From Saccharicrinis fermentans DSM 9555 = JCM 21142 (GTDB lineage Bacteria; Bacteroidota; Bacteroidia; Bacteroidales; Marinilabiliaceae): 64,000 nt of DNA. Position 1 is the stretch's first letter, and the number at the start of each line of letters is the position of its first letter. Of the stretch, positions 1-64,000 are shown piece after piece. Both the position numbers and the translations under genes were made by a program. The notes beneath the pieces were generated by a model. The model was not told the DNA's origin. It made no database searches and worked only from the letters and a program-made list of their open reading frames with translations. The stretch lies in NCBI RefSeq assembly GCF_000517085.1, contig NZ_KI912107.1, positions 1,426,398 to 1,490,397 of the forward strand, in the 5' to 3' direction.

Positions 1-165
1 TTTGATTCTTTTGTAGATGTTAAAAATGGAGGAGAAATTGCCAATATCGATTTAGAAGGGAAGCCAATCATCGAACCCAAAGGTCAAAAAGGAAAATCAG
101 TTTATCATCATATCGAAATGTTAAGAATGTTAAACGAAACCGGCATGGCCGGAGCAAATAATTAG
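1..165 (+). CDS. 3' end of an unidentified protein (partial)
   Basis: An open frame enters from the left edge and stops at TAG 163-165, giving the last 54 residues of a protein. The tail is hydrophilic and ends in a Gly/Ala/Asn stretch. I do not recognise the family from so short a piece. It sits upstream of the mannan genes on the same strand, so it may belong to the same locus, but a 149-bp gap separates it from the beta-mannosidase. The reading frame is clear; the function is unknown. Confidence 0.6.
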   Translation, partial: FDSFVDVKNGGEIANIDLEGKPIIEPKGQKGKSVYHHIEMLRMLNETGMAGANN

Positions 166-264
166 GTCACTTAGGAGTATATCTATCCGGCCAAAACGGA
201 AATTTAAGATTACACTAGTTATCATGTTTTTGCTAATTTTTAAAGATATAAATAAATTAAAAAA

Positions 265-290
265 CTCAGTGTCCCCGCGTCTCTGTGTTC
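265..290. repeat. GC-rich CTC/GTGTC low-complexity element
   Basis: The core GTGTCCCCGCGTCTCTGTG stands out as GC-rich, pyrimidine-rich sequence in a very AT-rich intergenic stretch just before the beta-mannosidase. Similar degenerate 'gtgtctccgcgtctctgtg' phrases occur as dispersed intergenic repeats in environmental genomes (recollection, not tested). A single copy is seen in this window. Confidence 0.3.
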
Positions 291-314
291 TTTTGTCCCG
301 GAAAACTAACTAAA

Positions 315-2915
315 ATGAAAAACTACCTGTATTATTTAACTACTTGGATAGCTGCCACAATTGTTCTATCCTCGTGTCAACCTACTGATACTGAAAATAT
401 GAAAGTACGAGAAATTAATTCAAATTGGAAGTATGCCCAGGTTAATGGCGACTTGTCTGGTGAGGCTACAGTTCCTGGAGTAATTCATACCGACTTGTTG
501 AACAACAAGCAAATTGAAGACCCGTTTTATCGTACGAATGAAAAAGACCAGCAATGGATTGATAAGGAAGATTGGGAGTATTCAACAAACTTCGTTCTGT
601 CTGCTCAAGATTTGAAATATGATAACATGGTTTTGAATTTTGAGGGTTTGGATACTTATGCAGATGTGTATTTGAATGGAGAAAAGATATTGGAAGCAGA
701 TAATATGTTTCGAAGATGGGAAGTGGATATTAAAACGCTTGCCAAGGAGGGAGAGAATGAATTGAAAATTTACTTTCATTCACCGATAAAGAAAGGTTTA
801 GAGTTATTGGAGACTGCTGATTATGCTTATCCTGCGATTAACGACCAGTCAGAAAACGGAGGACTGGGAGATAAAAAAGTATCCATATTTACCCGTAAAG
901 CTGGTTATCATTATGGTTGGGATTGGGGTCCTCGTTTTGTTACTAGTGGTATTTGGAAGCCCGTTATGCTAAAGTTTTGGAATGAGTTGAGAATAAATAA
1001 TGTATTTATAAAACAGCCGTCTGTTACCAAGAAATTAGCAAAGCTTGAAGCTGTTATTGAACTACAGCTAAATGAAGATACAGAAGTTTCGGTTATTGTC
1101 ATAAATAAAGAAAATAATCATATTCTTGCTGAACAAAAAAATGTAGTTTCTAAAGATGATAATTCTATTTCTATTCCATTTGAAATTCAGAATCCGAAAT
1201 TATGGTGGTCGAATGGACTTGGTGATGCCCATATGTATGCATTTGAGGTAAAAGTGATGAAAGGAAATAAAGAGTTGGCATCTTCTACAGTTAATTCAGG
1301 ATTAAGAAGTTTAAAATTAATTCGCGAAAAGGATGAAGTCGGAGAGTCTTTCGTATTTGAGCTAAATGGAGTAAGAGTATTTGCCAAAGGAGCTAATTAT
1401 ATACCAAATGATAATTTTGTAACACGCGTAACAAAAGCTGATTACGAAAAAATTATTGCTGATGCTGTGAATGCTAATATGAATATGTTACGTGTTTGGG
1501 GTGGAGGAATCTATGAAAACGATTATTTCTATGATTTATGTGATCAAAATGGCATCATGGTATGGCAAGACTTTATGTTTGCTTGTAGCATGTATCCGGG
1601 GAATGATAGAATGTTGGCTTCGATAAAAGAAGAGGCTAAAGATAATGTTATTCGTTTACGTAACCATCCGTCTATTGCTGTTTGGTGTGGTAATAACGAG
1701 ATAAATGCTGCCTGGAGCTATTATTCTGATGGAGGATGGGGATGGAAAGAAACTTATACAGCTGAACAAAGGGAAGAAATTCAGAAAGCTTACCTGGATA
1801 TATTTCATGATGTGCTACCGGAAGTAGTATCTAATTATACCGATGGCGACGACTATTGGCCATCGTCTCCTCAAGCTGGTTTTGAACCTGATAAACATGC
1901 TGGTTATGAGAATACAGCCGGAGATATGCATTACTGGGGAGTATGGCATGGTAAACATCCATTTGAAGATTTCGATAAGTATAAAGCTCGTTTTATGAGT
2001 GAATATGGCTTCCAGTCTTTTCCTGATTTTGAAACCGTTAAAAAGTATGCTATTCCTGAAGATTTTGATATTGAATCGGAGGTTATGGCAACGCATCAAC
2101 GTAGTGGAATCGGCAATCTTCGAATCAAGGAATATATGAGTTGGGATTATAAGGTTCCTGAAGATTTTGAGCATTTTTTATATATGAGTCAAGTTTTACA
2201 AGCGCGTGGTGTTAAAATGGCCATTGAAGCTCATCGGCGTGCTATGCCATATTGTATGGGGACTTTGTACTGGCAAATTAATGACTGCTGGCCAGTGGCC
2301 TCATGGAGTAGTACGGATTACTATCACAAATGGAAGGCATTACATTATGCTGCAAAACGTGCGTACGAACCTTTGATGATCAGTTCTTTCTTAAAAAATA
2401 AGGAGTTGGATTTATATGTGGTTTCTGACTTGCTTGAAGGTTTTGAAGGACAACTACAAATAGCGGTGTTGGATTTTGAAGGTAAGGTAGTTAACGAAAA
2501 ATCATTAGATATCATAGTAGGTGCCAATACAAGTACATTTGTACAATCGTTGGACATTAAAACTTTAGTGGGTAAAGCATCAAAATCGGATGTGCTTGTA
2601 AATGTGAAACTGGTCAAAGGACAAGAGGCGCTTACTACAAACAACTTTTATCTGGTAAAACCTAAAGAACAGACATTACCTGAAGTACATCTTTCAACTT
2701 CGCTTGTAGAAGAGGATGGAAAACAAATCCTGGAAATTTCAACGGACAAGTTAGCAAGAGATATATATTTGAACATTCCGGATCAGGAAGTATTCTTTTC
2801 CGACAATTACTTTGATTTATTGCCAGGAGAAAAACATCAACTTGCAATTTCAGGTTCAGGAGAATTTTCTTTAGATAAATTACAAATCACCCATTTGCAA
2901 GAGGTTCAGAGATAA
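315..2915 (+). CDS. Beta-mannosidase, GH2 family, lipoprotein
   Basis: This is an exo-acting beta-mannosidase that removes terminal beta-1,4-mannose from manno-oligosaccharides. The start at 315 gives 866 residues and a clean lipoprotein signal (lipobox LSSC, Cys21). An upstream ATG at 285 would only add ten residues before the signal. The GH2 sugar-binding, immunoglobulin-like and TIM-barrel regions follow in order. The acid/base lies in W-C-G-N-N-E (Glu462), and the nucleophile Glu563 in S-E-Y-G-F-Q-S-F-P, a sequence typical of GH2 beta-mannosidases rather than beta-galactosidases. Length fits the family. The next gene, a GH5 mannanase, is 144 bp downstream on the same strand, so the two probably act together at the cell surface or in the periplasm. 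The family is certain; the exact substrate is inferred. Confidence 0.92.
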   Translation: MKNYLYYLTTWIAATIVLSSCQPTDTENMKVREINSNWKYAQVNGDLSGEATVPGVIHTDLLNNKQIEDPFYRTNEKDQQWIDKEDWEYSTNFVLSAQDLKYDNMVLNFEGLDTYADVYLNGEKILEADNMFRRWEVDIKTLAKEGENELKIYFHSPIKKGLELLETADYAYPAINDQSENGGLGDKKVSIFTRKAGYHYGWDWGPRFVTSGIWKPVMLKFWNELRINNVFIKQPSVTKKLAKLEAVIELQLNEDTEVSVIVINKENNHILAEQKNVVSKDDNSISIPFEIQNPKLWWSNGLGDAHMYAFEVKVMKGNKELASSTVNSGLRSLKLIREKDEVGESFVFELNGVRVFAKGANYIPNDNFVTRVTKADYEKIIADAVNANMNMLRVWGGGIYENDYFYDLCDQNGIMVWQDFMFACSMYPGNDRMLASIKEEAKDNVIRLRNHPSIAVWCGNNEINAAWSYYSDGGWGWKETYTAEQREEIQKAYLDIFHDVLPEVVSNYTDGDDYWPSSPQAGFEPDKHAGYENTAGDMHYWGVWHGKHPFEDFDKYKARFMSEYGFQSFPDFETVKKYAIPEDFDIESEVMATHQRSGIGNLRIKEYMSWDYKVPEDFEHFLYMSQVLQARGVKMAIEAHRRAMPYCMGTLYWQINDCWPVASWSSTDYYHKWKALHYAAKRAYEPLMISSFLKNKELDLYVVSDLLEGFEGQLQIAVLDFEGKVVNEKSLDIIVGANTSTFVQSLDIKTLVGKASKSDVLVNVKLVKGQEALTTNNFYLVKPKEQTLPEVHLSTSLVEEDGKQILEISTDKLARDIYLNIPDQEVFFSDNYFDLLPGEKHQLAISGSGEFSLDKLQITHLQEVQR

Positions 2916-3059
2916 TGTCCTGTAAGGGTTAAATATAATTAGGCTGGGCTTAAAACCCCAGGTGTAGTGAAAAAATAATACCGACGCAGCACTAGTTTAA
3001 CTATTTAAACAAATATATTTTGCATCGGAAACTTAATAATAGTTTCAGGATAATTTATT

Positions 3060-4355
3060 ATGAAGACATATATTTATTTTTTAGTCCTATTATTCTCAGT
3101 ATTAGGATGTCAACAAGCTGATTTGTCAAATAAGTTCGTACAGGTTAAAGACGGCTCATTTCTTCTAAACAACAAACCTTATCATTTTAAGGGTGCCAAT
3201 TATTGGCAAGGGATGAATCTTGGTGCCCCTAAGTCCGGAAACCAAGCTCGCTTAATTCGAGAGCTTGACCAAATGAAAGCTATGGGAATTACTAACCTTC
3301 GTGTTTTAGCTGCGAGTGAAGCTGACTCTTCAATGCGATTTGCGATTCATCCAGCATTACAAACAGCACCAGGTGTTTACAATAAGGATATTTGGCAAGG
3401 ACTTGATTTTTTACTCGAAGAAATGTCTAAGCGAGATATGAAAGCAGTGATGGTTTTAGGTAATTTTTGGACCTGGAGTGGTGGATTTCCTCAATACTTA
3501 AAATGGGCAGAAGATTCTACAATACCTTATCCACAAGAAGAAGCCCATTCTTGGGATGATTTTCAACGCTTTTCGGCTGAGTTTTACTCTAGTGCAAAAG
3601 CACAGGATATGATGAATAATCATATTCAGAAAGTGATTATGCGTGTGAATTCAATTTCAGGAATAAGTTATAAAAATGACCCAACTATAATGGCCTGGCA
3701 ATTGGCAAATGAACCGCGTGGTTTTAATGTGCCGGATAAATTTAGGAAGTGGACAAGAAAAACATCGGAATATATTAAATCGCTTGATCAAAATCACTTG
3801 GTGTGTTTGGGTACAGAAGGTAACACCTCCAGCAAAGTGGCTGGTGTAAATGCTTTACTGGATAACGGTGACCCTAACATTGATTATATTACCATGCATA
3901 TTTGGGCACAAAATTGGGGATGGTTTAAACCAGGAGATGGAGAAAAGGTATTTGAAGAAACACTTGAAAAGGTAGATGCATATTGGAATGATCATATAAA
4001 AGTAGCTAAGCAATTGAATAAACCGATTGTTCTTGAGGAATTTGGGATTGCGCGGGATCGTTCGTCCTATTTGCCTACTACAACTACTTTTTGGCGCGAT
4101 AGGTATTTTTCTTTCCTATTAAAAAAAGTACAAAAATCAATATATAATCATGAGCCTGTTCAGGGTTTTAATTTTTGGAGTTATTCAGGAGAAGGTAGGC
4201 CGCCTCGTCCCGGTGAGTATTGGAAAAAAGGAGATGTGATATTAGGTGATCCTGCGCATGAGTTGCAGGGATGGTATGGTGTGTATGATACTGATTCAAC
4301 AACAATCGGAATGATAAAAGAATTGGACTTGAGGATTTTATCAAATAAAAAATGA
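3060..4355 (+). CDS. GH5 family endo-beta-1,4-mannanase, lipoprotein
   Basis: A 431-residue lipoprotein (signal peptide ending LGC, Cys17) with a single GH5 barrel. The start of the mature domain (FKGANYWQGMNL, about residues 43-54) and the acid/base motif Q-L-A-N-E-P-R (Glu218) with nucleophile E-E-F-G (Glu327) match fungal/plant-type GH5_7 mannanases. It should cut internal mannosidic bonds and feed the GH2 beta-mannosidase encoded upstream. No accessory module is visible. The stop TGA overlaps an ATG that opens a truncated aldo/keto reductase fragment, an overlap created by chance at a deletion junction. Family confidence is high; the subfamily is from memory. Confidence 0.88.
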   Translation: MKTYIYFLVLLFSVLGCQQADLSNKFVQVKDGSFLLNNKPYHFKGANYWQGMNLGAPKSGNQARLIRELDQMKAMGITNLRVLAASEADSSMRFAIHPALQTAPGVYNKDIWQGLDFLLEEMSKRDMKAVMVLGNFWTWSGGFPQYLKWAEDSTIPYPQEEAHSWDDFQRFSAEFYSSAKAQDMMNNHIQKVIMRVNSISGISYKNDPTIMAWQLANEPRGFNVPDKFRKWTRKTSEYIKSLDQNHLVCLGTEGNTSSKVAGVNALLDNGDPNIDYITMHIWAQNWGWFKPGDGEKVFEETLEKVDAYWNDHIKVAKQLNKPIVLEEFGIARDRSSYLPTTTTFWRDRYFSFLLKKVQKSIYNHEPVQGFNFWSYSGEGRPPRPGEYWKKGDVILGDPAHELQGWYGVYDTDSTTIGMIKELDLRILSNKK

Positions 4356-4897
4356 AAATGGAAAAATTAGCTTTGGATGTTTTGGACATGTACCTGATAC
4401 ATTGGCCAGTGAAAGGTAAGTACAATGAGACCTGGCGTGCTTTGGAAAATTTATATGCTGAAGGAAGGGTAAGAGCAATTGGAGTTAGTAACTTCTTACA
4501 ACATCAGTTAGAAGATCTAATCAGTAATGCGAACATAGTACCTATGCTCAATCAGATAGAATTTCATCCATATTTGACACAACCAGGGTTGGTTGAGTAC
4601 CGTAAGCACAACAAAATCCAAGTGCAGGCTTGGGCTCCACTTATGCAGGGTAGAATATTTGAAGTTGAAGAGCTTAAAATTCTGGCTAAAAAGTATGGTA
4701 AATCACCTGTTCATATTGTGATTCGATGGAATCTCCAAAAAGGAATATTAACCATTCCAAAGTCTGTTAAGAAACATCGTATTGGAGATAATGCGGATGT
4801 GTTTGATTTTGAATTATCGCAAGATGATATGCTTTTGATCGACGATTTGAACAAGAATGAACGACTGGGACCTGACCCTGATAACTTTGATTTTTAA
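4352..4897 (+). pseudogene. Aldo/keto reductase, N-terminally truncated remnant
   Basis: The 181-residue frame reads as an aldo/keto reductase from the middle of the barrel onward: L-I-H-W-P-V (His conserved), G-V-S-N-F, Q-I-E-F-H-P and the cofactor-binding I-P-K-S-V-K-K-H-R-I. A full enzyme is about 270-285 residues, so roughly the first 95, including the catalytic Asp and Tyr, are missing. Homology starts at the very first residues, so the ATG is not a native start; it overlaps the stop of the mannanase gene. This looks like the scar of a deletion that joined the mannanase gene to the 3' two thirds of a reductase gene. It is very unlikely to be an active enzyme. Confidence 0.85.
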
Positions 4898-4904
4898 CAC
4901 CAAT

Positions 4905-5138
4905 ATGAATAAAATGATACAGCAAATAAATAAAATACCTTTACTGTTAATAGTTGTATTCATGTTATCAGTCTCCTTTTCTGCTAACGCTAACATGATT
5001 AAAGATAAAGGTTGGCCAATAATAACAAGAAAAGGAGATCAACTTTACGAGGGTGATAGAATATTTAGATTCTTGGGTTTTGCGGCACCCAATATACAGC
5101 AGAATGAATCCCAACTTAGTTTTGACTTTATAGCGTAG
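4905..5138 (+). pseudogene. Signal peptide plus N-terminus of a GH5-like mannan hydrolase, broken
   Basis: From ATG 4905 there are 77 residues before TAG 5136. They comprise a cleavable signal peptide (hydrophobic core, then SANA) followed by W-P-I-I-T-R-K-G-D-Q-L-Y-E-G-D, which resembles the start of Bacteroidota GH5-type mannanases/cellulases. After the stop, no frame continues the barrel for about 50 bp, and then a CBM35-like segment appears in another frame. The catalytic barrel has been lost. I treat this as the 5' remnant of a secreted glycoside hydrolase; family assignment rests on the short N-terminal motif only. Confidence 0.55.
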
Positions 5139-5185
5139 AAGTTGTTGAATGTACTTTGCTTTAACTATGATACTATAATATTTGC

Positions 5186-5524
5186 TTTAGGTATAGAGCT
5201 ACAGATGGGAGCAAGGAGCAATACATAATAAAAAATGGTCAAGAGATACCTATAGGCTTTGCCAAAGCAGAGGAATGGTCAATCTTTCGTCAAGCCTTTT
5301 ACTTGAATAAGGGTAAGAATACTATAGGGATTAAGCCTAGTTGGGGGCATATGGATATTGATTATGTAAAAGTACTGCCATATAATGCTAATCCACGAAT
5401 TAGTCCTTCATCTCAAACTGTTTATGCTTCTGAACAACGATCTTTATTGTATAAGATTGATAATTATAATCAATCGGTACTTGATGTTCAGATTGATGGT
5501 CATAGTGTTAATAATCAAATTACA
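5186..5524 (+). pseudogene. CBM35-like carbohydrate-binding module remnant
   Basis: An open stretch without a start codon (F-R-Y-R-A-T-D-G-S-K-E-Q-Y, then G-F-A-K-A-E-E-W and K-G-K-N-T-I-G-I ending D-I-D-Y-V-K-V) has the layout of a CBM35-type module as found in mannanases. It is followed by a short piece reminiscent of the linker into a GH26 domain. The frame then runs without a stop into the sulfatase. The sulfatase has its own start and lipoprotein signal at 5525, so the in-frame joining looks accidental. Together with the preceding fragment this is likely the debris of one multi-domain mannanase. Confidence 0.55.
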
Positions 5525-7402
5525 ATGAAAAAAACAATATTAAACATTATCAGTTTTCTTTTGCTTTCTCTACTATTATCATGCTCTAATAAGCAAGAAG
5601 AGCTAAAACCCAATATATTGATCATTCAAGCCGATGATTTAGGTTTTGATGACGTACATTTACATGGGAATAATGTGATTGAGACTCCATCTCTGGACAA
5701 GCTTGGAGAGCAATCGATACAATTTAAACAGTTTTACCTTTCTTCGGTATGTGCACCAACCCGTGCAGCCTTATTGACTGGACGAAATTTTTTGCGCACC
5801 GGGGTATCTGGGGTTCATGCCGGTAGGGATTATGTCAATTTAGATGAAACGATAATTGCTGAGGTATTTAAAGACGCAGGCTATACTACTGGTATGTGGG
5901 GCAAGTGGCATAGTGGTAAAACAGATGGCTATTTCCCGTGGGATAGAGGATTTGATGAAGCCTATTATGCGTGCCTTTATAATTACTTTGACAATACAGG
6001 CTTATTGAATGGTGAAGAGTTGAAAACCAAAGGTTTCACAACGGATGCCATTACAGATATGACTATCTCCTTTATTAAGAAGAATAAAGATCAGCCATTT
6101 TTTGCCTATATGTCGCATTTGGCGCCACATAATCCTTGGCGTGCGCCAGAATTATATATCAAAAAGTATCGGGATAAAGGTTTATCGGAACCTATGGCGA
6201 CGCTTTATGGTATGATTGATAACCTGGATTATAATATTGGACGTTTATTGAAAACGGTTGAAGATGAAGGATTATCAGAAAATACCATCGTAGTGTTTTT
6301 AAGTGATAATGGTCCGTGGATTAGAAGTTACCGTTTTGGATTAACAGAGGAAGAGTGGCAGCAGCGTAATGTAAATGGATTACGGGGAATGAAAGGTACC
6401 AATTGGGAAAACGGTATACATTCACCTTTGTTCGTACGATGGACTAATAAGTTTACTCCCAAAATTATAAATGAAGCAGTAAAAGTAGAGGATTTGTATC
6501 CCACTTTATGTGCTTTGGCTGGGGTTTCTATTCCAGATAGTATTCAGCTAAGTGGGCAGCAATTGCTTGATAAAAATGGAAGCTTTATTGCGCAGGAAGC
6601 ACCTATTTTTGTGGCTGATCATAATCCTGTAGGGGATGAAAATTATTATTCTAAAAAAGATAAATATGGTCAAGCTATTCCTCTTTCAAAAGAATACATC
6701 CAAAGCTTTGACTTTGGAAAGCAGAACGTGGCTATACGAAAAGGTGCATATAAATATGTACAGTACGGTGGGGATGGTAAGCTGTTTAATATACTCAAAA
6801 ATCCTACAGAAAGTGATTCTGCATTGTCTGAAAATACCTATCATTTTAAAAGTCTTCAAAATCAGCTAAAGTTGGGGTTTGAGGAAGTGAAGACTCAGGA
6901 AAATTCGTTCTCAATGCCTGTCTTTCAAATTGGCTATAAACAAAATATGATGTCATATATCTATGCCTGTGCACCGCAGCTAATTTCTGACGGATTGATT
7001 AACAAAGAACATTTTTTGGCTAATTGGGGTGTAGAAGGTGATTCTGCTATTTATAATATTAATGTAGATACGGAAGGTGAATACGATGCCTTTTTAGTTC
7101 ATAAAATAAAAAATTATAAGAATATGTGTTTTGAAGTAGGTACTTGTAAGTCTAGCGCTAAGTCTTGGTTAGTTGATAGTGGCAGTAGGGATTTTGGAAC
7201 CTTAATTGAAGGAGAAAGTGCATATTGGGAAAATTTTGATTTAAAAGAGACTTTTAAAAAGGATATTGTTAAATCAAAGTTAGGCACTATTCAGCTTGCC
7301 CAAAGTGATACGCAATTGAAAATTAAACTTGTTGAAAGAAATGGGAATAACGTACATAATTGGGAAAATCAGACTATTGCAATGATTTTACAGAAAAAGT
7401 AA
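5525..7402 (+). CDS. S1 family (formylglycine) sulfatase, lipoprotein
   Basis: A 625-residue arylsulfatase-type hydrolase that removes sulfate esters, probably from sulfated glycans. ATG 5525 is chosen over the upstream ATG 5303 because it begins a normal lipoprotein signal (L-L-L-S-C, Cys20). Asp37/Asp38 (Q-A-D-D-L-G) would bind calcium. The modification motif C-A-P-T-R (Cys76 to Arg80) is the S1 CxPxR signature matured to formylglycine, and a second metal site F-L-S-D-N-G-P-W lies further on. A C-terminal region of about 150 residues beyond the usual fold is predicted to be beta-rich and is unassigned. Its place between mannanase genes suggests a sulfated mannan as substrate. A separate maturase is needed; none is in the window. 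Confidence 0.88.
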   Translation: MKKTILNIISFLLLSLLLSCSNKQEELKPNILIIQADDLGFDDVHLHGNNVIETPSLDKLGEQSIQFKQFYLSSVCAPTRAALLTGRNFLRTGVSGVHAGRDYVNLDETIIAEVFKDAGYTTGMWGKWHSGKTDGYFPWDRGFDEAYYACLYNYFDNTGLLNGEELKTKGFTTDAITDMTISFIKKNKDQPFFAYMSHLAPHNPWRAPELYIKKYRDKGLSEPMATLYGMIDNLDYNIGRLLKTVEDEGLSENTIVVFLSDNGPWIRSYRFGLTEEEWQQRNVNGLRGMKGTNWENGIHSPLFVRWTNKFTPKIINEAVKVEDLYPTLCALAGVSIPDSIQLSGQQLLDKNGSFIAQEAPIFVADHNPVGDENYYSKKDKYGQAIPLSKEYIQSFDFGKQNVAIRKGAYKYVQYGGDGKLFNILKNPTESDSALSENTYHFKSLQNQLKLGFEEVKTQENSFSMPVFQIGYKQNMMSYIYACAPQLISDGLINKEHFLANWGVEGDSAIYNINVDTEGEYDAFLVHKIKNYKNMCFEVGTCKSSAKSWLVDSGSRDFGTLIEGESAYWENFDLKETFKKDIVKSKLGTIQLAQSDTQLKIKLVERNGNNVHNWENQTIAMILQKK

Positions 7403-7714
7403 TTGAGTTAAATGTTTTATTTTCAGTCTTTAAACATAGGTTATATTAATATCTACGTGTTTTTCGAACTTTATCTATTGCTTGCATGCTTCTGCTTTTG
7501 AGATGAGCGTTTTGAATTATTTATTTAAGTGATTCAAAAGTATTACAAATTGATATAAAAACATTTTTGTAAATCTATGATCGTATTTAAATTGCGTATA
7601 ATTTATTTGTTATGTAAGAACGATGATTATCAAATGTTATATTACGACAAATTGAAATAAAGAGGTTGGTATCAAGGTAAGTTTATTTATATAATCTTAA
7701 AAGTAGAAACTAAT
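7403..7714. other. Intergenic, 312 bp, no gene seen
   Basis: Very AT-rich sequence between the sulfatase and the tandem-domain mannanase. I see no open frame with coding character and no perfect TAnnTTTG promoter element. A long leader for the following gene is possible. Confidence 0.5.
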
Positions 7715-10459
7715 ATGAAAACAATCAGCAAATTGAAAGAGTTGGTAATAATATTGTTACTTCTTTCAGCAACAACACTAAGTGCTTCAGTGAAAAAATG
7801 GGGGGATGGGGTTAATCTGCAACCGTCATACTATAATTCTGGTAATGTTGATATGGCTTGGGAGTTAATGAAGCAATATCCTAAAATTAAGACAGTACGT
7901 ATTGAAATAGAGCCAGATGAAGGTGTTTCTATAGAGACTGCTGGCAGATGGATTGAGGAGGCTAATGCACATGGGTTTAATGTGATTGCAACTTATCATG
8001 ATTGGCAAAATAATGGAAGTGATGATGAGAGTGAATTACTAAAAGCGGCTAATTGGTGGAAGACGAATTATGATAGTCTGGCCAAAAGGGGGAATTTTAC
8101 CATTAATTTAATGAATGAGTGGGGAAGTCATCAGCAGACTCCAGCTTCGTACTCAAAAGCTTATAATAACGCCATTGATGTAGTTAGAGAGAAATATGCT
8201 GGTCCGCTTATCATTGACTTGGCTGGTTGGGCACAAGAAACTACTTTAGCGAGAGAAGTGTCAGATTCTCTTAGAGATAATAATATAATTTACTCAGCCC
8301 ACATTTATCCTGGAGCTTATGTAGGGTATAGTTCTAAAGGTGGCCATACTATGACTATTTCTGATTTAGATACTCTCGAAGCTGCCGGACGACCGGTTAT
8401 TATTGGTGAATTTGGTTCAATTGCCAATGGAAGTGCTGACTGGAGTGCTTTGGTGGATCATGCCAAAAGCAAAGGGTGGACTGTTATAGGATGGGCATGG
8501 AATGGCGATGGGGAAGGAATGAATATGACATCGCCCATGTGGCCGAATACACCTACGCAGACAACTAGTTATTTTGATATTGTTTATGATAAGTTAACGG
8601 AGTCAAATTTAGATACTTTTACCATTGAATGGGGGGATGGGGTTAATCTGCAACCGTCATACTATAATTCTGGTAATGTTGATATGGCTTGGGAGTTAAT
8701 GAAGCAATATCCTAAAATTAAGACAGTACGTATTGAAATAGAGCCAGATGAAGGAGTTTCGATAGAGACTGCTGGCAAATGGATTGAGGAGGCTAATGCA
8801 CATGGGTTTAATGTGATTGCAACTTATCATGATTGGCAAAATAATGGAAGTGATGATGAGAGTGAATTACTAAAAGCTGCTAATTGGTGGAAGACGAATT
8901 ATGATAGTCTGGCTAAAAGGGGGAATTTTACCATTAATTTAATGAACGAGTGGGGCAGTCATCAGCAGACTCCAGCTTCGTACTCAAAAGCTTATAATAA
9001 CGCCATTGATGTAGTTAGAGAGAAATATGCTGGTCCGCTTATCATTGACTTGGCTGGTTGGGCACAAGAAACTACTTTAGCGAGAGAAGTGTCAGATTCT
9101 CTTAGAGATAATAATATAATTTACTCAGCGCACATTTATCCTGGAGCTTATGTAGGGTATAGTTCTAAAGGTGGCCATACCATGACTATTTCTGATTTAG
9201 ATACTCTCGAAGCTGCCGGACGACCGGTTATTATTGGTGAATTTGGTTCAATTGCCAATGGAAGTGCTGACTGGAGTGCTTTGGTGGATCATGCCAAAAG
9301 CAAAGGGTGGACTGTTATAGGATGGGCATGGAATGGCGATGGGGAAGGAATGAATATGACATCGCCCATGTGGCCGAATACACCTATCCAAACTACCAGT
9401 TATTTTGATACTATTTATAATAAGCTTTCGAATGCTGACTTAATTGAAGAAAATGTTTTTCCTATAGCTGAGGCTGGCTTAGATCAGACTATTATGTGTA
9501 GCGATAGCATTGAAGATGTTATAATTACTTTAGACGGTTCAGAAAGTAATGATTCGGATGGTTTTATTCGTTCATATGTCTGGTCCGAAAATGAAAAGAT
9601 CTTAGCGACAGGTGTTAATTCTACTGTTGAGCTAAAAGTAGGGGTACATGAAATAGTGCTTTTAGTTACAGATAATGAAGGTGGTACAGCCAGCGATACA
9701 ATGATAGTTAATATAAAGTTAGCTGATGATTTGACAACTTATTATTACTTAGAAAATAAAGGAAGTAGAAATATGAGACTTAAGGTTCAAAATTCTGTAA
9801 ATGGCTCTGCCTTGCTAATGTGTCCTGAATCAACGGAAGGATGGGAGGCACAATGGGAAAAAGTAACAAGTGGAAATTATTTCTATTTTAAAAACCGCTG
9901 GACGGGTATGTCATTTCAACCGGAATCGGCAGAGGATGGTTCAATTATAATTCAACAAGATAAAATTACAGAAGAGGAATGGGCACAATGGAGTGAAGAT
10001 ATATCTAATGAAGGTTACTTTTATCTTAGGAATAGAAAAACGAATAAGTATATAAGACCTATTAATGGTGAAAATAATTCACCCATAGAATTACGTCCGT
10101 CTAGTTATAAAGGTGATTATACAAAATGGCGTTTTGTTGCAGTAGAAAGCTCTCTTAAGAATGGAATTAAAGATGAAAATATAGAAGAAAATATAAAAGA
10201 TTTATTTGTTATTTATCCTAATCCAGCCATGGACAACTTGAATGTTAAGTTTTCATTAAAGCAAGAGGATCAGGTAACTATCGAAATTTATAATACTTCT
10301 GGACAGAAGTTCATTGTGAAACAATTGGGATGGCTAGATAGAGGAGGATGTAATATCAATTTAAAAGTTGGAAACGCTGTAAATATGTGTCCAGGGATAT
10401 ATTGTGTGATGATTAAAACATCCAAAACAAGAGTTTCAAGATATGTAGTGATAAAATAG
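7715..10459 (+). CDS. Secreted tandem-GH5 beta-mannanase with PKD, ricin-like and T9SS sorting domains
   Basis: A 914-residue secreted enzyme. After a signal peptide (about 1-25) come two GH5_8-like mannanase catalytic domains, residues 29-305 and 306-580, with acid/base Glu135 and Glu412 (N-E-W-G) and nucleophile Glu232 and Glu509 (I-G-E-F-G). A PKD-like beta-sandwich follows at about 590-680, a ricin-type beta-trefoil binding domain with repeated F-K-N-R/L-R-N-R at about 685-825, and a type IX secretion C-terminal sorting domain (Y-P-N-P ... ending V-S-R-Y-V-V-I-K) at about 836-914. The catalytic domains are virtually identical, showing a recent internal duplication. It should cleave beta-mannan outside the cell and supply the lipoprotein mannanase and mannosidase encoded upstream. 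A hairpin follows the stop. Confidence 0.9.
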   Translation: MKTISKLKELVIILLLLSATTLSASVKKWGDGVNLQPSYYNSGNVDMAWELMKQYPKIKTVRIEIEPDEGVSIETAGRWIEEANAHGFNVIATYHDWQNNGSDDESELLKAANWWKTNYDSLAKRGNFTINLMNEWGSHQQTPASYSKAYNNAIDVVREKYAGPLIIDLAGWAQETTLAREVSDSLRDNNIIYSAHIYPGAYVGYSSKGGHTMTISDLDTLEAAGRPVIIGEFGSIANGSADWSALVDHAKSKGWTVIGWAWNGDGEGMNMTSPMWPNTPTQTTSYFDIVYDKLTESNLDTFTIEWGDGVNLQPSYYNSGNVDMAWELMKQYPKIKTVRIEIEPDEGVSIETAGKWIEEANAHGFNVIATYHDWQNNGSDDESELLKAANWWKTNYDSLAKRGNFTINLMNEWGSHQQTPASYSKAYNNAIDVVREKYAGPLIIDLAGWAQETTLAREVSDSLRDNNIIYSAHIYPGAYVGYSSKGGHTMTISDLDTLEAAGRPVIIGEFGSIANGSADWSALVDHAKSKGWTVIGWAWNGDGEGMNMTSPMWPNTPIQTTSYFDTIYNKLSNADLIEENVFPIAEAGLDQTIMCSDSIEDVIITLDGSESNDSDGFIRSYVWSENEKILATGVNSTVELKVGVHEIVLLVTDNEGGTASDTMIVNIKLADDLTTYYYLENKGSRNMRLKVQNSVNGSALLMCPESTEGWEAQWEKVTSGNYFYFKNRWTGMSFQPESAEDGSIIIQQDKITEEEWAQWSEDISNEGYFYLRNRKTNKYIRPINGENNSPIELRPSSYKGDYTKWRFVAVESSLKNGIKDENIEENIKDLFVIYPNPAMDNLNVKFSLKQEDQVTIEIYNTSGQKFIVKQLGWLDRGGCNINLKVGNAVNMCPGIYCVMIKTSKTRVSRYVVIK
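7799..8629 (+). repeat. Catalytic-domain repeat, copy 1 (831-bp unit)
   Basis: First copy of an 831-bp direct repeat inside the mannanase gene. Over the first ~760 bp I count nine base differences from copy 2 by eye; eight are synonymous and one changes Arg78 to Lys355. Similarity fades in the linker after the M-W-P-N-T-P motif. Confidence 0.9.
8630..9460 (+). repeat. Catalytic-domain repeat, copy 2
   Basis: Second copy of the in-frame 831-bp repeat (277 codons offset), directly abutting copy 1. Both copies keep both catalytic glutamates, so both domains look functional. Confidence 0.9.
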
Positions 10460-10490
10460 ATTTACATTATTTTATAATGATTTTTACATG

Positions 10491-10514
10491 GAGGCTGTTA
10501 TTGGTAACAGCCTC
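10491..10514 (+). terminator. Perfect 10-bp hairpin after the mannanase gene
   Basis: GAGGCTGTTA, loop TTGG, TAACAGCCTC: a perfect 10-bp stem 32 bp after the mannanase stop. There is no strong T-tract downstream, so termination may be imperfect, but position and stability fit a terminator. Confidence 0.65.
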
Positions 10515-10617
10515 TATCTGGGAACATACTGCATATATTTATATAAACAAGTAGTAAGTAGGTGCTTGAAATTGTAAGAATTGGTTGAGTTGAATAAAAA
10601 TTGTTTAAAATTATTAG

Positions 10618-11787
10618 ATGCAAAGTAAATTTATTGAGAGTGCAAGTAATACATTGTTATTGTTACTTTTTTTTATGGCGGCTGTATCGTATAATGGAAA
10701 GTTGTTTGGGTACAAGTCACAAGATTTATTATCAGGAAAGAAAGAGTTTGTTGAAATACTTCCTCCAACCCATACTCAATTAGAGCATTTGGGTTTAGAA
10801 AATATGCAATTAGAAGAAGATTCTAAAGGTATTTGGAGGATAAAAAATTCTTCTGAAAACGAAAGAGTGGTCAATACGCTGGCATTTAGTAAAGGCATTT
10901 ATGGTTTTGGTGGTCCGATACCCATGTATTTATATCTGGATAAAAGCAACACAATAAAACAAATAGTACTTGGCGAAAATAGTGAAACTCCGGATTTTTT
11001 GGCATCTGTACTTCAAGATGGAATAGTGTCTCAATGGTTAGGTAAGAATACTGAAAAAATGTCGAATATTATGCCGGATGCTTTATCTGGAGCAACCATG
11101 ACGTCAAATGCTATTAATTTTTCAATTCAAAAAACACTGGATGTTGTTGATAACAAAAGTAGCAGTCGATATTGGTGGACAGTGTTGGATATTAAAACAA
11201 TAATAGCGCTTTTGGTTATCTTTTTGGGATTAATTATTTCATCAATTAAATCAAAGAAAAAGAAACATTTAAGAACCGCTATGTTAGTCTTAAATACAGG
11301 TGTTCTGGGTATTTGGTGTGGTAAATTTATCTCCTTGAATATATTGTTAGGATGGGTTGCAAATGGTATGAACCTTCTAACAAGCGGAGTTGTTTTCTTG
11401 ATGCTTTTGCTTTCTGTGTTGATGCCCCTGTTTTTTAAAAATAAGAAATCATATTATTGTAATTGGATTTGTCCTTTTGGTTCAGCTCAAGAGTTGGCAG
11501 GACGATTAAGTAAAAAGAAAATAAAAATCGGTGCCAAATTTATGCAAATATTAAAACACACGCGTGAAGTTATTACATTGTGTGTTTTTGTTGGAATGTG
11601 GTTAGGGATGGCTTCTGATATTGCCAATTACGAACCTTTTTCAGCTTTCATATTTCAACATGCATCGGTAGCTGTATTGCTGATTGCAGGACTTGGAATG
11701 TTAACTGCGGTATTTATATCGCGGCCATGGTGCCGTTTTGTATGTCCTACAGGGCAAGTGTTAAGTTGGATGAATAAAATGAATTAA
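10618..11787 (+). CDS. NosR/NapH-like membrane protein with FMN-binding domain and polyferredoxin motifs
   Basis: A 389-residue membrane electron-transfer protein. One N-terminal membrane segment (about 12-26) is followed by a periplasmic FMN-binding domain with S-G-A-T (Ser157-Thr160), the motif where flavin transferase ApbE links FMN to Thr. About five membrane segments follow, with two C-x-x-x-C-P motifs (Cys281/Cys285 and Cys372/Cys376) that hold Fe-S centres in NosR/NapH proteins. It should pass electrons between a quinone or cytoplasmic donor and the periplasm through flavin. The next gene, a nitroreductase, begins 4 bp later, so the pair is probably one operon. The electron acceptor is unknown. 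Family confidence is high, function uncertain. Confidence 0.8.
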   Translation: MQSKFIESASNTLLLLLFFMAAVSYNGKLFGYKSQDLLSGKKEFVEILPPTHTQLEHLGLENMQLEEDSKGIWRIKNSSENERVVNTLAFSKGIYGFGGPIPMYLYLDKSNTIKQIVLGENSETPDFLASVLQDGIVSQWLGKNTEKMSNIMPDALSGATMTSNAINFSIQKTLDVVDNKSSSRYWWTVLDIKTIIALLVIFLGLIISSIKSKKKKHLRTAMLVLNTGVLGIWCGKFISLNILLGWVANGMNLLTSGVVFLMLLLSVLMPLFFKNKKSYYCNWICPFGSAQELAGRLSKKKIKIGAKFMQILKHTREVITLCVFVGMWLGMASDIANYEPFSAFIFQHASVAVLLIAGLGMLTAVFISRPWCRFVCPTGQVLSWMNKMN

Positions 11788-11791
11788 AATT

Positions 11792-12412
11792 ATGAATATA
11801 CTGAAGATTACAAATATTGTTCTGGCATTATGTGTCTTATTGTTAATAATAAAAATTAATTTTTCAGAAGAAAAAAACATGAAGGATCTTGGTAGTAACA
11901 CCTTAGAAATTATTCATAAACGAAAAAGTGTGCGTAATTATACGGATAAAGAAGTAAGCAAAACGCAACTAGAAACTCTTGTTAAAGCTGGAATGGCTGC
12001 CCCTACTGCCGTAAATAAACAGCCTTGGGCTTTTATTGTAGTTAATGATAGAGCTGCTTTGGATGAACTGGGCGATCATTTGCCATATGCTAAGATGGCG
12101 AAAAAAGCCAGTGCTGCTATTGTGGTTTGTGGTGATTTAACAAAGGCTTTGGAAGGATGGGAGCAGGAATTTTGGATTCAGGATTGTTCAGCTGCTAGTC
12201 AAAATATCCTATTAGCAGCTGAGGCCTTGGGATTAGGTGCGGTTTGGACAGCTGCCTATCCGGCAAAGGATCGAATGGCCACTGTACGTAGGGTACTAGG
12301 GCTTCCTAAGCATATTATACCCTTAAATGTTATTCCGATAGGATACCCAAAGGGCATAGAAAAACCTAAGGATAAATGGAGACCTGAAAATTTGCATTGG
12401 GGTAAATGGTAA
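11792..12412 (+). CDS. Nitroreductase-family flavoprotein with N-terminal membrane segment
   Basis: A 206-residue FMN-dependent nitroreductase fold: R-K-S-V-R-N-Y-T (FMN phosphate contact), A-P-T-A-V-N-K-Q-P-W, and A-A-E-A-L-G-L-G-A-V-W near the C-terminus. Unusually, residues 7-23 form a hydrophobic segment, so the product is membrane-anchored or exported if translation starts at 11792. An internal ATG at 11879 would give a normal 177-residue cytosolic enzyme. It is coupled by 4 bp to the FMN/Fe-S membrane protein, which could be its electron donor. A fragment of a royal-jelly-type gene follows about 20 bp after the stop. The substrate cannot be told from sequence. Confidence 0.82.
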   Translation: MNILKITNIVLALCVLLLIIKINFSEEKNMKDLGSNTLEIIHKRKSVRNYTDKEVSKTQLETLVKAGMAAPTAVNKQPWAFIVVNDRAALDELGDHLPYAKMAKKASAAIVVCGDLTKALEGWEQEFWIQDCSAASQNILLAAEALGLGAVWTAAYPAKDRMATVRRVLGLPKHIIPLNVIPIGYPKGIEKPKDKWRPENLHWGKW

Positions 12413-12432
12413 AAAAAGATTTAAAAAATGAA

Positions 12433-12555
12433 ATGATTCATTGGGCAGATTCATTCGCAATAGGGTACGAAGGGAATGTTTATTTTACAACATCTCAAAT
12501 ACACCTACCCGAGGATAGAAGGGGGAAGTATCAAATTATTAAGTTGATTAGATAA
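12433..12555 (+). pseudogene. C-terminal fragment of a major royal jelly/Yellow-type protein
   Basis: The frame encodes W-A-D-S-F-A-I, then Y-F-T-T-S-Q-I-H and a short tail before TAA. This matches the C-terminus of the intact royal-jelly-type protein at 30799-31830 (W-A-D-S-F-S-I ... Y-Y-T-N-S-R-I-N) and the family in general. Everything upstream of this C-terminal piece is missing, because the nitroreductase stop is only 20 bp before it. It is a gene remnant. Confidence 0.6.
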
Positions 12556-13134
12556 TACCTTCGTGTTTTATAATAGTCGTTAAAAATGAATAAGCTATAT
12601 ATATTGCTGTATTATAGATACTGGCCAGTTGTATAAGGATACGGATATCAATTCGTATTCTTTTTTAATAGCAATTATACGGATGGTTATATTGGGTATG
12701 TCAAAGGGCAGGATAGTGGACAAGTAAGAGGAGTGTTGCTGGTATGTTAAAGCTTAACAGCACAACAAAAATTACCACATGCACATTTTGTTTGGTATAC
12801 TATGGTAGTTAATCAATTGGAGGTTATAGATTTAGGGAAAGATATAGGAACTAATTCTTATATTATGTAAGTTATGTTTAAAGAATATTACTATTATTAA
12901 GTCCGTATTTAGTAAATACACAGACCGAAATATTTTTTTTCATGCTTCATAGACAAGGCTTTCGATATTTTTGAAACCAAGGAGTTTGCAGATTGTAAAT
13001 GACTGTTTCAAAAATGAGAATAGCGCAGTATTTGGAGTTTTCTTGCAAAGACTATATAGACGATAACAAGTTGATGCGTGTTCCTTGTGTTATTTTGTGC
13101 CCTGATAAAAGGTTTCATATGATTCGGATAAAGA
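12556..13134. other. Degenerate intergenic stretch before IS66 copy 1
   Basis: 579 bp with short, stop-interrupted reading frames (for example N-Y-T-D-G-Y-I-G-Y-V near 12675). It looks like decayed coding sequence, but I cannot assign a family. No RNA gene or clean promoter is seen. Confidence 0.45.
13127..13134. repeat. Target site duplication of IS66 copy 1, left
   Basis: GATAAAGA directly precedes the left terminal repeat and is repeated exactly at 15778-15785. An 8-bp duplication is the rule for IS66-family insertion. Confidence 0.9.
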
Positions 13135-13198
13135 GTAAGTCTTCGGTCTTTCACATATTGCGACCTTCATACTAGCGCTGTTTCTTTGATGGCAAAAA

Positions 13199-13549
13199 AT
13201 GAGAATGACATTAACAACATTTAAGCGTTTGTATAAGGATTACCAGGAATCAGATTTGAACATAAAAGATTTCTGTACCAACCAAGATTTGGCTCCTTCC
13301 ACTTTTTATTACTGGCGAAACAAATTGGAAGAGGCACTAGCACATGAGCCAGATAGCTTTGTTCCACTAGAATTTGACAGTAATCCGTTAGCGACGAACA
13401 ACCAATCGAGTCCATCTATCATCAAGAGTAAGCCTACTTTAAATAATGATGCTCCCATTGAATTCCTATTTCCCAATGGCACCAAGATGCTACTAAGAGA
13501 TAATATAAACACGCAAGTATTAAAAACAATTGTTCACTTATTTGATTAA
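13199..13549 (+). CDS. tnpA: IS66 accessory protein TnpA
   Basis: A 116-residue protein with an N-terminal helix-turn-helix typical of the first IS66 ORF (T-F-K-R-L-Y-K-D-Y ... S-T-F-Y-Y-W-R-N-K-L). It is required together with TnpB and TnpC for transposition in IS66 elements. It ends 5 bp before tnpB. It differs from the copy at 34079-34429 by Leu for Val in the I-E-F-x-F-P-N-G motif. Confidence 0.85.
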   Translation: MRMTLTTFKRLYKDYQESDLNIKDFCTNQDLAPSTFYYWRNKLEEALAHEPDSFVPLEFDSNPLATNNQSSPSIIKSKPTLNNDAPIEFLFPNGTKMLLRDNINTQVLKTIVHLFD

Positions 13550-13554
13550 GTCTG

Positions 13555-13890
13555 ATGTTTCATTTACACGATAAACTTAAATACTTTCTATATCCGGCAC
13601 CAGTGGATATGCGTAAAAGCTTTTACACACTCAGCGGCATTGTAAGCTCCTTGATGAAGCGTAATGTTCAGGACGGTGAAGTTTTTATATTTGTCAACCG
13701 TAGGCTGACCACCATGAAAATACTTCATCTAGAACACGGCGGGTTGGTAATTTACCATAAGAAGCTCGATAGTGGTGTTTTCAAACTTCCTGCATTTGAT
13801 GAAAGCCTCACATCTCACATTATAAGTTGGCACGATTTAATGTTGATTGTAAAGAATGTGAAGCCTAAAAAAAGGCTCTTAAAGAGGTGA
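13555..13890 (+). CDS. tnpB: IS66 Orf2-like accessory protein TnpB
   Basis: A 111-residue IS66 Orf2 protein with the family hallmark Y-P-A-P-V-D-M-R-K-S-F-Y-T-L near its N-terminus and V-F-I-F-V-N-R-R in the middle. It is identical in sequence to the product of the second copy. It lies between tnpA and tnpC and is presumably co-transcribed with them. Confidence 0.9.
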   Translation: MFHLHDKLKYFLYPAPVDMRKSFYTLSGIVSSLMKRNVQDGEVFIFVNRRLTTMKILHLEHGGLVIYHKKLDSGVFKLPAFDESLTSHIISWHDLMLIVKNVKPKKRLLKR

Positions 13891-13984
13891 CAAAAAGAAG
13901 CAATTTTTTAGGATTTTTAGATTGATAAAATTGGCTATAAGCCTTGATTTTACTATCTTTAAGCTCGTAATCAAGCAGTGATAA

Positions 13985-15664
13985 ATGAGCGATTTTTCAA
14001 GCAATAAAGATGTGTTAATACAGGAGCTTCTCCAGGAACGTGACGAGATGTTTCAGGAGCTTTCCCGCTTGCGAAAAAATGACAATAGGGTTCTGGACAC
14101 TTTGGAAGCTAAAAACAAAAAATTAGAGGCTATAGTCGCTAAAAAAGAGCAGCAAATTAAAAAGCTGATCGACCAGCTTGCTTGGTTTCGCCATAAGTTT
14201 TTTGGCAATTCTAGTGAAAAGCATATTGCCGAAGATCCCGATCAACGAAAGACCGATTGGGACGGACTGGAGGTCGTTGCAGAAGAGAAAGCTATCATTG
14301 AAAACGCAGAAAAAGAGCTTATCGAATATGAGCGCCGCAAGCCTGTAAAAAACAAGCAGAGGCCAGTTCGTCAACCACTTCCTGACCACCTTAGACGAGA
14401 GGTAGAAGTTATTGAACCGGAAGGTAAACAAGATAACTGGGTGCGTATTGGCGAAGAAGTAACAGAAATACTCGAACACAAGCCCGGAGAGGTATATGTA
14501 CGTCGTATAGAACGTCCTAAATATGCAGTAAAGCAAGAATCAGTATCACCGGATATTGCTACAGATCAAAACACCGAAGAAGCATCAGCTATCCGTATTG
14601 GTTCAATGCCATTATTGCCTTTGCCACGCAGCAATGCAGGGCCTTCTTTATTGAGCGAGCTGATGATGAATAAATATTATTTCCACCAGCCTTTTAATCG
14701 CCAAATGGCCATGTTCAAAATGATTGGTATAAAATTACCTGCATCCACCATTAATGGTTGGTTTCAAGGAAGCTGTGATTTACTAAGAGCTCTTTATGCA
14801 CGTTTAAAAGAAATCGTTCTAAAATCTGATTATATTCAGGTTGACGAAAGTACCATTCCTGTTATTAGCAACGAAAAGCACAAAGCACAAAAGGCTTATC
14901 TGTGGATGGTTCGATCAGTAATGAATAACTTGGTTTTCTTTCACTACGACAAAGGCTCCCGAGCACAAAAAGTGATACTTCCTTTATTAAAGGATTTTCA
15001 GGGAGCTCTTCAAACCGATGGATATCAGGCATATTCAATCTATGAGCAAAAGAAAGGTGTTTTGCTTCTGGGTTGTTGGGCTCATGCGCGCAGGAAATTC
15101 TCCGAAAGTCTAAAAGAAGACAAAACGGGGGCTGAATACGCATTGACACAAATTGCTAAAATCTATCAAGTTGAGCAAATGGCCACCGATCAGAACATGA
15201 ATTACAAGCAAAGAGCTGAACTACGAAAGCGCTTGGCTTATCCAATCATGCGTGCTTTTGAAAAATGGATCGAAGGCTATTACCCCAAAGCGCTACAAGG
15301 AGGAAAGATGAGTAAGGCGCTGGCTTATACATACAATCTTTTCTTACGTCTGTCTCGCTATCATCTTGATGGCCGATATCTGCCTGACAACAACGGAGCT
15401 GAAAATGCAATTAGGCCGGTAGCTGTTGGAAGAAAAGGCTATCTGTTTTGTGGCAACCATGATGCCGCAGAAAATGCAGCAATTATGTACTCACTACTGG
15501 GATGCTGCAAAGCCAGTGATGTAAATCCTCGCGAATGGCTTACAGATGTATTTTCTAAGATTGCGTTATACAACAGCAATTATGATTTAGACTTGGCTGA
15601 TCTTTTGCCGCACAATTGGAAAAAGTCTAATAGTTGTCAGAATATTCCAAAAAACACCCACTAA
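13985..15664 (+). CDS. tnpC: IS66 transposase TnpC (DDE)
   Basis: The 559-residue transposase of IS66. An N-terminal coiled coil (about 5-60) is followed by the IS66 signature region with a proline/basic linker, then the DDE catalytic domain: Y-I-Q-V-D-E-S-T, Q-T-D-G-Y-Q-A-Y and N-N-G-A-E-N-A-I-R-P carry the acidic residues. The length is slightly above the usual ~520. Compared with the copy at 31955-33643 it differs at only two internal residues, but it ends at N-T-H because of a TAA where the other copy reads on for three residues. Confidence 0.92.
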   Translation: MSDFSSNKDVLIQELLQERDEMFQELSRLRKNDNRVLDTLEAKNKKLEAIVAKKEQQIKKLIDQLAWFRHKFFGNSSEKHIAEDPDQRKTDWDGLEVVAEEKAIIENAEKELIEYERRKPVKNKQRPVRQPLPDHLRREVEVIEPEGKQDNWVRIGEEVTEILEHKPGEVYVRRIERPKYAVKQESVSPDIATDQNTEEASAIRIGSMPLLPLPRSNAGPSLLSELMMNKYYFHQPFNRQMAMFKMIGIKLPASTINGWFQGSCDLLRALYARLKEIVLKSDYIQVDESTIPVISNEKHKAQKAYLWMVRSVMNNLVFFHYDKGSRAQKVILPLLKDFQGALQTDGYQAYSIYEQKKGVLLLGCWAHARRKFSESLKEDKTGAEYALTQIAKIYQVEQMATDQNMNYKQRAELRKRLAYPIMRAFEKWIEGYYPKALQGGKMSKALAYTYNLFLRLSRYHLDGRYLPDNNGAENAIRPVAVGRKGYLFCGNHDAAENAAIMYSLLGCCKASDVNPREWLTDVFSKIALYNSNYDLDLADLLPHNWKKSNSCQNIPKNTH

Positions 15665-15711
15665 TTTCGATTAATTCCAAAAGATTCCAGTAAAACTTAG
15701 AGATTTCCAAC

Positions 15712-15746
15712 GCTCCAATCGACATCCGGATTGGAGCATTTTTTTA
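15712..15746 (+). terminator. IS66 right-end hairpin terminator
   Basis: GCTCCAAT and ATTGGAGC form an 8-bp stem around a 10-base loop, followed by ATTTTTTT. It lies inside the element just after tnpC and should terminate its transcript. The second IS66 copy keeps the hairpin despite sequence changes. Confidence 0.7.
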
Positions 15747-15777
15747 CTTTGCAATATGTAGCAGACCGCATATTTAC

Positions 15778-15785
15778 GATAAAGA
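15778..15785. repeat. Target site duplication of IS66 copy 1, right
   Basis: GATAAAGA, an exact match to 13127-13134 on the left side of the element. Confidence 0.9.
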
Positions 15786-15813
15786 GTGGAAAAAGTAACC
15801 CATTTAATTTAAT

Positions 15814-15850
15814 AAAAAGTGCATCGCCCAATGAACTGAATGGGCGGTGC
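15814..15850 (-). terminator. Rho-independent terminator of the glycyl-radical operon
   Basis: GCATCGCCCA and TGGGCGGTGC pair over ten positions (one G-U) around a ten-base loop. On the minus strand the stem is followed by a run of five T. It lies about 70 bp past the stop of the sugar symporter gene and closes the operon. Confidence 0.85.
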
Positions 15851-15919
15851 TGCAAAAACTTTATATCAATAGCTGTTTTTATAATTTTAAAGATATATCT
15901 AATTATATTATCATTGGTG

Positions 15920-16924
15920 TTACAGAGCAATTATAACCAAGCCTATTATTAATAGACTAACCCCTCCGTACATGAGCATCATTGTATTTTTTTGTGTTCC
16001 TTTCCATTCTCCGGTAATAATTCCAGCCATATTTCCAACCAAGATTGATAATGTTTGCATGGTTGCCCAACCTACTGAGGCTCCCATTTTACCTAAACTA
16101 TTACTTCCCATGCCATAGAACATTATACTGAAATACCAGATAACACCTGCCAAAGCAGCAAGGGGTAAAAACTTTTTAAAATTGGTATCATAAAGTCTTA
16201 AGGAATTATTTTTCCGAAACAGAAATATACAATAAAAAGCATTCGCTATAAAACCACCTGTTAAGGCAATACTCCAAACTGGATTTGCCGAATTAAGAAC
16301 GGATGCCCCAAACTCAACTGCTTTTGCCTGTATTGGTTCTCCATATACAAATGCAAAATTTATCATCGGTCCAAATATGCCAGCTAACAAACAAACTATT
16401 ATACCTGTCACAAAGTTTTTTTTGCTTTTTCCTTCAAGATTACTACCCTCTACATTGTTCTTTTTGCTCCCTGCAACAGATACAATTACGATACCTATTA
16501 AAATAATAACAACTCCTGTAATTATCTTAAGTCCATCAGGAGTAAATAATTCATCGGGATCGCGGAGAACTATAGGCATAATTGTTCCAACTGAGTTTAT
16601 CAGTCCCAACATAATTGGAAAGCTCAATGAAACACCTAAAAGGTCTATTCCTTTCCCAAACATGATTGCTCCAATACCCCATATGATTCCAAATATTGAT
16701 ATTAATAGAAGATTTTCCGGTTCTGCTTTATAAACTCCAATTAAATCAGGAACACTTACAATAGCCATTACCCAGGGAGCTATTAATAAAGCAACAATAC
16801 TCCAAATTAACCAGTTGTTTTCCCATGTCCATTTATTATTAAATTTAAATGGGATGGCAAAAGTTCCTGCGCAAATGCCTGCAAGAATTACGAGTGGTAA
16901 ACCTGCTGATAAATTAGCTTCCAT
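15920..16924 (-). CDS. RhaT-family sugar:proton symporter
   Basis: A 334-residue inner-membrane protein with ten hydrophobic segments and the layout of the L-rhamnose/H+ symporter RhaT. It opens with an A-G-I-C-A-G-T-F-A-I-P-F-K motif and has internal W-G-I-G-A-I-M-F-G-K-G and G-A-S-V-G-W-A-T-M-Q. It imports a deoxyhexose or similar sugar. It is the last gene of the minus-strand operon with the cupin, glycyl radical enzyme and activase, and starts 4 bp after the cupin stop. It therefore probably brings in the substrate of that pathway. Rhamnose itself is possible, but no rhamnose isomerase, kinase or aldolase is nearby, so the true substrate is open. Confidence 0.85.
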   Translation of the reverse strand: MEANLSAGLPLVILAGICAGTFAIPFKFNNKWTWENNWLIWSIVALLIAPWVMAIVSVPDLIGVYKAEPENLLLISIFGIIWGIGAIMFGKGIDLLGVSLSFPIMLGLINSVGTIMPIVLRDPDELFTPDGLKIITGVVIILIGIVIVSVAGSKKNNVEGSNLEGKSKKNFVTGIIVCLLAGIFGPMINFAFVYGEPIQAKAVEFGASVLNSANPVWSIALTGGFIANAFYCIFLFRKNNSLRLYDTNFKKFLPLAALAGVIWYFSIMFYGMGSNSLGKMGASVGWATMQTLSILVGNMAGIITGEWKGTQKNTMMLMYGGVSLLIIGLVIIAL

Positions 16925-16928
16925 GTGA

Positions 16929-17357
16929 TTACTGATTTAAAATTTGATTAACTTGGCTTCTTAAGTCTGCCTTCTGATCTTCGGATAAATAGTAAAACCC
17001 ATAATCTCCATCCGGAAGAGGCAGATGAGTATAGTCATTTTCAACAATTATTACCTTTGAACCTTTTTGCATGGCTATTTTATGCCACACATTTCTTGGG
17101 ATATTATAGGTTATACCCTGTTTCATAACCTGTAAGTCATATTCAATACAATTATTAGAAACAGAAGCTGCAATTAACACAGCTTCTCCTTCAATCAATA
17201 TGAACACTTCATCAGTTTTGTAATGAACATCCAAACAAGAGATCGCTTCCAATTCTTCCTCAGCAGCATGATTTAATTGCGCAACCTGCCAGCCTGGTCT
17301 TATTAAAAAAGGATTATAACCATCCCCCTTATGTTGATATGATTCTATTAATGTCAT
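16929..17357 (-). CDS. Small cupin-domain protein of the glycyl-radical operon
   Basis: A 142-residue single-domain cupin. The conserved D-V-H-x-K-T-D-E-V-F-I-L-I-E-G-E stretch (about 44-59) and I-P-R-N-V-W-H-K-I (about 87-95) supply the His/Glu residues typical of metal-binding sugar cupins. It could isomerise, epimerise or mutarotate a sugar, or sequester a labile product. I cannot decide which. It lies 26 bp after the glycyl radical enzyme and 4 bp before the symporter, so it is almost surely part of the same pathway. Confidence 0.7.
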   Translation of the reverse strand: MTLIESYQHKGDGYNPFLIRPGWQVAQLNHAAEEELEAISCLDVHYKTDEVFILIEGEAVLIAASVSNNCIEYDLQVMKQGITYNIPRNVWHKIAMQKGSKVIIVENDYTHLPLPDGDYGFYYLSEDQKADLRSQVNQILNQ

Positions 17358-17383
17358 GTTTGTTTATTTTGTTTTTATTTACA

Positions 17384-19537
17384 TTAATCGTTCAAGATAC
17401 GATCAACAACCAATTGTCTAAATTCTTTTGAAAGCATTGAGAAATAAGCTGTGAAACCAGTAATTCTTACAACCAAATCAGGATATTTTGAGGGATCTTG
17501 GTGTGCCTCCAGCACTTTCTTTTGATCCATTATATTTACATTAATTAAAGTGCCACCTTGTTTAAAATGGACTTTAATTATTGAACCAATAATATCCATA
17601 TTATCTTCTTTGGCTAATCCCGGATCAAGTTCCCATTGCATAGGTGCAGTGTTACCATAACCTGGCTGTATGCTTGCTATAGCTGAAGCCATTGCTATAG
17701 ATGCTCCATCTGCAATAAAACCAGGATTTGGGTTAGCTCCATGCGATATTGGCAAACCACTTTTTCTGCCGTTAGGAGTCGCCTTAACTGTTTTCCCAAA
17801 ACCTACGGTATTTGCCCAGGAAAATAGTCCGGGAATAAATATGTGCCCATTCACTTTATCTCTTTGTTTAACTACTAATTGTGAGAATTTATCAGATATT
17901 TTTTTTGCCCACATATCACCTCTACTTCCTCCATGACCGTAACGGTCACTATTCTTCATCAATAATCTAATTCGTTCACCTTCTGTTCCTTCATAATCAT
18001 GCTGTAAATAATAGTTGATTTCGTTCCATCCTATTTTTTTCTCATCCTCAATTCGCTGTTGGATCGCTGCAAAAGAATCTGCAACAACAGCTAAACCTGC
18101 TCCATCAATAGCTAGATTATAATACATAGCTCCTCCATCACTTATGTCACATCCTTTTTCTAAAGGACCATATGATAATAGATTGAGCAGTAATTCTGGT
18201 TCATTATATTTTTGGTATTTCAGATGATGCCGAATGCCGTCTGCACTTGTTTGAACTGCAATGGAAAGGTGATGAGAAAAGGCTTTCCATAATTTTTCAG
18301 TCGTTGGATTATCTGTACTTATTATTTCATTAAAAGCAAGTTCAAAAACCTTAGCCATATTTATTTTAACCAAGTCATTCAGGGTATATTCCTTACCGGG
18401 TATTGACATCCAGTTGCATCCCAAAGCTATGCGTTCACGAGCCAACTCTTCGGAGTATCCATGCTTCATAAATCCCTTTATCAACCCTTTATCTCCTGAG
18501 AAACGTGGCCAGGCATTTTTGTTTTTTAACAAATACTTTAAGCCAGTCTTAAACAGCCTCTCATTCATATTATCATGTACCCGAATGGTAATATTTAATG
18601 GTGTATTGATTTTATCACCAGCCTCAAGAATTAGAAAAGAAATATCCGATGCTACATCTCCTCCTTTGCCATCAGGACCACCTAATTGCCAGTATATAGG
18701 ATCGTTAATCAAAAAGCATGCAAGGTAGTATACAGTTAAATCTTTATCTATTCTACCTTCCTTAAGATCCTTCTCATAGAATGGTCTTAATAATTCATCT
18801 ATTTGCCCACCCGCACCGTCGCGATTGTATGTGCGTGAGGCTAAATGAAACCAAATTATCCACTGACAAGCTTCCCGTAGTGTTTGTGGAGCCTTTGAAA
18901 CGATATTCCGATTCACCTCCGCCATTTCGATTAAATTGGTTTTTAGTTCCTCATTATCTTCCTTGTCAATCATGGACTCTATCTCTTCAATATGTCTTTT
19001 AATCCAATTTTGTACACTTTTTACAGCTCGTCGGTGTATCTCGTAGAATTGCTGTTGCTCTTTATGCGTATTTATTTTCTTGTATTTCTCAATCTTAGAT
19101 AAGATTCCTCCCCATCCCAATTCAATTCCCAGCTTATAATCAGGAGCGAAGTGAGCATCATCGCCTATGCCTGATATAATATCATATTTCTTTTGATTTT
19201 CGATTAGATGATCATATGGATAATCTGGATTCCACTTGTTGGGTCGCATTTTTGACATAAAATACATCCAACGACCAGCAAATGCATCATTGGCATCTAC
19301 GTAAACAGGATGATTGTCTATTAAATCACAAAAATTATCAGTCCATCCTTGATATCCATAAAATGAACCATCCGGATGATTTGAGATTATTTTCCAACCA
19401 TCTTTTGGAGGTACAATTCTTCCGTAATCATCTTCGTCTAACAGTCCCTCAATTGCTATCTTCTCTTTAGTTTGCAATAATTTGCGCCCTCTTAAAGCAT
19501 CTGTTCTGGTTTTATATCTAAAACTGTTTTCTTTCAT
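17384..19537 (-). CDS. Glycyl radical enzyme with atypical active site (unknown reaction)
   Basis: A 717-residue member of the pyruvate formate-lyase/glycyl radical superfamily. The C-terminal radical loop reads V-R-I-T-G-F-T-A-Y-F with the radical glycine at 694, and the C-terminal block G-G-T-L-I-N-V-N-I-M-D is typical. The thiyl cysteine is Cys374 in A-L-G-C-N-W-M-S-I-P-G. Characterised eliminases (glycerol/propanediol dehydratase, choline and isethionate lyases, hydroxyproline dehydratase) have G-C-V-E, with Glu two residues after Cys as base; here that position is Trp. It also lacks the Cys-Cys pair of pyruvate formate-lyase. So it is a real glycyl radical enzyme but probably a different reaction. 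Its activase is encoded 2 bp upstream, and a sugar symporter and cupin follow. A sugar or sugar-acid substrate is inferred. Confidence 0.88.
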   Translation of the reverse strand: MKENSFRYKTRTDALRGRKLLQTKEKIAIEGLLDEDDYGRIVPPKDGWKIISNHPDGSFYGYQGWTDNFCDLIDNHPVYVDANDAFAGRWMYFMSKMRPNKWNPDYPYDHLIENQKKYDIISGIGDDAHFAPDYKLGIELGWGGILSKIEKYKKINTHKEQQQFYEIHRRAVKSVQNWIKRHIEEIESMIDKEDNEELKTNLIEMAEVNRNIVSKAPQTLREACQWIIWFHLASRTYNRDGAGGQIDELLRPFYEKDLKEGRIDKDLTVYYLACFLINDPIYWQLGGPDGKGGDVASDISFLILEAGDKINTPLNITIRVHDNMNERLFKTGLKYLLKNKNAWPRFSGDKGLIKGFMKHGYSEELARERIALGCNWMSIPGKEYTLNDLVKINMAKVFELAFNEIISTDNPTTEKLWKAFSHHLSIAVQTSADGIRHHLKYQKYNEPELLLNLLSYGPLEKGCDISDGGAMYYNLAIDGAGLAVVADSFAAIQQRIEDEKKIGWNEINYYLQHDYEGTEGERIRLLMKNSDRYGHGGSRGDMWAKKISDKFSQLVVKQRDKVNGHIFIPGLFSWANTVGFGKTVKATPNGRKSGLPISHGANPNPGFIADGASIAMASAIASIQPGYGNTAPMQWELDPGLAKEDNMDIIGSIIKVHFKQGGTLINVNIMDQKKVLEAHQDPSKYPDLVVRITGFTAYFSMLSKEFRQLVVDRILND

Positions 19538-19539
19538 AA

Positions 19540-20424
19540 TTATACATTAACTATTCTGTTTTTAACTAATTCAAGCTCTTTAAAATTGCTTTTGGGTATT
19601 TCTTTTACGCCTTCCATTGGGTTATTAATCCCCAAGTTTTTATATTTTGTTGCTCCTAAAGGATGATAAGGAAGTAAGGTGTAGGATTTTGCATTATTTA
19701 GGGAGGATACAAACTGAGCCATCTTTTCAATCATTTCATGTGAGTCATTTACCCCAGGAATGACAGGAGTTCTTAATTCATAGGGTATTCCTGTTTGATC
19801 TAAATGAATAATATTTTCTATAATCCTTGAATTCTTGAGTCCGGTCCATATCTTATGAATATCGGAATAAAATAATTTAAAATCTGCCATTACATAATCG
19901 AGATTAGGAAGGAGTTCTTTATATAAATCCCATCTATAACTGAGGTTTGTTTCCATAGCAGTGTGGATACCTTTTTGTTTTAAATGAACCAATATTTCTT
20001 TTACAAAATCAAATTGGAACAGTGGTTCTCCTCCAGATAGCGTAATTCCTCCTCCTGACTCCTCAAAATATGGAATGTCAATTGCTATTTCCTTATATAA
20101 TTCTTCAGAGGAAACCGTTCTACCAATTTGATGTAGAGCTTCTGAATAACACACTTCTATGCAAGCAAAACAATTGTTACATTTTGATTTATCAAAAGCA
20201 ATTTTGTTGTTAACAACCTTTAATGCTCCTGTTTTACACTCACTGATGCATGCCTGACAGTTAGTGCACTTATCCGATACCCACTCTAGCTCACACTTCG
20301 AACTAAACGTTTCTGGATTATGGCACCACTTACATCGCATATTGCAACCCTTTAAAAAAATTGTTGATCGAATTCCAGGACCATCATGAATTGACATCCT
20401 CTGTATATGAGTAATTATTCCCAT
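19540..20424 (-). CDS. Glycyl-radical enzyme activating enzyme (radical SAM)
   Basis: A radical SAM activase that abstracts hydrogen from Gly694 of its partner enzyme. From the start at 20424 it has 294 residues. The cluster motif C-N-M-R-C-K-W-C falls at Cys27/31/34, close to 29/33/36 in PFL activase. An insert with two ferredoxin-like 4Fe-4S motifs (C-T-N-C-Q-A-C, C-N-N-C-F-A-C) marks the dehydratase/lyase activase class. S-G-G-E-P is present. The frame is open to 20490, but a TACATTTG promoter element at 20451-20458 lies inside that extension, favouring 20424. The stop is 2 bp before the glycyl radical enzyme start, so the two are translationally linked. Confidence 0.92.
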   Translation of the reverse strand: MGIITHIQRMSIHDGPGIRSTIFLKGCNMRCKWCHNPETFSSKCELEWVSDKCTNCQACISECKTGALKVVNNKIAFDKSKCNNCFACIEVCYSEALHQIGRTVSSEELYKEIAIDIPYFEESGGGITLSGGEPLFQFDFVKEILVHLKQKGIHTAMETNLSYRWDLYKELLPNLDYVMADFKLFYSDIHKIWTGLKNSRIIENIIHLDQTGIPYELRTPVIPGVNDSHEMIEKMAQFVSSLNNAKSYTLLPYHPLGATKYKNLGINNPMEGVKEIPKSNFKELELVKNRIVNV

Positions 20425-20443
20425 CTCAATACTTTGATTTTGA

Positions 20444-20458
20444 TACATTACAAATGTA
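20444..20458 (-). promoter_or_regulatory. Promoter -7 element inside a palindrome before the activase
   Basis: TACATTACAAATGTA is an inverted repeat (6-bp arms, 3-bp spacer). On the minus strand it contains TACATTTG, a perfect match to the Bacteroidota -7 box TAnnTTTG. No TTG lies at the ideal 19-21-bp spacing, which suggests a regulated promoter. It would start transcription about 20 bp before ATG 20424. Confidence 0.5.
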
Positions 20459-20568
20459 TAATAGACTGATGAGAGAATAAAATAAGACAATACTTCCTGA
20501 AGTGCTATTGATTGCCCTAAAACGACATGCAGTTAACGGATATTAAGAAATATTAGGAAATGAATAGG

Positions 20569-21408
20569 CTAAAATACTTTGTAGTTTTTTTCTCTGTATT
20601 CTAATGGTGTTATGCCAAATTTCGATTTAAATAACCTGTGAAAATAGCTAACTGAAGAAAATCCACATTCTGAAGAAATGATTTTAATGGGAGTATTTGT
20701 ATATACTAGTTGGCGGGATGCAAATTCTAGTCGGATATTATTTATGGTTTCTGTAACAGTTTGATTTAAACACGATTTTATAACACGATTGACATGATCA
20801 GAAGATTTTCCAGTTAAAGAAACAAAGCCTGCAACTCCGGAATTAAAGTGAACAGGTGTATTAAATACTTTTAAAGCATATGAAAGCCATTGGGGTATAT
20901 TATTTACATTACCTTTAATTAGCAACATTTCAAATATATGCAACATTATATGGTCAAACTGAAGGTATTTTCTTTCACTAACCATAAACTTATCTACTAC
21001 AATTGTTAGGTCATTTAATTGATTTTTTTCTAATGTACAATAAAAAGGCAATTCTGATTTCGCCCAGAAAAAGGATGAACTATCACTGAAATAACGCTCC
21101 TTGAAACGGATAAGCTCCTGATTTTGAAAAGCAATATTTGTGATCACAAGACCTTTTTCTCTTGGATGCATTCTAAAAGTATGCTCATCTTCAGGTCTAA
21201 TCATCCAGAATGAACCCGGCTGTATCTCAATCTCCCTTCCGTTAATCAAATGAAATCCATGACCTTCCTTTACCCAAAATATCTCATGATAATCATGATA
21301 GTGTTTTCTTAAATCATGTGCAGATGTGATGGTTGTCCGAGCTAAATGAAATACCTCTGTTGAACTAATAAAATTATCTAAACACAATTGAATGCACGTA
21401 TTATTCAT
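20569..21408 (-). CDS. AraC-family regulator with N-terminal cupin
   Basis: A 279-residue transcription regulator. An N-terminal cupin sensor (H-Y-H-D-Y-H-E-I-F-W, W-M-I-R-P-E-D-E-H) is followed by a C-terminal pair of helix-turn-helix motifs (about 185-279) ending with the AraC signature F-H-R-L-F-K-S-K-F-G-I-T-P-L-E-Y-R. The arrangement is like RhaS/RhaR, which sense sugars. It lies 78-144 bp upstream of the activase on the same strand and is divergent from the pectate lyase gene, so it is the natural candidate to control both. The inducer is unknown but likely the imported sugar. Confidence 0.88.
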   Translation of the reverse strand: MNNTCIQLCLDNFISSTEVFHLARTTITSAHDLRKHYHDYHEIFWVKEGHGFHLINGREIEIQPGSFWMIRPEDEHTFRMHPREKGLVITNIAFQNQELIRFKERYFSDSSSFFWAKSELPFYCTLEKNQLNDLTIVVDKFMVSERKYLQFDHIMLHIFEMLLIKGNVNNIPQWLSYALKVFNTPVHFNSGVAGFVSLTGKSSDHVNRVIKSCLNQTVTETINNIRLEFASRQLVYTNTPIKIISSECGFSSVSYFHRLFKSKFGITPLEYREKNYKVF

Positions 21409-21444
21409 AACTATGGACTGCTTTAATCAAAAAATACTTGTTCA

Positions 21445-21472
21445 CAAATTTAATTAAATTGCATTCTTTCAA
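21445..21472 (-). promoter_or_regulatory. Possible promoter of the AraC-type regulator
   Basis: On the minus strand TAAATTTG (21445-21452) matches the TAnnTTTG box, with TTG at 21470-21472 and only 17 bp between. The spacing is short, so this is tentative. The start site would fall about 30 bp before the gene. Confidence 0.35.
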
Positions 21473-21684
21473 GGGACAAGAAAAAACTTTATTCACTCAA
21501 TTGCTAAATTGTAACTAGAGTGATTTATGTTTATAGTATTTACAAAATGCTTCTTTTCGGGTGCCTGAAATAATCAATCAAAAAGCATCTATTCACATTT
21601 TTTGTGAGGTGAAGGATGATGGTCTGCCACAATTGACTAGGTATAAGCGTGTAATTATTAATGTAGAACCGTAGAAATGAGACA

Positions 21685-23085
21685 ATGAAAAAAATAGCAG
21701 TTATTATATTACTCATCATTAATATTAGTGGTTTTGCTCAACAGTTAGCTTTTCCAACAGCTGAAGGGTATGGGAAATATGCAAAAGGAGGAAGAGGTGG
21801 TGTTGTTTATGAAGTGACTAATCTAAACGATAGTGGAGAAGGTAGTTTGAGGGCAGCAGTAGAAGCCTCTGAACCAAGAACTGTTGTCTTTAGAATATCT
21901 GGTAATATTGATCTAAAAAAACCTATTGAAATTACAAAACCATATATTACCATCGCTGGACAAACGGCTCCGGGTGAGGGGGTCTGTTTAAAAAACTACC
22001 CTTTGAATATTCGTGCGGATCATGTTATTATAAGATATATTAGGGTAAGGATAGGGGATGTGTCTAAAAACGACTATGATGCTGTTGGAAGTCGTTTTAC
22101 AAAACATATTATATTGGATCATGTTTCAGCTAGTTGGAGTGTGGATGAATGTATGTCTATTTATCATTGCGATAGTATTACTGTACAGTGGTGTATCATA
22201 TCTGAGAGTATGAGTCAATCGAATCATATCAAAGGTTCACATGGTTATGGTGGTATTTGGGGTAGTAATTATGGAACGTATCATCACAATCTGTTAGCGC
22301 ATCATTCAAGTCGAAATCCTAGAATGGCTTCTGGTACAGGGTATACTGATTATCGTAACAATGTTATTTTCAATTGGGGTTACAATAGTTGTTATGGTGG
22401 GGAAGCATTTCAAAAAGATAGTGAGGATTTTAATTTTTCTAAAATTAACATGGTGGCTAATTATTATAAGCCGGGACCGGCAACAGAACCAGGAAAGGTT
22501 TCTTTCCGAATTGCAAACCCTTCATTTAGAAATGAAACTGATGATTTTGGCAAATGGTATATAGCAGATAATGTTGTGGTGGGCAATGAGGAGGTTAGTA
22601 AAGACAACTGGAATGGAGGGGTACAGACAAAAATAGCATTGGATAAAATTAAACTTGAGCGTGCTTGGCCTTCGATGCCTATACGTCAACAAACAGCAGA
22701 AGAGTCTTATGAGTTAGTGCTTAAAAGTGTAGGTGCGGTATTGCCCAAACGTGATGCGATAGATTCTCGAATTATTGAAGAAGTAAAAGGAGGATATGCT
22801 AGTTATGAGGGTGAAAGTTACAAAAAGTCACATCGTGTCACTGATATTACAGTTCCTTGTGGTATTATTGATACGCAGAATGATGTGGGTGGATGGCCGA
22901 TGCTAAAAAGTTTGCCTGCTCCCAAAGATTCAGACCATGATGGTATGCCAGATGAATGGGAAGTTAAAAATAATCTAGATAAAACCAATTCCGAGGATAG
23001 AAACGTCATTGCTTCTGATGGATATACAATGTTAGAGAGATACTTAAATTCAGAAAATGCATTAAAATGCTCTGTTAAGTATTAA
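21685..23085 (+). CDS. Pectate lyase-like polysaccharide lyase (PL1-type)
   Basis: A 466-residue secreted right-handed beta-helix lyase that should cleave polygalacturonate by beta-elimination. It has a type I signal peptide (about 1-18, ending F-A-Q). G-G-R-G-G-V-V-Y-E-V-T-N-L-N-D-S-G-x-G-S-L-R and the helix turns with I-L-D-H-V-S-A-S-W-S-x-D-E are typical of Bacteroidota PL1 lyases. The basic segment H-S-S-R-N-P-R-M-A-S-G would hold the catalytic Arg. A D-S-D-H-D-G-M-P-D-E-W-E calcium loop lies near the C-terminus (about 412-423). It is divergent from the AraC gene of the glycyl-radical operon. No T9SS tail is seen. Confidence 0.85.
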   Translation: MKKIAVIILLIINISGFAQQLAFPTAEGYGKYAKGGRGGVVYEVTNLNDSGEGSLRAAVEASEPRTVVFRISGNIDLKKPIEITKPYITIAGQTAPGEGVCLKNYPLNIRADHVIIRYIRVRIGDVSKNDYDAVGSRFTKHIILDHVSASWSVDECMSIYHCDSITVQWCIISESMSQSNHIKGSHGYGGIWGSNYGTYHHNLLAHHSSRNPRMASGTGYTDYRNNVIFNWGYNSCYGGEAFQKDSEDFNFSKINMVANYYKPGPATEPGKVSFRIANPSFRNETDDFGKWYIADNVVVGNEEVSKDNWNGGVQTKIALDKIKLERAWPSMPIRQQTAEESYELVLKSVGAVLPKRDAIDSRIIEEVKGGYASYEGESYKKSHRVTDITVPCGIIDTQNDVGGWPMLKSLPAPKDSDHDGMPDEWEVKNNLDKTNSEDRNVIASDGYTMLERYLNSENALKCSVKY

Positions 23086-23261
23086 AGTGACTACCAATCA
23101 GGTTGTAGGCTAACTTTTTTAACTTACTATAGCTCAAAGAAGGTGGCTATTTGAATAATTGTGTCTTAGTAAAAATGGTCTTTAGTAGCTATTTTTTTTT
23201 AGATCGCATTTTATTGTGTGGAGTTGATGACAATCATTGCCTGTAATTCCTTTGGGCTTGC

Positions 23262-23783
23262 TTACTTAGGGCTTTTTACTAATTCTTGTAGATATTTTTT
23301 TGTGTGTATTTTTCCAAAATTGTTAATGCAGATTGCAAAGGATAAATGTAGGATAAGGGCAATAAATATGCCCGTAAACATAGATTTAGGGTTTAAAAAA
23401 TACATTCCTATTATTAGTGCTATAATAAATAGTCCGTAGCTTAATTTGAGTTGAAAAAAGGATTTTAACGCTTTTTGGGTAACTCTTGTTTCACTTTTTA
23501 AGAAAGCAGCTTTGTTGGTTTTATAAGAAGAAATTTTATTCCTGACTTTTTGAGGATACTTAAGGTAGATAGGCAGCATTACTGTCATTTCTATAGAGCC
23601 CATTATAATCATTGAGATTGCAAAGCTCTTGTGATTTGAAAATATTAGAAAGAACAAACCAACGATTACCGAGTTAATACCGATTATTCCTGCGGATAAA
23701 TAAAGCGATCTCTCGCTATTTAAAAATTCTTGTATCCATTCCATAGTCGCAGGTTTGTCTTTCTTTTGTGTTATTATTTCCAA
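23262..23783 (-). CDS. Small integral membrane protein, unknown function
   Basis: A 173-residue protein with four hydrophobic segments (about 28-48, 53-72, 112-130, 133-155) separated by a basic cytoplasmic loop. I do not recognise a family. Its start overlaps the end of the nitroreductase gene by 10 bp on the same strand, so the two are translationally coupled and share the upstream HxlR-linked promoter. It could have a transport or membrane-sensing role, but nothing in the sequence proves this. Confidence 0.65.
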   Translation of the reverse strand: MEIITQKKDKPATMEWIQEFLNSERSLYLSAGIIGINSVIVGLFFLIFSNHKSFAISMIIMGSIEMTVMLPIYLKYPQKVRNKISSYKTNKAAFLKSETRVTQKALKSFFQLKLSYGLFIIALIIGMYFLNPKSMFTGIFIALILHLSFAICINNFGKIHTKKYLQELVKSPK

Positions 23784-24448
23784 GTTACAATATCATTTAA
23801 GTCCCTTCTTGATTTTGCGTGAGTTGGTTGTTCTTTCCTATAACCGAAAGCGACCATAAAAGATAATCCATATTTTTCGGTATCAACATCGAATTTTTCT
23901 CTTAATAAAGCTTCTGCTTTTTCTTGATGAAATCCTTCAATTGGACAACTGTCAATTCCGCTTAAAGCAGCAGCAGTCATCATATTTCCCAAGGCAATAT
24001 AGGTTTGTTTTGATGCCCAATCAAAAAGTTTTTTGTCTGTGTCTAAATCAAAATCACGCTCCTGAAATTCTCTGTAGAATTTTGAATACATTTCAATTGC
24101 TTCATCAGGGAGTTGCTTTACATCTTTCATCATATGCATGATGTAATCTGTATCCCATTTCGTCATTGAAGCTTTCATGCTTAATCCTAAAATAAAATGA
24201 CTTGCCGTGTCTAATTTCAACGGAGCCCCCCAAGCCACAGGTTTTAATAATTCTCGTAATTCTTTATTTTGAACTACAATAAAATGCCAGGGTTCAAACC
24301 CAAATGAACTAGGAGATAAATTGGCGGTCTGTAAAATGAAATGTATATCATCATCCGATAATTTCTTCGTTGAATCAAATTCTTTTGTTGCGTGTCTGAA
24401 TTGAAACGCATTTATTATGTCCTCTTTCGCAATATTTGGTGTATTCAT
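23774..24448 (-). CDS. NAD(P)H-dependent nitroreductase (NfsB-like)
   Basis: A 224-residue FMN oxidoreductase from ATG 24448. Motifs: F-R-H-A-T-K-E-F-D (FMN contact), L-S-P-S-S-F-G-F-E-P-W (conserved Pro-Ser-Ser), and C-P-I-E-G-F near the C-terminus as in NfsB-type enzymes. An in-frame extension to 24526 crosses the promoter region and is not used. It reduces nitroaromatics, quinones or similar electrophiles. It is divergent from an HxlR regulator and shares an interlocked promoter with it, the classic set-up for electrophile or quinone sensing. It overlaps the downstream membrane-protein gene by 10 bp. Confidence 0.9.
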   Translation of the reverse strand: MNTPNIAKEDIINAFQFRHATKEFDSTKKLSDDDIHFILQTANLSPSSFGFEPWHFIVVQNKELRELLKPVAWGAPLKLDTASHFILGLSMKASMTKWDTDYIMHMMKDVKQLPDEAIEMYSKFYREFQERDFDLDTDKKLFDWASKQTYIALGNMMTAAALSGIDSCPIEGFHQEKAEALLREKFDVDTEKYGLSFMVAFGYRKEQPTHAKSRRDLNDIVTWK

Positions 24449-24482
24449 GTTCTTATTAAAATTATTACTATTATTTTTATAG

Positions 24483-24513
24483 TTGCAAAAGTAAGTATAG
24501 TATTTTAACTTTG
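24483..24513 (+). promoter_or_regulatory. Promoter of the HxlR regulator gene
   Basis: TTG at 24483-24485, a 20-bp spacer and TAACTTTG at 24506-24513: an exact Bacteroidota housekeeping promoter (TTG-N19-21-TAnnTTTG). Transcription should start near 24520, about 35 bp before ATG 24555. Confidence 0.85.
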
Positions 24514-24516
24514 CAA
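24486..24516 (-). promoter_or_regulatory. Interlocked divergent promoter of the nitroreductase gene
   Basis: On the minus strand TTG (24514-24516), a 20-bp spacer and TACTTTTG (24486-24493) also match the consensus exactly. The two promoters lie on top of each other, offset by 3 bp, so the -7 box of each abuts the TTG of the other. The ends form the inverted repeat TTGCAAA/TTTGCAA. The start would be about 30 bp before ATG 24448. Confidence 0.85.
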
Positions 24517-24554
24517 TATCTGTCAAAAAGGATAGTATAATTTTAATCTGAGTT

Positions 24555-24899
24555 ATGTATAAGTTTAAAGGAAAAGAATACCCATGCTGTGCAAGTTTAA
24601 CGATGGGAGTGATAGGTGGTAAATGGAAGTCCGTAATTATATTTCATCTCATAGAAGGAGGATTACGTTACAATCAGTTAAGAAAAGAAATGCCTACTGT
24701 CACCGAAAGAGCGTTGAGCTTACAGTTAAAAACATTAGAAGAGGATGGAGTAATCAAAAGAACAGTTCATACTTCAAAGCCACCCCTAAAAGTGGAATAT
24801 TCACTAACAGAATTCGGAAAAACGTTAATACCCGTAATACAAGCGATTGCGAATTGGGGTGTTTTTGTAGTCGAGAATCACTTGGAAGGAGCTAATTAA
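24555..24899 (+). CDS. HxlR-family transcriptional regulator
   Basis: A 114-residue winged-helix HxlR/YodB-type regulator: C-C-A-S-L-T-M-G-V-I-G-G-K-W-K near the start, the recognition region L-R-K-E-M-P-T-V-T-E-R-A-L-S-L-Q-L, and a wing L-K-V-E-Y-S-L-T-E-F-G. The Cys pair at residues 12-13 sits where YodB and its relatives carry the redox-sensing Cys. It is divergent from the nitroreductase gene and likely binds the shared promoter, relieving repression when the Cys is oxidised or alkylated (inference from family). Confidence 0.9.
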   Translation: MYKFKGKEYPCCASLTMGVIGGKWKSVIIFHLIEGGLRYNQLRKEMPTVTERALSLQLKTLEEDGVIKRTVHTSKPPLKVEYSLTEFGKTLIPVIQAIANWGVFVVENHLEGAN

Positions 24900-25028
24900 T
24901 ATCTACTTGGGTAGTTCTATAGGTGACTAAATCTATATGTCATTCTAGCGTATTTATTATTGAGTAGATAAGCTAGAATAGTTCAGACTGGATTTTCTTC
25001 ATTAAAGAGTAATTATTGTTACTAAGGT

Positions 25029-25511
25029 ATGGGAAAGAGAATTAAAACGAATGCGTTGCGCATTTTAGATAAGTGCAAAATTGAATATGAAGCGTTGCAT
25101 TCGGACAGTGTGGAAGGTGTCGTAAACGGCCTTGCCATTGTAAATAAATATGGAAAGAATGCTTCGTTGGTTTTTAAAACCTTGGTAGCGCATGGTGTTA
25201 GTAAAGAGCTTTATGTTTTTATTATACCTGTTTTAAAGGAACTGGATTTAAAAAAAGCAGCTCATGTAACATCTGAGAAAAAGATAGAAATGCTTCCGCA
25301 TAAAGATTTAAATCGCTATACAGGCTATGTAAAAGGAGGTTGCTCTCCAATTGGGATGAAGAAATTGTATAGAACATTTATCGATATGGATGCCCGCAAA
25401 TCGGATACTATTATTGTGAGTGGCGGAAAAATAGGGGTGCAAGTCGAACTAAAAGTGAGTGCTTTATGTGATGTCGTTCATGGAGAGATAGCTAATCTGC
25501 ATAAGAATTAG
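25029..25511 (+). CDS. ybaK: Cys-tRNA(Pro) deacylase, YbaK/EbsC family
   Basis: A 160-residue YbaK-type editing enzyme that hydrolyses mischarged Cys-tRNA(Pro) (and related errors). Family marks: T-N-A-L-R-I-L-D at the N-terminus, V-F-K-T-L-V, the Lys in A-A-H-V-T-S-E-K-K, and G-Y-V-K-G-G-C-S-P-I-G-M-K-K followed by V-S-G-G-K-I-G-V-Q-V-E-L. The size is that of the family. It stands alone, 129 bp after the HxlR gene. Confidence 0.92.
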   Translation: MGKRIKTNALRILDKCKIEYEALHSDSVEGVVNGLAIVNKYGKNASLVFKTLVAHGVSKELYVFIIPVLKELDLKKAAHVTSEKKIEMLPHKDLNRYTGYVKGGCSPIGMKKLYRTFIDMDARKSDTIIVSGGKIGVQVELKVSALCDVVHGEIANLHKN

Positions 25512-25713
25512 CCATTGTTACCAAATCCTTATAACATCCTTAGCAGGCATTGCCTAGTTGTTGTGTTGTTATTTAATTTTATCGGTAAAAAGGGTATTAG
25601 CCCTAATGTCTATGCTGACCATAAGGAGTTTGTGATTGAAAAATGCAATCCTATAAATTATAATAAAACATTGATTATTAAGAGTTAAAACAATCCTTAA
25701 GTTTTATTTGTCA

Positions 25714-25750
25714 AATAATTAAACAGATTTTTTATTTCTGTTTAATTATT
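25714..25750. repeat. Perfect 14-bp inverted repeat
   Basis: AATAATTAAACAGA (25714-25727) and TCTGTTTAATTATT (25737-25750) are exact complements around a T-rich 9-bp centre. It may be an operator, or a terminator for an upstream transcript. It ends 18 bp before the -7 box of the next operon. Confidence 0.7.
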
Positions 25751-25775
25751 GATTGGTATTAATAATATATATTTG
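25749..25775 (+). promoter_or_regulatory. Candidate promoter of the three-lipoprotein operon
   Basis: TATATTTG (25768-25775) is an exact TAnnTTTG box. The nearest TTG (25749-25751) is only 16 bp upstream, shorter than ideal. The predicted start is about 37 bp before ATG 25819. Confidence 0.45.
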
Positions 25776-25818
25776 GATTTTTTTAACCAGATTCATTTTT
25801 TCAATCATATAGCCAACC

Positions 25819-26373
25819 ATGCGAAAGGAAAGTGTTAAAAGTTTAATCCTATTATTTTTTACTTTTTTCTCGATAGGGCTAACCCATTTCAGTTGCAAAG
25901 ACACAAGTGATATCGTTGAGACAAAAGATGGGATTTATCAGCTTTCATCGATAACAGATACTTTACATTATCTACAAATTAAAACGGACTCAACATTTGA
26001 TCAATGGGAGTTACCGTACCCGATTTATCAATTTCAAGTGGGAGATATTGATAATAATGGAATACAGGACTTGATGGTGGGCGTGATAAAAACTACTCGA
26101 TTTGATCGTTTGTTTTCAAAACGTTTATTCATATTTCAAAATTACCAAGGTTGCGTTCGTCCTCTATGGTTAGGATCCCGATTAAGTAATCCATTGATTG
26201 ATTTTAAGTTTGTAAACGTTCATGAGGGTGCTCGAATTTGGAGTGTTGAATTAGATAAAGATGACACCTATCAAGTAGTTGAATATAAATGGCATTCATT
26301 CGGACTAGACTATACAAAACACATAAAAAAAGAAATACCTTTAAAAGAAGCATATAAATTCCTAAACCGATAA
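25819..26373 (+). CDS. Uncharacterised lipoprotein with FG-GAP-like motif
   Basis: A 184-residue protein with a lipoprotein-type signal (hydrophobic stretch then H-F-S-C, Cys26). The middle part has V-G-D-I-D-N-N-G-I-Q-D-L-M-V-G, which resembles one FG-GAP/integrin-like calcium loop. No other domain is recognised. It is the first gene of an apparent operon; the next gene starts 4 bp after its stop. It is probably anchored in the outer or inner membrane facing the periplasm, and may be a partner of the two lipoproteins that follow. Confidence 0.65.
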   Translation: MRKESVKSLILLFFTFFSIGLTHFSCKDTSDIVETKDGIYQLSSITDTLHYLQIKTDSTFDQWELPYPIYQFQVGDIDNNGIQDLMVGVIKTTRFDRLFSKRLFIFQNYQGCVRPLWLGSRLSNPLIDFKFVNVHEGARIWSVELDKDDTYQVVEYKWHSFGLDYTKHIKKEIPLKEAYKFLNR

Positions 26374-26377
26374 TATT

Positions 26378-28843
26378 ATGAAATCCTTACAATTTTTCTC
26401 TATTATACTCGTACTTCTTCTTCTTCTTCTTTGCTCATGTCAAAGTAAGAAAAAAAGTAATACCAAAGCGAAGGTTCAAGAACAAGAAAAACGTATCGAT
26501 CAAAGTATAGCAAAACAGACCATTGAATATCCAAAAACCCAAATTATTAAAAAGGATCTTAGCAATACGTTAAATGTTGAAACGTTGAAGGATAATATAG
26601 ATTTGAATATGGATATTTCGAATCTTAGTTTGTCAGATATAAGGTTGTTGCGAAACAGTTTTGCTGCACGACAAGGATATTGTTTTATGAAAGCTGATTT
26701 GCGCGGAGTCTTTGGTAGTACCAGTTGGTATTCACAAAGAATGGAAGATAGATTTTGGGCAGAAGAAAGCGGTGATTCTATACCTCCTATTAGTTATTCT
26801 GATGCGGAAATGTCTTTTATTAAAAGGTTAAGAGAAAGAGAAGAAGAATTAATGTCGAGGAATTTTTTAATTGAGGGGGAGAGAATAAAACCTAATATTG
26901 AAAACATTATTAATTTATTTCAATTAGAAAATAGTGATCCTAAATTGATGGATAAATTAGCTGAAAATGGTTTCGCGATTGTTCCCAATTCAAATATTCA
27001 GTTGTTTCATGTTTACGAGAAAAATGACTATCAACAATTTCCGAGTTTTGTTACAACAGATATGTATATGCAACTTTTTCATATGTATTTTAGTTATGTA
27101 CTGAGAACTATTGAGGAGGATCAGTTTATACCTTTATTATCGGATATATGTTTGGAGATGTTGGAGGAAATGCAGACGATAGCGAATAATAATAATGAAC
27201 AAAGTATTATTGATGCAGCCAATTTTAATGCTACTTATTATGCCGTTGCATATTCTGTATTAAACGATACAACTATTAATGTTCCAGAAGCTTATGGCTT
27301 AATGTATCAGGACGAAATCAAACATATAAACGAAGCTCAAGATGAATTTTCGGAATTTTTAGATTATGAGGATTACTTTTTTCCATATAGCTTGTTTAAG
27401 GTAAGAGGTCACTACACTCGAAATGAAAACTTGAAAAGATATTTTAAAGCTATGATGTGGTTGCAAACTGCACCTTTTTGCTTAGATAATGATTTTCAAT
27501 TACAGTGCTCTTTAATGAGTGCCTTTGTATTAAATAATAATGCTCTGACTCTTAAAAAATATAGGTCAATAATGGAGCCTGTAAGTTTTATAATTGGACA
27601 ACCTGATAATATTTCGTTTTTAGATTTAGCCCAAAAGCTAGAACAGAATGATTATTCGTTGAAAGACTTACTTTTAAATAAGAGCACGTTAAAGGCATAC
27701 AAACAGGATTTGGGAGAAATTGTAAAAGGAAAAAATAAAATAAGTCCAAAAGAATCATTGACTTGTGTAGATAAAATTAATTTTATTCCTCAAAGGTATC
27801 TTGCAGATAACAAAGTTTTACAAGAATTGGTAGATGTAGAAAGCGAAGTTAGTAAAAGAGCCTTTCCTAAAGGCTTAGACGTAATGGCTGCATTTGGTAG
27901 TAAGACTGCTGAAAATATATTATTTGCAGAAGAGAAATGGGAGTTATACCCAGAAAAACTTGCTCAGCTTCAAGTGGAAATGCGTGGTGTGGATGGGGAT
28001 AAAACTGTATATAATAAATGGATAAAGAGTTTATTAGAATTACAGAAAAGTAATGATAAGTACCCTTATTTTATGCAAACTCAGCAATGGGACAAAAAGA
28101 ATTTGATGGCTTCCTTAGCCTCTTGGGCAGAACTTAAACATGATGCTATTCTGTATGCAGAACAACCTATGGCTGCTGAATGTGGAGGTGGTGGGCCGCC
28201 AGAACCAATTACTGTAGGTTATGTTGAGCCCAACGTGGCATATTGGAATGCTGCATTAGAGCTTTTGGCATTAACCAAAAATGTTTTTATTAAAAATAAC
28301 ATTTGGAATGATGCTATTGCTGGCGTTACTTCTCAATTAGAAGAAAATGCTCAGTTTCTTTTAGCTGCTAGTGAAAAAGAATTAAATGGTATAAGCCTCT
28401 CAGAAAAAGAATATCAGCAGATAGAATATATTGGTAGCTCTTTTGAATGGATGACCTTGGATTTGATTAGGCAAAAGGATCAATATTTAGATGGTTGGCA
28501 CAACGTACAAGGTCCGGATAAGTCTGTTGCCGTGGTTGCTGATATTTATACAGCCAACGCATCAAATAATCCTAATAAAGGAATTTTACATGTAGCTACA
28601 GGAAATGTGAATGATATATATGTTGTTGTGGAAATAGAAGGATATCTATATCTAACTAAGGGAGCTGTGTTGTCATACCATGAGTTTAGTAAAGGATTAG
28701 GAACAAGGTTAACAGATGAAGAGTGGCAATCACTCTTAGATTCAGGTAATGTTCCTGATATGCCGAATTGGATGAAGGAGATAATGACGCCTATAATTCC
28801 TCCTAAATCAAATCAAAAAATATTTTATAGCTCAGGTTGTTAA
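26378..28843 (+). CDS. YARHG-DUF3160 lipoprotein
   Basis: An 821-residue lipoprotein (L-L-C-S-C, Cys21). Residues about 83-122 form a YARHG domain (L-S-D-I-R-L-L-R-N-S-F-A-A-R-Q-G ... S-T-S-W-Y), a module thought to bind extracellular ligands or peptidoglycan-related targets. The large remainder (about 165-815) matches DUF3160: F-V-T-T-D-M-Y-M-Q-L-F-H, and C-G-G-G-G-P-P-E-P near residue 610. The function of DUF3160 is unknown. It sits between the small FG-GAP-like lipoprotein (4-bp gap) and a CapA-like lipoprotein (18-bp gap), so the three probably act at the same cell-surface place. Confidence 0.8.
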   Translation: MKSLQFFSIILVLLLLLLCSCQSKKKSNTKAKVQEQEKRIDQSIAKQTIEYPKTQIIKKDLSNTLNVETLKDNIDLNMDISNLSLSDIRLLRNSFAARQGYCFMKADLRGVFGSTSWYSQRMEDRFWAEESGDSIPPISYSDAEMSFIKRLREREEELMSRNFLIEGERIKPNIENIINLFQLENSDPKLMDKLAENGFAIVPNSNIQLFHVYEKNDYQQFPSFVTTDMYMQLFHMYFSYVLRTIEEDQFIPLLSDICLEMLEEMQTIANNNNEQSIIDAANFNATYYAVAYSVLNDTTINVPEAYGLMYQDEIKHINEAQDEFSEFLDYEDYFFPYSLFKVRGHYTRNENLKRYFKAMMWLQTAPFCLDNDFQLQCSLMSAFVLNNNALTLKKYRSIMEPVSFIIGQPDNISFLDLAQKLEQNDYSLKDLLLNKSTLKAYKQDLGEIVKGKNKISPKESLTCVDKINFIPQRYLADNKVLQELVDVESEVSKRAFPKGLDVMAAFGSKTAENILFAEEKWELYPEKLAQLQVEMRGVDGDKTVYNKWIKSLLELQKSNDKYPYFMQTQQWDKKNLMASLASWAELKHDAILYAEQPMAAECGGGGPPEPITVGYVEPNVAYWNAALELLALTKNVFIKNNIWNDAIAGVTSQLEENAQFLLAASEKELNGISLSEKEYQQIEYIGSSFEWMTLDLIRQKDQYLDGWHNVQGPDKSVAVVADIYTANASNNPNKGILHVATGNVNDIYVVVEIEGYLYLTKGAVLSYHEFSKGLGTRLTDEEWQSLLDSGNVPDMPNWMKEIMTPIIPPKSNQKIFYSSGC

Positions 28844-28861
28844 TCAAAAGCGGTTTAAAAT

Positions 28862-29785
28862 ATGGTAAAAGCTAAATTTCTTGGTATCGGTATTCTGGGT
28901 GCAGTTTTTATTGCTTGCTCGTGTGTGGCAGATAAATCATCAACAACAATTACTTTCGTTGGTGATTTACTACTGGATAGAGGAGTGCGAAAAAGAATAG
29001 AAAGGGTTGGGGTTGATTGTTTATTTAAACCTTGTATCGATTCTATATTCTCCAATAGTGATTTTGTTGTTGCTAATTTAGAGTGTCCTGTTACAAAGAT
29101 TCACCAACCTATTTATAAAAAATATATTTTTAGAGGTGAACCTGAGTGGTTAAAAAAAATAAAAGAACATGGTATTACACATTTAAATATGGCTAATAAC
29201 CATGCTATGGACCAAGGTAGAAGAGGAATTGTAGATACTAAGAGGAGTATTATAGCCAACGGAATGGTTGCCGTTGGAGCAGGAGAAAATGCATCTTCTG
29301 CATGTAAACCTGTTATGATATGTGAAAATCCAAGGAAAGTTTACTTAATATCCTCTTTGTTAGTGCCTTCTGAAAATTGGACTTATATGCAAGATAAGCC
29401 ATGTGTTTGTGAAGCTTCTATTAGTGAAATAGCTCAGGAAATTATAAACCTAAAGACAAAAGAGAAAACAGCTCTTGTATTAGTGCAGTTACATTGGGGT
29501 GCAGAGAATACTTTAAAACCAATTGTCTCTCAAAAACAACAGGCGTATCAGTTAATAAATGCAGGCGCCGATATGATTATTGGTCATCATTCCCATACAA
29601 TTCAAACTATAGAATATTACGATAATAAACCTATCTTTTACAGTATTGGTAATTTTATCTTTGATGCAAACAAAGCAAAAAATAAGAATGGAATTTTAGT
29701 ACAAATAAAAGTAACAAAGAATGAGTTTTGTGTTGATTATAAAAGGTTTGAGATTGAAAAGTGTAGTCCTGAAATTGTAAAATAA
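28862..29785 (+). CDS. CapA-like (poly-gamma-glutamate synthesis type) lipoprotein
   Basis: A 307-residue lipoprotein (I-A-C-S-C, Cys19/Cys21) with the CapA metallophosphatase-like fold: T-F-V-G-D-L-L-L-D-R-G at the start, V-V-A-N-L-E-C-P, M-A-N-N-H-A-M-D-Q-G, L-H-W-G-A-E, G-H-H-S-H and Y-S-I-G-N-F-I-F-D near the end. In Bacillus CapA is part of poly-gamma-glutamate assembly. Here CapB and CapC are absent, so it more probably acts as a phosphoesterase or amide hydrolase on an envelope substrate (inference). It is last in the three-lipoprotein operon. Confidence 0.85.
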   Translation: MVKAKFLGIGILGAVFIACSCVADKSSTTITFVGDLLLDRGVRKRIERVGVDCLFKPCIDSIFSNSDFVVANLECPVTKIHQPIYKKYIFRGEPEWLKKIKEHGITHLNMANNHAMDQGRRGIVDTKRSIIANGMVAVGAGENASSACKPVMICENPRKVYLISSLLVPSENWTYMQDKPCVCEASISEIAQEIINLKTKEKTALVLVQLHWGAENTLKPIVSQKQQAYQLINAGADMIIGHHSHTIQTIEYYDNKPIFYSIGNFIFDANKAKNKNGILVQIKVTKNEFCVDYKRFEIEKCSPEIVK

Positions 29786-29833
29786 ATCAATTCCTATGAT
29801 GCAAAGATGGTCAATTTTACTTGTTGTAAATAT

Positions 29834-30148
29834 TTAATCAACCAAACGGTGCGCAGACCCCCATTTATCTAAACGATATAGAATATCTTCAAGTGATTTG
29901 CCTCTTACACTTAAATAATATTCTACTTTCGGAGGTACTACAGGATAAACTTTTCTGCATATTAGTCCATCTTCTTCCAGTTCTCTCACTGTTTGGGTAA
30001 ACATTTTATTTGAAATATCTGGAATTTTTTTTTGTAACTCTCCAGAACGTAAAGCTCCATCTAACAAATGAAATAAAACCAAAGGCTTCCATTTTGTTCC
30101 AATTAAATTCATTGTGTAATATAGTGGACAAGTGTTAATACAACTCAA
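29834..30148 (-). CDS. HxlR-family transcriptional regulator (second)
   Basis: A 104-residue HxlR winged helix: C-I-N-T-C-P-L-Y-Y-T-M-N-L-I-G-T-K-W-K with two Cys near the N-terminus, L-Q-K-K-I-P-D-I-S-N-K-M-F-T-Q-T-V-R-E-L, and K-V-E-Y-Y-L-S at the wing. It is divergent from the VOC/royal-jelly-type gene pair, and a 16-bp palindrome lies between them. It likely represses that pair and itself, releasing on electrophile or redox stress (family knowledge and inference). Confidence 0.88.
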   Translation of the reverse strand: MSCINTCPLYYTMNLIGTKWKPLVLFHLLDGALRSGELQKKIPDISNKMFTQTVRELEEDGLICRKVYPVVPPKVEYYLSVRGKSLEDILYRLDKWGSAHRLVD

Positions 30149-30181
30149 AATGTATATTTTATAATGTTATAAATCAGTATT

Positions 30182-30197
30182 TTACTCATTTGAGTAA
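30182..30197. promoter_or_regulatory. Palindromic operator candidate for the HxlR regulator
   Basis: TTACTCATTTGAGTAA: perfect 7-bp arms with a 2-bp centre, close in form to TTAC/GTAA-ended operators of YodB/CatR-type HxlR repressors. It lies between the divergent regulator and VOC genes. Confidence 0.6.
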
Positions 30198-30220
30198 CTA
30201 TGTAACTTTTTAGTAAGTTA

Positions 30221-30251
30221 TTGTTTGCTATGCAAATATAGTTTAATTTTA
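30221..30251 (+). promoter_or_regulatory. Probable promoter of the VOC/royal-jelly-type pair
   Basis: TTG (30221-30223), a 20-bp spacer and TAATTTTA (30244-30251), one mismatch from TAnnTTTG, lie about 26 bp before ATG 30278 and just downstream of the palindrome. Confidence 0.5.
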
Positions 30252-30277
30252 AAGTGTAAATTATAAAATTACATGTT

Positions 30278-30787
30278 ATGAATATAAAAAATTATCCAAA
30301 GTCTTTTTCTCATATCGGAATTACAGTACCTAACATTAAAGAAGCCGTAAAATTCTATTCAGAAGTAATGGGGTGGTACGTTATAATGGAGCCTTCTACG
30401 GTAAAAAAAGAAACCGATACAGCAATTGGACAGATGTGCATTGATGTCTTTGGAAATGAATGGGAAGAATTTCAGATAGCTCATATGTCAACCTCTGATG
30501 GTGTTGGGATTGAACTTTTTTCTTTTTTACACGGAAAAAAAGAAGCACCAGAATTTAACCCTTTTAATACAGGACTTTTCCATTTCTGTATACAAGATCC
30601 CGATATTGAAGATTTAACGAATAAAATTGTAGAAGCTGGAGGAAAACAAAGAATGCCAATTAGAGAATATTATCCAAAAGAAAAGCCTTATAAAATGGTT
30701 TATGTAGAAGATCCTTTTGGAATTATATTTGAAATATACACACACAGTTATGAGTTAACTTATTCTTCTGGAGCATATCAAAATTAA
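30278..30787 (+). CDS. VOC-superfamily (glyoxalase/dioxygenase-like) protein
   Basis: A 169-residue vicinal-oxygen-chelate protein. S-H-I-G-I-T-V-P-N-I at the start supplies the first metal His. L-F-H-F-C-I-Q-D and P-F-G-I-I-F-E-I-Y carry the other metal ligands (His and Glu). The fold could be a glyoxalase, a dioxygenase or an antibiotic/electrophile-binding protein. It is followed 11 bp later by the royal-jelly-type lipoprotein gene and faces an HxlR regulator, suggesting detoxification of a reactive aldehyde or quinone. Confidence 0.8.
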   Translation: MNIKNYPKSFSHIGITVPNIKEAVKFYSEVMGWYVIMEPSTVKKETDTAIGQMCIDVFGNEWEEFQIAHMSTSDGVGIELFSFLHGKKEAPEFNPFNTGLFHFCIQDPDIEDLTNKIVEAGGKQRMPIREYYPKEKPYKMVYVEDPFGIIFEIYTHSYELTYSSGAYQN

Positions 30788-30798
30788 TAATCCTTAAA

Positions 30799-31830
30799 AT
30801 GAAAAAAATTATAATCTTATTTGTTACTATAGCATTGTTTAGTTGCAAGTCAAACAAAGTAAATATTGAAACTATTGTAGCTTTTAAAGGACAGCAAGTT
30901 ACAGGTGTATCAGTTTCTGATAAAGGACGTATGTTTGCTAATTTTCCACGTTGGAGAGCAGGAGTTGAAAATTCAGTTGTTGAAGTGCTCCATAATGGAG
31001 AATCAATTCCTTTTCCTAATCAAAAATGGAACAGTTGGAAATTAGAAACACCTACCTCAGACAGCGTGTTTGTAGCAATACAGTCCGTTGTAGCTTTTGA
31101 AAATATGTTATATGTTCTGGATACTAGAAATCCTTTATTTAATGGTGTTATAGAGAACCCAAGGGTTTTTGCTTTTGACTTAAATACGAATCAACTCAAA
31201 AAAACCTTTCAATTAAACGAAGCTAGTTTTCATAAAGATTCATATATCAATGATTTACGTGTAGATAAGAAAAATGGAAAAATGTATCTGACAGATTCTG
31301 GTCATGCTGGACTTGTTGTGCTTGATATGAACTCTGGAAAATCAGTTAGGGTATTAGATAATCATAAATCTACATTAGCGGAGGTAAATCAACTCACTTT
31401 TGATAATGGCGTGTGGAATAATACTGTACATTCAGACGGAATAGCCTTAGACACTCAAAATGACATTTTATACTTCCATGCGCTTACTGGCTATGATTTA
31501 TATGCTATTGCAACAGATAAACTAATATCAAACAATCTTCAAGAAATTGAAGAAAGTGTAAAATTTGTATCAAAAACAGCAGCACCCGACGGAATGATTA
31601 TGGGTAATACAGGAAACCTGTTTTATGCAGATTTGGAAAATAATTCAATTAACAAACTAAATCTTTCTAATGGTAAAATAAGTGTTGTTGCCAAAGGTAA
31701 ACAAATTAGATGGGCAGACTCTTTTAGTATTTATGATAATACATTGTATTATACTAATTCAAGAATTAATGAAGCCCAAAATGATATTAGTAAAATGGAG
31801 TTTAGTATCAATAAAATAAAATTAAAATAA
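30799..31830 (+). CDS. Major royal jelly/Yellow-type lipoprotein
   Basis: A 343-residue beta-propeller lipoprotein (L-F-S-C, Cys16) of the MRJP/Yellow family. F-A-N-F-P-R-W, L-D-T-R-N-P and Y-I-N-D-L-R-V-D, then S-D-G-I-A-L-D and W-A-D-S-F-S-I near the end are family landmarks. In animals Yellow proteins relate to dopachrome conversion; bacterial members are uncharacterised. It probably acts in the periplasm with the VOC protein encoded just upstream. A C-terminal fragment of a second member lies at 12433-12555. IS66 copy 2 begins 20 bp after the stop. Confidence 0.8.
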   Translation: MKKIIILFVTIALFSCKSNKVNIETIVAFKGQQVTGVSVSDKGRMFANFPRWRAGVENSVVEVLHNGESIPFPNQKWNSWKLETPTSDSVFVAIQSVVAFENMLYVLDTRNPLFNGVIENPRVFAFDLNTNQLKKTFQLNEASFHKDSYINDLRVDKKNGKMYLTDSGHAGLVVLDMNSGKSVRVLDNHKSTLAEVNQLTFDNGVWNNTVHSDGIALDTQNDILYFHALTGYDLYAIATDKLISNNLQEIEESVKFVSKTAAPDGMIMGNTGNLFYADLENNSINKLNLSNGKISVVAKGKQIRWADSFSIYDNTLYYTNSRINEAQNDISKMEFSINKIKLK

Positions 31831-31890
31831 AAACACATAGTAAATATATGGTAAATATGCGGTCTACAACATATTACAAAAGTAAAAGAA

Positions 31891-31916
31891 GCTCCAAGCG
31901 GGACGTCGATTGGAGC
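31891..31916 (-). terminator. IS66 copy 2 right-end hairpin
   Basis: GCTCCAA and TTGGAGC pair, with further pairing inside, followed on the minus strand by a T-rich run. Equivalent to 15712-15746, with altered loop bases. Confidence 0.6.
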
Positions 31917-31954
31917 GTTGGAATTCTCCAAGTTTTACTGGAATCTTTTGGAAT

Positions 31955-33643
31955 TCATCGAAATGAGTGGGTGTTTTTTGGAATATTCTGACAACTATTA
32001 GACTTTTTCCAATTGTGCGGCAAAAGATCAGCCAAGTCTAAATCATAATTGCTGTTATATAACGCAATCTTAGAAAATACATCTGTAAGCCATTCGCGAG
32101 GATTTACATCACTGGCTTTGCAGCATCCCAGTAGTGAGTACATAATTGCTGCATTTTCTGCGGCATCATGGTTGCCACAAAACAGATAGCCTTTTCTTCC
32201 AACAGCTACCGGCCTAATTGCATTTTCAGCTCCGTTGTTGTCAGGCAGATATCGGCCATCAAGATGATAGCGAGACAGACGTAAGAAAAGATTGTATGTA
32301 TAAGCCAGCGCCTTACTCATCTTTCCTCCTTGTAGCGCTTTGGGGTAATAGCCTTCGATCCATTTTTCAAAAGCACGCATGATTGGATAAGCCAAGCGCT
32401 TTCGTAGTTCAGCTCTTTGCTTGTAATTCATGTTCTGATCGGTGGCCATTTGCTCAACTTGATAGATTTTAGCAATTTGTGCCAATGCGTATTCAGCCCC
32501 CGTTTTGTCTTCTTTTAGACTTTCGGAGAATTTCCTGCGCGCATGAGCCCAACAACCCAGAAGCAAAACACCTTTCTTTTGCTCATAGATTGAATATGCC
32601 TGATATCCATCGGTTTGAAGAGCTCCCTGAAAATCCTTTAATAAAGGAAGTATCACTTTTTGTGCTCGGGAGCCTTTGTCGTAGTGAAAGAAAACCAAGT
32701 TATTCATTACTGATCGAACCATCCACAGATAAGCCTTTTGTGCTTTGTGCTTTTCGTTGCTAATAACAGGAATGGTACTTTCGTCAACCTGAATATAATC
32801 AGATTTTAGAACGATTTCTTTTAAACGTGCATAAAGAGCTCTTAGTAAATCACAGCTTCCTTGAAACCAACCATTAATGGTGGATGCAGGTAATTTTATA
32901 CCAATCATTTTGAACATGGCCATTTGGCGATTAAAAGGCTGGTGGAAATAATATTTATTCATCATCAGCTCGCTCAATAAAGAAGGCCCTGCATTGCTGC
33001 GTGGCAAAGGCAATAATGGCATTGAACCAATACGGATAGCTGATGCTTCTTCGGTGTTTTGATCTGTAGCAATATCCGGTGATACTGATTCTTGCTTTAC
33101 TGCATATTTAGGACGTTCTATACGACGTACATATACCTCTCCGGGCTTGTGTTCGAGTATTTCTGTTACTTCTTCGCCAATACGCACCCAGTTATCTTGT
33201 TTACCTTCCGGTTCAATAACTTCTACCTCTCGTCTAAGGTGGTCAGGAAGTGGTTGACGAACTGGCCTCTGCTTGTTTTTTACAGGCTTGCGGCGCTCAT
33301 ATTCGATAAGCTCTTTTTCTGCGTTTTCAATGATAGCTTTCTCTTCTGCAACGACCTCCAGTCCGTCCCAATCGATCTTTCGTTGATCGGGATCTTCGGC
33401 AATATGCTTTTCACTAGAATTGCCAAAAAACTTATGGCGAAACCAAGCAAGCTGGTCGATCAGCTTTTTAATTTGCTGCTCTTTTTTAGCGACTATAGCC
33501 TCTAATTTTTTGTTTTTAGCTTCCAAAGTGTCCAGAACCCTATTGTCATTTTTTCGCAAGCGGGAAAGCTCCTGAAACATCTCGTCACGTTCCTGGAGAA
33601 GCTCCTGTATTAACACATCTTTATTGCTTGAAAAATCGCTCAT
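31955..33643 (-). CDS. tnpC: IS66 transposase TnpC (copy 2)
   Basis: A 562-residue transposase, the same protein as in copy 1 except Ile for Thr in R-K-x-D-W-D-G, Ala for Thr in L-x-Q-I-A-K-I, and three extra C-terminal residues (S-F-R) because the TAA of copy 1 is TCA here. All acidic catalytic motifs (V-D-E-S-T, T-D-G-Y-Q, G-A-E-N-A) are intact, so it may be active. Confidence 0.92.
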   Translation of the reverse strand: MSDFSSNKDVLIQELLQERDEMFQELSRLRKNDNRVLDTLEAKNKKLEAIVAKKEQQIKKLIDQLAWFRHKFFGNSSEKHIAEDPDQRKIDWDGLEVVAEEKAIIENAEKELIEYERRKPVKNKQRPVRQPLPDHLRREVEVIEPEGKQDNWVRIGEEVTEILEHKPGEVYVRRIERPKYAVKQESVSPDIATDQNTEEASAIRIGSMPLLPLPRSNAGPSLLSELMMNKYYFHQPFNRQMAMFKMIGIKLPASTINGWFQGSCDLLRALYARLKEIVLKSDYIQVDESTIPVISNEKHKAQKAYLWMVRSVMNNLVFFHYDKGSRAQKVILPLLKDFQGALQTDGYQAYSIYEQKKGVLLLGCWAHARRKFSESLKEDKTGAEYALAQIAKIYQVEQMATDQNMNYKQRAELRKRLAYPIMRAFEKWIEGYYPKALQGGKMSKALAYTYNLFLRLSRYHLDGRYLPDNNGAENAIRPVAVGRKGYLFCGNHDAAENAAIMYSLLGCCKASDVNPREWLTDVFSKIALYNSNYDLDLADLLPHNWKKSNSCQNIPKNTHSFR

Positions 33644-33737
33644 TTATCACTGCTTGATTACGAGCTTAAAGATAGTAAAATCAAGGCTTATAGCCAATTT
33701 TATCAATCTAAAAATCCTAAAAAATTGCTTCTTTTTG

Positions 33738-34073
33738 TCACCTCTTTAAGAGCCTTTTTTTAGGCTTCACATTCTTTACAATCAACATTAAATCGTGCCA
33801 ACTTATAATGTGAGATGTGAGGCTTTCATCAAATGCAGGAAGTTTGAAAACACCACTATCGAGCTTCTTATGGTAAATTACCAACCCGCCGTGTTCTAGA
33901 TGAAGTATTTTCATGGTGGTCAGCCTACGGTTAACAAATATAAAAACTTCACCGTCCTGAACATTACGCTTCATCAAGGAGCTTACAATGCCGCTGAGTG
34001 TGTAAAAGCTTTTACGCATATCCACTGGTGCCGGATATAGAAAGTATTTAAGTTTATCGTGTAAATGAAACAT
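33738..34073 (-). CDS. tnpB: IS66 Orf2-like accessory protein TnpB (copy 2)
   Basis: 111 residues, identical in protein sequence to the copy 1 product (Y-P-A-P-V-D-M-R-K-S-F hallmark), with at least one synonymous base change. It starts 5 bp after tnpA. Confidence 0.9.
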   Translation of the reverse strand: MFHLHDKLKYFLYPAPVDMRKSFYTLSGIVSSLMKRNVQDGEVFIFVNRRLTTMKILHLEHGGLVIYHKKLDSGVFKLPAFDESLTSHIISWHDLMLIVKNVKPKKRLLKR

Positions 34074-34078
34074 CAGAC

Positions 34079-34429
34079 TTAATCAAATAAGTGAACAATT
34101 GTTTTTAATACTTGCGTGTTTATATTATCTCTTAGTAGCATCTTGGTGCCATTGGGAAATACGAATTCAATGGGAGCATCATTATTTAAAGTAGGCTTAC
34201 TCTTGATGATAGATGGACTCGATTGGTTGTTCGTCGCTAACGGATTACTGTCAAATTCTAGTGGAACAAAGCTATCTGGCTCATGTGCTAGTGCCTCTTC
34301 CAATTTGTTTCGCCAGTAATAAAAAGTGGAAGGAGCCAAATCTTGGTTGGTACAGAAATCTTTTATGTTCAAATCTGATTCCTGGTAATCCTTATACAAA
34401 CGCTTAAATGTTGTTAATGTCATTCTCAT
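34079..34429 (-). CDS. tnpA: IS66 accessory protein TnpA (copy 2)
   Basis: 116 residues with the N-terminal helix-turn-helix; one residue (Val for Leu in I-E-F-V-F-P-N-G) differs from copy 1. Confidence 0.85.
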   Translation of the reverse strand: MRMTLTTFKRLYKDYQESDLNIKDFCTNQDLAPSTFYYWRNKLEEALAHEPDSFVPLEFDSNPLATNNQSSPSIIKSKPTLNNDAPIEFVFPNGTKMLLRDNINTQVLKTIVHLFD

Positions 34430-34493
34430 TTTTTGCCATCAAAGAAACAGCGCTAGTATGAAGGTCGCAATATGTGAAAGACCGAAGACTTAC

Positions 34494-35043
34494 CATTAAA
34501 TTGCGTTGAAACCACATTACCATTGGCGAGATAAGAGGTATCTATCCCTTTTCCAATTGTCGTAGTAGTTACCGAGGTATTTAAAATAATCGAGAACACA
34601 CGATTCAGTCTGCTTCCTCACATTATATCAATACCCAGGTCCAGATTCTTTTGGAGTATGATAGAAACTCAAAGAATGTTCAAATACATCTATTAAATTC
34701 CAATTAGCTTCCGCATAGTAAATCACAAGAAGATAGCTAGAAGCTAATGAAAAATGTAGATTTTTATTATCTGTACGAACGTTTCTAAAGAAACTTCCAT
34801 GCCTTACATATTAGCTTGATATATACTTCTCAAATCTGGTATTTCCTGTTTTAGTAGGTAGAATTTTTGTTTTGTTAAAAAATAATTTATAAAAGGAATT
34901 ATCCTAATTTTAGGAGGTAGTTGAATGGGAGAGCCAGTTTTATTTCAAGCTTTCACTTTAAATCACTAATTATCAAATAATTTAACTTCTAAAAAGAAGT
35001 ATCTTAATTCGTTATATATATTTTCTGTTATTTACTGCTCGAC
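34494..35043. other. Degenerate 550-bp stretch beside IS66 copy 2
   Basis: Several short stop-interrupted minus-strand frames (for example one reading S-L-S-F-Y-H-T-P-K-E-S near 34660) suggest decayed genes, but no family can be named. This is the side of the element where the expected target duplication is missing. Confidence 0.45.
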
Positions 35044-35988
35044 CTAGTTTTTCCACTTTATATCATATTTACCTGTTGGGGCAATCTCGACCCATTTACC
35101 TTCTATCGTCTTTTCTTCTCCCGTCCTTTTATTGGTCAGATATAAAGTATAGGAGACCGTGCGTTTGTGGAATTGGATCTGGGTATAGAACTCGGACTGC
35201 CCTGAAGGTATAGTTACCGTTTCCGTTTGCTCAAATCCATGGTCAAACTTAGTTGTCAGGTTTGTATAGACCTCTTTTTGCTCGGTGATATAAATATTCG
35301 CATTATCGATGGAGGATGGAACTTTGACCCTGACGGAGTCGTTTTTAAGCCAGACGAATGCGTCCTTCTCATTGCTCTTAAAATAGGTCTTCCTGTTGAT
35401 CTCTATTCCGTTGAAAGGGGAAAAGGAAAACTCTTGAGGTGAAGGGATGCTGAATTTGTAACCTGCGCCATTTCTTATAAAAAGCGAATCGCCATCATTT
35501 TCCTTTAGGGCGTATTCAATGCTTTTGAAATTATAACCCTGTGATTTCTTTTGTTCAACAATGATCTTTTTTGATTCATCCCCGGATTGAAGGTCTATTG
35601 TAAAATTGAAGTCCACACCGGAACTGTTCTCCTTCAATTCGATATTGAGGGAAGTGGGGGTATTTCTGGTGATGACAAAACCCTTGCTTCCGCCAAAAGC
35701 CTCCATTCTTCCGAGCCCTTCCAGCGATAATTTATAGTTTTCGCGAGTAAGTTCATCATCAACGGAGTAACGGTCTCCGCTTATTCCGACATCTCCATTT
35801 GTATTCGTTACCCCAGTGATCCTCCAATCACCACTTGTAAAGGACACCTCTATGCTTCCCCCTTCCCCTTCCATTTGGATCAAGCTTGTAGAGGGCTGTA
35901 TCTGAGATATATTATCATCGTCATCGCTGTTACACGAGATAAAGTAAATAGGTAAAAAAAACAGGGTAAATAAACGCAGTAATTTCAT
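35044..35988 (-). CDS. BACON-like domain lipoprotein
   Basis: A 314-residue lipoprotein: signal ending F-I-S-C (Cys19) followed by an acidic S-D-D-D-D linker, a common surface-export signal in Bacteroidota. Residues about 34-147 look like a BACON-type beta-sandwich (G-G-S-I-E-V-S-F-T-S-G-D-W-R-I ... I-I-V-E-Q). The rest is beta-rich without a known family. Base composition is visibly less AT-rich than its neighbours, hinting at transfer. Probably a cell-surface adhesin or glycan-contacting protein. Confidence 0.7.
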   Translation of the reverse strand: MKLLRLFTLFFLPIYFISCNSDDDDNISQIQPSTSLIQMEGEGGSIEVSFTSGDWRITGVTNTNGDVGISGDRYSVDDELTRENYKLSLEGLGRMEAFGGSKGFVITRNTPTSLNIELKENSSGVDFNFTIDLQSGDESKKIIVEQKKSQGYNFKSIEYALKENDGDSLFIRNGAGYKFSIPSPQEFSFSPFNGIEINRKTYFKSNEKDAFVWLKNDSVRVKVPSSIDNANIYITEQKEVYTNLTTKFDHGFEQTETVTIPSGQSEFYTQIQFHKRTVSYTLYLTNKRTGEEKTIEGKWVEIAPTGKYDIKWKN

Positions 35989-36219
35989 TTTTTTTAATGT
36001 TTTGATAAAATTAACATCACTTTTTTAAGATACTAAGATAGCTGTTTATTGAGAAATAACGAGACCGAAACGATCAACTTAATTGTCATAGTCCTTTCAA
36101 ACAAACAGGGATGTAGAACTCCGAAAAGAATAATCTTCGTGTATCTAATCTAGGAGGTATTAAGATGATATTAAATCTTTGTATAAGGTTCCTTGTTCTT
36201 GCTATTAATCATTAATACT

Positions 36220-36567
36220 TTAAGGGGTGTTGTCATTAACAGGTTCTACACTAATTATATTCTTTCCATCTGGCAGATAATTCTCTTTTTGTTCAATGTT
36301 TATTAAAATAGAATCTTTAAAAGTTAATACAGTTGTCAGCATATATATATAAGTAGATACGTCAACAACTTCTTTATAATAAATTTTCGTTAAATAAATA
36401 TCATTTTGATTATAAACATCATTCTTAAAAGGGTTGCCATATTTTTTAGTTACTGAGTCAATACTATCCCCTAATCTTACTGAATTCAAGGTAAATATTG
36501 TTTTCCTGTAACCAACACAAGAGAGGAACAAACTTAGTAATAGTATAATACTTATAAAATATTTCAT
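36220..36567 (-). CDS. Small uncharacterised lipoprotein
   Basis: A 115-residue lipoprotein (L-F-L-S-C, Cys17). L-G-D-S-I-D-S-V-T-K-K-Y-G-N-P (about 32-46) is a helix-turn pattern seen in small outer-membrane lipoproteins. It overlaps the end of the aerolysin-like gene by 4 bp (ATGA), so it is translated together with it and may be a partner or immunity-type protein. That role is only inference. Confidence 0.65.
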   Translation of the reverse strand: MKYFISIILLLSLFLSCVGYRKTIFTLNSVRLGDSIDSVTKKYGNPFKNDVYNQNDIYLTKIYYKEVVDVSTYIYMLTTVLTFKDSILINIEQKENYLPDGKNIISVEPVNDNTP

Positions 36568-37745
36568 TTCAATTCAATCACTTTCTTTGAATCCAGCATT
36601 TCTTGTGATATTTTCATTTTTTGTATAGTGCCTCCATCAAGTGGGGTGAGTGTAAGATTTGCATCTGTTTCCTCGACATCAACACCGCTCCAAACTCCCT
36701 TTATTTCTATTATTTTTCCAGAAGTGAGCCCTCTACAGGTAGCAATATAATCTACATCCATATTGTATTTAATGAAAGTTAAGGAAAGATCTGCTCTATA
36801 GTTGGCAGGTACTTTTACTGGATAACTACGATTGACAGCAATAGTTGTGGATTCACTTTCACCATAGGTGAACTCTTGTCCGAACTCTGTAGAAGCAGAT
36901 ATCTCTCCTTTAGCAATAAATGGGACTCCAGTTTCGACTGTAGTTGAAAGTGAGACCTTGTATGATGTAGATCTTTTAAAGTCAGAAGATTGGGTGTATG
37001 ACTTGTTGACAGCAAATGTATACGTTTGCTCTATGGGTCCATTATTAGTATATCCCTCTTTGTAAACCTGTAATGGTACATTTGACAATATTGAACCAGC
37101 GTCGACGTCAAATTGAATTTCTTCAACAACAAACGTTTCGACAGGTATAATCTCGAATTCTTGACGAGGGCTATTATTATATTTTGAAAATAAAATTTTA
37201 CTATTATCAACCGTGATTACATTATAATAGATGTCCCACCAAGAACCTCCACCCGATTCTGGAAAATCTTGATTTTCAATTACAAAGGAGTTATTAGTAT
37301 ACTCTCCTTTATTGAAGTCCCAAGAAGAACCAAACAGAGAACCACTTGCATCACTTCTAGCATAAAGTACTTTCACATCTGGATTACTTTGGTATGAACC
37401 AACACTCAAAGGGGTATTAGTAATTTTAGAATATATCAAATATGGAATCCCAGTAGATGCAGGTAAAATTTTAATATAATATTGTTGCGATATATTTCCT
37501 CTGTATGTATCCATAGTTAATTCAGCCCCTCTAGTCGAAGCGGTGATGAACTGTTTATTAGTAGAATTGCCCATTACTTTTAAATATATTGGAATTTCAT
37601 TCAACTGATCAATTTCATAACGATCTGTAAAAGATAGACTTTTTAATGCCGCTGGTTTTCTCAGCGTATCCCTGTTCCCTTTTAAAGGTAAAATAATATC
37701 ATTTACTATGGTCGTGTCATTCTCCATAGTTGTTTTTAAATTCAC
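36564..37745 (-). CDS. Aerolysin/ETX-MTX2-like beta-pore-forming protein
   Basis: From the GTG at 37745 the protein has 393 residues. Residues about 50-200 look like a lectin-type beta-trefoil. Residues about 205-350 have the long, alternating Ser/Thr-rich strands of the ETX/MTX2 (aerolysin) pore module (T-Y-T-F-A-V-N-K-S-Y, V-S-L-S-T-T-V-E-T-G-V, V-P-A-N-Y-R-A-D-L-S-L). An in-frame upstream extension reaches 37826 and contains I-S-S-C-S-S-D-E-E, a lipobox and export signal, but a stop lies two codons before it and there is no ATG. The signal peptide start therefore seems lost. It could be a toxin, adhesin or spent gene. It is translationally coupled to the small lipoprotein gene. Confidence 0.65.
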   Translation of the reverse strand: MNLKTTMENDTTIVNDIILPLKGNRDTLRKPAALKSLSFTDRYEIDQLNEIPIYLKVMGNSTNKQFITASTRGAELTMDTYRGNISQQYYIKILPASTGIPYLIYSKITNTPLSVGSYQSNPDVKVLYARSDASGSLFGSSWDFNKGEYTNNSFVIENQDFPESGGGSWWDIYYNVITVDNSKILFSKYNNSPRQEFEIIPVETFVVEEIQFDVDAGSILSNVPLQVYKEGYTNNGPIEQTYTFAVNKSYTQSSDFKRSTSYKVSLSTTVETGVPFIAKGEISASTEFGQEFTYGESESTTIAVNRSYPVKVPANYRADLSLTFIKYNMDVDYIATCRGLTSGKIIEIKGVWSGVDVEETDANLTLTPLDGGTIQKMKISQEMLDSKKVIELK

Positions 37746-37826
37746 ATTTTTAGCATTCGCTTCAATAGTATCGTTTATAGTTGAGAATTCTTCATCAGAC
37801 GAACAGGAAGAAATAATAATGCTTAT
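37743..37826 (-). other. Broken lipoprotein signal region of the aerolysin-like gene
   Basis: 27 codons in frame with the aerolysin-like gene encode S-I-I-I-S-S-C-S-S-D-E-E and a linker, the second half of a lipoprotein signal peptide. TAA at 37827-37829 and the lack of an upstream ATG mean the usual M-K-start is missing unless a rare start (ATA/ATT) is used. Confidence 0.55.
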
Positions 37827-37870
37827 TTATTAAGGATCTTAATTCAAGGTCAATACAAATTTAATTAATT

Positions 37871-37890
37871 TTCCCGATAGTGGGAAAATT
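37871..37890. promoter_or_regulatory. Palindrome TCCC-N6-GGGA, copy 1
   Basis: TTCCCGATAGTGGGAAAATT at 37871-37890, followed by TA. It has the same layout and the same AAATTTA right flank as the copy at 37993-38006, 121 bp closer to the oxoamine synthase gene. Likely a regulator-binding site. Confidence 0.55.
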
Positions 37891-37992
37891 TAGTGTTAAA
37901 ATTTTAATATTATTTTCAATACATGTAAATAGCCTTTAAGTATTTGGGTTTATAGAGTTTTTTTTATTTAAAACTTTTCATTGAAAAAATTA

Positions 37993-38006
37993 TCCCATGT
38001 ACGGGA
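37993..38006. promoter_or_regulatory. Palindrome TCCC-N6-GGGA, copy 2
   Basis: TCCCATGTACGGGA, then AATTTA, 28 bp before ATG 38034. A TATCTTTA box (38014-38021) lies between it and the start codon. Two copies of the same palindrome suggest control by a dimeric repressor, possibly the TetR protein encoded downstream. Confidence 0.55.
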
Positions 38007-38033
38007 AATTTAATATCTTTAAATCCTCAACCT

Positions 38034-39314
38034 ATGGAATTGACACATACCCACAATATTGATTTCAGTAAAGCAAGTTTTAAAGATTTTGAAAGCATTC
38101 CTGATATGAACGTTTTTCAAAGGGCAGGGTTTTTTAAGGATTTTACCGATTACATGGAAGTTGAAGGGCGAATGAATTATGGTTTTGTAACCCATGATGG
38201 TTGTGGACCTGAAATATTTTTAAGCACCCCTTTTCAGCAAACACCTAAAAGATGTATCAGTCTTGTGTCCAATGATTACTTAAGCTTTACCCAACATCCT
38301 AAAGTTAAAGCTGCTGCTATTGAAGGTCTTCAAAAATATGGAACAGGAGCAGGTGCATCGCCATTGATTGGTGGGCATCATGAATATCATACCAAATTAG
38401 AAAATAAACTGTCCACTTTTTTTGATAGGTCTAAAGGATCTTCGATGGTTTACACAACGGGTTATACAGCAAATAGTGCCACTTTGCTGTCCATGTTGAA
38501 AAATAACGATTGTGCCATTGTGGATATGGCTGTACACGCAAGTGTTTATGAAGGATTATTGGAAACGAATATCAAAAGATTCCCTCATAACAACCTTGAT
38601 TATTTGGAGCGGGCTTTATCTGAAGTCCAATCGAAATATCATACACGAATTGTAATTATTGATGGGGTGTATTCCCAGGATGGAGATCTTGCCAAAATGG
38701 ATGAAATTTATAAACTCACAAAACACTATGGTGCTTTCCTTATGGTTGATGATGCGCATGGTATTGGTGTTTTAGGCAAAAGAGGTAGAGGTGTGATTGA
38801 AATGTTTGATTTGTTGAATAAAGTTGATATCATATCTGGAACTTTAAGCAAAGCTTTTGGACACATCGGTGGCTTTATCATTTCTAAACCAGAAGTCATC
38901 AATTACCTTAAATTCCAATCCCGTCAGTATGTTTTTTCTTCTAATTCCACGCCAGCAATGAATGGTTTGTTGGTGGCACTTGATTTAATTGATGAAGAGC
39001 CCGAATGGCGTGCTAGGCTTTCAGAAAATGTAACGTACTTTAAAAAGGGACTTTTAGATATGAGGTTAGATGTAGGAATCACTGAATCCCCAATTATTCC
39101 AATTAAAATAGGCGATGCTCACAAAACAGGCATTGCTGCAAGACTACTTCTTAAGGCAGGGGTTTATGCCAATGCTATTATATACCCTGGTGTTTCACGT
39201 AAAGATGCCCGTATCCGAACAAGTTTAATGGCTACCCATACCAAAGAACATCTGGACAAGGCTCTAAACGGATTCGATTATGTCAATCGAAAGTTGGGTA
39301 TTTCCAAAAGCTAA
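38034..39314 (+). CDS. PLP-dependent alpha-oxoamine synthase
   Basis: A 426-residue fold type I PLP enzyme of the AONS/KBL/serine palmitoyltransferase/CqsA group, which condenses an acyl-CoA with an amino acid. S-N-D-Y-L-S-F and G-A-S-P-L-I-G-G-H-H-E-Y lead into D-D-A-H-G-I-G-V-L-G, and the PLP lysine is in S-G-T-L-S-K-A-F-G-H-I-G-G. A ~60-residue N-terminal extension precedes the usual start. Biotin, glycine catabolism, sphingolipid/sulfonolipid or autoinducer synthesis are all possible. No biotin or sphingolipid partner gene is near. A TetR gene follows 113 bp later and two palindromes precede it. Confidence 0.85.
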   Translation: MELTHTHNIDFSKASFKDFESIPDMNVFQRAGFFKDFTDYMEVEGRMNYGFVTHDGCGPEIFLSTPFQQTPKRCISLVSNDYLSFTQHPKVKAAAIEGLQKYGTGAGASPLIGGHHEYHTKLENKLSTFFDRSKGSSMVYTTGYTANSATLLSMLKNNDCAIVDMAVHASVYEGLLETNIKRFPHNNLDYLERALSEVQSKYHTRIVIIDGVYSQDGDLAKMDEIYKLTKHYGAFLMVDDAHGIGVLGKRGRGVIEMFDLLNKVDIISGTLSKAFGHIGGFIISKPEVINYLKFQSRQYVFSSNSTPAMNGLLVALDLIDEEPEWRARLSENVTYFKKGLLDMRLDVGITESPIIPIKIGDAHKTGIAARLLLKAGVYANAIIYPGVSRKDARIRTSLMATHTKEHLDKALNGFDYVNRKLGISKS

Positions 39315-39427
39315 TAAACTTTATTTAGGGGCTTGAATACTCAAAACAGGAGGTCTTTTACCTATACAGGCCGTTTATTACATTAAAAAACATATTTTTA
39401 TTACCTAAACACGGAACAAGCGAAACT

Positions 39428-40060
39428 ATGGCCAGAAAGAAATATCAGGGGGAGATAAATGATAAGGAAAAATCAAAAGAGAAGCTTATAAATGCAGTTG
39501 GAAAGGTGCTCAAAAGCAAAGGTTACATTGGGTTAACGGCAACCAATATTGCAAAAGCAGCTGGTTTGAGTCGTCGCCTTATAACAATTTATTTTGATTC
39601 GGTTGATGACTTAGTGGAAACCTATGTTAGAAATAAGGATTATTGGATTGCTGCATCGGGGAATACTAAGCAATTGATTGTAGAAAATAATGGTCGGGAT
39701 ACTAAAAAAATTATCGATTGCATGTTGCAAAACCAACTGGATTATTTTTATAATAATGCAGAAATGCAAAAACTCATTTTATGGGAAATTAGCAAAAAAA
39801 CACAGATTATGTACGAGGTTTGTGAAGATAGGGAACGACTTGGTTCTAAGATTTTTGAGCTGACCGATAAAGAACTGGAAGAGAAGAATATTGATATAAG
39901 AGCGATATCAGCACTATTGGTAGCTGGCGTCTATTATATGGTATTGCACGCCAAATCGACAGATACCCTTTTTTGCGAAATAGACATAAACACACCCGAA
40001 GGAATGGAGAGGATTAGAAATGCAATTAGTGATATATTAGATAATGCGTATAATAGTTAA
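39428..40060 (+). CDS. TetR/AcrR-family regulator
   Basis: A 210-residue regulator with an N-terminal TetR helix-turn-helix (L-T-A-T-N-I-A-K-A-A-G-L-S-R-R-L-I-T-I-Y-F at about 36-56) and a helical ligand domain without a recognised ligand class. It lies 113 bp downstream of the oxoamine synthase on the same strand. It may control that gene through the paired TCCC-N6-GGGA palindromes (inference). Confidence 0.85.
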   Translation: MARKKYQGEINDKEKSKEKLINAVGKVLKSKGYIGLTATNIAKAAGLSRRLITIYFDSVDDLVETYVRNKDYWIAASGNTKQLIVENNGRDTKKIIDCMLQNQLDYFYNNAEMQKLILWEISKKTQIMYEVCEDRERLGSKIFELTDKELEEKNIDIRAISALLVAGVYYMVLHAKSTDTLFCEIDINTPEGMERIRNAISDILDNAYNS

Positions 40061-40068
40061 TTCAGGTT

Positions 40069-40602
40069 TCAAAAACTGACTACACTATCCAAAGCATCAT
40101 CAGCATCTCTACGAATAAAGTTTGCTTGATAGTTTAAAGTAGTTTTTAAGTCGCTATGTCTGTAAAGCTTCTGTAACATTAATGGGTGGATTTTATCCCC
40201 GGCAATATTTCCAAAAGTGTGACGCGCAATATGATTAGATAAGCTTTTGTCAATATCACATTGGGCAGCGATTCTAATTAAAAATTTATTGAAGAGTTTA
40301 GTGGCATTTCTAGTCTTAGTAAAAAAATCTTCATCATCATTTGGCCGGACTTCATTTAAAAAAGGAAAGATATATCCACCATTATTTTTTCTGTTCATTT
40401 TGTAAAAATCTAGAATAGCTTTCGCTTTTTCGGGAACTTTAAGGCTTAAAGGCTTCTCGTTCTTATTCATAACGTAATACAGCCTATCATCCTTAAAATC
40501 AGACCATTTTAATTTTACAACATCTAAAATACGAATACCAGCAAAATAAAAGGAAATCAACCATACATTATTTTTTTTCTTTTTAATGCACTCTTTTGTG
40601 CA
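40069..40602 (-). pseudogene. Tyrosine recombinase/integrase, C-terminal fragment
   Basis: The catalytic half of a phage-type integrase. The Arg in F-A-G-I-R-I-L-D-V, the H-I-A-R-H-T-F-G box, L-Y-R-H-S-D-L-K-T-T and the final Tyr (L-N-Y-Q) are present. The coding frame runs back to about 40602 (C-I-K-K-K-N-N-V-W-L) and meets a stop at 40603-40605, right beside the tRNA-Ser terminator hairpin. The DNA-binding N-terminal half (~200 residues) is gone. An intact integrase beside a tRNA would imply an integrated island; this is its scar. No second attachment site is seen in the window. Confidence 0.75.
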
Positions 40603-40608
40603 TTAAAA
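40581..40608. repeat. 11-bp inverted repeat at the integrase break point
   Basis: TTTTAATGCAC (40581-40591) and GTGCATTAAAA (40598-40608) around a TCTTTT loop, overlapping the tRNA terminator. The integrase homology ends here. Confidence 0.6.
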
Positions 40609-40639
40609 AACCCTGTAAGTGTCGACTTACAGGGTTTTT
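40606..40639 (-). terminator. Terminator hairpin after tRNA-Ser
   Basis: AAAAACCCTGTAAG and CTTACAGGGTTTTT form a perfect 14-bp stem around TGTCGA. Read on the minus strand it ends in a T run and lies 24 bp after the tRNA-Ser 3' end. It can also act in the other direction. Confidence 0.85.
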
Positions 40640-40661
40640 CTTTAAATTGCTTTTGCACTCA

Positions 40662-40749
<88 letters not shown>

Positions 40750-40761
40750 AAATTTTGTTTG

Positions 40762-40834
40762 CACGGAATAAGAGACTCGAACTCCTGACACCTGGTTTTG
40801 GAGACCAGTGCTCTACCAACTGAGCTAATTCCGT
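40762..40834 (-). tRNA. tRNA-Trp (CCA)
   Basis: A 73-base tRNA. Acceptor stem ACGGAAT/ATTCCGT with discriminator G, D-arm GCTCAGTTGGTAGAGC, anticodon loop CTCCAAA, T-loop GTTCGAGTC. CCA is not encoded. Confidence 0.95.
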
Positions 40835-40958
40835 GTGTAAATAATAAGCCGTTGATTAAGCGAGCACAAAAATAGAATTTTATTTTACAATTACACACGT
40901 CCTACCGAAAAAAATGCGTCTAAAAATGAATTGCGCTGGTTTACAATAGGCTTTTTTT

Positions 40959-40966
40959 TATCTTTG
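40959..40966 (+). promoter_or_regulatory. Promoter -7 box of the TPR lipoprotein gene
   Basis: TATCTTTG matches TAnnTTTG exactly, 60 bp before ATG 41027. The nearest upstream TTG (40931-40933) is 25 bp away, longer than usual. Confidence 0.45.
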
Positions 40967-41026
40967 CCACTATCAAAAGAACTAGAACTATATAAAAAAA
41001 CAGTATTTAATTTTAAACAGATTTTT

Positions 41027-41905
41027 ATGAGATTAATAAAGGGTTTTATTGCAGTAAGCATATTATTAGGAGTCGTATATAGTTGTAGTCCTTTAAAAAA
41101 GATAGAGAGTGGCAAATCTGTTGCCATGGCATCTTACGCCGAACATAATTATTTACAGGCCTATGAGCAATTAACGGCATTAATTACCAGCTACCAAAGT
41201 GCCAAGTTAAAGGTGCCTGTTGATATTCTATTGAAGACTGCCGATTGTGCTGCCCAATTAAAAAAATACGATGTTGCCTCCGACTATTTTTCGCAATCAT
41301 TAGCGGATAGCATCACAATGACTGGAGTTAAAGGTTATATCGAAAATAGCAAAGCGGGAGGTAACATTGATATTTTAGCATCCGCATTAAACCAATATGC
41401 TATATTTTTAAATGAAAATGGTGAAGGACGTTATCTTGCTAAAGAGTTATTTGCGACTGCGTTGCGTACGAATGATCAGGAGTCCATATTAAAAGTGTAC
41501 CCAGATTTAGAGAAGCCCAATGAGGAAGAAAGTATGGCCTATTTGCTAGCTTTAGAAAAAGCCAATAAAAATAAAGAAGCTTTGACTTTTTGCAATCATC
41601 TGATAAAAGAAAATCCGGACTATAACCGGGCCAAAGAATGGAAAGCTATATATTATTATAATTTAGCAGAAGAAGGATATAAGAGAGAAATGGCCAAGTA
41701 TAATAAGAACAAAAACTATACAGCCTACGTTTATCTAAAACGTGATTTAAAAAAGGTTTCGGCCAACTATAGAGTGGCGAAAGGTCTTTTTGAGGATATA
41801 AGAAAACAATATCCATCTGAGAAAAAATATATCAAATATCTTAAAAACATTTATTTAAGATTAGAGATGAAACGAGAAGCTTCAGCAATGGAAAAACTTT
41901 TATAG
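41027..41905 (+). CDS. TPR-containing lipoprotein
   Basis: A 292-residue lipoprotein (V-Y-S-C, Cys20) from ATG 41027; an open extension to 40931 crosses the promoter box and is not used. The mature part is all-helical, with tetratricopeptide-type repeats (A-S-Y-A-E-H-N-Y-L-Q-A-Y-E-Q-L; A-A-Q-L-K-K-Y-D-V-A-S-D-Y-F; L-A-L-E-K-A-N-K-N-K-E-A-L-T-F). It probably scaffolds proteins at the envelope. It precedes purC by 23 bp, but a functional link is doubtful. Confidence 0.75.
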   Translation: MRLIKGFIAVSILLGVVYSCSPLKKIESGKSVAMASYAEHNYLQAYEQLTALITSYQSAKLKVPVDILLKTADCAAQLKKYDVASDYFSQSLADSITMTGVKGYIENSKAGGNIDILASALNQYAIFLNENGEGRYLAKELFATALRTNDQESILKVYPDLEKPNEEESMAYLLALEKANKNKEALTFCNHLIKENPDYNRAKEWKAIYYYNLAEEGYKREMAKYNKNKNYTAYVYLKRDLKKVSANYRVAKGLFEDIRKQYPSEKKYIKYLKNIYLRLEMKREASAMEKLL

Positions 41906-41928
41906 TAATAAATTATAATTTTTGAGAG

Positions 41929-42876
41929 ATGAGTAAGGCAATTGTTCAAAACGATTTCAATTTCCCAAAGCAAAAAGGGCATTATGTGGGAAAAGTTCGT
42001 GATGTATATAATATCGACGACCAGTATTTAGTGATGGTAGTGTCGGATAGGATTTCAGCTTTTGATGTGGTCCTGCCCGAAGGAGTTCCTTTTAAGGGAC
42101 AGGTTTTGAACCAGATTGCAGAAAAGTTTTTGGATGCTACCGCAGATATTGTTCCCAACTGGAAGATTGCGACACCAGACCCTATGGTCACTGTAGGTCA
42201 TATGTGTGAACCTTTCAAGGTGGAGATGGTTATACGTGGGTATTTGACCGGGCATGCCTGGCGAGAATATAAATCCGGAAAAAGAGAGCTATGTGGTATT
42301 CCATTACCCGAAGGAATGGTAGAAAACCAGAAGTTTGAGCATCCCATTATCACACCTACTACGAAGGCCGATGTGGGACATGACGAAGATATCTCTCGTG
42401 AAGAAATTTTAAAGCAAGGATTGGTGAGTGAGCAGGATTATCTTATGTTGGAAAAATATACACAAGAGTTATTTCAGCGAGGCACTGAGATGGCAGCCGA
42501 AAAAGGACTTATCTTAGTGGATACCAAATATGAGTTCGGTAAAAAGGATGGTAAAATATATCTCATCGATGAAATTCATACACCAGATTCATCACGTTAT
42601 TTTTATTCCGAAGGATTTCAGGAACGTTTAAATAAGGGAGAGCAGCAAAAACAATTGTCAAAAGAGTTTGTTCGTCAATGGCTTATTGAAAATGGTTTCC
42701 AAGGTAAGGAAGGGCAACAAGTGCCACAAATGACTCCTGAATATGTATCAAGTGTTTCGGAAAGATACATTGAACTATATGAACAAATTACAGGAGATAA
42801 GTTTGTAAAGGCTGAGGGTGATAATATAGCTGCCCGTATCGAAAAAAATGTAAATGATTATCTGGCTAGCTTATAA
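41929..42876 (+). CDS. purC: Phosphoribosylaminoimidazole-succinocarboxamide synthase
   Basis: A 315-residue SAICAR synthetase, the step of purine synthesis joining CAIR and aspartate. [15 protein letters not shown]-binding start, [27 protein letters not shown], and [11 protein letters not shown] are family signatures. The length is that of the long bacterial/eukaryotic-type enzyme. A hairpin follows. Confidence 0.96.
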
Positions 42877-42899
42877 TGGTTGATACCTTAAAAAAGATA

Positions 42900-42932
42900 A
42901 AAGGATGTTTCGATTTGTTCGGAACATCCTTT
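42900..42932 (+). terminator. Terminator after purC
   Basis: AAAGGATGTT and AACATCCTTT form a 10-bp stem with a 13-base loop, followed by AGTTTTA, 23 bp after the purC stop. Confidence 0.7.
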
Positions 42933-43021
42933 AGTTTTATCGTTCTGTATTTGATGATTGATAGTTTGCATTCCTCATGGATATTGCTCACTTACAAATA
43001 GATGGTTATATAGGGTTTGAG

Positions 43022-43660
43022 TTATTGACGCTCGTTGGACAGTATTTCGGTAAGCGGGTTGATCAATCCAGTTTCCAAGTCAAATATCCAGCCATGCAAT
43101 TGCAATTCTTGGCCCTTGTCCCAAGCGTGTTGCACAATAGAGGTCAAAGCAAGTTTTTCAATTTGTCGTTCTACATTTATCTCACATAGGCGGTTGATTC
43201 TTTGTTTTTCGTCATCCAGAGCCATGATTTCGGCTTTGTTTTTTTTATAAGAATCTTTAATGCCCGACAGCCAGTCTCCCAGGTATTCATCGTTATTCCT
43301 TTCCATGGCTGCAATAACACCACCACAACCGTAGTGACCACATACTACGATGTGTTTAACTTTTAAATAATCAACCGCATATTTAATAACACTCATGATG
43401 TTTGAATCGTTGGTGATTATTTGATTGGCAATATTCCTGTGAACAAATAACTCTCCTGGTTCTGTTTGAGAAACGCCAGCAGCTGGAACCCTGCTGTCTG
43501 AGCAACCAATCCATAGATAATCAGGAGACTGTCCCAAGGCCAGACGCTTAAAATAATCCTTATCCTCCTTTAGCATGGTTTGTGCCCAAACTTTATTAGC
43601 TATTAAAATATCGTCGTACGATTTTATTCTTTTTTCAACGTGATTTTTATCTATTCGCAT
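43022..43660 (-). CDS. can: Beta-class carbonic anhydrase
   Basis: A 212-residue carbonic anhydrase interconverting CO2 and bicarbonate. Zinc ligands and catalytic dyad: I-G-C-S-D-S-R-V-P-A (Cys, Asp, Arg) and V-V-C-G-H-Y-G-C-G-G-V (His, Cys). The length is typical for the Can type. Single gene, convergent with purC. Confidence 0.95.
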   Translation of the reverse strand: MRIDKNHVEKRIKSYDDILIANKVWAQTMLKEDKDYFKRLALGQSPDYLWIGCSDSRVPAAGVSQTEPGELFVHRNIANQIITNDSNIMSVIKYAVDYLKVKHIVVCGHYGCGGVIAAMERNNDEYLGDWLSGIKDSYKKNKAEIMALDDEKQRINRLCEINVERQIEKLALTSIVQHAWDKGQELQLHGWIFDLETGLINPLTEILSNERQ

Positions 43661-43816
43661 GGTTTTGATATAATGGTCAAATGTAACATGTATAGTTTTT
43701 ACCTATTGTCTGACTAAATATAACACTAAGTAGTTTATTTAAGTGATAATAAGAAAAATTGTTTAGTTCAAAACTAAATTATTAATATTCTACTTTAGAT
43801 GATAAGTTTAATTAGT

Positions 43817-43824
43817 TAACTTTG
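43817..43824 (+). promoter_or_regulatory. Possible -7 box of the AsmA-like gene
   Basis: TAACTTTG matches TAnnTTTG, 60 bp before ATG 43884. At 20-bp spacing the upstream triplet is TTT rather than TTG. Confidence 0.4.
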
Positions 43825-43883
43825 ATTACGTAATTTTCGAAAATGAATTTGTTATTAATAGCATAATAAAACCACATAGTACA

Positions 43884-46373
43884 ATGAAGAAGTTTTTAAA
43901 AATCACCGTTGGAATATTTCTTTTTATTCTATTATTATTAATTGTTACGCCCTTGTTTTTTAAAGGGAAGATCGAACGATTGGTGAAAGAAGAAATTAAT
44001 AATCAACTAGCGGCTCAGGTCGATTGGGGTAATTTTTCTCTTTCGTTGATCAAGCATTTTCCCAATGTGTCGGTGGGGATGTCGGAGTTAAGTGTTGTTG
44101 GTGTTGAAAAATTTCAGGGCGATACCTTGCTATACCTGGATGACTTTTCTTTATCTGCTGATTTGATGAGTGCTATTGGAGGAAGTCTGTCGGTAGAGCA
44201 TATTCTGATTGATAAGCCTTTGGTTCGAGCAAAGGTGTTGGCCGACTCTACCGTTAACTGGGATATTGTTAAGGCCAGTGAACTAGCTGAGGAAGAAATT
44301 GATACATTAGAAAGTGAGAATAGTGATTTTACCATTAATTTAAAAAGTTTTGAAATCAATGATGCGGTCATAAGTTATGAAGATCAAACCATGGATCTAG
44401 ATGCTGAAATTCAACATCTCAATTTAGATCTATCTGGCGATATGTCGGCAGCTACCACTCAATTACAGTTAGAAAGTTCTATTGATGCAGTGAATGTCAC
44501 AATGGAAAATACCAAGTATATGAATAAGGTAAAAGTTAGTCTGGTGGCTGGAATACTTGCAGATATGACTAATATGGTGTTCTCCTTTGAGGAAAATGAT
44601 TTGATGGTAAACGATCTAAATCTAGGCTTTGATGGGAGTGTGGGTATGCTTGATGAAGGTTATCAGCTGGATGTGAAGCTCGCTGCAAAAGAAACGACAT
44701 TTAAATCACTGTTGGCTTTGATTCCCAAGGAGTTTTTGACAGATCTGGAAAATGTTCAAACAACAGGAACGCTGGCTTTAGAGGCGAGTGCAAAAGGAAT
44801 TTACAAAGACGCAGATAATTTACCTGCTTTTGATGCTGTTTTAAGGGTTGAGAATGGTCAAATTAAGTATCCCGACCTGCCTAAGTCCATTAACGATATC
44901 AATATCTCAGTACTTGCCCATAACACTGGAGGATCGCCGGATAATACCATTACAAATATTGAAAAATTTCATTTTGAGTTGGGCCAAAATCCTTTTGATG
45001 CTTCTCTAATGTTAATGACTCCTGTAAGTAATGCACAATTTAAAGGAGGAATGGTTGGCGTGATTGATTTAGGATCATTAAAAGACGCTATTCCATTGGA
45101 TAGCTTCGATATAAAAGGAATTGTAGATGCGGATGTGACTTTGGATGGTAACATGGCCATGATCGAAAAGGAAAACTATGAGGCGGTGCAAGTGAATGGA
45201 CAAATGAAACTGGACGACTTCTACTATTCAAGTGCCGATTTACCTGATGTAATCATTAGTCAGGCGTTGATGTCATTCAGTCCACAAAAAATATCTTTAA
45301 ATAAATTTGAGTGTAAGGTGGGGAGATCCGATTTTGCTTTAAGTGGCAAAATAGAAAATTATTTGCCTTATATATTTAAAGATGAAACCATTAGGGGTTC
45401 TTTAAAGCATTCTTCGAAGCTGTTGGATGTGAATGAGTTTTTGGTTGGTATGGATGAAGAAGAATCTGTAGGTGCAGAAGATACAACGGCACTCGAATTA
45501 ATGGAGGTACCGAAAAATATTGATTTCGTTTTTACATCTACATTTGGAAAGATCTTATATGATAAACTTACCATAGATAATACGAAGGGGCAGGTTACGG
45601 TGCGAGATGGCAAAGTGGTACTTAATGGAGTATCAATGGACCTACTTGATGGAGGAATGAAGATGGTCGGCGAGTACAATACGCAAAATGTAAAGAAACC
45701 TTTCGTTGATTTTAATTTTGATGCGAGTAATATTGATATTACAAAAACAGCTAATTCATTTAGTGTGATTGATTCTTTGATGCCCATTGCTAAAAACTCC
45801 AAAGGAAAAGTTTCTGCGGACTTTAAGTACAATAGTTTGCTTGATAGTACGATGATGCCAATTATTGCCTCTATTACCGGAGGTGGAAATCTCAAATCAA
45901 AATCTATTGAGGTAAGCAATTCCAAAGTGCTGAATAATATGGCTGATCTGCTTAAAAAGGATAAGTACCGGACAATGAAAGCAGAAGATTTGAACATTAA
46001 TTTTATCATGAAAGATGGTAAAATCATTGTTGAGCCTTTTACGGCCAAGGTGTTTGATAGTAAGATAGAGGTGAGTGGAGAACAAGGCTTTGATCAATCA
46101 TTAAATTATGTGGTGAAAGCACCCGTTTCTCGCAAGGATATAGCAGGAGCAATGAGTTTGTTGGGCGGTAGTTTTGCATCTTCCGGCGAAGATGTAATTA
46201 TCGATGTGATTGTAAAAGGGACGGCTATGGATCCAAAACTGAGTCTAGATCTTTCCGAGGCGCAAAAACAAGTAGGGAAGGAGTTGGAAAAGGAAGCAGG
46301 AAAGGTAGTGAAGGAGATTTTAAAAGATGATAAGGTAAAAAATGCCATTGAAGGTTTCTTTAAAAAGAAATAA
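43884..46373 (+). CDS. AsmA-family protein
   Basis: An 829-residue protein with one N-terminal membrane anchor (about 5-26) and a very long beta-rich periplasmic part of the AsmA/TamB-like type: F-P-N-V-S-V-G-M-S-E-L-S-V-V-G near the start and the AsmA C-terminal region with S-I-T-G-G-G-N-L-K-S-K-S-I-E-V. Such proteins are thought to bridge the periplasm and move phospholipid to the outer membrane. Monocistronic, ending in a strong terminator. Confidence 0.85.
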   Translation: MKKFLKITVGIFLFILLLLIVTPLFFKGKIERLVKEEINNQLAAQVDWGNFSLSLIKHFPNVSVGMSELSVVGVEKFQGDTLLYLDDFSLSADLMSAIGGSLSVEHILIDKPLVRAKVLADSTVNWDIVKASELAEEEIDTLESENSDFTINLKSFEINDAVISYEDQTMDLDAEIQHLNLDLSGDMSAATTQLQLESSIDAVNVTMENTKYMNKVKVSLVAGILADMTNMVFSFEENDLMVNDLNLGFDGSVGMLDEGYQLDVKLAAKETTFKSLLALIPKEFLTDLENVQTTGTLALEASAKGIYKDADNLPAFDAVLRVENGQIKYPDLPKSINDINISVLAHNTGGSPDNTITNIEKFHFELGQNPFDASLMLMTPVSNAQFKGGMVGVIDLGSLKDAIPLDSFDIKGIVDADVTLDGNMAMIEKENYEAVQVNGQMKLDDFYYSSADLPDVIISQALMSFSPQKISLNKFECKVGRSDFALSGKIENYLPYIFKDETIRGSLKHSSKLLDVNEFLVGMDEEESVGAEDTTALELMEVPKNIDFVFTSTFGKILYDKLTIDNTKGQVTVRDGKVVLNGVSMDLLDGGMKMVGEYNTQNVKKPFVDFNFDASNIDITKTANSFSVIDSLMPIAKNSKGKVSADFKYNSLLDSTMMPIIASITGGGNLKSKSIEVSNSKVLNNMADLLKKDKYRTMKAEDLNINFIMKDGKIIVEPFTAKVFDSKIEVSGEQGFDQSLNYVVKAPVSRKDIAGAMSLLGGSFASSGEDVIIDVIVKGTAMDPKLSLDLSEAQKQVGKELEKEAGKVVKEILKDDKVKNAIEGFFKKK

Positions 46374-46381
46374 TAAAAAAC

Positions 46382-46414
46382 CTCGTTGGGATATCATCCT
46401 AACGAGTTTTTTTT
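46382..46414 (+). terminator. Rho-independent terminator of the AsmA-like gene
   Basis: CTCGTTGGGAT and ATCCTAACGAG pair over 11 positions with one mismatch around ATC, followed by eight T. Confidence 0.85.
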
Positions 46415-46650
46415 ATGTTTCATTTGATTTAACCCGGATGATAAAAGCATTAGAAGGTTTTATTCATTAAGGTTATGAGATTCTCAAAAAATGACATATT
46501 TACAATAGTTAAAGAACCCTATGATTTAGTAGGTGATAAAAGTAATAGCAAGATAGACTATTACTGAAAAATTAATTAATTCGTAATAGATTTTCTAATA
46601 CATTTTCCGGGTTCAGTATTAACCTTATTCCCCATTGGGTTGAATTTTAG

Positions 46651-46686
46651 ACACTGACCATTCAATTACAATTGAATGGTCAGTGT
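46651..46686. repeat. Perfect 17-bp inverted repeat
   Basis: ACACTGACCATTCAATT and its exact complement around a 2-base centre (AC). It lies 23 bp beyond the AbgT-type transporter stop and could stop transcription from the minus strand, though no T run follows. Confidence 0.75.
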
Positions 46687-46708
46687 ACAACGAGGATGGA
46701 AATTTTGT

Positions 46709-48241
46709 TTAAGGCATATGATAATATATTTCGGCTCCTGGTCCAAGGGGTAGACCTGTCAATAACCACACCACCAATAGTAATATCCAGGCAATTAAAA
46801 ATACAATTGTATATGGAAGCATGGTAGCGATAATCGTTCCTATTCCAGCTTGAGGATTGTATTTTTGTACAAAAGCAATGATGAGCGCATAAAAACTCAT
46901 CATGGGTGATATCACGTTGGTCACGCTGTCTCCAATCCTATAGACCACCTGCGAAAGTTCCGGAGAATAGCCCATGATCATAAACATAGGAATAAAAATA
47001 GGGGCAAGAATAGCCCATTTGGCTGAGGCACTGCCCATGAGCATATTGATCACCGCAGAAAGTAATATAAATAATATCATGAGTGGTATCAGACCAATAT
47101 TGGTGGACATGAGCAGGTCGGCTCCTTTGACAGCAAGTATAATGCCTAAGTTACTCCATTTGAAATAAGCAACAAACTGTGCCGCAAAGAACACAAGAAC
47201 AAGATACGATGCCAGGGTTTTCATGGATTTACCCATCCCATTCATGATGTCCGCATCATTTTTAAAGGTCTTGGTTATAAAACCATATACCAGTCCCAAT
47301 GCACCAGCCACGATAAATAGCATGGCTACTACACCTTTTATTAAAGGAGAATTAAGTATGCCGCCATCATCGCCACGTAAAAAACCTCTTGATGGAATAA
47401 TTCCTATTAATATGAGCGAAAATACCAGGGTAAAGCCCAACAGTACATATTTAAGCGCTTTTTTTTCTAATACATTTAGTTTTTCAAAATTTTCCTCTTT
47501 GTCTTCTTGGTTTTGTACATAAGGGCCTAACCTTGGTTCTACCACACGTTCTGTTACCAATGTCCCAGCAAAAGCAATGACAAACGTAGAGGCCACCATG
47601 AAATAATAATTGGCGGTGGCATTTACTTGGTAACTGGCATCCAAAATATGTGCAGCTTCCTGTGAAAGCCCGGCTAATAATGGATCTACCGTACCTAATA
47701 CTAGATTGGCGCTGAAGCCTCCGGATACGCCAGCAAAAGCTGCTGCCATACCAGCAATGGGATGTCTACCTACGGCCATGAAAATAACCCCTGCCAGGGG
47801 AATTAATAATACATACCCCACATCGGAGGCAAGGTTAGAGAGTATGCCTGTGAAAACTAAGATAAAAGTGAGAAGATGTTTTTTTGTATTGAGCACCAGC
47901 AAGCGTATTATGGCACTAATTAGTCCGCTTTGTTCCGCAATTCCAATTCCTAGCATAGCTACCAATACAATGCCCAATGGAGCAAAGCCGGTATAGTTAT
48001 CTACCATTTCTAAAATAATGCGGTGTAGTCCGTCGCGGGAAAGCAGATTGACAGGAACAATGGTTTCCTTGGTGCCAGGATGAATCACTTCCCATTGTAG
48101 AAAGCTTCCTAGCGCAGAAAACAATATGGCGGCTAATGCAAATAGGGCAAAAAGGGTAGCCGGATGTGGAAGCGCGTTTCCTGCTCTTTCTGTCCAATTG
48201 AGCATCTTTTCAAATATACCTTTCGGAGGTGTACCATTCAT
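46709..48241 (-). CDS. AbgT-family transporter
   Basis: A 510-residue membrane protein of the AbgT family (p-aminobenzoyl-glutamate importers and sulfonamide exporters). L-P-H-P-A-T-L-F-A-L-F near the N-terminus, G-I-A-E-Q-S-G-L-I, G-G-F-S-A-N-L-V-L-G-T-V-D-P-L-L, and M-G-S-A-S-A-K-W-A-I-L-A-P-I-F-I-P-M are conserved. Length and ~11-13 hydrophobic segments fit. The direction and substrate in this organism are unknown. Confidence 0.92.
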   Translation of the reverse strand: MNGTPPKGIFEKMLNWTERAGNALPHPATLFALFALAAILFSALGSFLQWEVIHPGTKETIVPVNLLSRDGLHRIILEMVDNYTGFAPLGIVLVAMLGIGIAEQSGLISAIIRLLVLNTKKHLLTFILVFTGILSNLASDVGYVLLIPLAGVIFMAVGRHPIAGMAAAFAGVSGGFSANLVLGTVDPLLAGLSQEAAHILDASYQVNATANYYFMVASTFVIAFAGTLVTERVVEPRLGPYVQNQEDKEENFEKLNVLEKKALKYVLLGFTLVFSLILIGIIPSRGFLRGDDGGILNSPLIKGVVAMLFIVAGALGLVYGFITKTFKNDADIMNGMGKSMKTLASYLVLVFFAAQFVAYFKWSNLGIILAVKGADLLMSTNIGLIPLMILFILLSAVINMLMGSASAKWAILAPIFIPMFMIMGYSPELSQVVYRIGDSVTNVISPMMSFYALIIAFVQKYNPQAGIGTIIATMLPYTIVFLIAWILLLVVWLLTGLPLGPGAEIYYHMP

Positions 48242-48428
48242 AATTTATTGGTTTAAATTGAATAGTAATCAATATAAGAAAATAATTGCTAATGTGCTTT
48301 CTAGTAGCCTATAATCCAATATTATCTTGCCAATTACCAGGTGTTACATAGGTTTTGACTTTTTTGCGACATTAATATGTTCTTATAATTGTATAACCAG
48401 AAAGGGGTATTTGTCTTGCTCCTTATCT

Positions 48429-49661
48429 TTAGTATTTGCTCTGTGTTGATTCTTCTCCTCTGTAGAGTAATGAGCTGTCACCATAGCTTAAAAACCTAAA
48501 GTCATGAGTTAAGGCATAATCATAAATCCTTTTCCAATTATCTCCTTTGGTAAAGGCAGAAACAAGCAATAATAAGGTGCTATTTGGTTGATGAAAATTG
48601 GTGATCAGTCTGTTAACGACTTTAAAATCGTAGCCAGGAGCAATTAAAATTCCTGTATGGCTTTCAAGAATGTTCCTTTTTTCATCAATTAAATATTGTT
48701 TCAGTCTGCCAATCGCTTCTTGTAAATTGTAATGTTGTGGCAGGTGGTAGGCATCCCATTGATTAACATATAGTTCGTTTTTATTTTCCAATAATTTTAC
48801 ACCCAGCCAATATAAACTCTCTAGTGTACGAACGGTAGTGGTTCCTACACTAGTAATATCCTCTTCGTATTTTAAAATAAGATCCAGTGTTGGCATATCC
48901 ACAAAAAAATGTTCAATATGCATTTCATGCTCACCTATCAATGCAGACTTCACAGGTTTGAAAGTGCCTGCTCCTACATGTAAGGTAACCGGAGCTGTGT
49001 GTATATTGTTTTTTCTTATTTGGGCTAATATCTCATCTGTAAAATGGAGTCCTGCCGTAGGTGCCGCTACTGAGCCTTTATGGTTTGAGTAAACGGTTTG
49101 ATAACGAAAAGTATCTATTGCTTCTGATTTACGATTCAAGTATGGCGGAATTGGAATGTTGCCTATGGCATCAAGCAGGTCACCAAAGCTCACATCTTTG
49201 CTATTCCAGCAGAATTGGATAAGTTGAGTATCTTCCATATTTTTTTCACGTGAAATACTTAGGTGGACTTCAGTTCCATTTACATAGATGTCTCTTGATA
49301 AGCTTCCTTCTTTCCATTTTTTTGAATTTCCAACAATGCACTTCCATGTAGCTTTTTCTTTTGCCTGAAAAATCATGGCAATGTCAGATGGTTCCACAGG
49401 CTCCAAACAAAATATTTCAATATTTGCTCCGGTTTGTTTTTGAAAATTTAAACGGGCTTGTATTACTTTGGTATTGTTGAATAACAGCAGACTATTAGGG
49501 GGTAATAATGAGGATATATCATTAAAACTGTATTCCCTAATGTTTTGATTAAAAACCAGTAGTTTTGAATCTGATCTGTTTTGTAAGGGGTATTTGGCAA
49601 TTTTATTTTCGGGTAGTTCGTATGTATAATCTTCAATCCTTATGGCCTGTGTATTCATCAT
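48429..49661 (-). CDS. queA: S-adenosylmethionine:tRNA ribosyltransferase-isomerase
   Basis: QueA, which transfers ribose from SAM to preQ1 in tRNA, making epoxyqueuosine. Y-E-L-P-E-N-K-I-A-K-Y-P near the start, L-L-F-N-N-T-K-V-I-Q-A-R, S-V-A-A-P-T-A-G-L-H-F-T and L-H-V-G-A-G-T-F-K-P-V are signatures. The frame is open to 49679, but a TATTTTTG promoter-like box at 49681-49688 favours the start at 49661 or 49658 (M-M-N-T). Length ~410, slightly over the classical 350, as in other Bacteroidota. Confidence 0.93.
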   Translation of the reverse strand: MMNTQAIRIEDYTYELPENKIAKYPLQNRSDSKLLVFNQNIREYSFNDISSLLPPNSLLLFNNTKVIQARLNFQKQTGANIEIFCLEPVEPSDIAMIFQAKEKATWKCIVGNSKKWKEGSLSRDIYVNGTEVHLSISREKNMEDTQLIQFCWNSKDVSFGDLLDAIGNIPIPPYLNRKSEAIDTFRYQTVYSNHKGSVAAPTAGLHFTDEILAQIRKNNIHTAPVTLHVGAGTFKPVKSALIGEHEMHIEHFFVDMPTLDLILKYEEDITSVGTTTVRTLESLYWLGVKLLENKNELYVNQWDAYHLPQHYNLQEAIGRLKQYLIDEKRNILESHTGILIAPGYDFKVVNRLITNFHQPNSTLLLLVSAFTKGDNWKRIYDYALTHDFRFLSYGDSSLLYRGEESTQSKY

Positions 49662-49679
49662 TCTTAAATTATTTCGCAT

Positions 49680-50120
49680 GCAAAAATAAAAAATTAGCCC
49701 GGTTTATACTTAGGTATTCGAATTTAATAAACCTATATTTGTGATGCGCAAGCAATAATACTTGTTATTATATAGGGGCTTTACATCAGGGGGTGGCCAC
49801 GAGATATTAGCAGCGAATACAGGAGGGGGGAGGAAGTACGATTGATGCTGTATAAGATTGGGGTCTGTATTATAAAGACAGAATCTAATTTAGTTGTTGC
49901 TAATTGGTTTATTGTTAAGTATGTATATCCTTATTGTTCAGTAGTAAGTGTCTGCTTGTGATGATGTCTTAGGAAATCATCATTGATGAAGAAGGATAAG
50001 ATGAAATGTACAAATGAAGTATAAACCAGGATGACTGTAAAACATTGTCAGACGACACAGGTAAAGGATGGGTGTTTTACAGCTAATCAGATTTTGATAA
50101 ATTACAAACAATATATACAA
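49680..50120. other. Intergenic, about 440 bp, no gene seen
   Basis: Between divergent queA and the Smr gene. It contains a purine-rich GC patch at about 49785-49840 and otherwise AT-rich sequence. The 90-bp open extension in front of ATG 50121 does not look coding. No RNA gene recognised. Confidence 0.5.
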
Positions 50121-51119
50121 ATGAAAATTTCGGTCGGAGATAAAGTAAGATTTTTAAATGAAGTAGGCGGAGGAGTTGTTAGTCGTACAGAAGGAGACAA
50201 AATGATATATGTGCTGGATGAAGATGGATTTGAAGTCCCGGCCCTCAGAACAGAAGTGGTTATTGTTGGTAAAAAAGCGACAGTAGATACACCAGCTAAT
50301 CAAACTTCCCAAGTTGAACCAGACGGTTATGAGTTCGAAGAGAGTCCTGAAGAAGGAGAACCCAAGTTAATGCTAGCTTGCACCAGAGATGAGAGTTTAA
50401 CAGGTAATATTCGTTTGTATTTAGTAAATGATTCAAACTTTTTTGTTTTTTATACGATCGGTCGTTATAACAATGCTAAAATAAGTAATGCTTATCATGG
50501 CGTTGTTGAACCTAACACCAAAATAGCGCTGGATAATATGGCTATTCATTATGTGGATGGGGTTGAATATGAATGTCAGCTAATGCTATTCCGAAAAAGT
50601 AAGGAGTATACGCCTTATAAACCTTTGGTGAAAAAAATTAAATTATCAGGTTCTAAACTGTTAAAAGACAATAGTTATGTGAGCAATGACTATATGGACG
50701 ATAAGGCCCTGTTGGTATATTTAGTGAAAGACACCTTTGAGAAAAAACTGGAGGAGTTGTCTGCCAAGGATATTAAAAATGTGGTGGCTCAAAAAGAACA
50801 AAAGCCAAAAGGGAAAAAGGCTGTACGAAGGAATGATAAAGAAATTTTGGAAGTAGATTTACACATCCATGAGCTTTTGGATGATACAAGAGGTATGTCA
50901 AATAAAGAAATGCTGGAGTATCAGTTGACTAAGTTTCACGAAATAATGAAAGAAAATAAAAATCAAGCCAATCGCAAAATTGTATTTATTCATGGAAAGG
51001 GTAACGGAATTCTTAAATCAGAAATCATTAAAAATTTGAAAAAAAATTATACTTGGCATAGTTATCAAGATGCCTCGTTTGAACAATACGGCTTTGGAGC
51101 GACCATGGTCACCATATAA
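50121..51119 (+). CDS. DUF2027 and Smr-domain protein
   Basis: A 333-residue protein typical of Bacteroidota. The N-terminal part (M-K-I-S-V-G-D-K-V-R-F-L-N-E-V-G-G-G-V-V) is the MutS2-like KOW-type region of DUF2027. A middle beta domain (about 85-215) and a C-terminal Smr domain follow, with E-V-D-L-H-I-H-E and F-I-H-G-K-G-N-G-I-L-K. Smr domains are nucleases or nucleic-acid binders, often on collided ribosomes or branched DNA. The start at 50121 is chosen because homology begins there. Confidence 0.85.
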   Translation: MKISVGDKVRFLNEVGGGVVSRTEGDKMIYVLDEDGFEVPALRTEVVIVGKKATVDTPANQTSQVEPDGYEFEESPEEGEPKLMLACTRDESLTGNIRLYLVNDSNFFVFYTIGRYNNAKISNAYHGVVEPNTKIALDNMAIHYVDGVEYECQLMLFRKSKEYTPYKPLVKKIKLSGSKLLKDNSYVSNDYMDDKALLVYLVKDTFEKKLEELSAKDIKNVVAQKEQKPKGKKAVRRNDKEILEVDLHIHELLDDTRGMSNKEMLEYQLTKFHEIMKENKNQANRKIVFIHGKGNGILKSEIIKNLKKNYTWHSYQDASFEQYGFGATMVTI

Positions 51120-51151
51120 AAAGAAGTCTGAAAATGCATTTCTTACAAAGA

Positions 51152-53371
51152 CTAAATAGTTGGAATTGTAAAGGTGAAGGTAGATCCATTGTTGAGATCT
51201 GATTCTACATATATTTCGCCACCCAAAAGGTGAATCAAACTTTTTGATATGGATAAGCCGAGTCCTGTTCCTGAAAGTAGTTTCTTGGTGGTTTTTTCTG
51301 CCTGTCTGAAACGGTCAAATATAATAGCTTGATCTTCAGGGGATATCCCTTCGCCAGTGTCGGATACACTGATAGTGAGAATATGGTTTTTATTTTGTTT
51401 GTACATAAGTACAATTTCTCCTTCGTGGGTAAATTTAACGGCGTTAGATATTAGATTTAAGATAATCTGTTGCAGTCTGAATGGATCAGAATAGATGTAA
51501 TTAGTGGGTGTATTTGATTCTTTGTCTACAATCAATGATATGGATTTGTTTCCTGCTTTAATAAGTGAATTGCCGGCAAATTGTATGTTATTTAATATCT
51601 TATGAAGATCGAATTTTTCTTTTCGAATCATTAATTGTCCTGATTCTATTTTAGAAAGATCCACAATATCATTGATCAGATGTAACAGGGTTTCCCCGCT
51701 ATTCTTTATCTGGGACAAATAGTTTGATTTTTCATCTTCTTTCAATTCATGACACATCAAAATATCGGAGAAACCTAGTATGGCATTCATGGGTGTTCTT
51801 ATTTCATGACTCATGTTTGCAAGAAATGACGATTTTAAACGGTCACTTTCTTCGGCTCTTTCTTTGGCTATTTTTAGTTGTGCTTCAAATTCTTTTTGTG
51901 ATGATATTTCCATAATAATTCCGGTGAGTCGCAAGGGTTTATCATTTAAATCGCGCTCTGTTATTTTTCCACTGATGGAGAAATAACGTAATGTGCCATT
52001 TTTAGTGTACATCTGAATTTCTAACTTAAAAATAGGTTCAATACCTTTTAAATGAAGAATTAAAGCTTCTTTTATTTGAGGTAAATCATCTGGCTTGAAC
52101 AATTTTCGCCAGTTACTGATGTCTATTTTTAACTCTCTGGAAGACCGATAGCCTAAAAGTGTAGCGAAGTTATTATTATAAATCATATTTCTTGATCGTA
52201 ACTGAATATCCCACAATCCTTCATTGGCACCATTTAAAGCCAACTCTAGTCTTTCCTCACTTTCTATCAGCTTTAACTCTATGTTTTTTCGTTTAATAAT
52301 ATTGGTCATCAGAAATAGAATAATGATAATCAATATAATTAATGCACTTAAAAAGTATAATAATTGCTTCTTGAATTTAATATATGATGGGATAGTCTTG
52401 TTCTCAAAAACAGCATTAGAGGGTAGGTGTTGTTCATTCAGTTTGTATCTTTTAATAAGATTGAAATCAAATTTTAACCTGTATTTTGTATCCATCAAAT
52501 TTTCTATATGTTGATTCGGATTTTCAATGCGTTTTTTTAATATATGAGCGGCATCATAGCCTTGATCGTAGGATGATATAAGACTTCCTCCTACAATGAA
52601 ATCTCCCAACAAAAAATCCCAAAAGCTATAGATGGGTATGTGTATGTCCTTCAATAATTCTTCTCCTACATGTTTTATTTCTACAGGAATTTTGTATTTG
52701 TCTGTATATAGGCTTAATAGAACGATGGCTTTGCGTTCTGGAATTATATTTTTTAATCTTTTTTTAAAGTCATTGTAATTACTGCCATCCAAAATGATGT
52801 ATGGCTGTTGTGGTTTGTATTGGCTTAAAACATCTAAAAATTGTTGTAAAAATATTTTTCCTGAAAGAGTTTGATCCGATATGACCACAAGTGAATCGAT
52901 GGATGGTTGAAGCTGAAAGATGGCATTCAGTGTATTACGAACATCTAATTCTTCTTTTACCCCTTTTATTCTGTTTTGATTATACTTTAATTGATGAATA
53001 TTGTTGACACCACATACTACTACTGGAATATTTTTGTTCCATATGTGATCACCTTTTTTTAAAAAGAAGTCGAAAGCATAATTGTCGGCACATATAATTC
53101 CATCTAAGGCTATATCACTATATTTGTATTTGTACAGATTTTCCAGTTCATAGAAGAAGCCTTTGTTTTGAAAGCGTTTATAGTCCATGTATTCTACAAA
53201 TACACGTGTTTTATGTTTGGGCTGCATGCCATTTATTACGCCTTGGGTTAATTGATCTGTCCATTCATAGCCGGTATGGTAGGAGTGGAGTAGCAGAATA
53301 TTCGTTATTTTTTCTCCCTGAACTTCTAGGCAGGATAATAGCAATAGGAAGATTGTTAAAAATAATTTCAT
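51152..53371 (-). CDS. Sensor histidine kinase with periplasmic ABC-type binding domain
   Basis: A 739-residue hybrid-length sensor kinase from ATG 53371 (signal/anchor L-F-L-T-I-F-L-L-L-L-S-C). A periplasmic substrate-binding-protein-like domain (about 20-325; L-L-L-H-S-Y-H-T-G-Y-E-W) is followed by a membrane segment (about 335-357), a PAS domain (about 372-495), the HisKA box N-M-S-H-E-I-R-T-P-M-N-A-I-L-G-F with the phospho-acceptor His, and HATPase motifs (N-L-I-S-N-A-V-K-F-T, D-T-G-E-G-I, G-T-G-L-G-L). No receiver or output domain and no response regulator gene is adjacent, so its partner lies elsewhere. Confidence 0.9.
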   Translation of the reverse strand: MKLFLTIFLLLLSCLEVQGEKITNILLLHSYHTGYEWTDQLTQGVINGMQPKHKTRVFVEYMDYKRFQNKGFFYELENLYKYKYSDIALDGIICADNYAFDFFLKKGDHIWNKNIPVVVCGVNNIHQLKYNQNRIKGVKEELDVRNTLNAIFQLQPSIDSLVVISDQTLSGKIFLQQFLDVLSQYKPQQPYIILDGSNYNDFKKRLKNIIPERKAIVLLSLYTDKYKIPVEIKHVGEELLKDIHIPIYSFWDFLLGDFIVGGSLISSYDQGYDAAHILKKRIENPNQHIENLMDTKYRLKFDFNLIKRYKLNEQHLPSNAVFENKTIPSYIKFKKQLLYFLSALIILIIIILFLMTNIIKRKNIELKLIESEERLELALNGANEGLWDIQLRSRNMIYNNNFATLLGYRSSRELKIDISNWRKLFKPDDLPQIKEALILHLKGIEPIFKLEIQMYTKNGTLRYFSISGKITERDLNDKPLRLTGIIMEISSQKEFEAQLKIAKERAEESDRLKSSFLANMSHEIRTPMNAILGFSDILMCHELKEDEKSNYLSQIKNSGETLLHLINDIVDLSKIESGQLMIRKEKFDLHKILNNIQFAGNSLIKAGNKSISLIVDKESNTPTNYIYSDPFRLQQIILNLISNAVKFTHEGEIVLMYKQNKNHILTISVSDTGEGISPEDQAIIFDRFRQAEKTTKKLLSGTGLGLSISKSLIHLLGGEIYVESDLNNGSTFTFTIPTI

Positions 53372-53419
53372 GTTCTTTAGCTGAAAAATCGTTGGTTTAG
53401 GTATCAAGTATTCATTCAT

Positions 53420-53842
53420 GTTAGTGAGCTATAGAAAAAGATATGACCGTTGTTCTGCCATTAAAGAAATGAGATACACATTCAATATGCTTAAATTCAT
53501 TTTCAATGTATATATAAGTTTAAGTAAAAAAATAGGCACCCATGTGTTATAATTTCTTGGTATGGCCAGTTCATAGGCTGCACAATTTTATTGATTGTAT
53601 ATGATTAAGACATTATAAACGATCGATTTACTAAAGATATAAAAAAAGTTGGAATGAGCTGTACGAAAAAATGAATCAGAAAACAACGAAATGTCTTTCT
53701 TGTGGAAGCAAAAGATATATTAAATGCGTAGTGACGTGTATGAGAATAATAAATATTTAAAAGATATGCCTTTTTATACTACTTTTAAATGAGGGGTATT
53801 TTAGAATATGTCGTCTAAATTTCAAAATAGCATTACAACCAT
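53420..53842. other. Intergenic, about 420 bp, with one small open frame
   Basis: Upstream region of the sigma factor operon. Apart from a 29-codon frame at 53671-53760 I see nothing recognisable and no standard TAnnTTTG promoter, as expected if the sigma factor reads its own promoter. Confidence 0.45.
53671..53760 (+). other. Small ORF with CxxC zinc-ribbon-like pattern (29 aa)
   Basis: ATG to TAA encodes M-N-Q-K-T-T-K-C-L-S-C-G-S-K-R-Y-I-K-C followed by a second Cys four residues on. C-L-S-C-G-S and later Cys residues resemble a tiny zinc ribbon. No ribosome-binding site is evident; it may be a chance frame. Confidence 0.25.
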
Positions 53843-54421
53843 ATGGTGCAATCAGATAAAGAGCTTGTAAATCAAATATTGGAGGGCGATATCCAAAGCT
53901 TTGAAACCTTGGTGAATGAGTTTAAGGAGCGGGTAATGAATATTTGCTATTCCTACACCAACGACTTAAGCGATGCTGAGGATATTTCGCAGGAGGTGTT
54001 TGTTGAGATCTTCAAATCATTGAGAAAGTTCAAAGGAGAATCTTCCTTGTCAACATGGGTGTTTAGAATTGCTTCTAATAAATCACTGGATCATATTCGT
54101 AAGCAAAAAAGGACAAAAAGGGGAGCCGGATTAACATCTTATATCAATGATTTTAAAAATAATGATTGGTCCGTAGATCATATGAATCATCCGGATGAAG
54201 AAATGATGCAAAATCAAAGGAAAGAACTGTTATATAAGGGCCTCTCAAAACTCTCAGGTAGACAAAAAGAGGCTTTTGTGCTCACGCAGATCGAAGGAAT
54301 GAATCAACAGATGGTTAGCAAAATGATGAATACCTCTGTAAAGAGTGTTGAATCGCTGGTTATGAGAGCACGTAAAAAGTTGAAAGCAATACTTGAAAAG
54401 CAAATAAAAGAATATTTGTAA
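53843..54421 (+). CDS. ECF RNA polymerase sigma factor
   Basis: A 192-residue extracytoplasmic-function sigma factor. Region 2 contains D-A-E-D-I-S-Q-E-V-F-V-E-I-F, and after W-V-F-R-I-A-S-N-K-S-L-D-H-I-R-K comes region 4 with L-S-G-R-Q-K-E-A-F-V-L and the helix V-S-K-M-M-N-T-S-V-K-S-V-E-S-L. It heads a long same-strand cluster with a membrane-anchored partner and Spy-like proteins, so it likely answers envelope stress and drives the genes downstream. Confidence 0.93.
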   Translation: MVQSDKELVNQILEGDIQSFETLVNEFKERVMNICYSYTNDLSDAEDISQEVFVEIFKSLRKFKGESSLSTWVFRIASNKSLDHIRKQKRTKRGAGLTSYINDFKNNDWSVDHMNHPDEEMMQNQRKELLYKGLSKLSGRQKEAFVLTQIEGMNQQMVSKMMNTSVKSVESLVMRARKKLKAILEKQIKEYL

Positions 54422-54463
54422 AAAAATAGTGAGGGATGAATAAAATGTTGACGTCTAATAAAG

Positions 54464-54470
54464 AAAGGAG
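54464..54470 (+). promoter_or_regulatory. Shine-Dalgarno-like AAAGGAG deciding a start
   Basis: AAAGGAG lies 7 bp before ATG 54478, an unusually good match for this genus-level group, and supports 54478 rather than 54436 as the start of the next gene. Confidence 0.5.
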
Positions 54471-54477
54471 AACGATC

Positions 54478-54816
54478 ATGAAGAAGCTTAATGAAAATAT
54501 AGAAAACGAAATTGACCTTATATTGCAAAGCGGTGTGAAAAAAGATAGGGTAAAGACGTCTCCTTTTTTTACAACACGTGTAATGGGTAAGGTTGAACAG
54601 TTGGAAACAGAATCTGTATGGTTACCCAGATTATCCGCTATTTTGCGACCAGCTTTAGTTTTGCTGGTCATCGTTAATGTAATTAATTACTACGTCTATG
54701 ATGCTTCGATGGCCATGGATACTTCCAACGAAAGTGGTGTGGAATTAGCTGCAAATGATTATGCAGCCTGGAATAGCGATTTTATTTTGACAGATGATGT
54801 TCTGCTTGATAATTAA
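54478..54816 (+). CDS. Probable membrane-anchored anti-sigma-like partner
   Basis: A 112-residue protein: an N-terminal helical cytoplasmic part (about 1-45) with S-P-F-F-T-T-R-V-M-G-K-V-E, one membrane segment (about 55-75; P-A-L-V-L-L-V-I-V-N-V-I) and a short acidic periplasmic tail. Position right after an ECF sigma gene and topology fit an anti-sigma factor or its scaffold, although no zinc-anti-sigma H-x-x-x-C-x-x-C motif is present. Alternative start 54436. Confidence 0.65.
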   Translation: MKKLNENIENEIDLILQSGVKKDRVKTSPFFTTRVMGKVEQLETESVWLPRLSAILRPALVLLVIVNVINYYVYDASMAMDTSNESGVELAANDYAAWNSDFILTDDVLLDN

Positions 54817-54825
54817 TAATTTAAG

Positions 54826-55365
54826 ATGGATAAAAAACATTATATCATTATCATTGCCTTTCTGGTTGTCTTGAATATCTTTTCATGGAGGATTTGGTGG
54901 GATTCACCTACTCCTAAGAGTAATAATGACAAAGAACAAGTTGGTAATGGATCCGGACGGAGAGGCGGCAAAGATAGTAAGAACTTTTTTGCCGAGAAAC
55001 TAAAATTAAGTCCTGCACAAAAAATAGAATTTGCTAAATTAAAAGCATCCTACTCAGTTAATGTGGAGGCTGTTAAGGACAGCATGAATATTGTTCGAAA
55101 GCTTTTGTTAAGCACTATTACCGATACCAGCCACAATGCTTCCAGTGAGCTATTGTTTAAAGACATGGCTAGCTATAAATTACAGATGGAGCAGTTGACA
55201 ATGCAGTACTTTGTAAATATGAGAAGTTTATGTAATGAGAAACAAAAGAGAATGTTTGATGAGCTGATGACCCGAATTATGGATCCTTCAGCTCGACATA
55301 AAGAACGTGGGAAATTCCGTAATCGCAAAAGAGGTGAGGGAACGGAGCATCCCCAGAAAAACTAA
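54826..55365 (+). CDS. Membrane-anchored Spy/CnrX-like periplasmic protein
   Basis: A 179-residue protein with an N-terminal anchor (about 6-22) and a periplasmic four-helix type domain: L-K-L-S-P-A-Q-K-I-E-F-A-K-L-K (LTxxQ-like) and M-R-S-L-C-N-E-K-Q-K-R-M-F-D. This resembles the heavy-metal-sensor/Spy-CpxP family. The tail is basic. It lies 9 bp after the anti-sigma-like gene. Probably senses or buffers misfolded protein or metal in the periplasm. Confidence 0.75.
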   Translation: MDKKHYIIIIAFLVVLNIFSWRIWWDSPTPKSNNDKEQVGNGSGRRGGKDSKNFFAEKLKLSPAQKIEFAKLKASYSVNVEAVKDSMNIVRKLLLSTITDTSHNASSELLFKDMASYKLQMEQLTMQYFVNMRSLCNEKQKRMFDELMTRIMDPSARHKERGKFRNRKRGEGTEHPQKN

Positions 55366-55521
55366 AATGTCAGGCTAGAAGCGTGTTGTAACAATGAAAA
55401 CGCTCAGGTTTATATGCATATTCGATTACTAGTGTCTTATGTGAATATTAACTTTTGAAGTCGGGAAACGATTTTAGCCTTATTAACAGATTGAGTGATT
55501 ATTTATAAAAAAAAAAGAACG

Positions 55522-56100
55522 ATGAAAGCAAATAAAATAGTAAGATTAATGATTGCCGTTGCCCTAGTAGGGGTATTGATTGTTGGAAGCGCATGGGGTT
55601 ATAACGATCAGGATGGCCGAAGGGATAGAACAGGACATGGTAGATTTGACGCACAAAAGGGGTTGGATTTGACAGATGCACAGATGAAGGAAATAAAAGC
55701 TCTGAGAATTTCCTTTACCAAGGAAATGACTCCGGTAAAAAATAAGATCGGTATTAAAATGGCTGAACTCAAAGCTGCTTCTACTGGAGATAATGTAGAT
55801 ACCAAAAAAGTCAATAAATTGTTGGAAGAAATAGGTGAACTTAAAACTGAAGTAGCTAAAAAAAGTTTTACTAACAGACTAAAAGTTCGTAGTTTATTGT
55901 CTGAAGATCAAAAAGTTATGTTTGATGCCAATGCCGGAAGAGGACATAAAGGAAGACATGGTAAAGCCATGCGCCAGGGTAAACAGCCTCGCCAAGGTGC
56001 AGCTCATAAAGGAATGAGGAGACAAGGAGGTCAGGATAGAAGATTTGGAGGCGCTGATGCCAATTGTGATGTGGATTTAGAAAATAATATTCAAGGATAA
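55522..56100 (+). CDS. Spy/CpxP-like periplasmic protein
   Basis: A 192-residue secreted protein from ATG 55522 (signal peptide ending G-S-A-W-G). The core has L-D-L-T-D-A-Q-M-K-E-I-K-A-L-R (LTxxQ-type motif) and L-L-S-E-D-Q-K-V-M-F-D, as in Spy/CpxP chaperones. The C-terminus is a Gly/Arg/His/Lys-rich tail (about 140-175), possibly metal- or surface-binding. A second Spy-like gene in the same cluster strengthens an envelope-stress function. A strong terminator follows. Confidence 0.8.
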   Translation: MKANKIVRLMIAVALVGVLIVGSAWGYNDQDGRRDRTGHGRFDAQKGLDLTDAQMKEIKALRISFTKEMTPVKNKIGIKMAELKAASTGDNVDTKKVNKLLEEIGELKTEVAKKSFTNRLKVRSLLSEDQKVMFDANAGRGHKGRHGKAMRQGKQPRQGAAHKGMRRQGGQDRRFGGADANCDVDLENNIQG

Positions 56101-56116
56101 GGGTGATTTGGTTAGG

Positions 56117-56190
56117 CTACAAGGGGAGTGTCTGTTTTAGCCTGATTTATTCATGAATAGGTCAGGCTAGTTGCTCCCTTGTAGTTTTTT
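56117..56190 (+). terminator. Large nested hairpin terminator
   Basis: Outer stem CTACAAGGGGAG/CTCCCTTGTAG (one bulge), inner stem TAGCCTGA/TCAGGCTA and a self-complementary centre TATTCATGAATA, then six T. It lies between the Spy-like and ABC transporter genes and splits the cluster into two transcription units, or attenuates it. Confidence 0.8.
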
Positions 56191-57198
56191 GTGAAGTATG
56201 CAAAAATTATTCTTTTAACACTATTCATATTACAGCGCTATTTTATAGTGCTTTTATCTATATTTAGTCATAATCATATAACGTTAAAAATATCTACATT
56301 GAATATATCTATTCAAAATCTGAACAAAGTATATGGTAATAACTATCAGGCGCTTACTGATGTTAACTTGAATATTGAACCAGGAATGTTCGGTTTACTG
56401 GGACCTAACGGTGCGGGAAAGTCTACCTTAATGAAAATTCTGGTTACTTTGTTGAGCCCTTCCACTGGTGAAATCATGGTGAATGGTATGCCACTGAGTA
56501 AAAATAGAAAAGAGGTAAGGTCAATGATTGGGTACCTACCGCAGGATTTTCGTTTTTTTGCTAAGTTAAAAACCTATGAGTTTTTAGATTACGCCGCTTC
56601 TTTAGCAGGTATTACTAGCCGAAAAGAGAGAAGAAACGAAGTGGAGAAACTACTGGAACAAGTGGGTTTATATGAAGTTCGCAATCGTTATGCCAATAAG
56701 CTTTCAGGTGGGATGAAACGTAGGTTGGGTATTGCGCAAGCCATTGTGGGTGATCCTAAAATGGTGATAGTGGATGAACCTACCACCGGACTTGATCCAG
56801 AAGAACGTATTCGTTTTAGAAATATACTGACCGACCTCAGTCAAAGAGATGTTATCATTATATTATCCACGCATATTGTGGGAGATATATCCAGTACATG
56901 TACACAGATGGCACTACTTAATGAAGGTAAAATAGGTTTCAAAGGTAGCCCCAATCAGTTTTTAGAAATGTCCAGAGGAAAGGTTTGGCGGACACATGTG
57001 AATTTTGACTTGATGGAAGAGTTTAAACAAAAATATCCAGTGATTACGACAATTCCTGATGCGAAAGGTTATGAGGTGGAGTTGATCGCTCCAAATTCAG
57101 ACGATTTTGAAGGTTTGTCCATTGAACCAAACTTGGAACATGCTTATGTTTATTTTATGGAGTATGTGGCAGGACAGGAGAAAATCATGCAGCCATAG
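56191..57198 (+). CDS. ABC transporter ATP-binding protein
   Basis: An ATPase subunit with G-P-N-G-A-G-K-S-T (Walker A), L-S-G-G-M-K-R-R (signature) and V-I-V-D-E-P-T-T-G-L-D-P (Walker B). Homology begins at N-I-S-I-Q-N-L-N-K-V-Y-G, so translation may start at TTG 56299 (299 residues), with the hydrophobic 36-residue extension from ATG 56191 being non-native. It pairs with the permease fusion encoded 75 bp downstream. Confidence 0.9.
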   Translation: MKYAKIILLTLFILQRYFIVLLSIFSHNHITLKISTLNISIQNLNKVYGNNYQALTDVNLNIEPGMFGLLGPNGAGKSTLMKILVTLLSPSTGEIMVNGMPLSKNRKEVRSMIGYLPQDFRFFAKLKTYEFLDYAASLAGITSRKERRNEVEKLLEQVGLYEVRNRYANKLSGGMKRRLGIAQAIVGDPKMVIVDEPTTGLDPEERIRFRNILTDLSQRDVIIILSTHIVGDISSTCTQMALLNEGKIGFKGSPNQFLEMSRGKVWRTHVNFDLMEEFKQKYPVITTIPDAKGYEVELIAPNSDDFEGLSIEPNLEHAYVYFMEYVAGQEKIMQP

Positions 57199-57273
57199 TT
57201 GGGGGTATGAATGCATATGTCATGTGCTAAAAGTGAATCGTTAACATAGTAAATCAAAGAAAAATGAATAGAA

Positions 57274-60200
57274 ATGCATAAGCCATTATTTACAGTTGCT
57301 CGTTTCGAAGTCAAAACATTATTACGAAGTTGGTTTTTTAGAATTTTCTCGCTGATAGCTGTTGGCCTATTGTTAGCTTTTAATATCGGTGCTGCTACAG
57401 AAATAGGCAATGCTAATTGGCCTGATAGAATGATGGTTGGAGGATTACCATATATGAATTTATGGGTCCTGAATATTGTACAGGCTATTATTGCCGTATT
57501 TCTTTCGGCCGACTTTTTAAGTAGGGATAAAAAACTAGACACAACTGAAGTTATATATGTGAGGAATATGTCTAATTTTCAGTATGTTGCAGGTAAAACA
57601 CTGGGTATTCTCTCGGTTTTCGGCGGACTGAATTTGCTTGTGCTGGCCATTACTTTTGTTATTAATTTCGTAAGCCCCGATGCTGGATTTGACATCGTGA
57701 CCTATGTTATGTATCCTCTAATTATTTCCTTTCCAACTTTAATGTTTATCCTTGGATTGTCTTTTTTTGTTATGCAATTAGTGAGAAATCAGGCAGTTAC
57801 ATTTATATTGGTATTGGGGTATATTGCCACTACTATTTTTTATCTCAAAGGGAAGCATTTTGGAGTGTGGGACTTTATCACCTTTAATACTCCCTTGGCC
57901 TATTCATCGTATGTTGGTTTTACAAACATTTCTCAGTTAGTTTTAATTAGGGGAGGCTATTTTTTAATGGGCCTTTCATTTATTCTGTTAACAATTTTTA
58001 AGTTGCCTCGTTTATCCCAGACTAAGCTGGGTAGTAAAGTAATGATATTTCCTGCTATTATTATTATGCTATTAGCGCTTTCAGGTTTTGCTTATCACGT
58101 GATTCAAAATGTGCATAATGAATCATTAATAGAACAGCAGGCACAACAAGAAAAAGCACTTCCGATTAATGCTGGTTATGAAATCTCTAATTATGATATA
58201 GTATTAGCACATCAAGGAAACAAAATAACCGGAGATGTCTCTTTTAATGTAGTTAATACAGCTCAAAATAAAGTTATTAAACAATTACAGTTTTTCTTTA
58301 ATAATGGACTTAAAGTAAATGAAGTTTTGGTTAATGGGAGCCAAGCAAGCTTTTCTCAGAAATTAAATTTTTTATATGTTCATGGTATAAAAACACCAGA
58401 AAAAATATTTTCGCTTAAAGTTTCCTTTAGTGGCACACCCAATGATAAGTTGGCTTATTTCGACTTAAGTAGAGAGGAACGAGAAGGTCTGCATCGCTAT
58501 GATCCATTGGTCGCCGGTAAAAAAAGTTGCTTTTCAACCTCCGGTTATTTATTATTAACCAAAGAGAGTTTCTGGTATCCGGTAGTCGCTGAACGAAATG
58601 CTTTCAGAATACAAAAATTCTTCACTTATAACTTGAAGATAAAATCATCCAGCGGGCTTCATTTTATATCGCAGGGAAAAAAAACGGAAAAAGACGGGTG
58701 GACCTATTTTAAGGGAGATAAACCCTATACTAAAGTCAGCCTGATTGGAGGTCCTTATCTTACCAAATCAGTGGAAGTAGATAGTGTTCAATTTGCTGTT
58801 TCGGTGCGTAATGATGGCTTCTTCTTTGAAAAGTATTTTGAAAATTTAGGAGATACCCTACCTTCACTAATTCAGGAAATAAAACAAGATTACGAAAGAA
58901 AGTTAGGGGTGAAATATCCTTATAAACGATTGTCGCTGGTAGAAATTCCCTTACATTTTTATGCACATTTTAGAGGTTGGTCTATAAGTAATGACAATAC
59001 ACAACCAGAAATGATATTTGTACCCGAAGTGGGAGCAGGAATAAGAGACTTTAACTTATCCAGTAGGGTTCAGAGCGAGCAGCAAAGAGCCAAGCGCGAT
59101 AATAAAGAGCTATTGGATAAGGAAATGGAAACAAATGTTTTTATGAACTTAATCGGAAATACTTTTGCTCAACCTGTTCAGGGGAGACGTTTTTTTAGGA
59201 GCGAAAGCAATGTGGGAAGAACCTTAGATAGCTGGAGTGCTTATTCTGTTTTTCCTTTGTATTATAATTATGTGTATAGCTTAAATGAAGATGATCTTCC
59301 TTTTTTAAATATGTGTTTGGAATCATATATGCTGAATCGGGTGCATGATTCTAATGGTCGTTTCGGTAGGATGAGTTCTACCGATAAATCTATCTTATTC
59401 TTAAATAAAAACAAGGGAAGTTTAAAAGAATTGGCAGATAAGGAAGACTTGGAAATTAGTATTGCTGATATAATGGTTACAGTCGGGAATAATCAGTTTG
59501 CCATAGCTCAATCCAGAGTTGGAGTAGATAATTTTAGTATTTATATAGATAGTTTGCTAAGGACACACCAAATGCAACTTATAGGGCAAGCGTCAGTTAA
59601 TAAGTTGATTACAGGAGATGATGGAGCCGAAAGTACTATCAATACCAATGCCAATGTGGAATTACCTTCTTTTTTGTTTGGAAAAAGTCAAGCTTATGAA
59701 TTTATTGATGGTAATAGAAAAAGATATTATGTAAGTATAGAAGTGGCCAATAAAGGTGAAACGAACGGCATTATAAAAGCCTCTTTACAGGGAGGTAGAG
59801 GCGGCAGAGGAGGCAGAGGCGGTGGAGGTCGTAGAGGAATGTCCACTAGCTTTGAGGAAATTTACCTGATTGAAAAAGGAGAGAATGTAAGAATAGGTAT
59901 TGTTGTAGACAATGCGCCACGCATGATGTCTATCCATACTTACCTGTCCAAAAATGTTCCCTCGGATACTCGTTTTCCAGTGGCTGATTTTAAAGAAGCT
60001 CCGGTTGGTTTTCAGGCGCATGTGGGTAAAATGCCCTTGGATAAAGAGGTATCAATTATTCAAGCCAACGAAACGATAGTGGATAACGAAGATGAAGGGT
60101 TTTCGGTAGTGAATACATCGGGCAGAAAAACGCTTAAAGAGGTCATCCTCACAATGCAGGATGAAGAAAATGTTGAAAATGGTTCAGAATACAAAACATT

Positions 60201-60603
60201 ATCTTTTTATCGTCCGGCCACCAGATGGACACCAGTGTTAAATTCTATGTCTTTTGGTGAGTTTACCAAATCTGTATATTATAAAAAAGCAGGGGATGGA
60301 AATGCTGTCGCCCAGTTTAAGGCAAAACTGGATGTTACAGGACGGTATAATGTTTATGCGATGATCCCTTCTCAACGATTGGGTAATTTCCGTGGTCGTG
60401 ATCCTAAGGATGCAAGCTATATCTTTACGGTACACCATGATGATGGTGAGGATTTGGTAGAAGTGCCTATTGATCAGGATGAATCAGAATGGGCGTTCCT
60501 TGGAGAATATTATTTTTCGGAAGGGGAGGCCATCGTTGAATTATCTGATAAAACAACCAAAAGAGTGGTGATTGCCGATGCTGTTAAATGGGTTAAACTT
60601 TAA
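57274..60603 (+). CDS. ABC-2-type permease fused to inactive M1-like and golvesin-like domains
   Basis: A 1109-residue protein. Residues about 1-285 hold six or seven membrane segments of an ABC-2 permease (start F-E-V-K-T-L-L-R-S-W-F-F). Residues about 300-800 resemble an M1-type peptidase N-terminal and catalytic region, but the HExxH zinc site is replaced by Asn625-Leu-Ile-Gly-Asn629, so catalysis is not expected. A Gly/Arg-rich insert lies at about 840-855. The last ~120 residues (Y-I-F-T-V-H-H-D-D-G ... V-V-I-A-D-A-V-K-W-V) match the golvesin/xanthan-lyase-type C-terminal domain. It partners the ATPase encoded upstream; what it moves or presents is unknown. Confidence 0.8.
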   Translation: MHKPLFTVARFEVKTLLRSWFFRIFSLIAVGLLLAFNIGAATEIGNANWPDRMMVGGLPYMNLWVLNIVQAIIAVFLSADFLSRDKKLDTTEVIYVRNMSNFQYVAGKTLGILSVFGGLNLLVLAITFVINFVSPDAGFDIVTYVMYPLIISFPTLMFILGLSFFVMQLVRNQAVTFILVLGYIATTIFYLKGKHFGVWDFITFNTPLAYSSYVGFTNISQLVLIRGGYFLMGLSFILLTIFKLPRLSQTKLGSKVMIFPAIIIMLLALSGFAYHVIQNVHNESLIEQQAQQEKALPINAGYEISNYDIVLAHQGNKITGDVSFNVVNTAQNKVIKQLQFFFNNGLKVNEVLVNGSQASFSQKLNFLYVHGIKTPEKIFSLKVSFSGTPNDKLAYFDLSREEREGLHRYDPLVAGKKSCFSTSGYLLLTKESFWYPVVAERNAFRIQKFFTYNLKIKSSSGLHFISQGKKTEKDGWTYFKGDKPYTKVSLIGGPYLTKSVEVDSVQFAVSVRNDGFFFEKYFENLGDTLPSLIQEIKQDYERKLGVKYPYKRLSLVEIPLHFYAHFRGWSISNDNTQPEMIFVPEVGAGIRDFNLSSRVQSEQQRAKRDNKELLDKEMETNVFMNLIGNTFAQPVQGRRFFRSESNVGRTLDSWSAYSVFPLYYNYVYSLNEDDLPFLNMCLESYMLNRVHDSNGRFGRMSSTDKSILFLNKNKGSLKELADKEDLEISIADIMVTVGNNQFAIAQSRVGVDNFSIYIDSLLRTHQMQLIGQASVNKLITGDDGAESTINTNANVELPSFLFGKSQAYEFIDGNRKRYYVSIEVANKGETNGIIKASLQGGRGGRGGRGGGGRRGMSTSFEEIYLIEKGENVRIGIVVDNAPRMMSIHTYLSKNVPSDTRFPVADFKEAPVGFQAHVGKMPLDKEVSIIQANETIVDNEDEGFSVVNTSGRKTLKEVILTMQDEENVENGSEYKTLSFYRPATRWTPVLNSMSFGEFTKSVYYKKAGDGNAVAQFKAKLDVTGRYNVYAMIPSQRLGNFRGRDPKDASYIFTVHHDDGEDLVEVPIDQDESEWAFLGEYYFSEGEAIVELSDKTTKRVVIADAVKWVKL

Positions 60604-60623
60604 AAAATTACAACTTAAATTAT

Positions 60624-62102
60624 ATGTGCCACAACAAACTTAGAATAACGCTTGTATTATCCGGATTGCTTTGTGCTTCAGGAATCTTTTCGCAACGGAT
60701 ACTCTCATTGCAACAAGCTATCGAGCAAGCTATGAAATCAAGTCCGCTTATTCAGTCTTCTAGATTGTCGCTAACGCAAAGCGAAGAAAACCTGAAGGCC
60801 CAGCGGGCTGCCCTGAAATCTAATTTTAGTTTAAATGTAAATCCGTTGGACTATACCCATGAGCGATTGTTTAGTGATCAGTTCTCGGAATGGTATACTG
60901 TGGAAAGTTATAGTAGCCTAGGTAATTTAAATATATCACAGCCTATTTTATGGACAGATGGTGTATTGTCATTAAATAATACCCTGCAGTACCGAGACAA
61001 TTCAAGTACAAGTGGTTTTGCTTCGGGGGGTGGATTAAAAGGATTTAGCAATAGTTTGGATTTAACATTGGAACAGCCTCTTTTTACCTACAATAGAACC
61101 AAAGTTGAACTGCAGGAGTTGGAGTTGAGCTATGAAAATGCAGCAATGAGTTATGCGTTGCAAGAGTTAAGTGTAGAAAATTCTGTGACACAATCTTTTT
61201 ATAAGGTTTATCAGTCGCAAATGGCACTTAATATCTCGCGCGAAGAGTACGAAAATCGTAAACAAAGTTATGAGATTATTAAAAATAAAGTGGAAGGTGG
61301 ATTAACAGCCAAAGAAGAGCTGTATCAGGCAGAACTAGATTTAATGACCAGCGAGTCTACGATGAAAGACAATGAGGTGACCTTTGAAAATGACAAAGAT
61401 AATTTTAAGCAGATGTTGGGGATTGATCTGGAAGAAGAGATTATGGTATTGGCTGATATATCTGTGGTACCTGTTGATGTGGAACTTGATGCTGCCATCC
61501 AACACGGATTGACAAATAGAATGGAGCTTAGACAACGTGAAATAGCTATTGAAAACGGACAGTTTGATTTAATTAGAACAAATGCATTAAATGAGTTTAA
61601 AGGTGACCTGACTTTGAAGTTTGGTTTGTTTGGCGAAAATGAAGATGTACATAATGTATTTGAAGATCCTACCAATAGTCAAAATATATCGGTAGGATTA
61701 ACCATTCCACTGTGGGATTGGGGTGAGAAGAAAGCACGCCTTAAAGCTGCACAAGCTGCTTTGGAAATGAAACACAATGATTTGAGAGATGAAGAGATCG
61801 ATATTAAGTTGACGATACGACAAGTATTTAGAAGTCTGGAAAATAATTTACGTCAAATAGAGATAGCCCGTAAAAACTTGGAAAATGCACAGTTGACCTA
61901 TGAGATAAATCTTGAAAAATATAAAAATGGCGATTTAACAAGTATGGATTTGAATTTGGTGCAAAATCAGCTAACAAGCAAAAAGAACCAACTCACCAAT
62001 TCTATTATTAGCTACAAATTGGAGCTGCTGAATATGAAAATTCAAAGTATGTACGATTTCGAAAATAATGTTCCTGTAACACCTCAATTCACAAAGAAAT
62101 AA
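60624..62102 (+). CDS. TolC-family outer membrane efflux protein
   Basis: A 492-residue outer-membrane factor: signal peptide (about 1-23), long coiled-coil helices and two TolC repeats (L-S-L-Q-Q-A-I-E-Q-A-M-K-S-S-P at the start; I-P-L-W-D-W-G-E-K-K-A-R-L in the second half). It follows the permease fusion by 20 bp and precedes a periplasmic adaptor, giving a complete tripartite exporter with the RND pump encoded downstream. Confidence 0.9.
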   Translation: MCHNKLRITLVLSGLLCASGIFSQRILSLQQAIEQAMKSSPLIQSSRLSLTQSEENLKAQRAALKSNFSLNVNPLDYTHERLFSDQFSEWYTVESYSSLGNLNISQPILWTDGVLSLNNTLQYRDNSSTSGFASGGGLKGFSNSLDLTLEQPLFTYNRTKVELQELELSYENAAMSYALQELSVENSVTQSFYKVYQSQMALNISREEYENRKQSYEIIKNKVEGGLTAKEELYQAELDLMTSESTMKDNEVTFENDKDNFKQMLGIDLEEEIMVLADISVVPVDVELDAAIQHGLTNRMELRQREIAIENGQFDLIRTNALNEFKGDLTLKFGLFGENEDVHNVFEDPTNSQNISVGLTIPLWDWGEKKARLKAAQAALEMKHNDLRDEEIDIKLTIRQVFRSLENNLRQIEIARKNLENAQLTYEINLEKYKNGDLTSMDLNLVQNQLTSKKNQLTNSIISYKLELLNMKIQSMYDFENNVPVTPQFTKK

Positions 62103-62112
62103 TTCTATAACT

Positions 62113-63168
62113 ATGTTTAATAAGTATATTCCAATAGCATTTTTAGGCCTAGTCATGATGGCCTGCAACGACCAACAAAATAAATTCTCAGCTGATATTG
62201 CCATTCCGGTTACGGTGGAAGAAGTAAAACTAGATAATATTCAGGAGGTGTTTACTGCTACAGGAACCATTATGTCGGAGTATGAAACCACGGTGACCAG
62301 TGAGGCATCCGGAGAATATTACTTACAAGTGAATCCGCGTACTGGTGAGTATTATAAAATGGGTGATCAGATAAAAAAAGGAGAGATAATTATTAAAATT
62401 AAAGACCTGGAGTACGAGAATGAGGTTAACCTGGAAGGTGCGAAAATAGATTTGGATATTTCGGAGATGGAATATGAAAAGCAAAAAGCTTTGTACGAAA
62501 AAGGAGGTGTAACCTTACGTGAATTAGTGACTGGTGAAAAACAGCTGGTAACAGCCAAAAAAACCTACGAAAATGCCATTATACAATTGAATAAAATGAA
62601 AGTGACCGCTCCTTTTGATGGGGTTATAACCGATTTGCCCTATTTCTCGCAAGGGGTTGAAATAGAACAAGGTGAAGATGTTTTGCAGCTGATGAGTTAT
62701 AAGGAGATGGTGATGGATTTAATGTTACCTGAAAGTCAAATTACCAAGGTGTCGCTCAAACAAAAAGCATGGATCACCAATTATGCTTTACCTGAAGATA
62801 CCATTATAGGGATGCTCAGTGAAATATCTCCGGCGATTGATGTGGATTCCAGAACTTTTAAAGGAAGGTTAGTCATTGATAATAGGGAGGCTAAACTTCG
62901 TCCAGGCATGTTTGTGAAAGCCGATATAATTGTGGATAAAAAAGATAGTGTGGTGGTTATATCCAAAGACGCTATTGTGGTCAGAACTGATGGCAAAGCG
63001 GTGTTTGTTACACGCGGAGAAACAGCCAGAGAAGTTAAAATAAATACCGGCATGGAAAATAACGGAAGAGTAGAGGTTCTGGATGGATTAAAACCAGAAG
63101 ATCGATTAATTATCAAAGGCTTTGAAACGCTGAAAGATCGTTCTAAGATTAAGGTGCTTAATAAATAA
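62113..63168 (+). CDS. RND efflux periplasmic adaptor (HlyD/MFP), lipoprotein
   Basis: A 351-residue membrane-fusion lipoprotein (M-M-A-C, Cys18). The lipoyl/barrel-sandwich domain has G-E-Y-Y-K-M-G-D-Q-I-K-K-G-E, the hairpin is short, and I-T-D-L-P-Y-F-S-Q-G-V-E-I-E-Q-G and L-R-P-G-M-F-V-K-A-D-I are typical. It links the TolC-type channel and the RND pump encoded on either side. Confidence 0.92.
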   Translation: MFNKYIPIAFLGLVMMACNDQQNKFSADIAIPVTVEEVKLDNIQEVFTATGTIMSEYETTVTSEASGEYYLQVNPRTGEYYKMGDQIKKGEIIIKIKDLEYENEVNLEGAKIDLDISEMEYEKQKALYEKGGVTLRELVTGEKQLVTAKKTYENAIIQLNKMKVTAPFDGVITDLPYFSQGVEIEQGEDVLQLMSYKEMVMDLMLPESQITKVSLKQKAWITNYALPEDTIIGMLSEISPAIDVDSRTFKGRLVIDNREAKLRPGMFVKADIIVDKKDSVVVISKDAIVVRTDGKAVFVTRGETAREVKINTGMENNGRVEVLDGLKPEDRLIIKGFETLKDRSKIKVLNK

Positions 63169-63245
63169 GTTAATAAAATTAAATGACGAAATAGTATATT
63201 CTCACTTCATATGAGTCTTTTTGTCGTTCAGCTAATATCTGTTTA

Positions 63246-64000
63246 ATGAAAAAGCTTGCACAGTTTTCTGTTAATTATCCCGTTACGGTAGCCATGATCG
63301 TTCTAGGCATCGTATTATTGGGATTTATATCCTTTTCTCGTTTAGGAACGGATTTGTTTCCTGACTTGAATAATCCACGTATTGTGGTTGAAATTGAGGC
63401 GGGAGAACGTCCTCCGGAAGAAATCGAGAAACAATTTATAGAACCCATGGAAGGTACAATCATTCGACAAAGTGGAGTGACCAATGTGGGTTCATTGAGC
63501 AAAGTAGGATCTGCTCAAATTACCGTTGAGTATAATTGGGATCAGGACATGGACGAGGCCTTTTTGGATTTACAAAAGGCGTTGACCAGTTATAGCCAGG
63601 ACGAAGATATCGAAGAATTGAATATCTACCGAAACGATCCCAATGCTTCACCTGTGATGCTTGCCGCCGTTTCAAACCCGGATATTACTGATATGGACGA
63701 ATTGAGAAAAGTAGCCCAAAATTATATCCGAAACGAGCTTATTAGAGTGGATGGTATTGCTGATGTACGTTTATCTGGGGATGAAACCAAAGAGATCCTT
63801 ATCGAAACAGATCCTTATATCTTGGAGTCGCATAACATTAGCTCTTCTACGATCGTTACCAAAATTGAAAATTATAACCGAAATGTTTCCGGAGGTTCCA
63901 TTGAAGATCTGGGACAAAAATATATTATCAAGGGTGTAAGTATTTATCAATCACCACAGGATTTGGGTAACCTGGTTGTGGGACAAACTTTGGTGAGTGA
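63246..64000 (+). CDS. RND-family efflux pump, 5' part (partial)
   Basis: The first 251 residues of an AcrB-type inner-membrane pump, running off the window end. First membrane segment (about 10-30, N-Y-P-V-T-V-A-M-I-V-L), then the porter region L-G-T-D-L-F-P-D-L-N-N-P-R-I-V-V and V-D-G-I-A-D-V-R-L-S-G. It starts 77 bp after the adaptor gene. Substrate unknown; heavy-metal versus drug type cannot be told from this part. Confidence 0.9.
   Translation, partial: MKKLAQFSVNYPVTVAMIVLGIVLLGFISFSRLGTDLFPDLNNPRIVVEIEAGERPPEEIEKQFIEPMEGTIIRQSGVTNVGSLSKVGSAQITVEYNWDQDMDEAFLDLQKALTSYSQDEDIEELNIYRNDPNASPVMLAAVSNPDITDMDELRKVAQNYIRNELIRVDGIADVRLSGDETKEILIETDPYILESHNISSSTIVTKIENYNRNVSGGSIEDLGQKYIIKGVSIYQSPQDLGNLVVGQTLVS

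Follow-up and report, generated by a model that had tools for sequence, protein, structure and literature searches.

Organization of the operon

The window, a 64,000-nucleotide stretch of the Saccharicrinis fermentans genome, contains five reverse-strand genes encoding an AraC-family regulator with an N-terminal cupin-like sensor (20569..21408; Pfam HTH_18 and AraC_binding), a radical SAM activase with ferredoxin-type domains (19540..20490; TIGR02494, 320.7 bits against a cut-off of 174.35), a glycyl radical enzyme (GRE) of 717 amino acids (17384..19537; PF02901, 335.5 bits, and PF01228, 45.6 bits), a small cupin (16929..17357) and a RhaT-type sugar-proton symporter (15920..16924; PF06379, 133.6 bits). 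The Pfam domains detected are those of RhaT, the PFL-like and Gly_radical domains of the GRE, radical SAM and ferredoxin domains in the activase, and AraC; for the cupin, Pfam gave no match. The AraC and activase genes are 78 bp apart, followed by gaps of 2 bp (activase-GRE), 26 bp (GRE-cupin) and 4 bp (cupin-RhaT), and the gene set and its three short gaps are as in the initial annotation. The activase probably starts later than its annotated TTG, at an ATG near 20424, because its relatives begin at a methionine corresponding to about that position. A pectate-lyase-like gene lies divergent from the AraC gene within the window.

The terminator placed after the operon by the same annotation fared less simply. 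A consensus terminator scan gave none at the operon 3' end, but on the same strand a hairpin at 15850-15821 (one mismatch, loop of 10 nt) is followed by the T-rich tail ACTTTTTATT (z = -3.7 for the folded 71-nt stretch), making an intrinsic terminator at 15821..15850 plausible despite the negative scan.

Active site of the glycyl radical enzyme

PFL-like and Gly_radical domain scores above the curated cut-offs, aligned glycine and cysteine loops and a nearby activase together predict membership of the GRE superfamily. Residue 374 is the cysteine of LGCNWMS (Cys374-Asn375-Trp376 codons at 18410..18418, reverse strand), and residue 376 is therefore tryptophan, at the place of the eliminase glutamate; residue 694 is the glycine of VVRITGFTAYFS (codon at 17456..17458, reverse strand). 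No adjacent Cys-Cys pair occurs in the active site, which reads GCNW. All of this agrees with the initial annotation, and Cys374-Asn375-Trp376 and Gly694 are invariant in 28/28 aligned relatives. According to PMC11528403, there are homologues of GREs in which the glycine is replaced by Ala, Ser or Thr; that class was ruled out here, the glycine being kept.

Relatives were found with the peptides ACQWIIW and NTAPMQW, neither of which contains C-N-W, and the genome_contigs search gave 34 loci with 62-72% identity over the matched GRE. The G-C-N-W site is thus not a chance occurrence, given 34 related loci and 28/28 conservation. Among 92 GREs having the site, in a tally that over-samples CNW rows by design, the second residue after the cysteine is Trp in 40, Glu in 39, Ser in 12 and Val in 1, with Trp confined to the CNW type (37) and a rare sister type, CQW (G-C-Q-W; 3). 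The 28-row alignment omitted loci L012, L013 and L017, and also L031, L041, L045, L046, L052, L053 and L054, whose frames were cut or unlisted.

Placement among glycyl radical enzymes

Two trees, using 15 CNW rows, both recovered these as one clade (SH-aLRT 100), separate from the gathered PFL, HypD, CutC, PD, YbiW and PflD rows. In the first tree CNW and CQW are joined (SH-aLRT 99), with a long-branch warning. In the second, from which CQW and a long row (L081) were omitted, CNW stands beside PFL with support of 78, a placement that also carries a warning, and the 23 remaining rows are split from CNW, PFL, L011 and L014 by a branch marked with a star (96). No NCBIfam GRE model reached its cut-off among the matches listed: the GRE scored 182.7 of 1100 for HypD, 154.5 of 1050 for CutC and 83.9 of 994.2 for the pyruvate formate-lyase model TIGR01255, and the equivalog cut-offs for HypD, CutC, HpsG/HpfG, HPAD and IAD were not reached. 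X-succinate synthases, isethionate lyase, HPAD and IAD had no rows in the trees; by sequence, the GRE scores lower against the solved structures of these enzymes than against those of PflD or GD.

These cut-offs and trees rule out a home in a named subfamily, the deep joins carrying long-branch warnings. The enzyme is thus placed by sequence outside every subfamily compared (X-succinate synthases and isethionate lyase lying outside the comparison), and CNW enzymes would form a previously unnamed branch of these oxygen-sensitive radical enzymes. No CNW or mannose GRE was described among the literature matches listed, in a coverage that leaves out most subscription journals, nor in the accessible parts of PMC11574389, PMC11528403, PMC6453916, PMC7077986 and PMC12441222.

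CNW GREs were seen almost exclusively in Bacteroidota, and record titles in the clade include marine genera and rumen and gut Bacteroidota. Neither single-protein nor alignment searches gave relatives in viral_contigs, which ruled out viral carriage.

Conserved neighbors

Gene neighborhoods were compared over 38 loci (the window, L012, L013, L017 and L021-L054) from 37 genomes, one MAG contributing two contigs (L052 and L053); L015 and L016 were excluded for sharing DNA with L024 and L030 (contigs G749 and G778). Counts cover homologues of clusters already seen, and other mannosidases or carriers may therefore be missed. The activase is near the GRE in 33/38 loci, the other 5 contigs beginning inside or just before the GRE, and the cupin in 29/38. 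An AraC-family gene lies within 9 kb in 19/38. Of the linkage proposed in the initial annotation, the activase and cupin are thus conserved, but RhaT accompanies the GRE in only 15/38 loci. With the GRE outside the compared subfamilies and this linkage retained, neither of the two outcomes named there as speaking against a new system, i.e., a place in a characterized subfamily or loss of conserved linkage, was found.

In a six-row alignment (A2) of the cupin, His45, Glu50 and His92 are all invariant and are likely metal ligands, judged by the cupin metal-ligand motif. The cupin profile matches a solved structure, 3d0j, of the uncharacterized CA_C3497 (E 1e-25), and the cupin occurs in 2/149 genomes of the order, both known GRE holders. 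The gene for its distant Photobacterium relative (36%) comes, by eye, after a large ORF without annotation and genes of an ABC transporter, a setting that gave no lead on function.

Alpha-mannosidases near the GRE

The main clue, missed in the initial annotation, is the presence of alpha-mannosidases. In 21/38 loci a GH47 or GH92 gene is found no more than 2 kb from the GRE, GH47 in 10 and GH92 in 11, never together. GH47 is uncommon: a full-length gene occurs in 9/24 genomes searched, as a single copy in each, and in 8 of the 9 it falls inside the same 2-kb distance. GH92 gave 260 matches over about 105 Mb of the same genomes, or one per 400 kb, so that about 0.4 of 38 loci would be expected to have one within 2 kb, against 11 observed; as polysaccharide loci gather GH92 genes, which can be dense in some of these genomes (up to 21 in 2.1 Mb), this chance figure is too low for such genomes. 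These searches omitted L012, L013, L021, L024, L026, L031-L033, L035, L041, L044-L046 and L052-L054; G778 and G788 are one MAG. Additionally, the RhaT reading frame continues into GH92 in L039, L041, L045 and L052, and does so in L040 as far as the contig reaches, both domains being identified in the fusions of L039, L045 and L052.

Some observations count against a link with mannose. The window operon has no adjoining mannosidase; in the source genome the sole GH47 and six of the eight GH92 places (those listed) are about 4 Mb away. In 17/38 loci neither family occurs within 9 kb, some contigs being short. RhaT is, moreover, a family of L-rhamnose carriers. As a general marker of the GRE, GH47 was ruled out: of 25 genomes with full-length GH47 among 393 of the order, 23 are not among the 4 with a CNW GRE, and GH47 therefore does not predict the GRE.

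The carrier family would also fit a rhamnose or pectin-fragment enzyme, with the mannosidase linkage a by-product of shared polysaccharide loci. GH28 genes near five loci (L036, L039, L041, L050 and L051), GH78 in L050 and the pectate-lyase-like gene beside the window AraC point the same way. This appears quite improbable, however, as the annotated rhamnosidase (GH78) has a homologue in 1/38 loci, its own, and as it leaves aside both the single-copy GH47 in 8/9 GH47-bearing genomes and the direct fusion of the carrier to GH92. A sugar substrate, as initially proposed, is thus kept, while rhamnose and galacturonate are weakened by the recurrent alpha-mannosidases (GH47 10/38, GH92 11/38, rhamnosidase 1/38); D-mannose or a similar sugar is probably the substrate.

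Proposed substrate and reaction

The gene content, conserved residues, separate clade and linkage described above are tentatively read, at somewhat short of even confidence, as a catabolic cassette whose GRE, from a branch of its own, acts directly on a monosaccharide without phosphate, D-mannose or a close relative being the most likely. We infer the substrate class, order of steps, chemistry and cupin role as follows. Alpha-mannosidases outside the cytoplasm (encoded elsewhere in the source genome, adjoining in others) would release the sugar, the RhaT-type carrier would import it by proton symport, and the AraC protein would control the operon. Under anoxia the activase would set the radical on Gly694, from which it would pass to Cys374, and the thiyl would abstract a ring hydrogen of the sugar. 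At the place of the catalytic Glu of eliminases, a pocket position taken from alignment, Trp376 may stack on the ring of the sugar, and His129, Arg239, Asp240 and Asp388 may provide acid-base steps and hydrogen bonds. A vicinal diol of the ring would then lose water to yield a deoxy-keto sugar or deoxy-aldonolactone, and the metal cupin may open, isomerize or otherwise handle substrate or product.

Ring dehydration is the best guess, and epimerization or isomerization its main rival. A radical epimerase or isomerase would remove the C2 hydrogen of mannose and return it to the other face or to a neighboring carbon, giving glucose or fructose; Trp could then stand for Glu because nothing is eliminated, in keeping with the missing CXE glutamate in all 28 aligned relatives. 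No recurring kinase step is seen, the annotated kinase having a homologue in 1/38 loci (some neighbors were left unannotated), and a 2-epimerase-family gene lies near one CQW locus (L019). That reaction seems unlikely: we know of no GRE epimerase, a second hydrogen donor would be required, and isomerization is possible without radicals. The kinase just mentioned is a ROK-family gene about 6 kb from the GRE in L030; the ORF after it, by eye, resembles phosphomannose isomerase, without a Pfam match, and this pair speaks against the favored reading.

For dehydration of free mannose, the ordinary phosphorylated route of that sugar means that a radical route needs a reason. The gene neighborhoods suggest that GREs of the C-x-W type act on free monosaccharides; alpha-L-fucosidases are near the GRE in 2/3 CQW loci. 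It is conceivable, if rather doubtful, that the whole C-x-W branch performs radical chemistry on free hexoses (CNW on mannose, CQW on fucose or a related sugar), Trp serving as a sugar-stacking platform instead of the acid-base Glu, and the pathway admitting mannose to anaerobic metabolism without phosphate; its tightest form would be the single polypeptide that joins carrier and periplasmic mannosidase. Some of the hardest reactions of anaerobic metabolism are catalyzed by GREs, and earlier new active-site types led to new reactions. Here a whole clade shares the active-site change, and its gene company points to a testable substrate class; a GRE for free mannose, if confirmed, would provide a radical, kinase-free sugar step in host and environmental polysaccharide degraders.

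Comparison with known systems

Pyruvate formate-lyase shares the PFL-like and glycine radical domains, but its adjacent Cys pair is absent from the window GRE; a PFL with C-C-V-S is found elsewhere in the source genome (L001). The GRE eliminases (glycerol and propanediol dehydratases, CutC, HypD, isethionate lyase) share the PFL-like domain and the Gly and Cys loops. His129 aligns to GD His164 and HypD His160, and Asp388 to GD Asp447, whereas the segment aligned to GD His281/Ser282 is shorter and reads YNRDGAGGQID. NCBIfam eliminase scores are far below cut-off, and the isethionate lyase model is not among the matches. The CXE motif, conserved among GRE eliminases according to PMC7077986, is replaced by CNW, with Trp in all 37 CNW rows.

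YbiW and PflD of Escherichia coli resemble the CNW system in combining a GRE and activase with a sugar-derived substrate, and PflD is the second-best solved structure for the GRE (phmmer). Both open 1,5-anhydro sugar phosphates that are PTS-delivered, as given in PMC12441222. By analogy the CNW enzyme could be an eliminase of a substituted or modified mannose (O-methyl, sulfate, anhydro or 6-deoxy) whose substituent is released, and MtaA/CmuA-like methyltransferase genes near 3/38 loci (two of the three were scanned, below cut-off) and the sulfatase gene of the Flammeovirga locus would be consistent with this. Such neighbors are sparse, however, and YbiW and PflD carry C-I-E and C-V-E, lie outside the CNW clade and use phosphorylated sugars; the window GRE shares neither a common clade nor the CxE with them. 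While pflD sits among PTS and sugar transport genes, no PTS genes occur in the window operon, and the modified-sugar reading is considered rather improbable. The nearest known transport system is the RhaT L-rhamnose/proton symporter: the window carrier passes the Pfam RhaT cut-off but falls below that of the closest RhaT equivalog (NF010022, 352.8 of 369 bits), and it is GH92-fused in five relatives.

The operon and the kinship of its glycyl radical enzyme

On the minus strand of the window, genes for an AraC regulator (20569-21408), activase (19540-20490), the 717-residue glycyl radical enzyme (GRE, 17384-19537), cupin (16929-17357) and sugar carrier RhaT (15920-16924) form the operon, with expected Pfam domains in all except the cupin, which has no Pfam match. 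The tight packing described in the initial annotation was borne out, with 2, 26 and 4 bp separating activase, GRE, cupin and RhaT, as were the intact radical Gly694 and Cys374 and a Trp at residue 376. Besides this GRE, the only other PF02901 gene of the genome encodes an ordinary PFL with C-C-V-S. Directly downstream and convergent with the operon are IS66-type insertion element genes (13199-15664, by eye); divergent from the AraC gene is a pectate-lyase-like gene (21685-23085; 125.5 of 840 bits with the PelZ model, no Pfam match). A search of 149 genomes of the order at E 1e-8 detected the cupin in two, both known GRE holders; among solved structures its profile fits 3d0j best, the structure of an uncharacterised Clostridium protein. 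In an alignment, H45, E50 and H92 of the cupin fit a putative metal cupin site, and isomerase and mutarotase are among its candidate roles.

With the window GRE, none of the NCBIfam GRE models listed attained its cut-off, the top being TIGR01774 (266.5 of 678.2 bits). In a 50-row tree, GREs with the window's G-C-N-W Cys site (CNW) formed a single clade (SH-aLRT 100) and joined a sister type with G-C-Q-W (CQW) with support of 99, a join that came with a long-branch warning. When CQW and one long row were removed, CNW was still one clade at 100, but its neighbour became PFL, with support of only 78 and again a warning, which makes any deep placement tentative. The trees sampled GREs other than isethionate lyase, HPAD, IAD and X-succinate synthases.

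Active site

A CXE motif is common to GRE eliminases, its Glu generally being believed the catalytic base, and HypD H160 and D278 are essential (PMC7077986). Profile alignment of the window GRE to glycerol dehydratase (GD) places an aromatic residue, Trp376, at the position of the eliminase Glu, which is absent, and H129 at that of the His. The segment aligned with GD H281/S282 is shorter and reads YNRDGAGGQID, the exact place of the gap being uncertain. Seven residues (C374, N375, W376, G694, H129, Y282 and D388) and the block S234 to Q245 (SRTYNRDGAGGQ) are invariant in 28 aligned GREs. Across 92 GREs that include the site, the residue two after Cys is Trp in 40 (37 CNW, 3 CQW), Glu in 39, Ser in 12 and Val in 1, a tally that is no survey of nature, as CNW rows were collected by homology and are over-represented; one extra row, L053, is truncated short of it.

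Distribution and related enzymes

Of 393 genomes of the order, four, counting the window's own, have a match to the window GRE at 64% identity or more; in a phylum sample (1 of 395) and in the genus (1 of 9), the window's own genome alone matched. The GRE is also present, at about 69%, on two plasmid records, those of Flammeovirga kamogawensis and Persicobacter psychrovividus. A non-exhaustive search of genome_contigs (described as covering 84,980 species), using two peptide patterns that both leave out the Cys site, gave 34 GRE loci at 62-72% identity, Bacteroidota by record title save one MAG titled Chlorobiota. This scattered occurrence fits an accessory gene set, as do the downstream IS66-type genes, without proving it.

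CQW GREs were found in three genomes of the order (locus L018, 486-2756; L019, 9360-11633; L020, 8674-10947), at 25-26% identity to the window GRE and with Lys replacing the Arg that precedes the radical Gly. A CQW query against the 395 phylum genomes returned 15 matches (26-32% identity), one being the window GRE, and found no further CQW there; the other 14 all have Glu, eight being new rows in the Cys+2 tally and six already in the set (L059, L062, L064, L068, L070, L083). Alpha-L-fucosidases lie near the CQW GRE in two of the three loci, a GH5-type and a 2-epimerase-family gene in the third, and MFS carriers near all three (in L019 by eye). An association of the two Trp types with free monosaccharides is suggested, no more.

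A Parabacteroides distasonis GRE with a C-T-E site (L090, 3581-5860) adjoins a ROK kinase, an N-acetylmannosamine-6-phosphate 2-epimerase and a sugar O-acetyltransferase, and is possibly another sugar GRE. A GRE and activase of Moraxella osloensis (L014, 7482-10857) lie between Tn3 transposases on a mobilizable plasmid of 36 kb.

Neighboring genes and the imported sugar

Neighbors were counted in 38 loci from 37 genomes, comprising the window, L012, L013, L017 and L021-L054. Within 9 kb of the GRE, activase is present in 33 (the remaining five contigs start inside the GRE or, in L026, shortly before it), cupin in 29 (two of the nine without it, L046 and L053, end within the GRE), AraC in 19 and RhaT in 15. 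Some loci without RhaT have MFS (e.g., L027, L029, L034, L038, L048, L050) or SSS-type carriers (e.g., L013, L025) by the GRE. Genes of the alpha-mannosidase families GH47 and GH92 occur in 10 and 11 loci, never together, and GH47 never with RhaT; in each of these 21 loci the closest mannosidase gene is within 2 kb of the GRE. For the L047 GH47 and two L036 GH92 proteins, the only ones compared, the best solved relatives are alpha-1,2-mannosidases. Among 24 genome handles searched (two being one MAG), nine have a full-length GH47, in single copy, a tenth match being weak and partial; in eight of the nine this gene is no more than 2 kb from the GRE, the exception being the window's own genome. 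Across the order, 25 of 393 genomes have a full-length GH47, 23 of them outside the GRE-bearing ones. GH92 is frequent, with 260 matches in the genomes searched (about 105 Mb in all), and about 0.4 of 38 loci would have one within 2 kb of the GRE by chance versus 11 observed, a rough figure since density is several-fold higher in some genomes and GH92 genes cluster. MtaA/CmuA-like methyltransferase genes lie near three CNW operons (L034, 12587-13618; L047, 8916-9944; L050, from 3758), the first two scoring under NCBIfam cut-offs.

In four loci RhaT runs into the N-terminal domain of GH92 in one open frame (L039, 12549-17486; L041, 12535-17493; L045, 2357-4324; L052, 1613-3925), and in L040 the frame is continuous as far as the contig end (12539-13609, cut). 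Pfam recognizes both parts in L039, L045 and L052, with GH28 after GH92 in L039. An unfused GH92 counterpart (L051) starts with an apparent lipoprotein signal, by eye, which the fused form lacks. The fusions, which link a carrier of the inner membrane with a glycosidase, come from MAGs of Bacteroidales, some with titles naming water buffalo. Of all single observations, this union of carrier and exo-mannosidase hints most strongly that what is imported is the product freed by the mannosidase.

Other aspects of the gene company count against mannose: no mannosidase gene adjoins the operon in the window itself, GH28 genes lie near 5 of the 38 loci, and one locus has a GH78 homologue nearby. A ROK-family kinase is found in one (L030), neighbor annotation being partial; the following ORF, without a Pfam match, resembles phosphomannose isomerase by eye, and the pair points to mannose, though by its ordinary route.

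Proposed function and comparison with known sugar enzymes

The GRE system is real, well conserved and outside all curated families tested, and the core of the initial proposal stands; its substrate guess, a RhaT-imported sugar or sugar acid, should shift towards sugars of alpha-mannosides. Our tentative reading, rated as a whole somewhat below an even chance, is that the GRE dehydrates mannose or a close sugar, the substrate class being firmer than the chemistry. In GREs the activase generates the Gly radical, which converts Cys to a thiyl that abstracts a substrate hydrogen. Here the sugar ring would pack against Trp376, with hydrogen bonds from invariant polar residues, and the ring radical formed would lose water or have hydrogen put back elsewhere. 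RhaT carriers are proton symporters, and such a carrier would deliver the sugar unphosphorylated.

YbiW and PflD, GREs already known to act on sugars, use phosphorylated anhydro sugars delivered by a PTS (PMC12441222). Both have Glu at Cys+2, whereas CNW has Trp, and the pflD gene sits among PTS genes, in contrast to the RhaT-type delivery proposed for the window operon.
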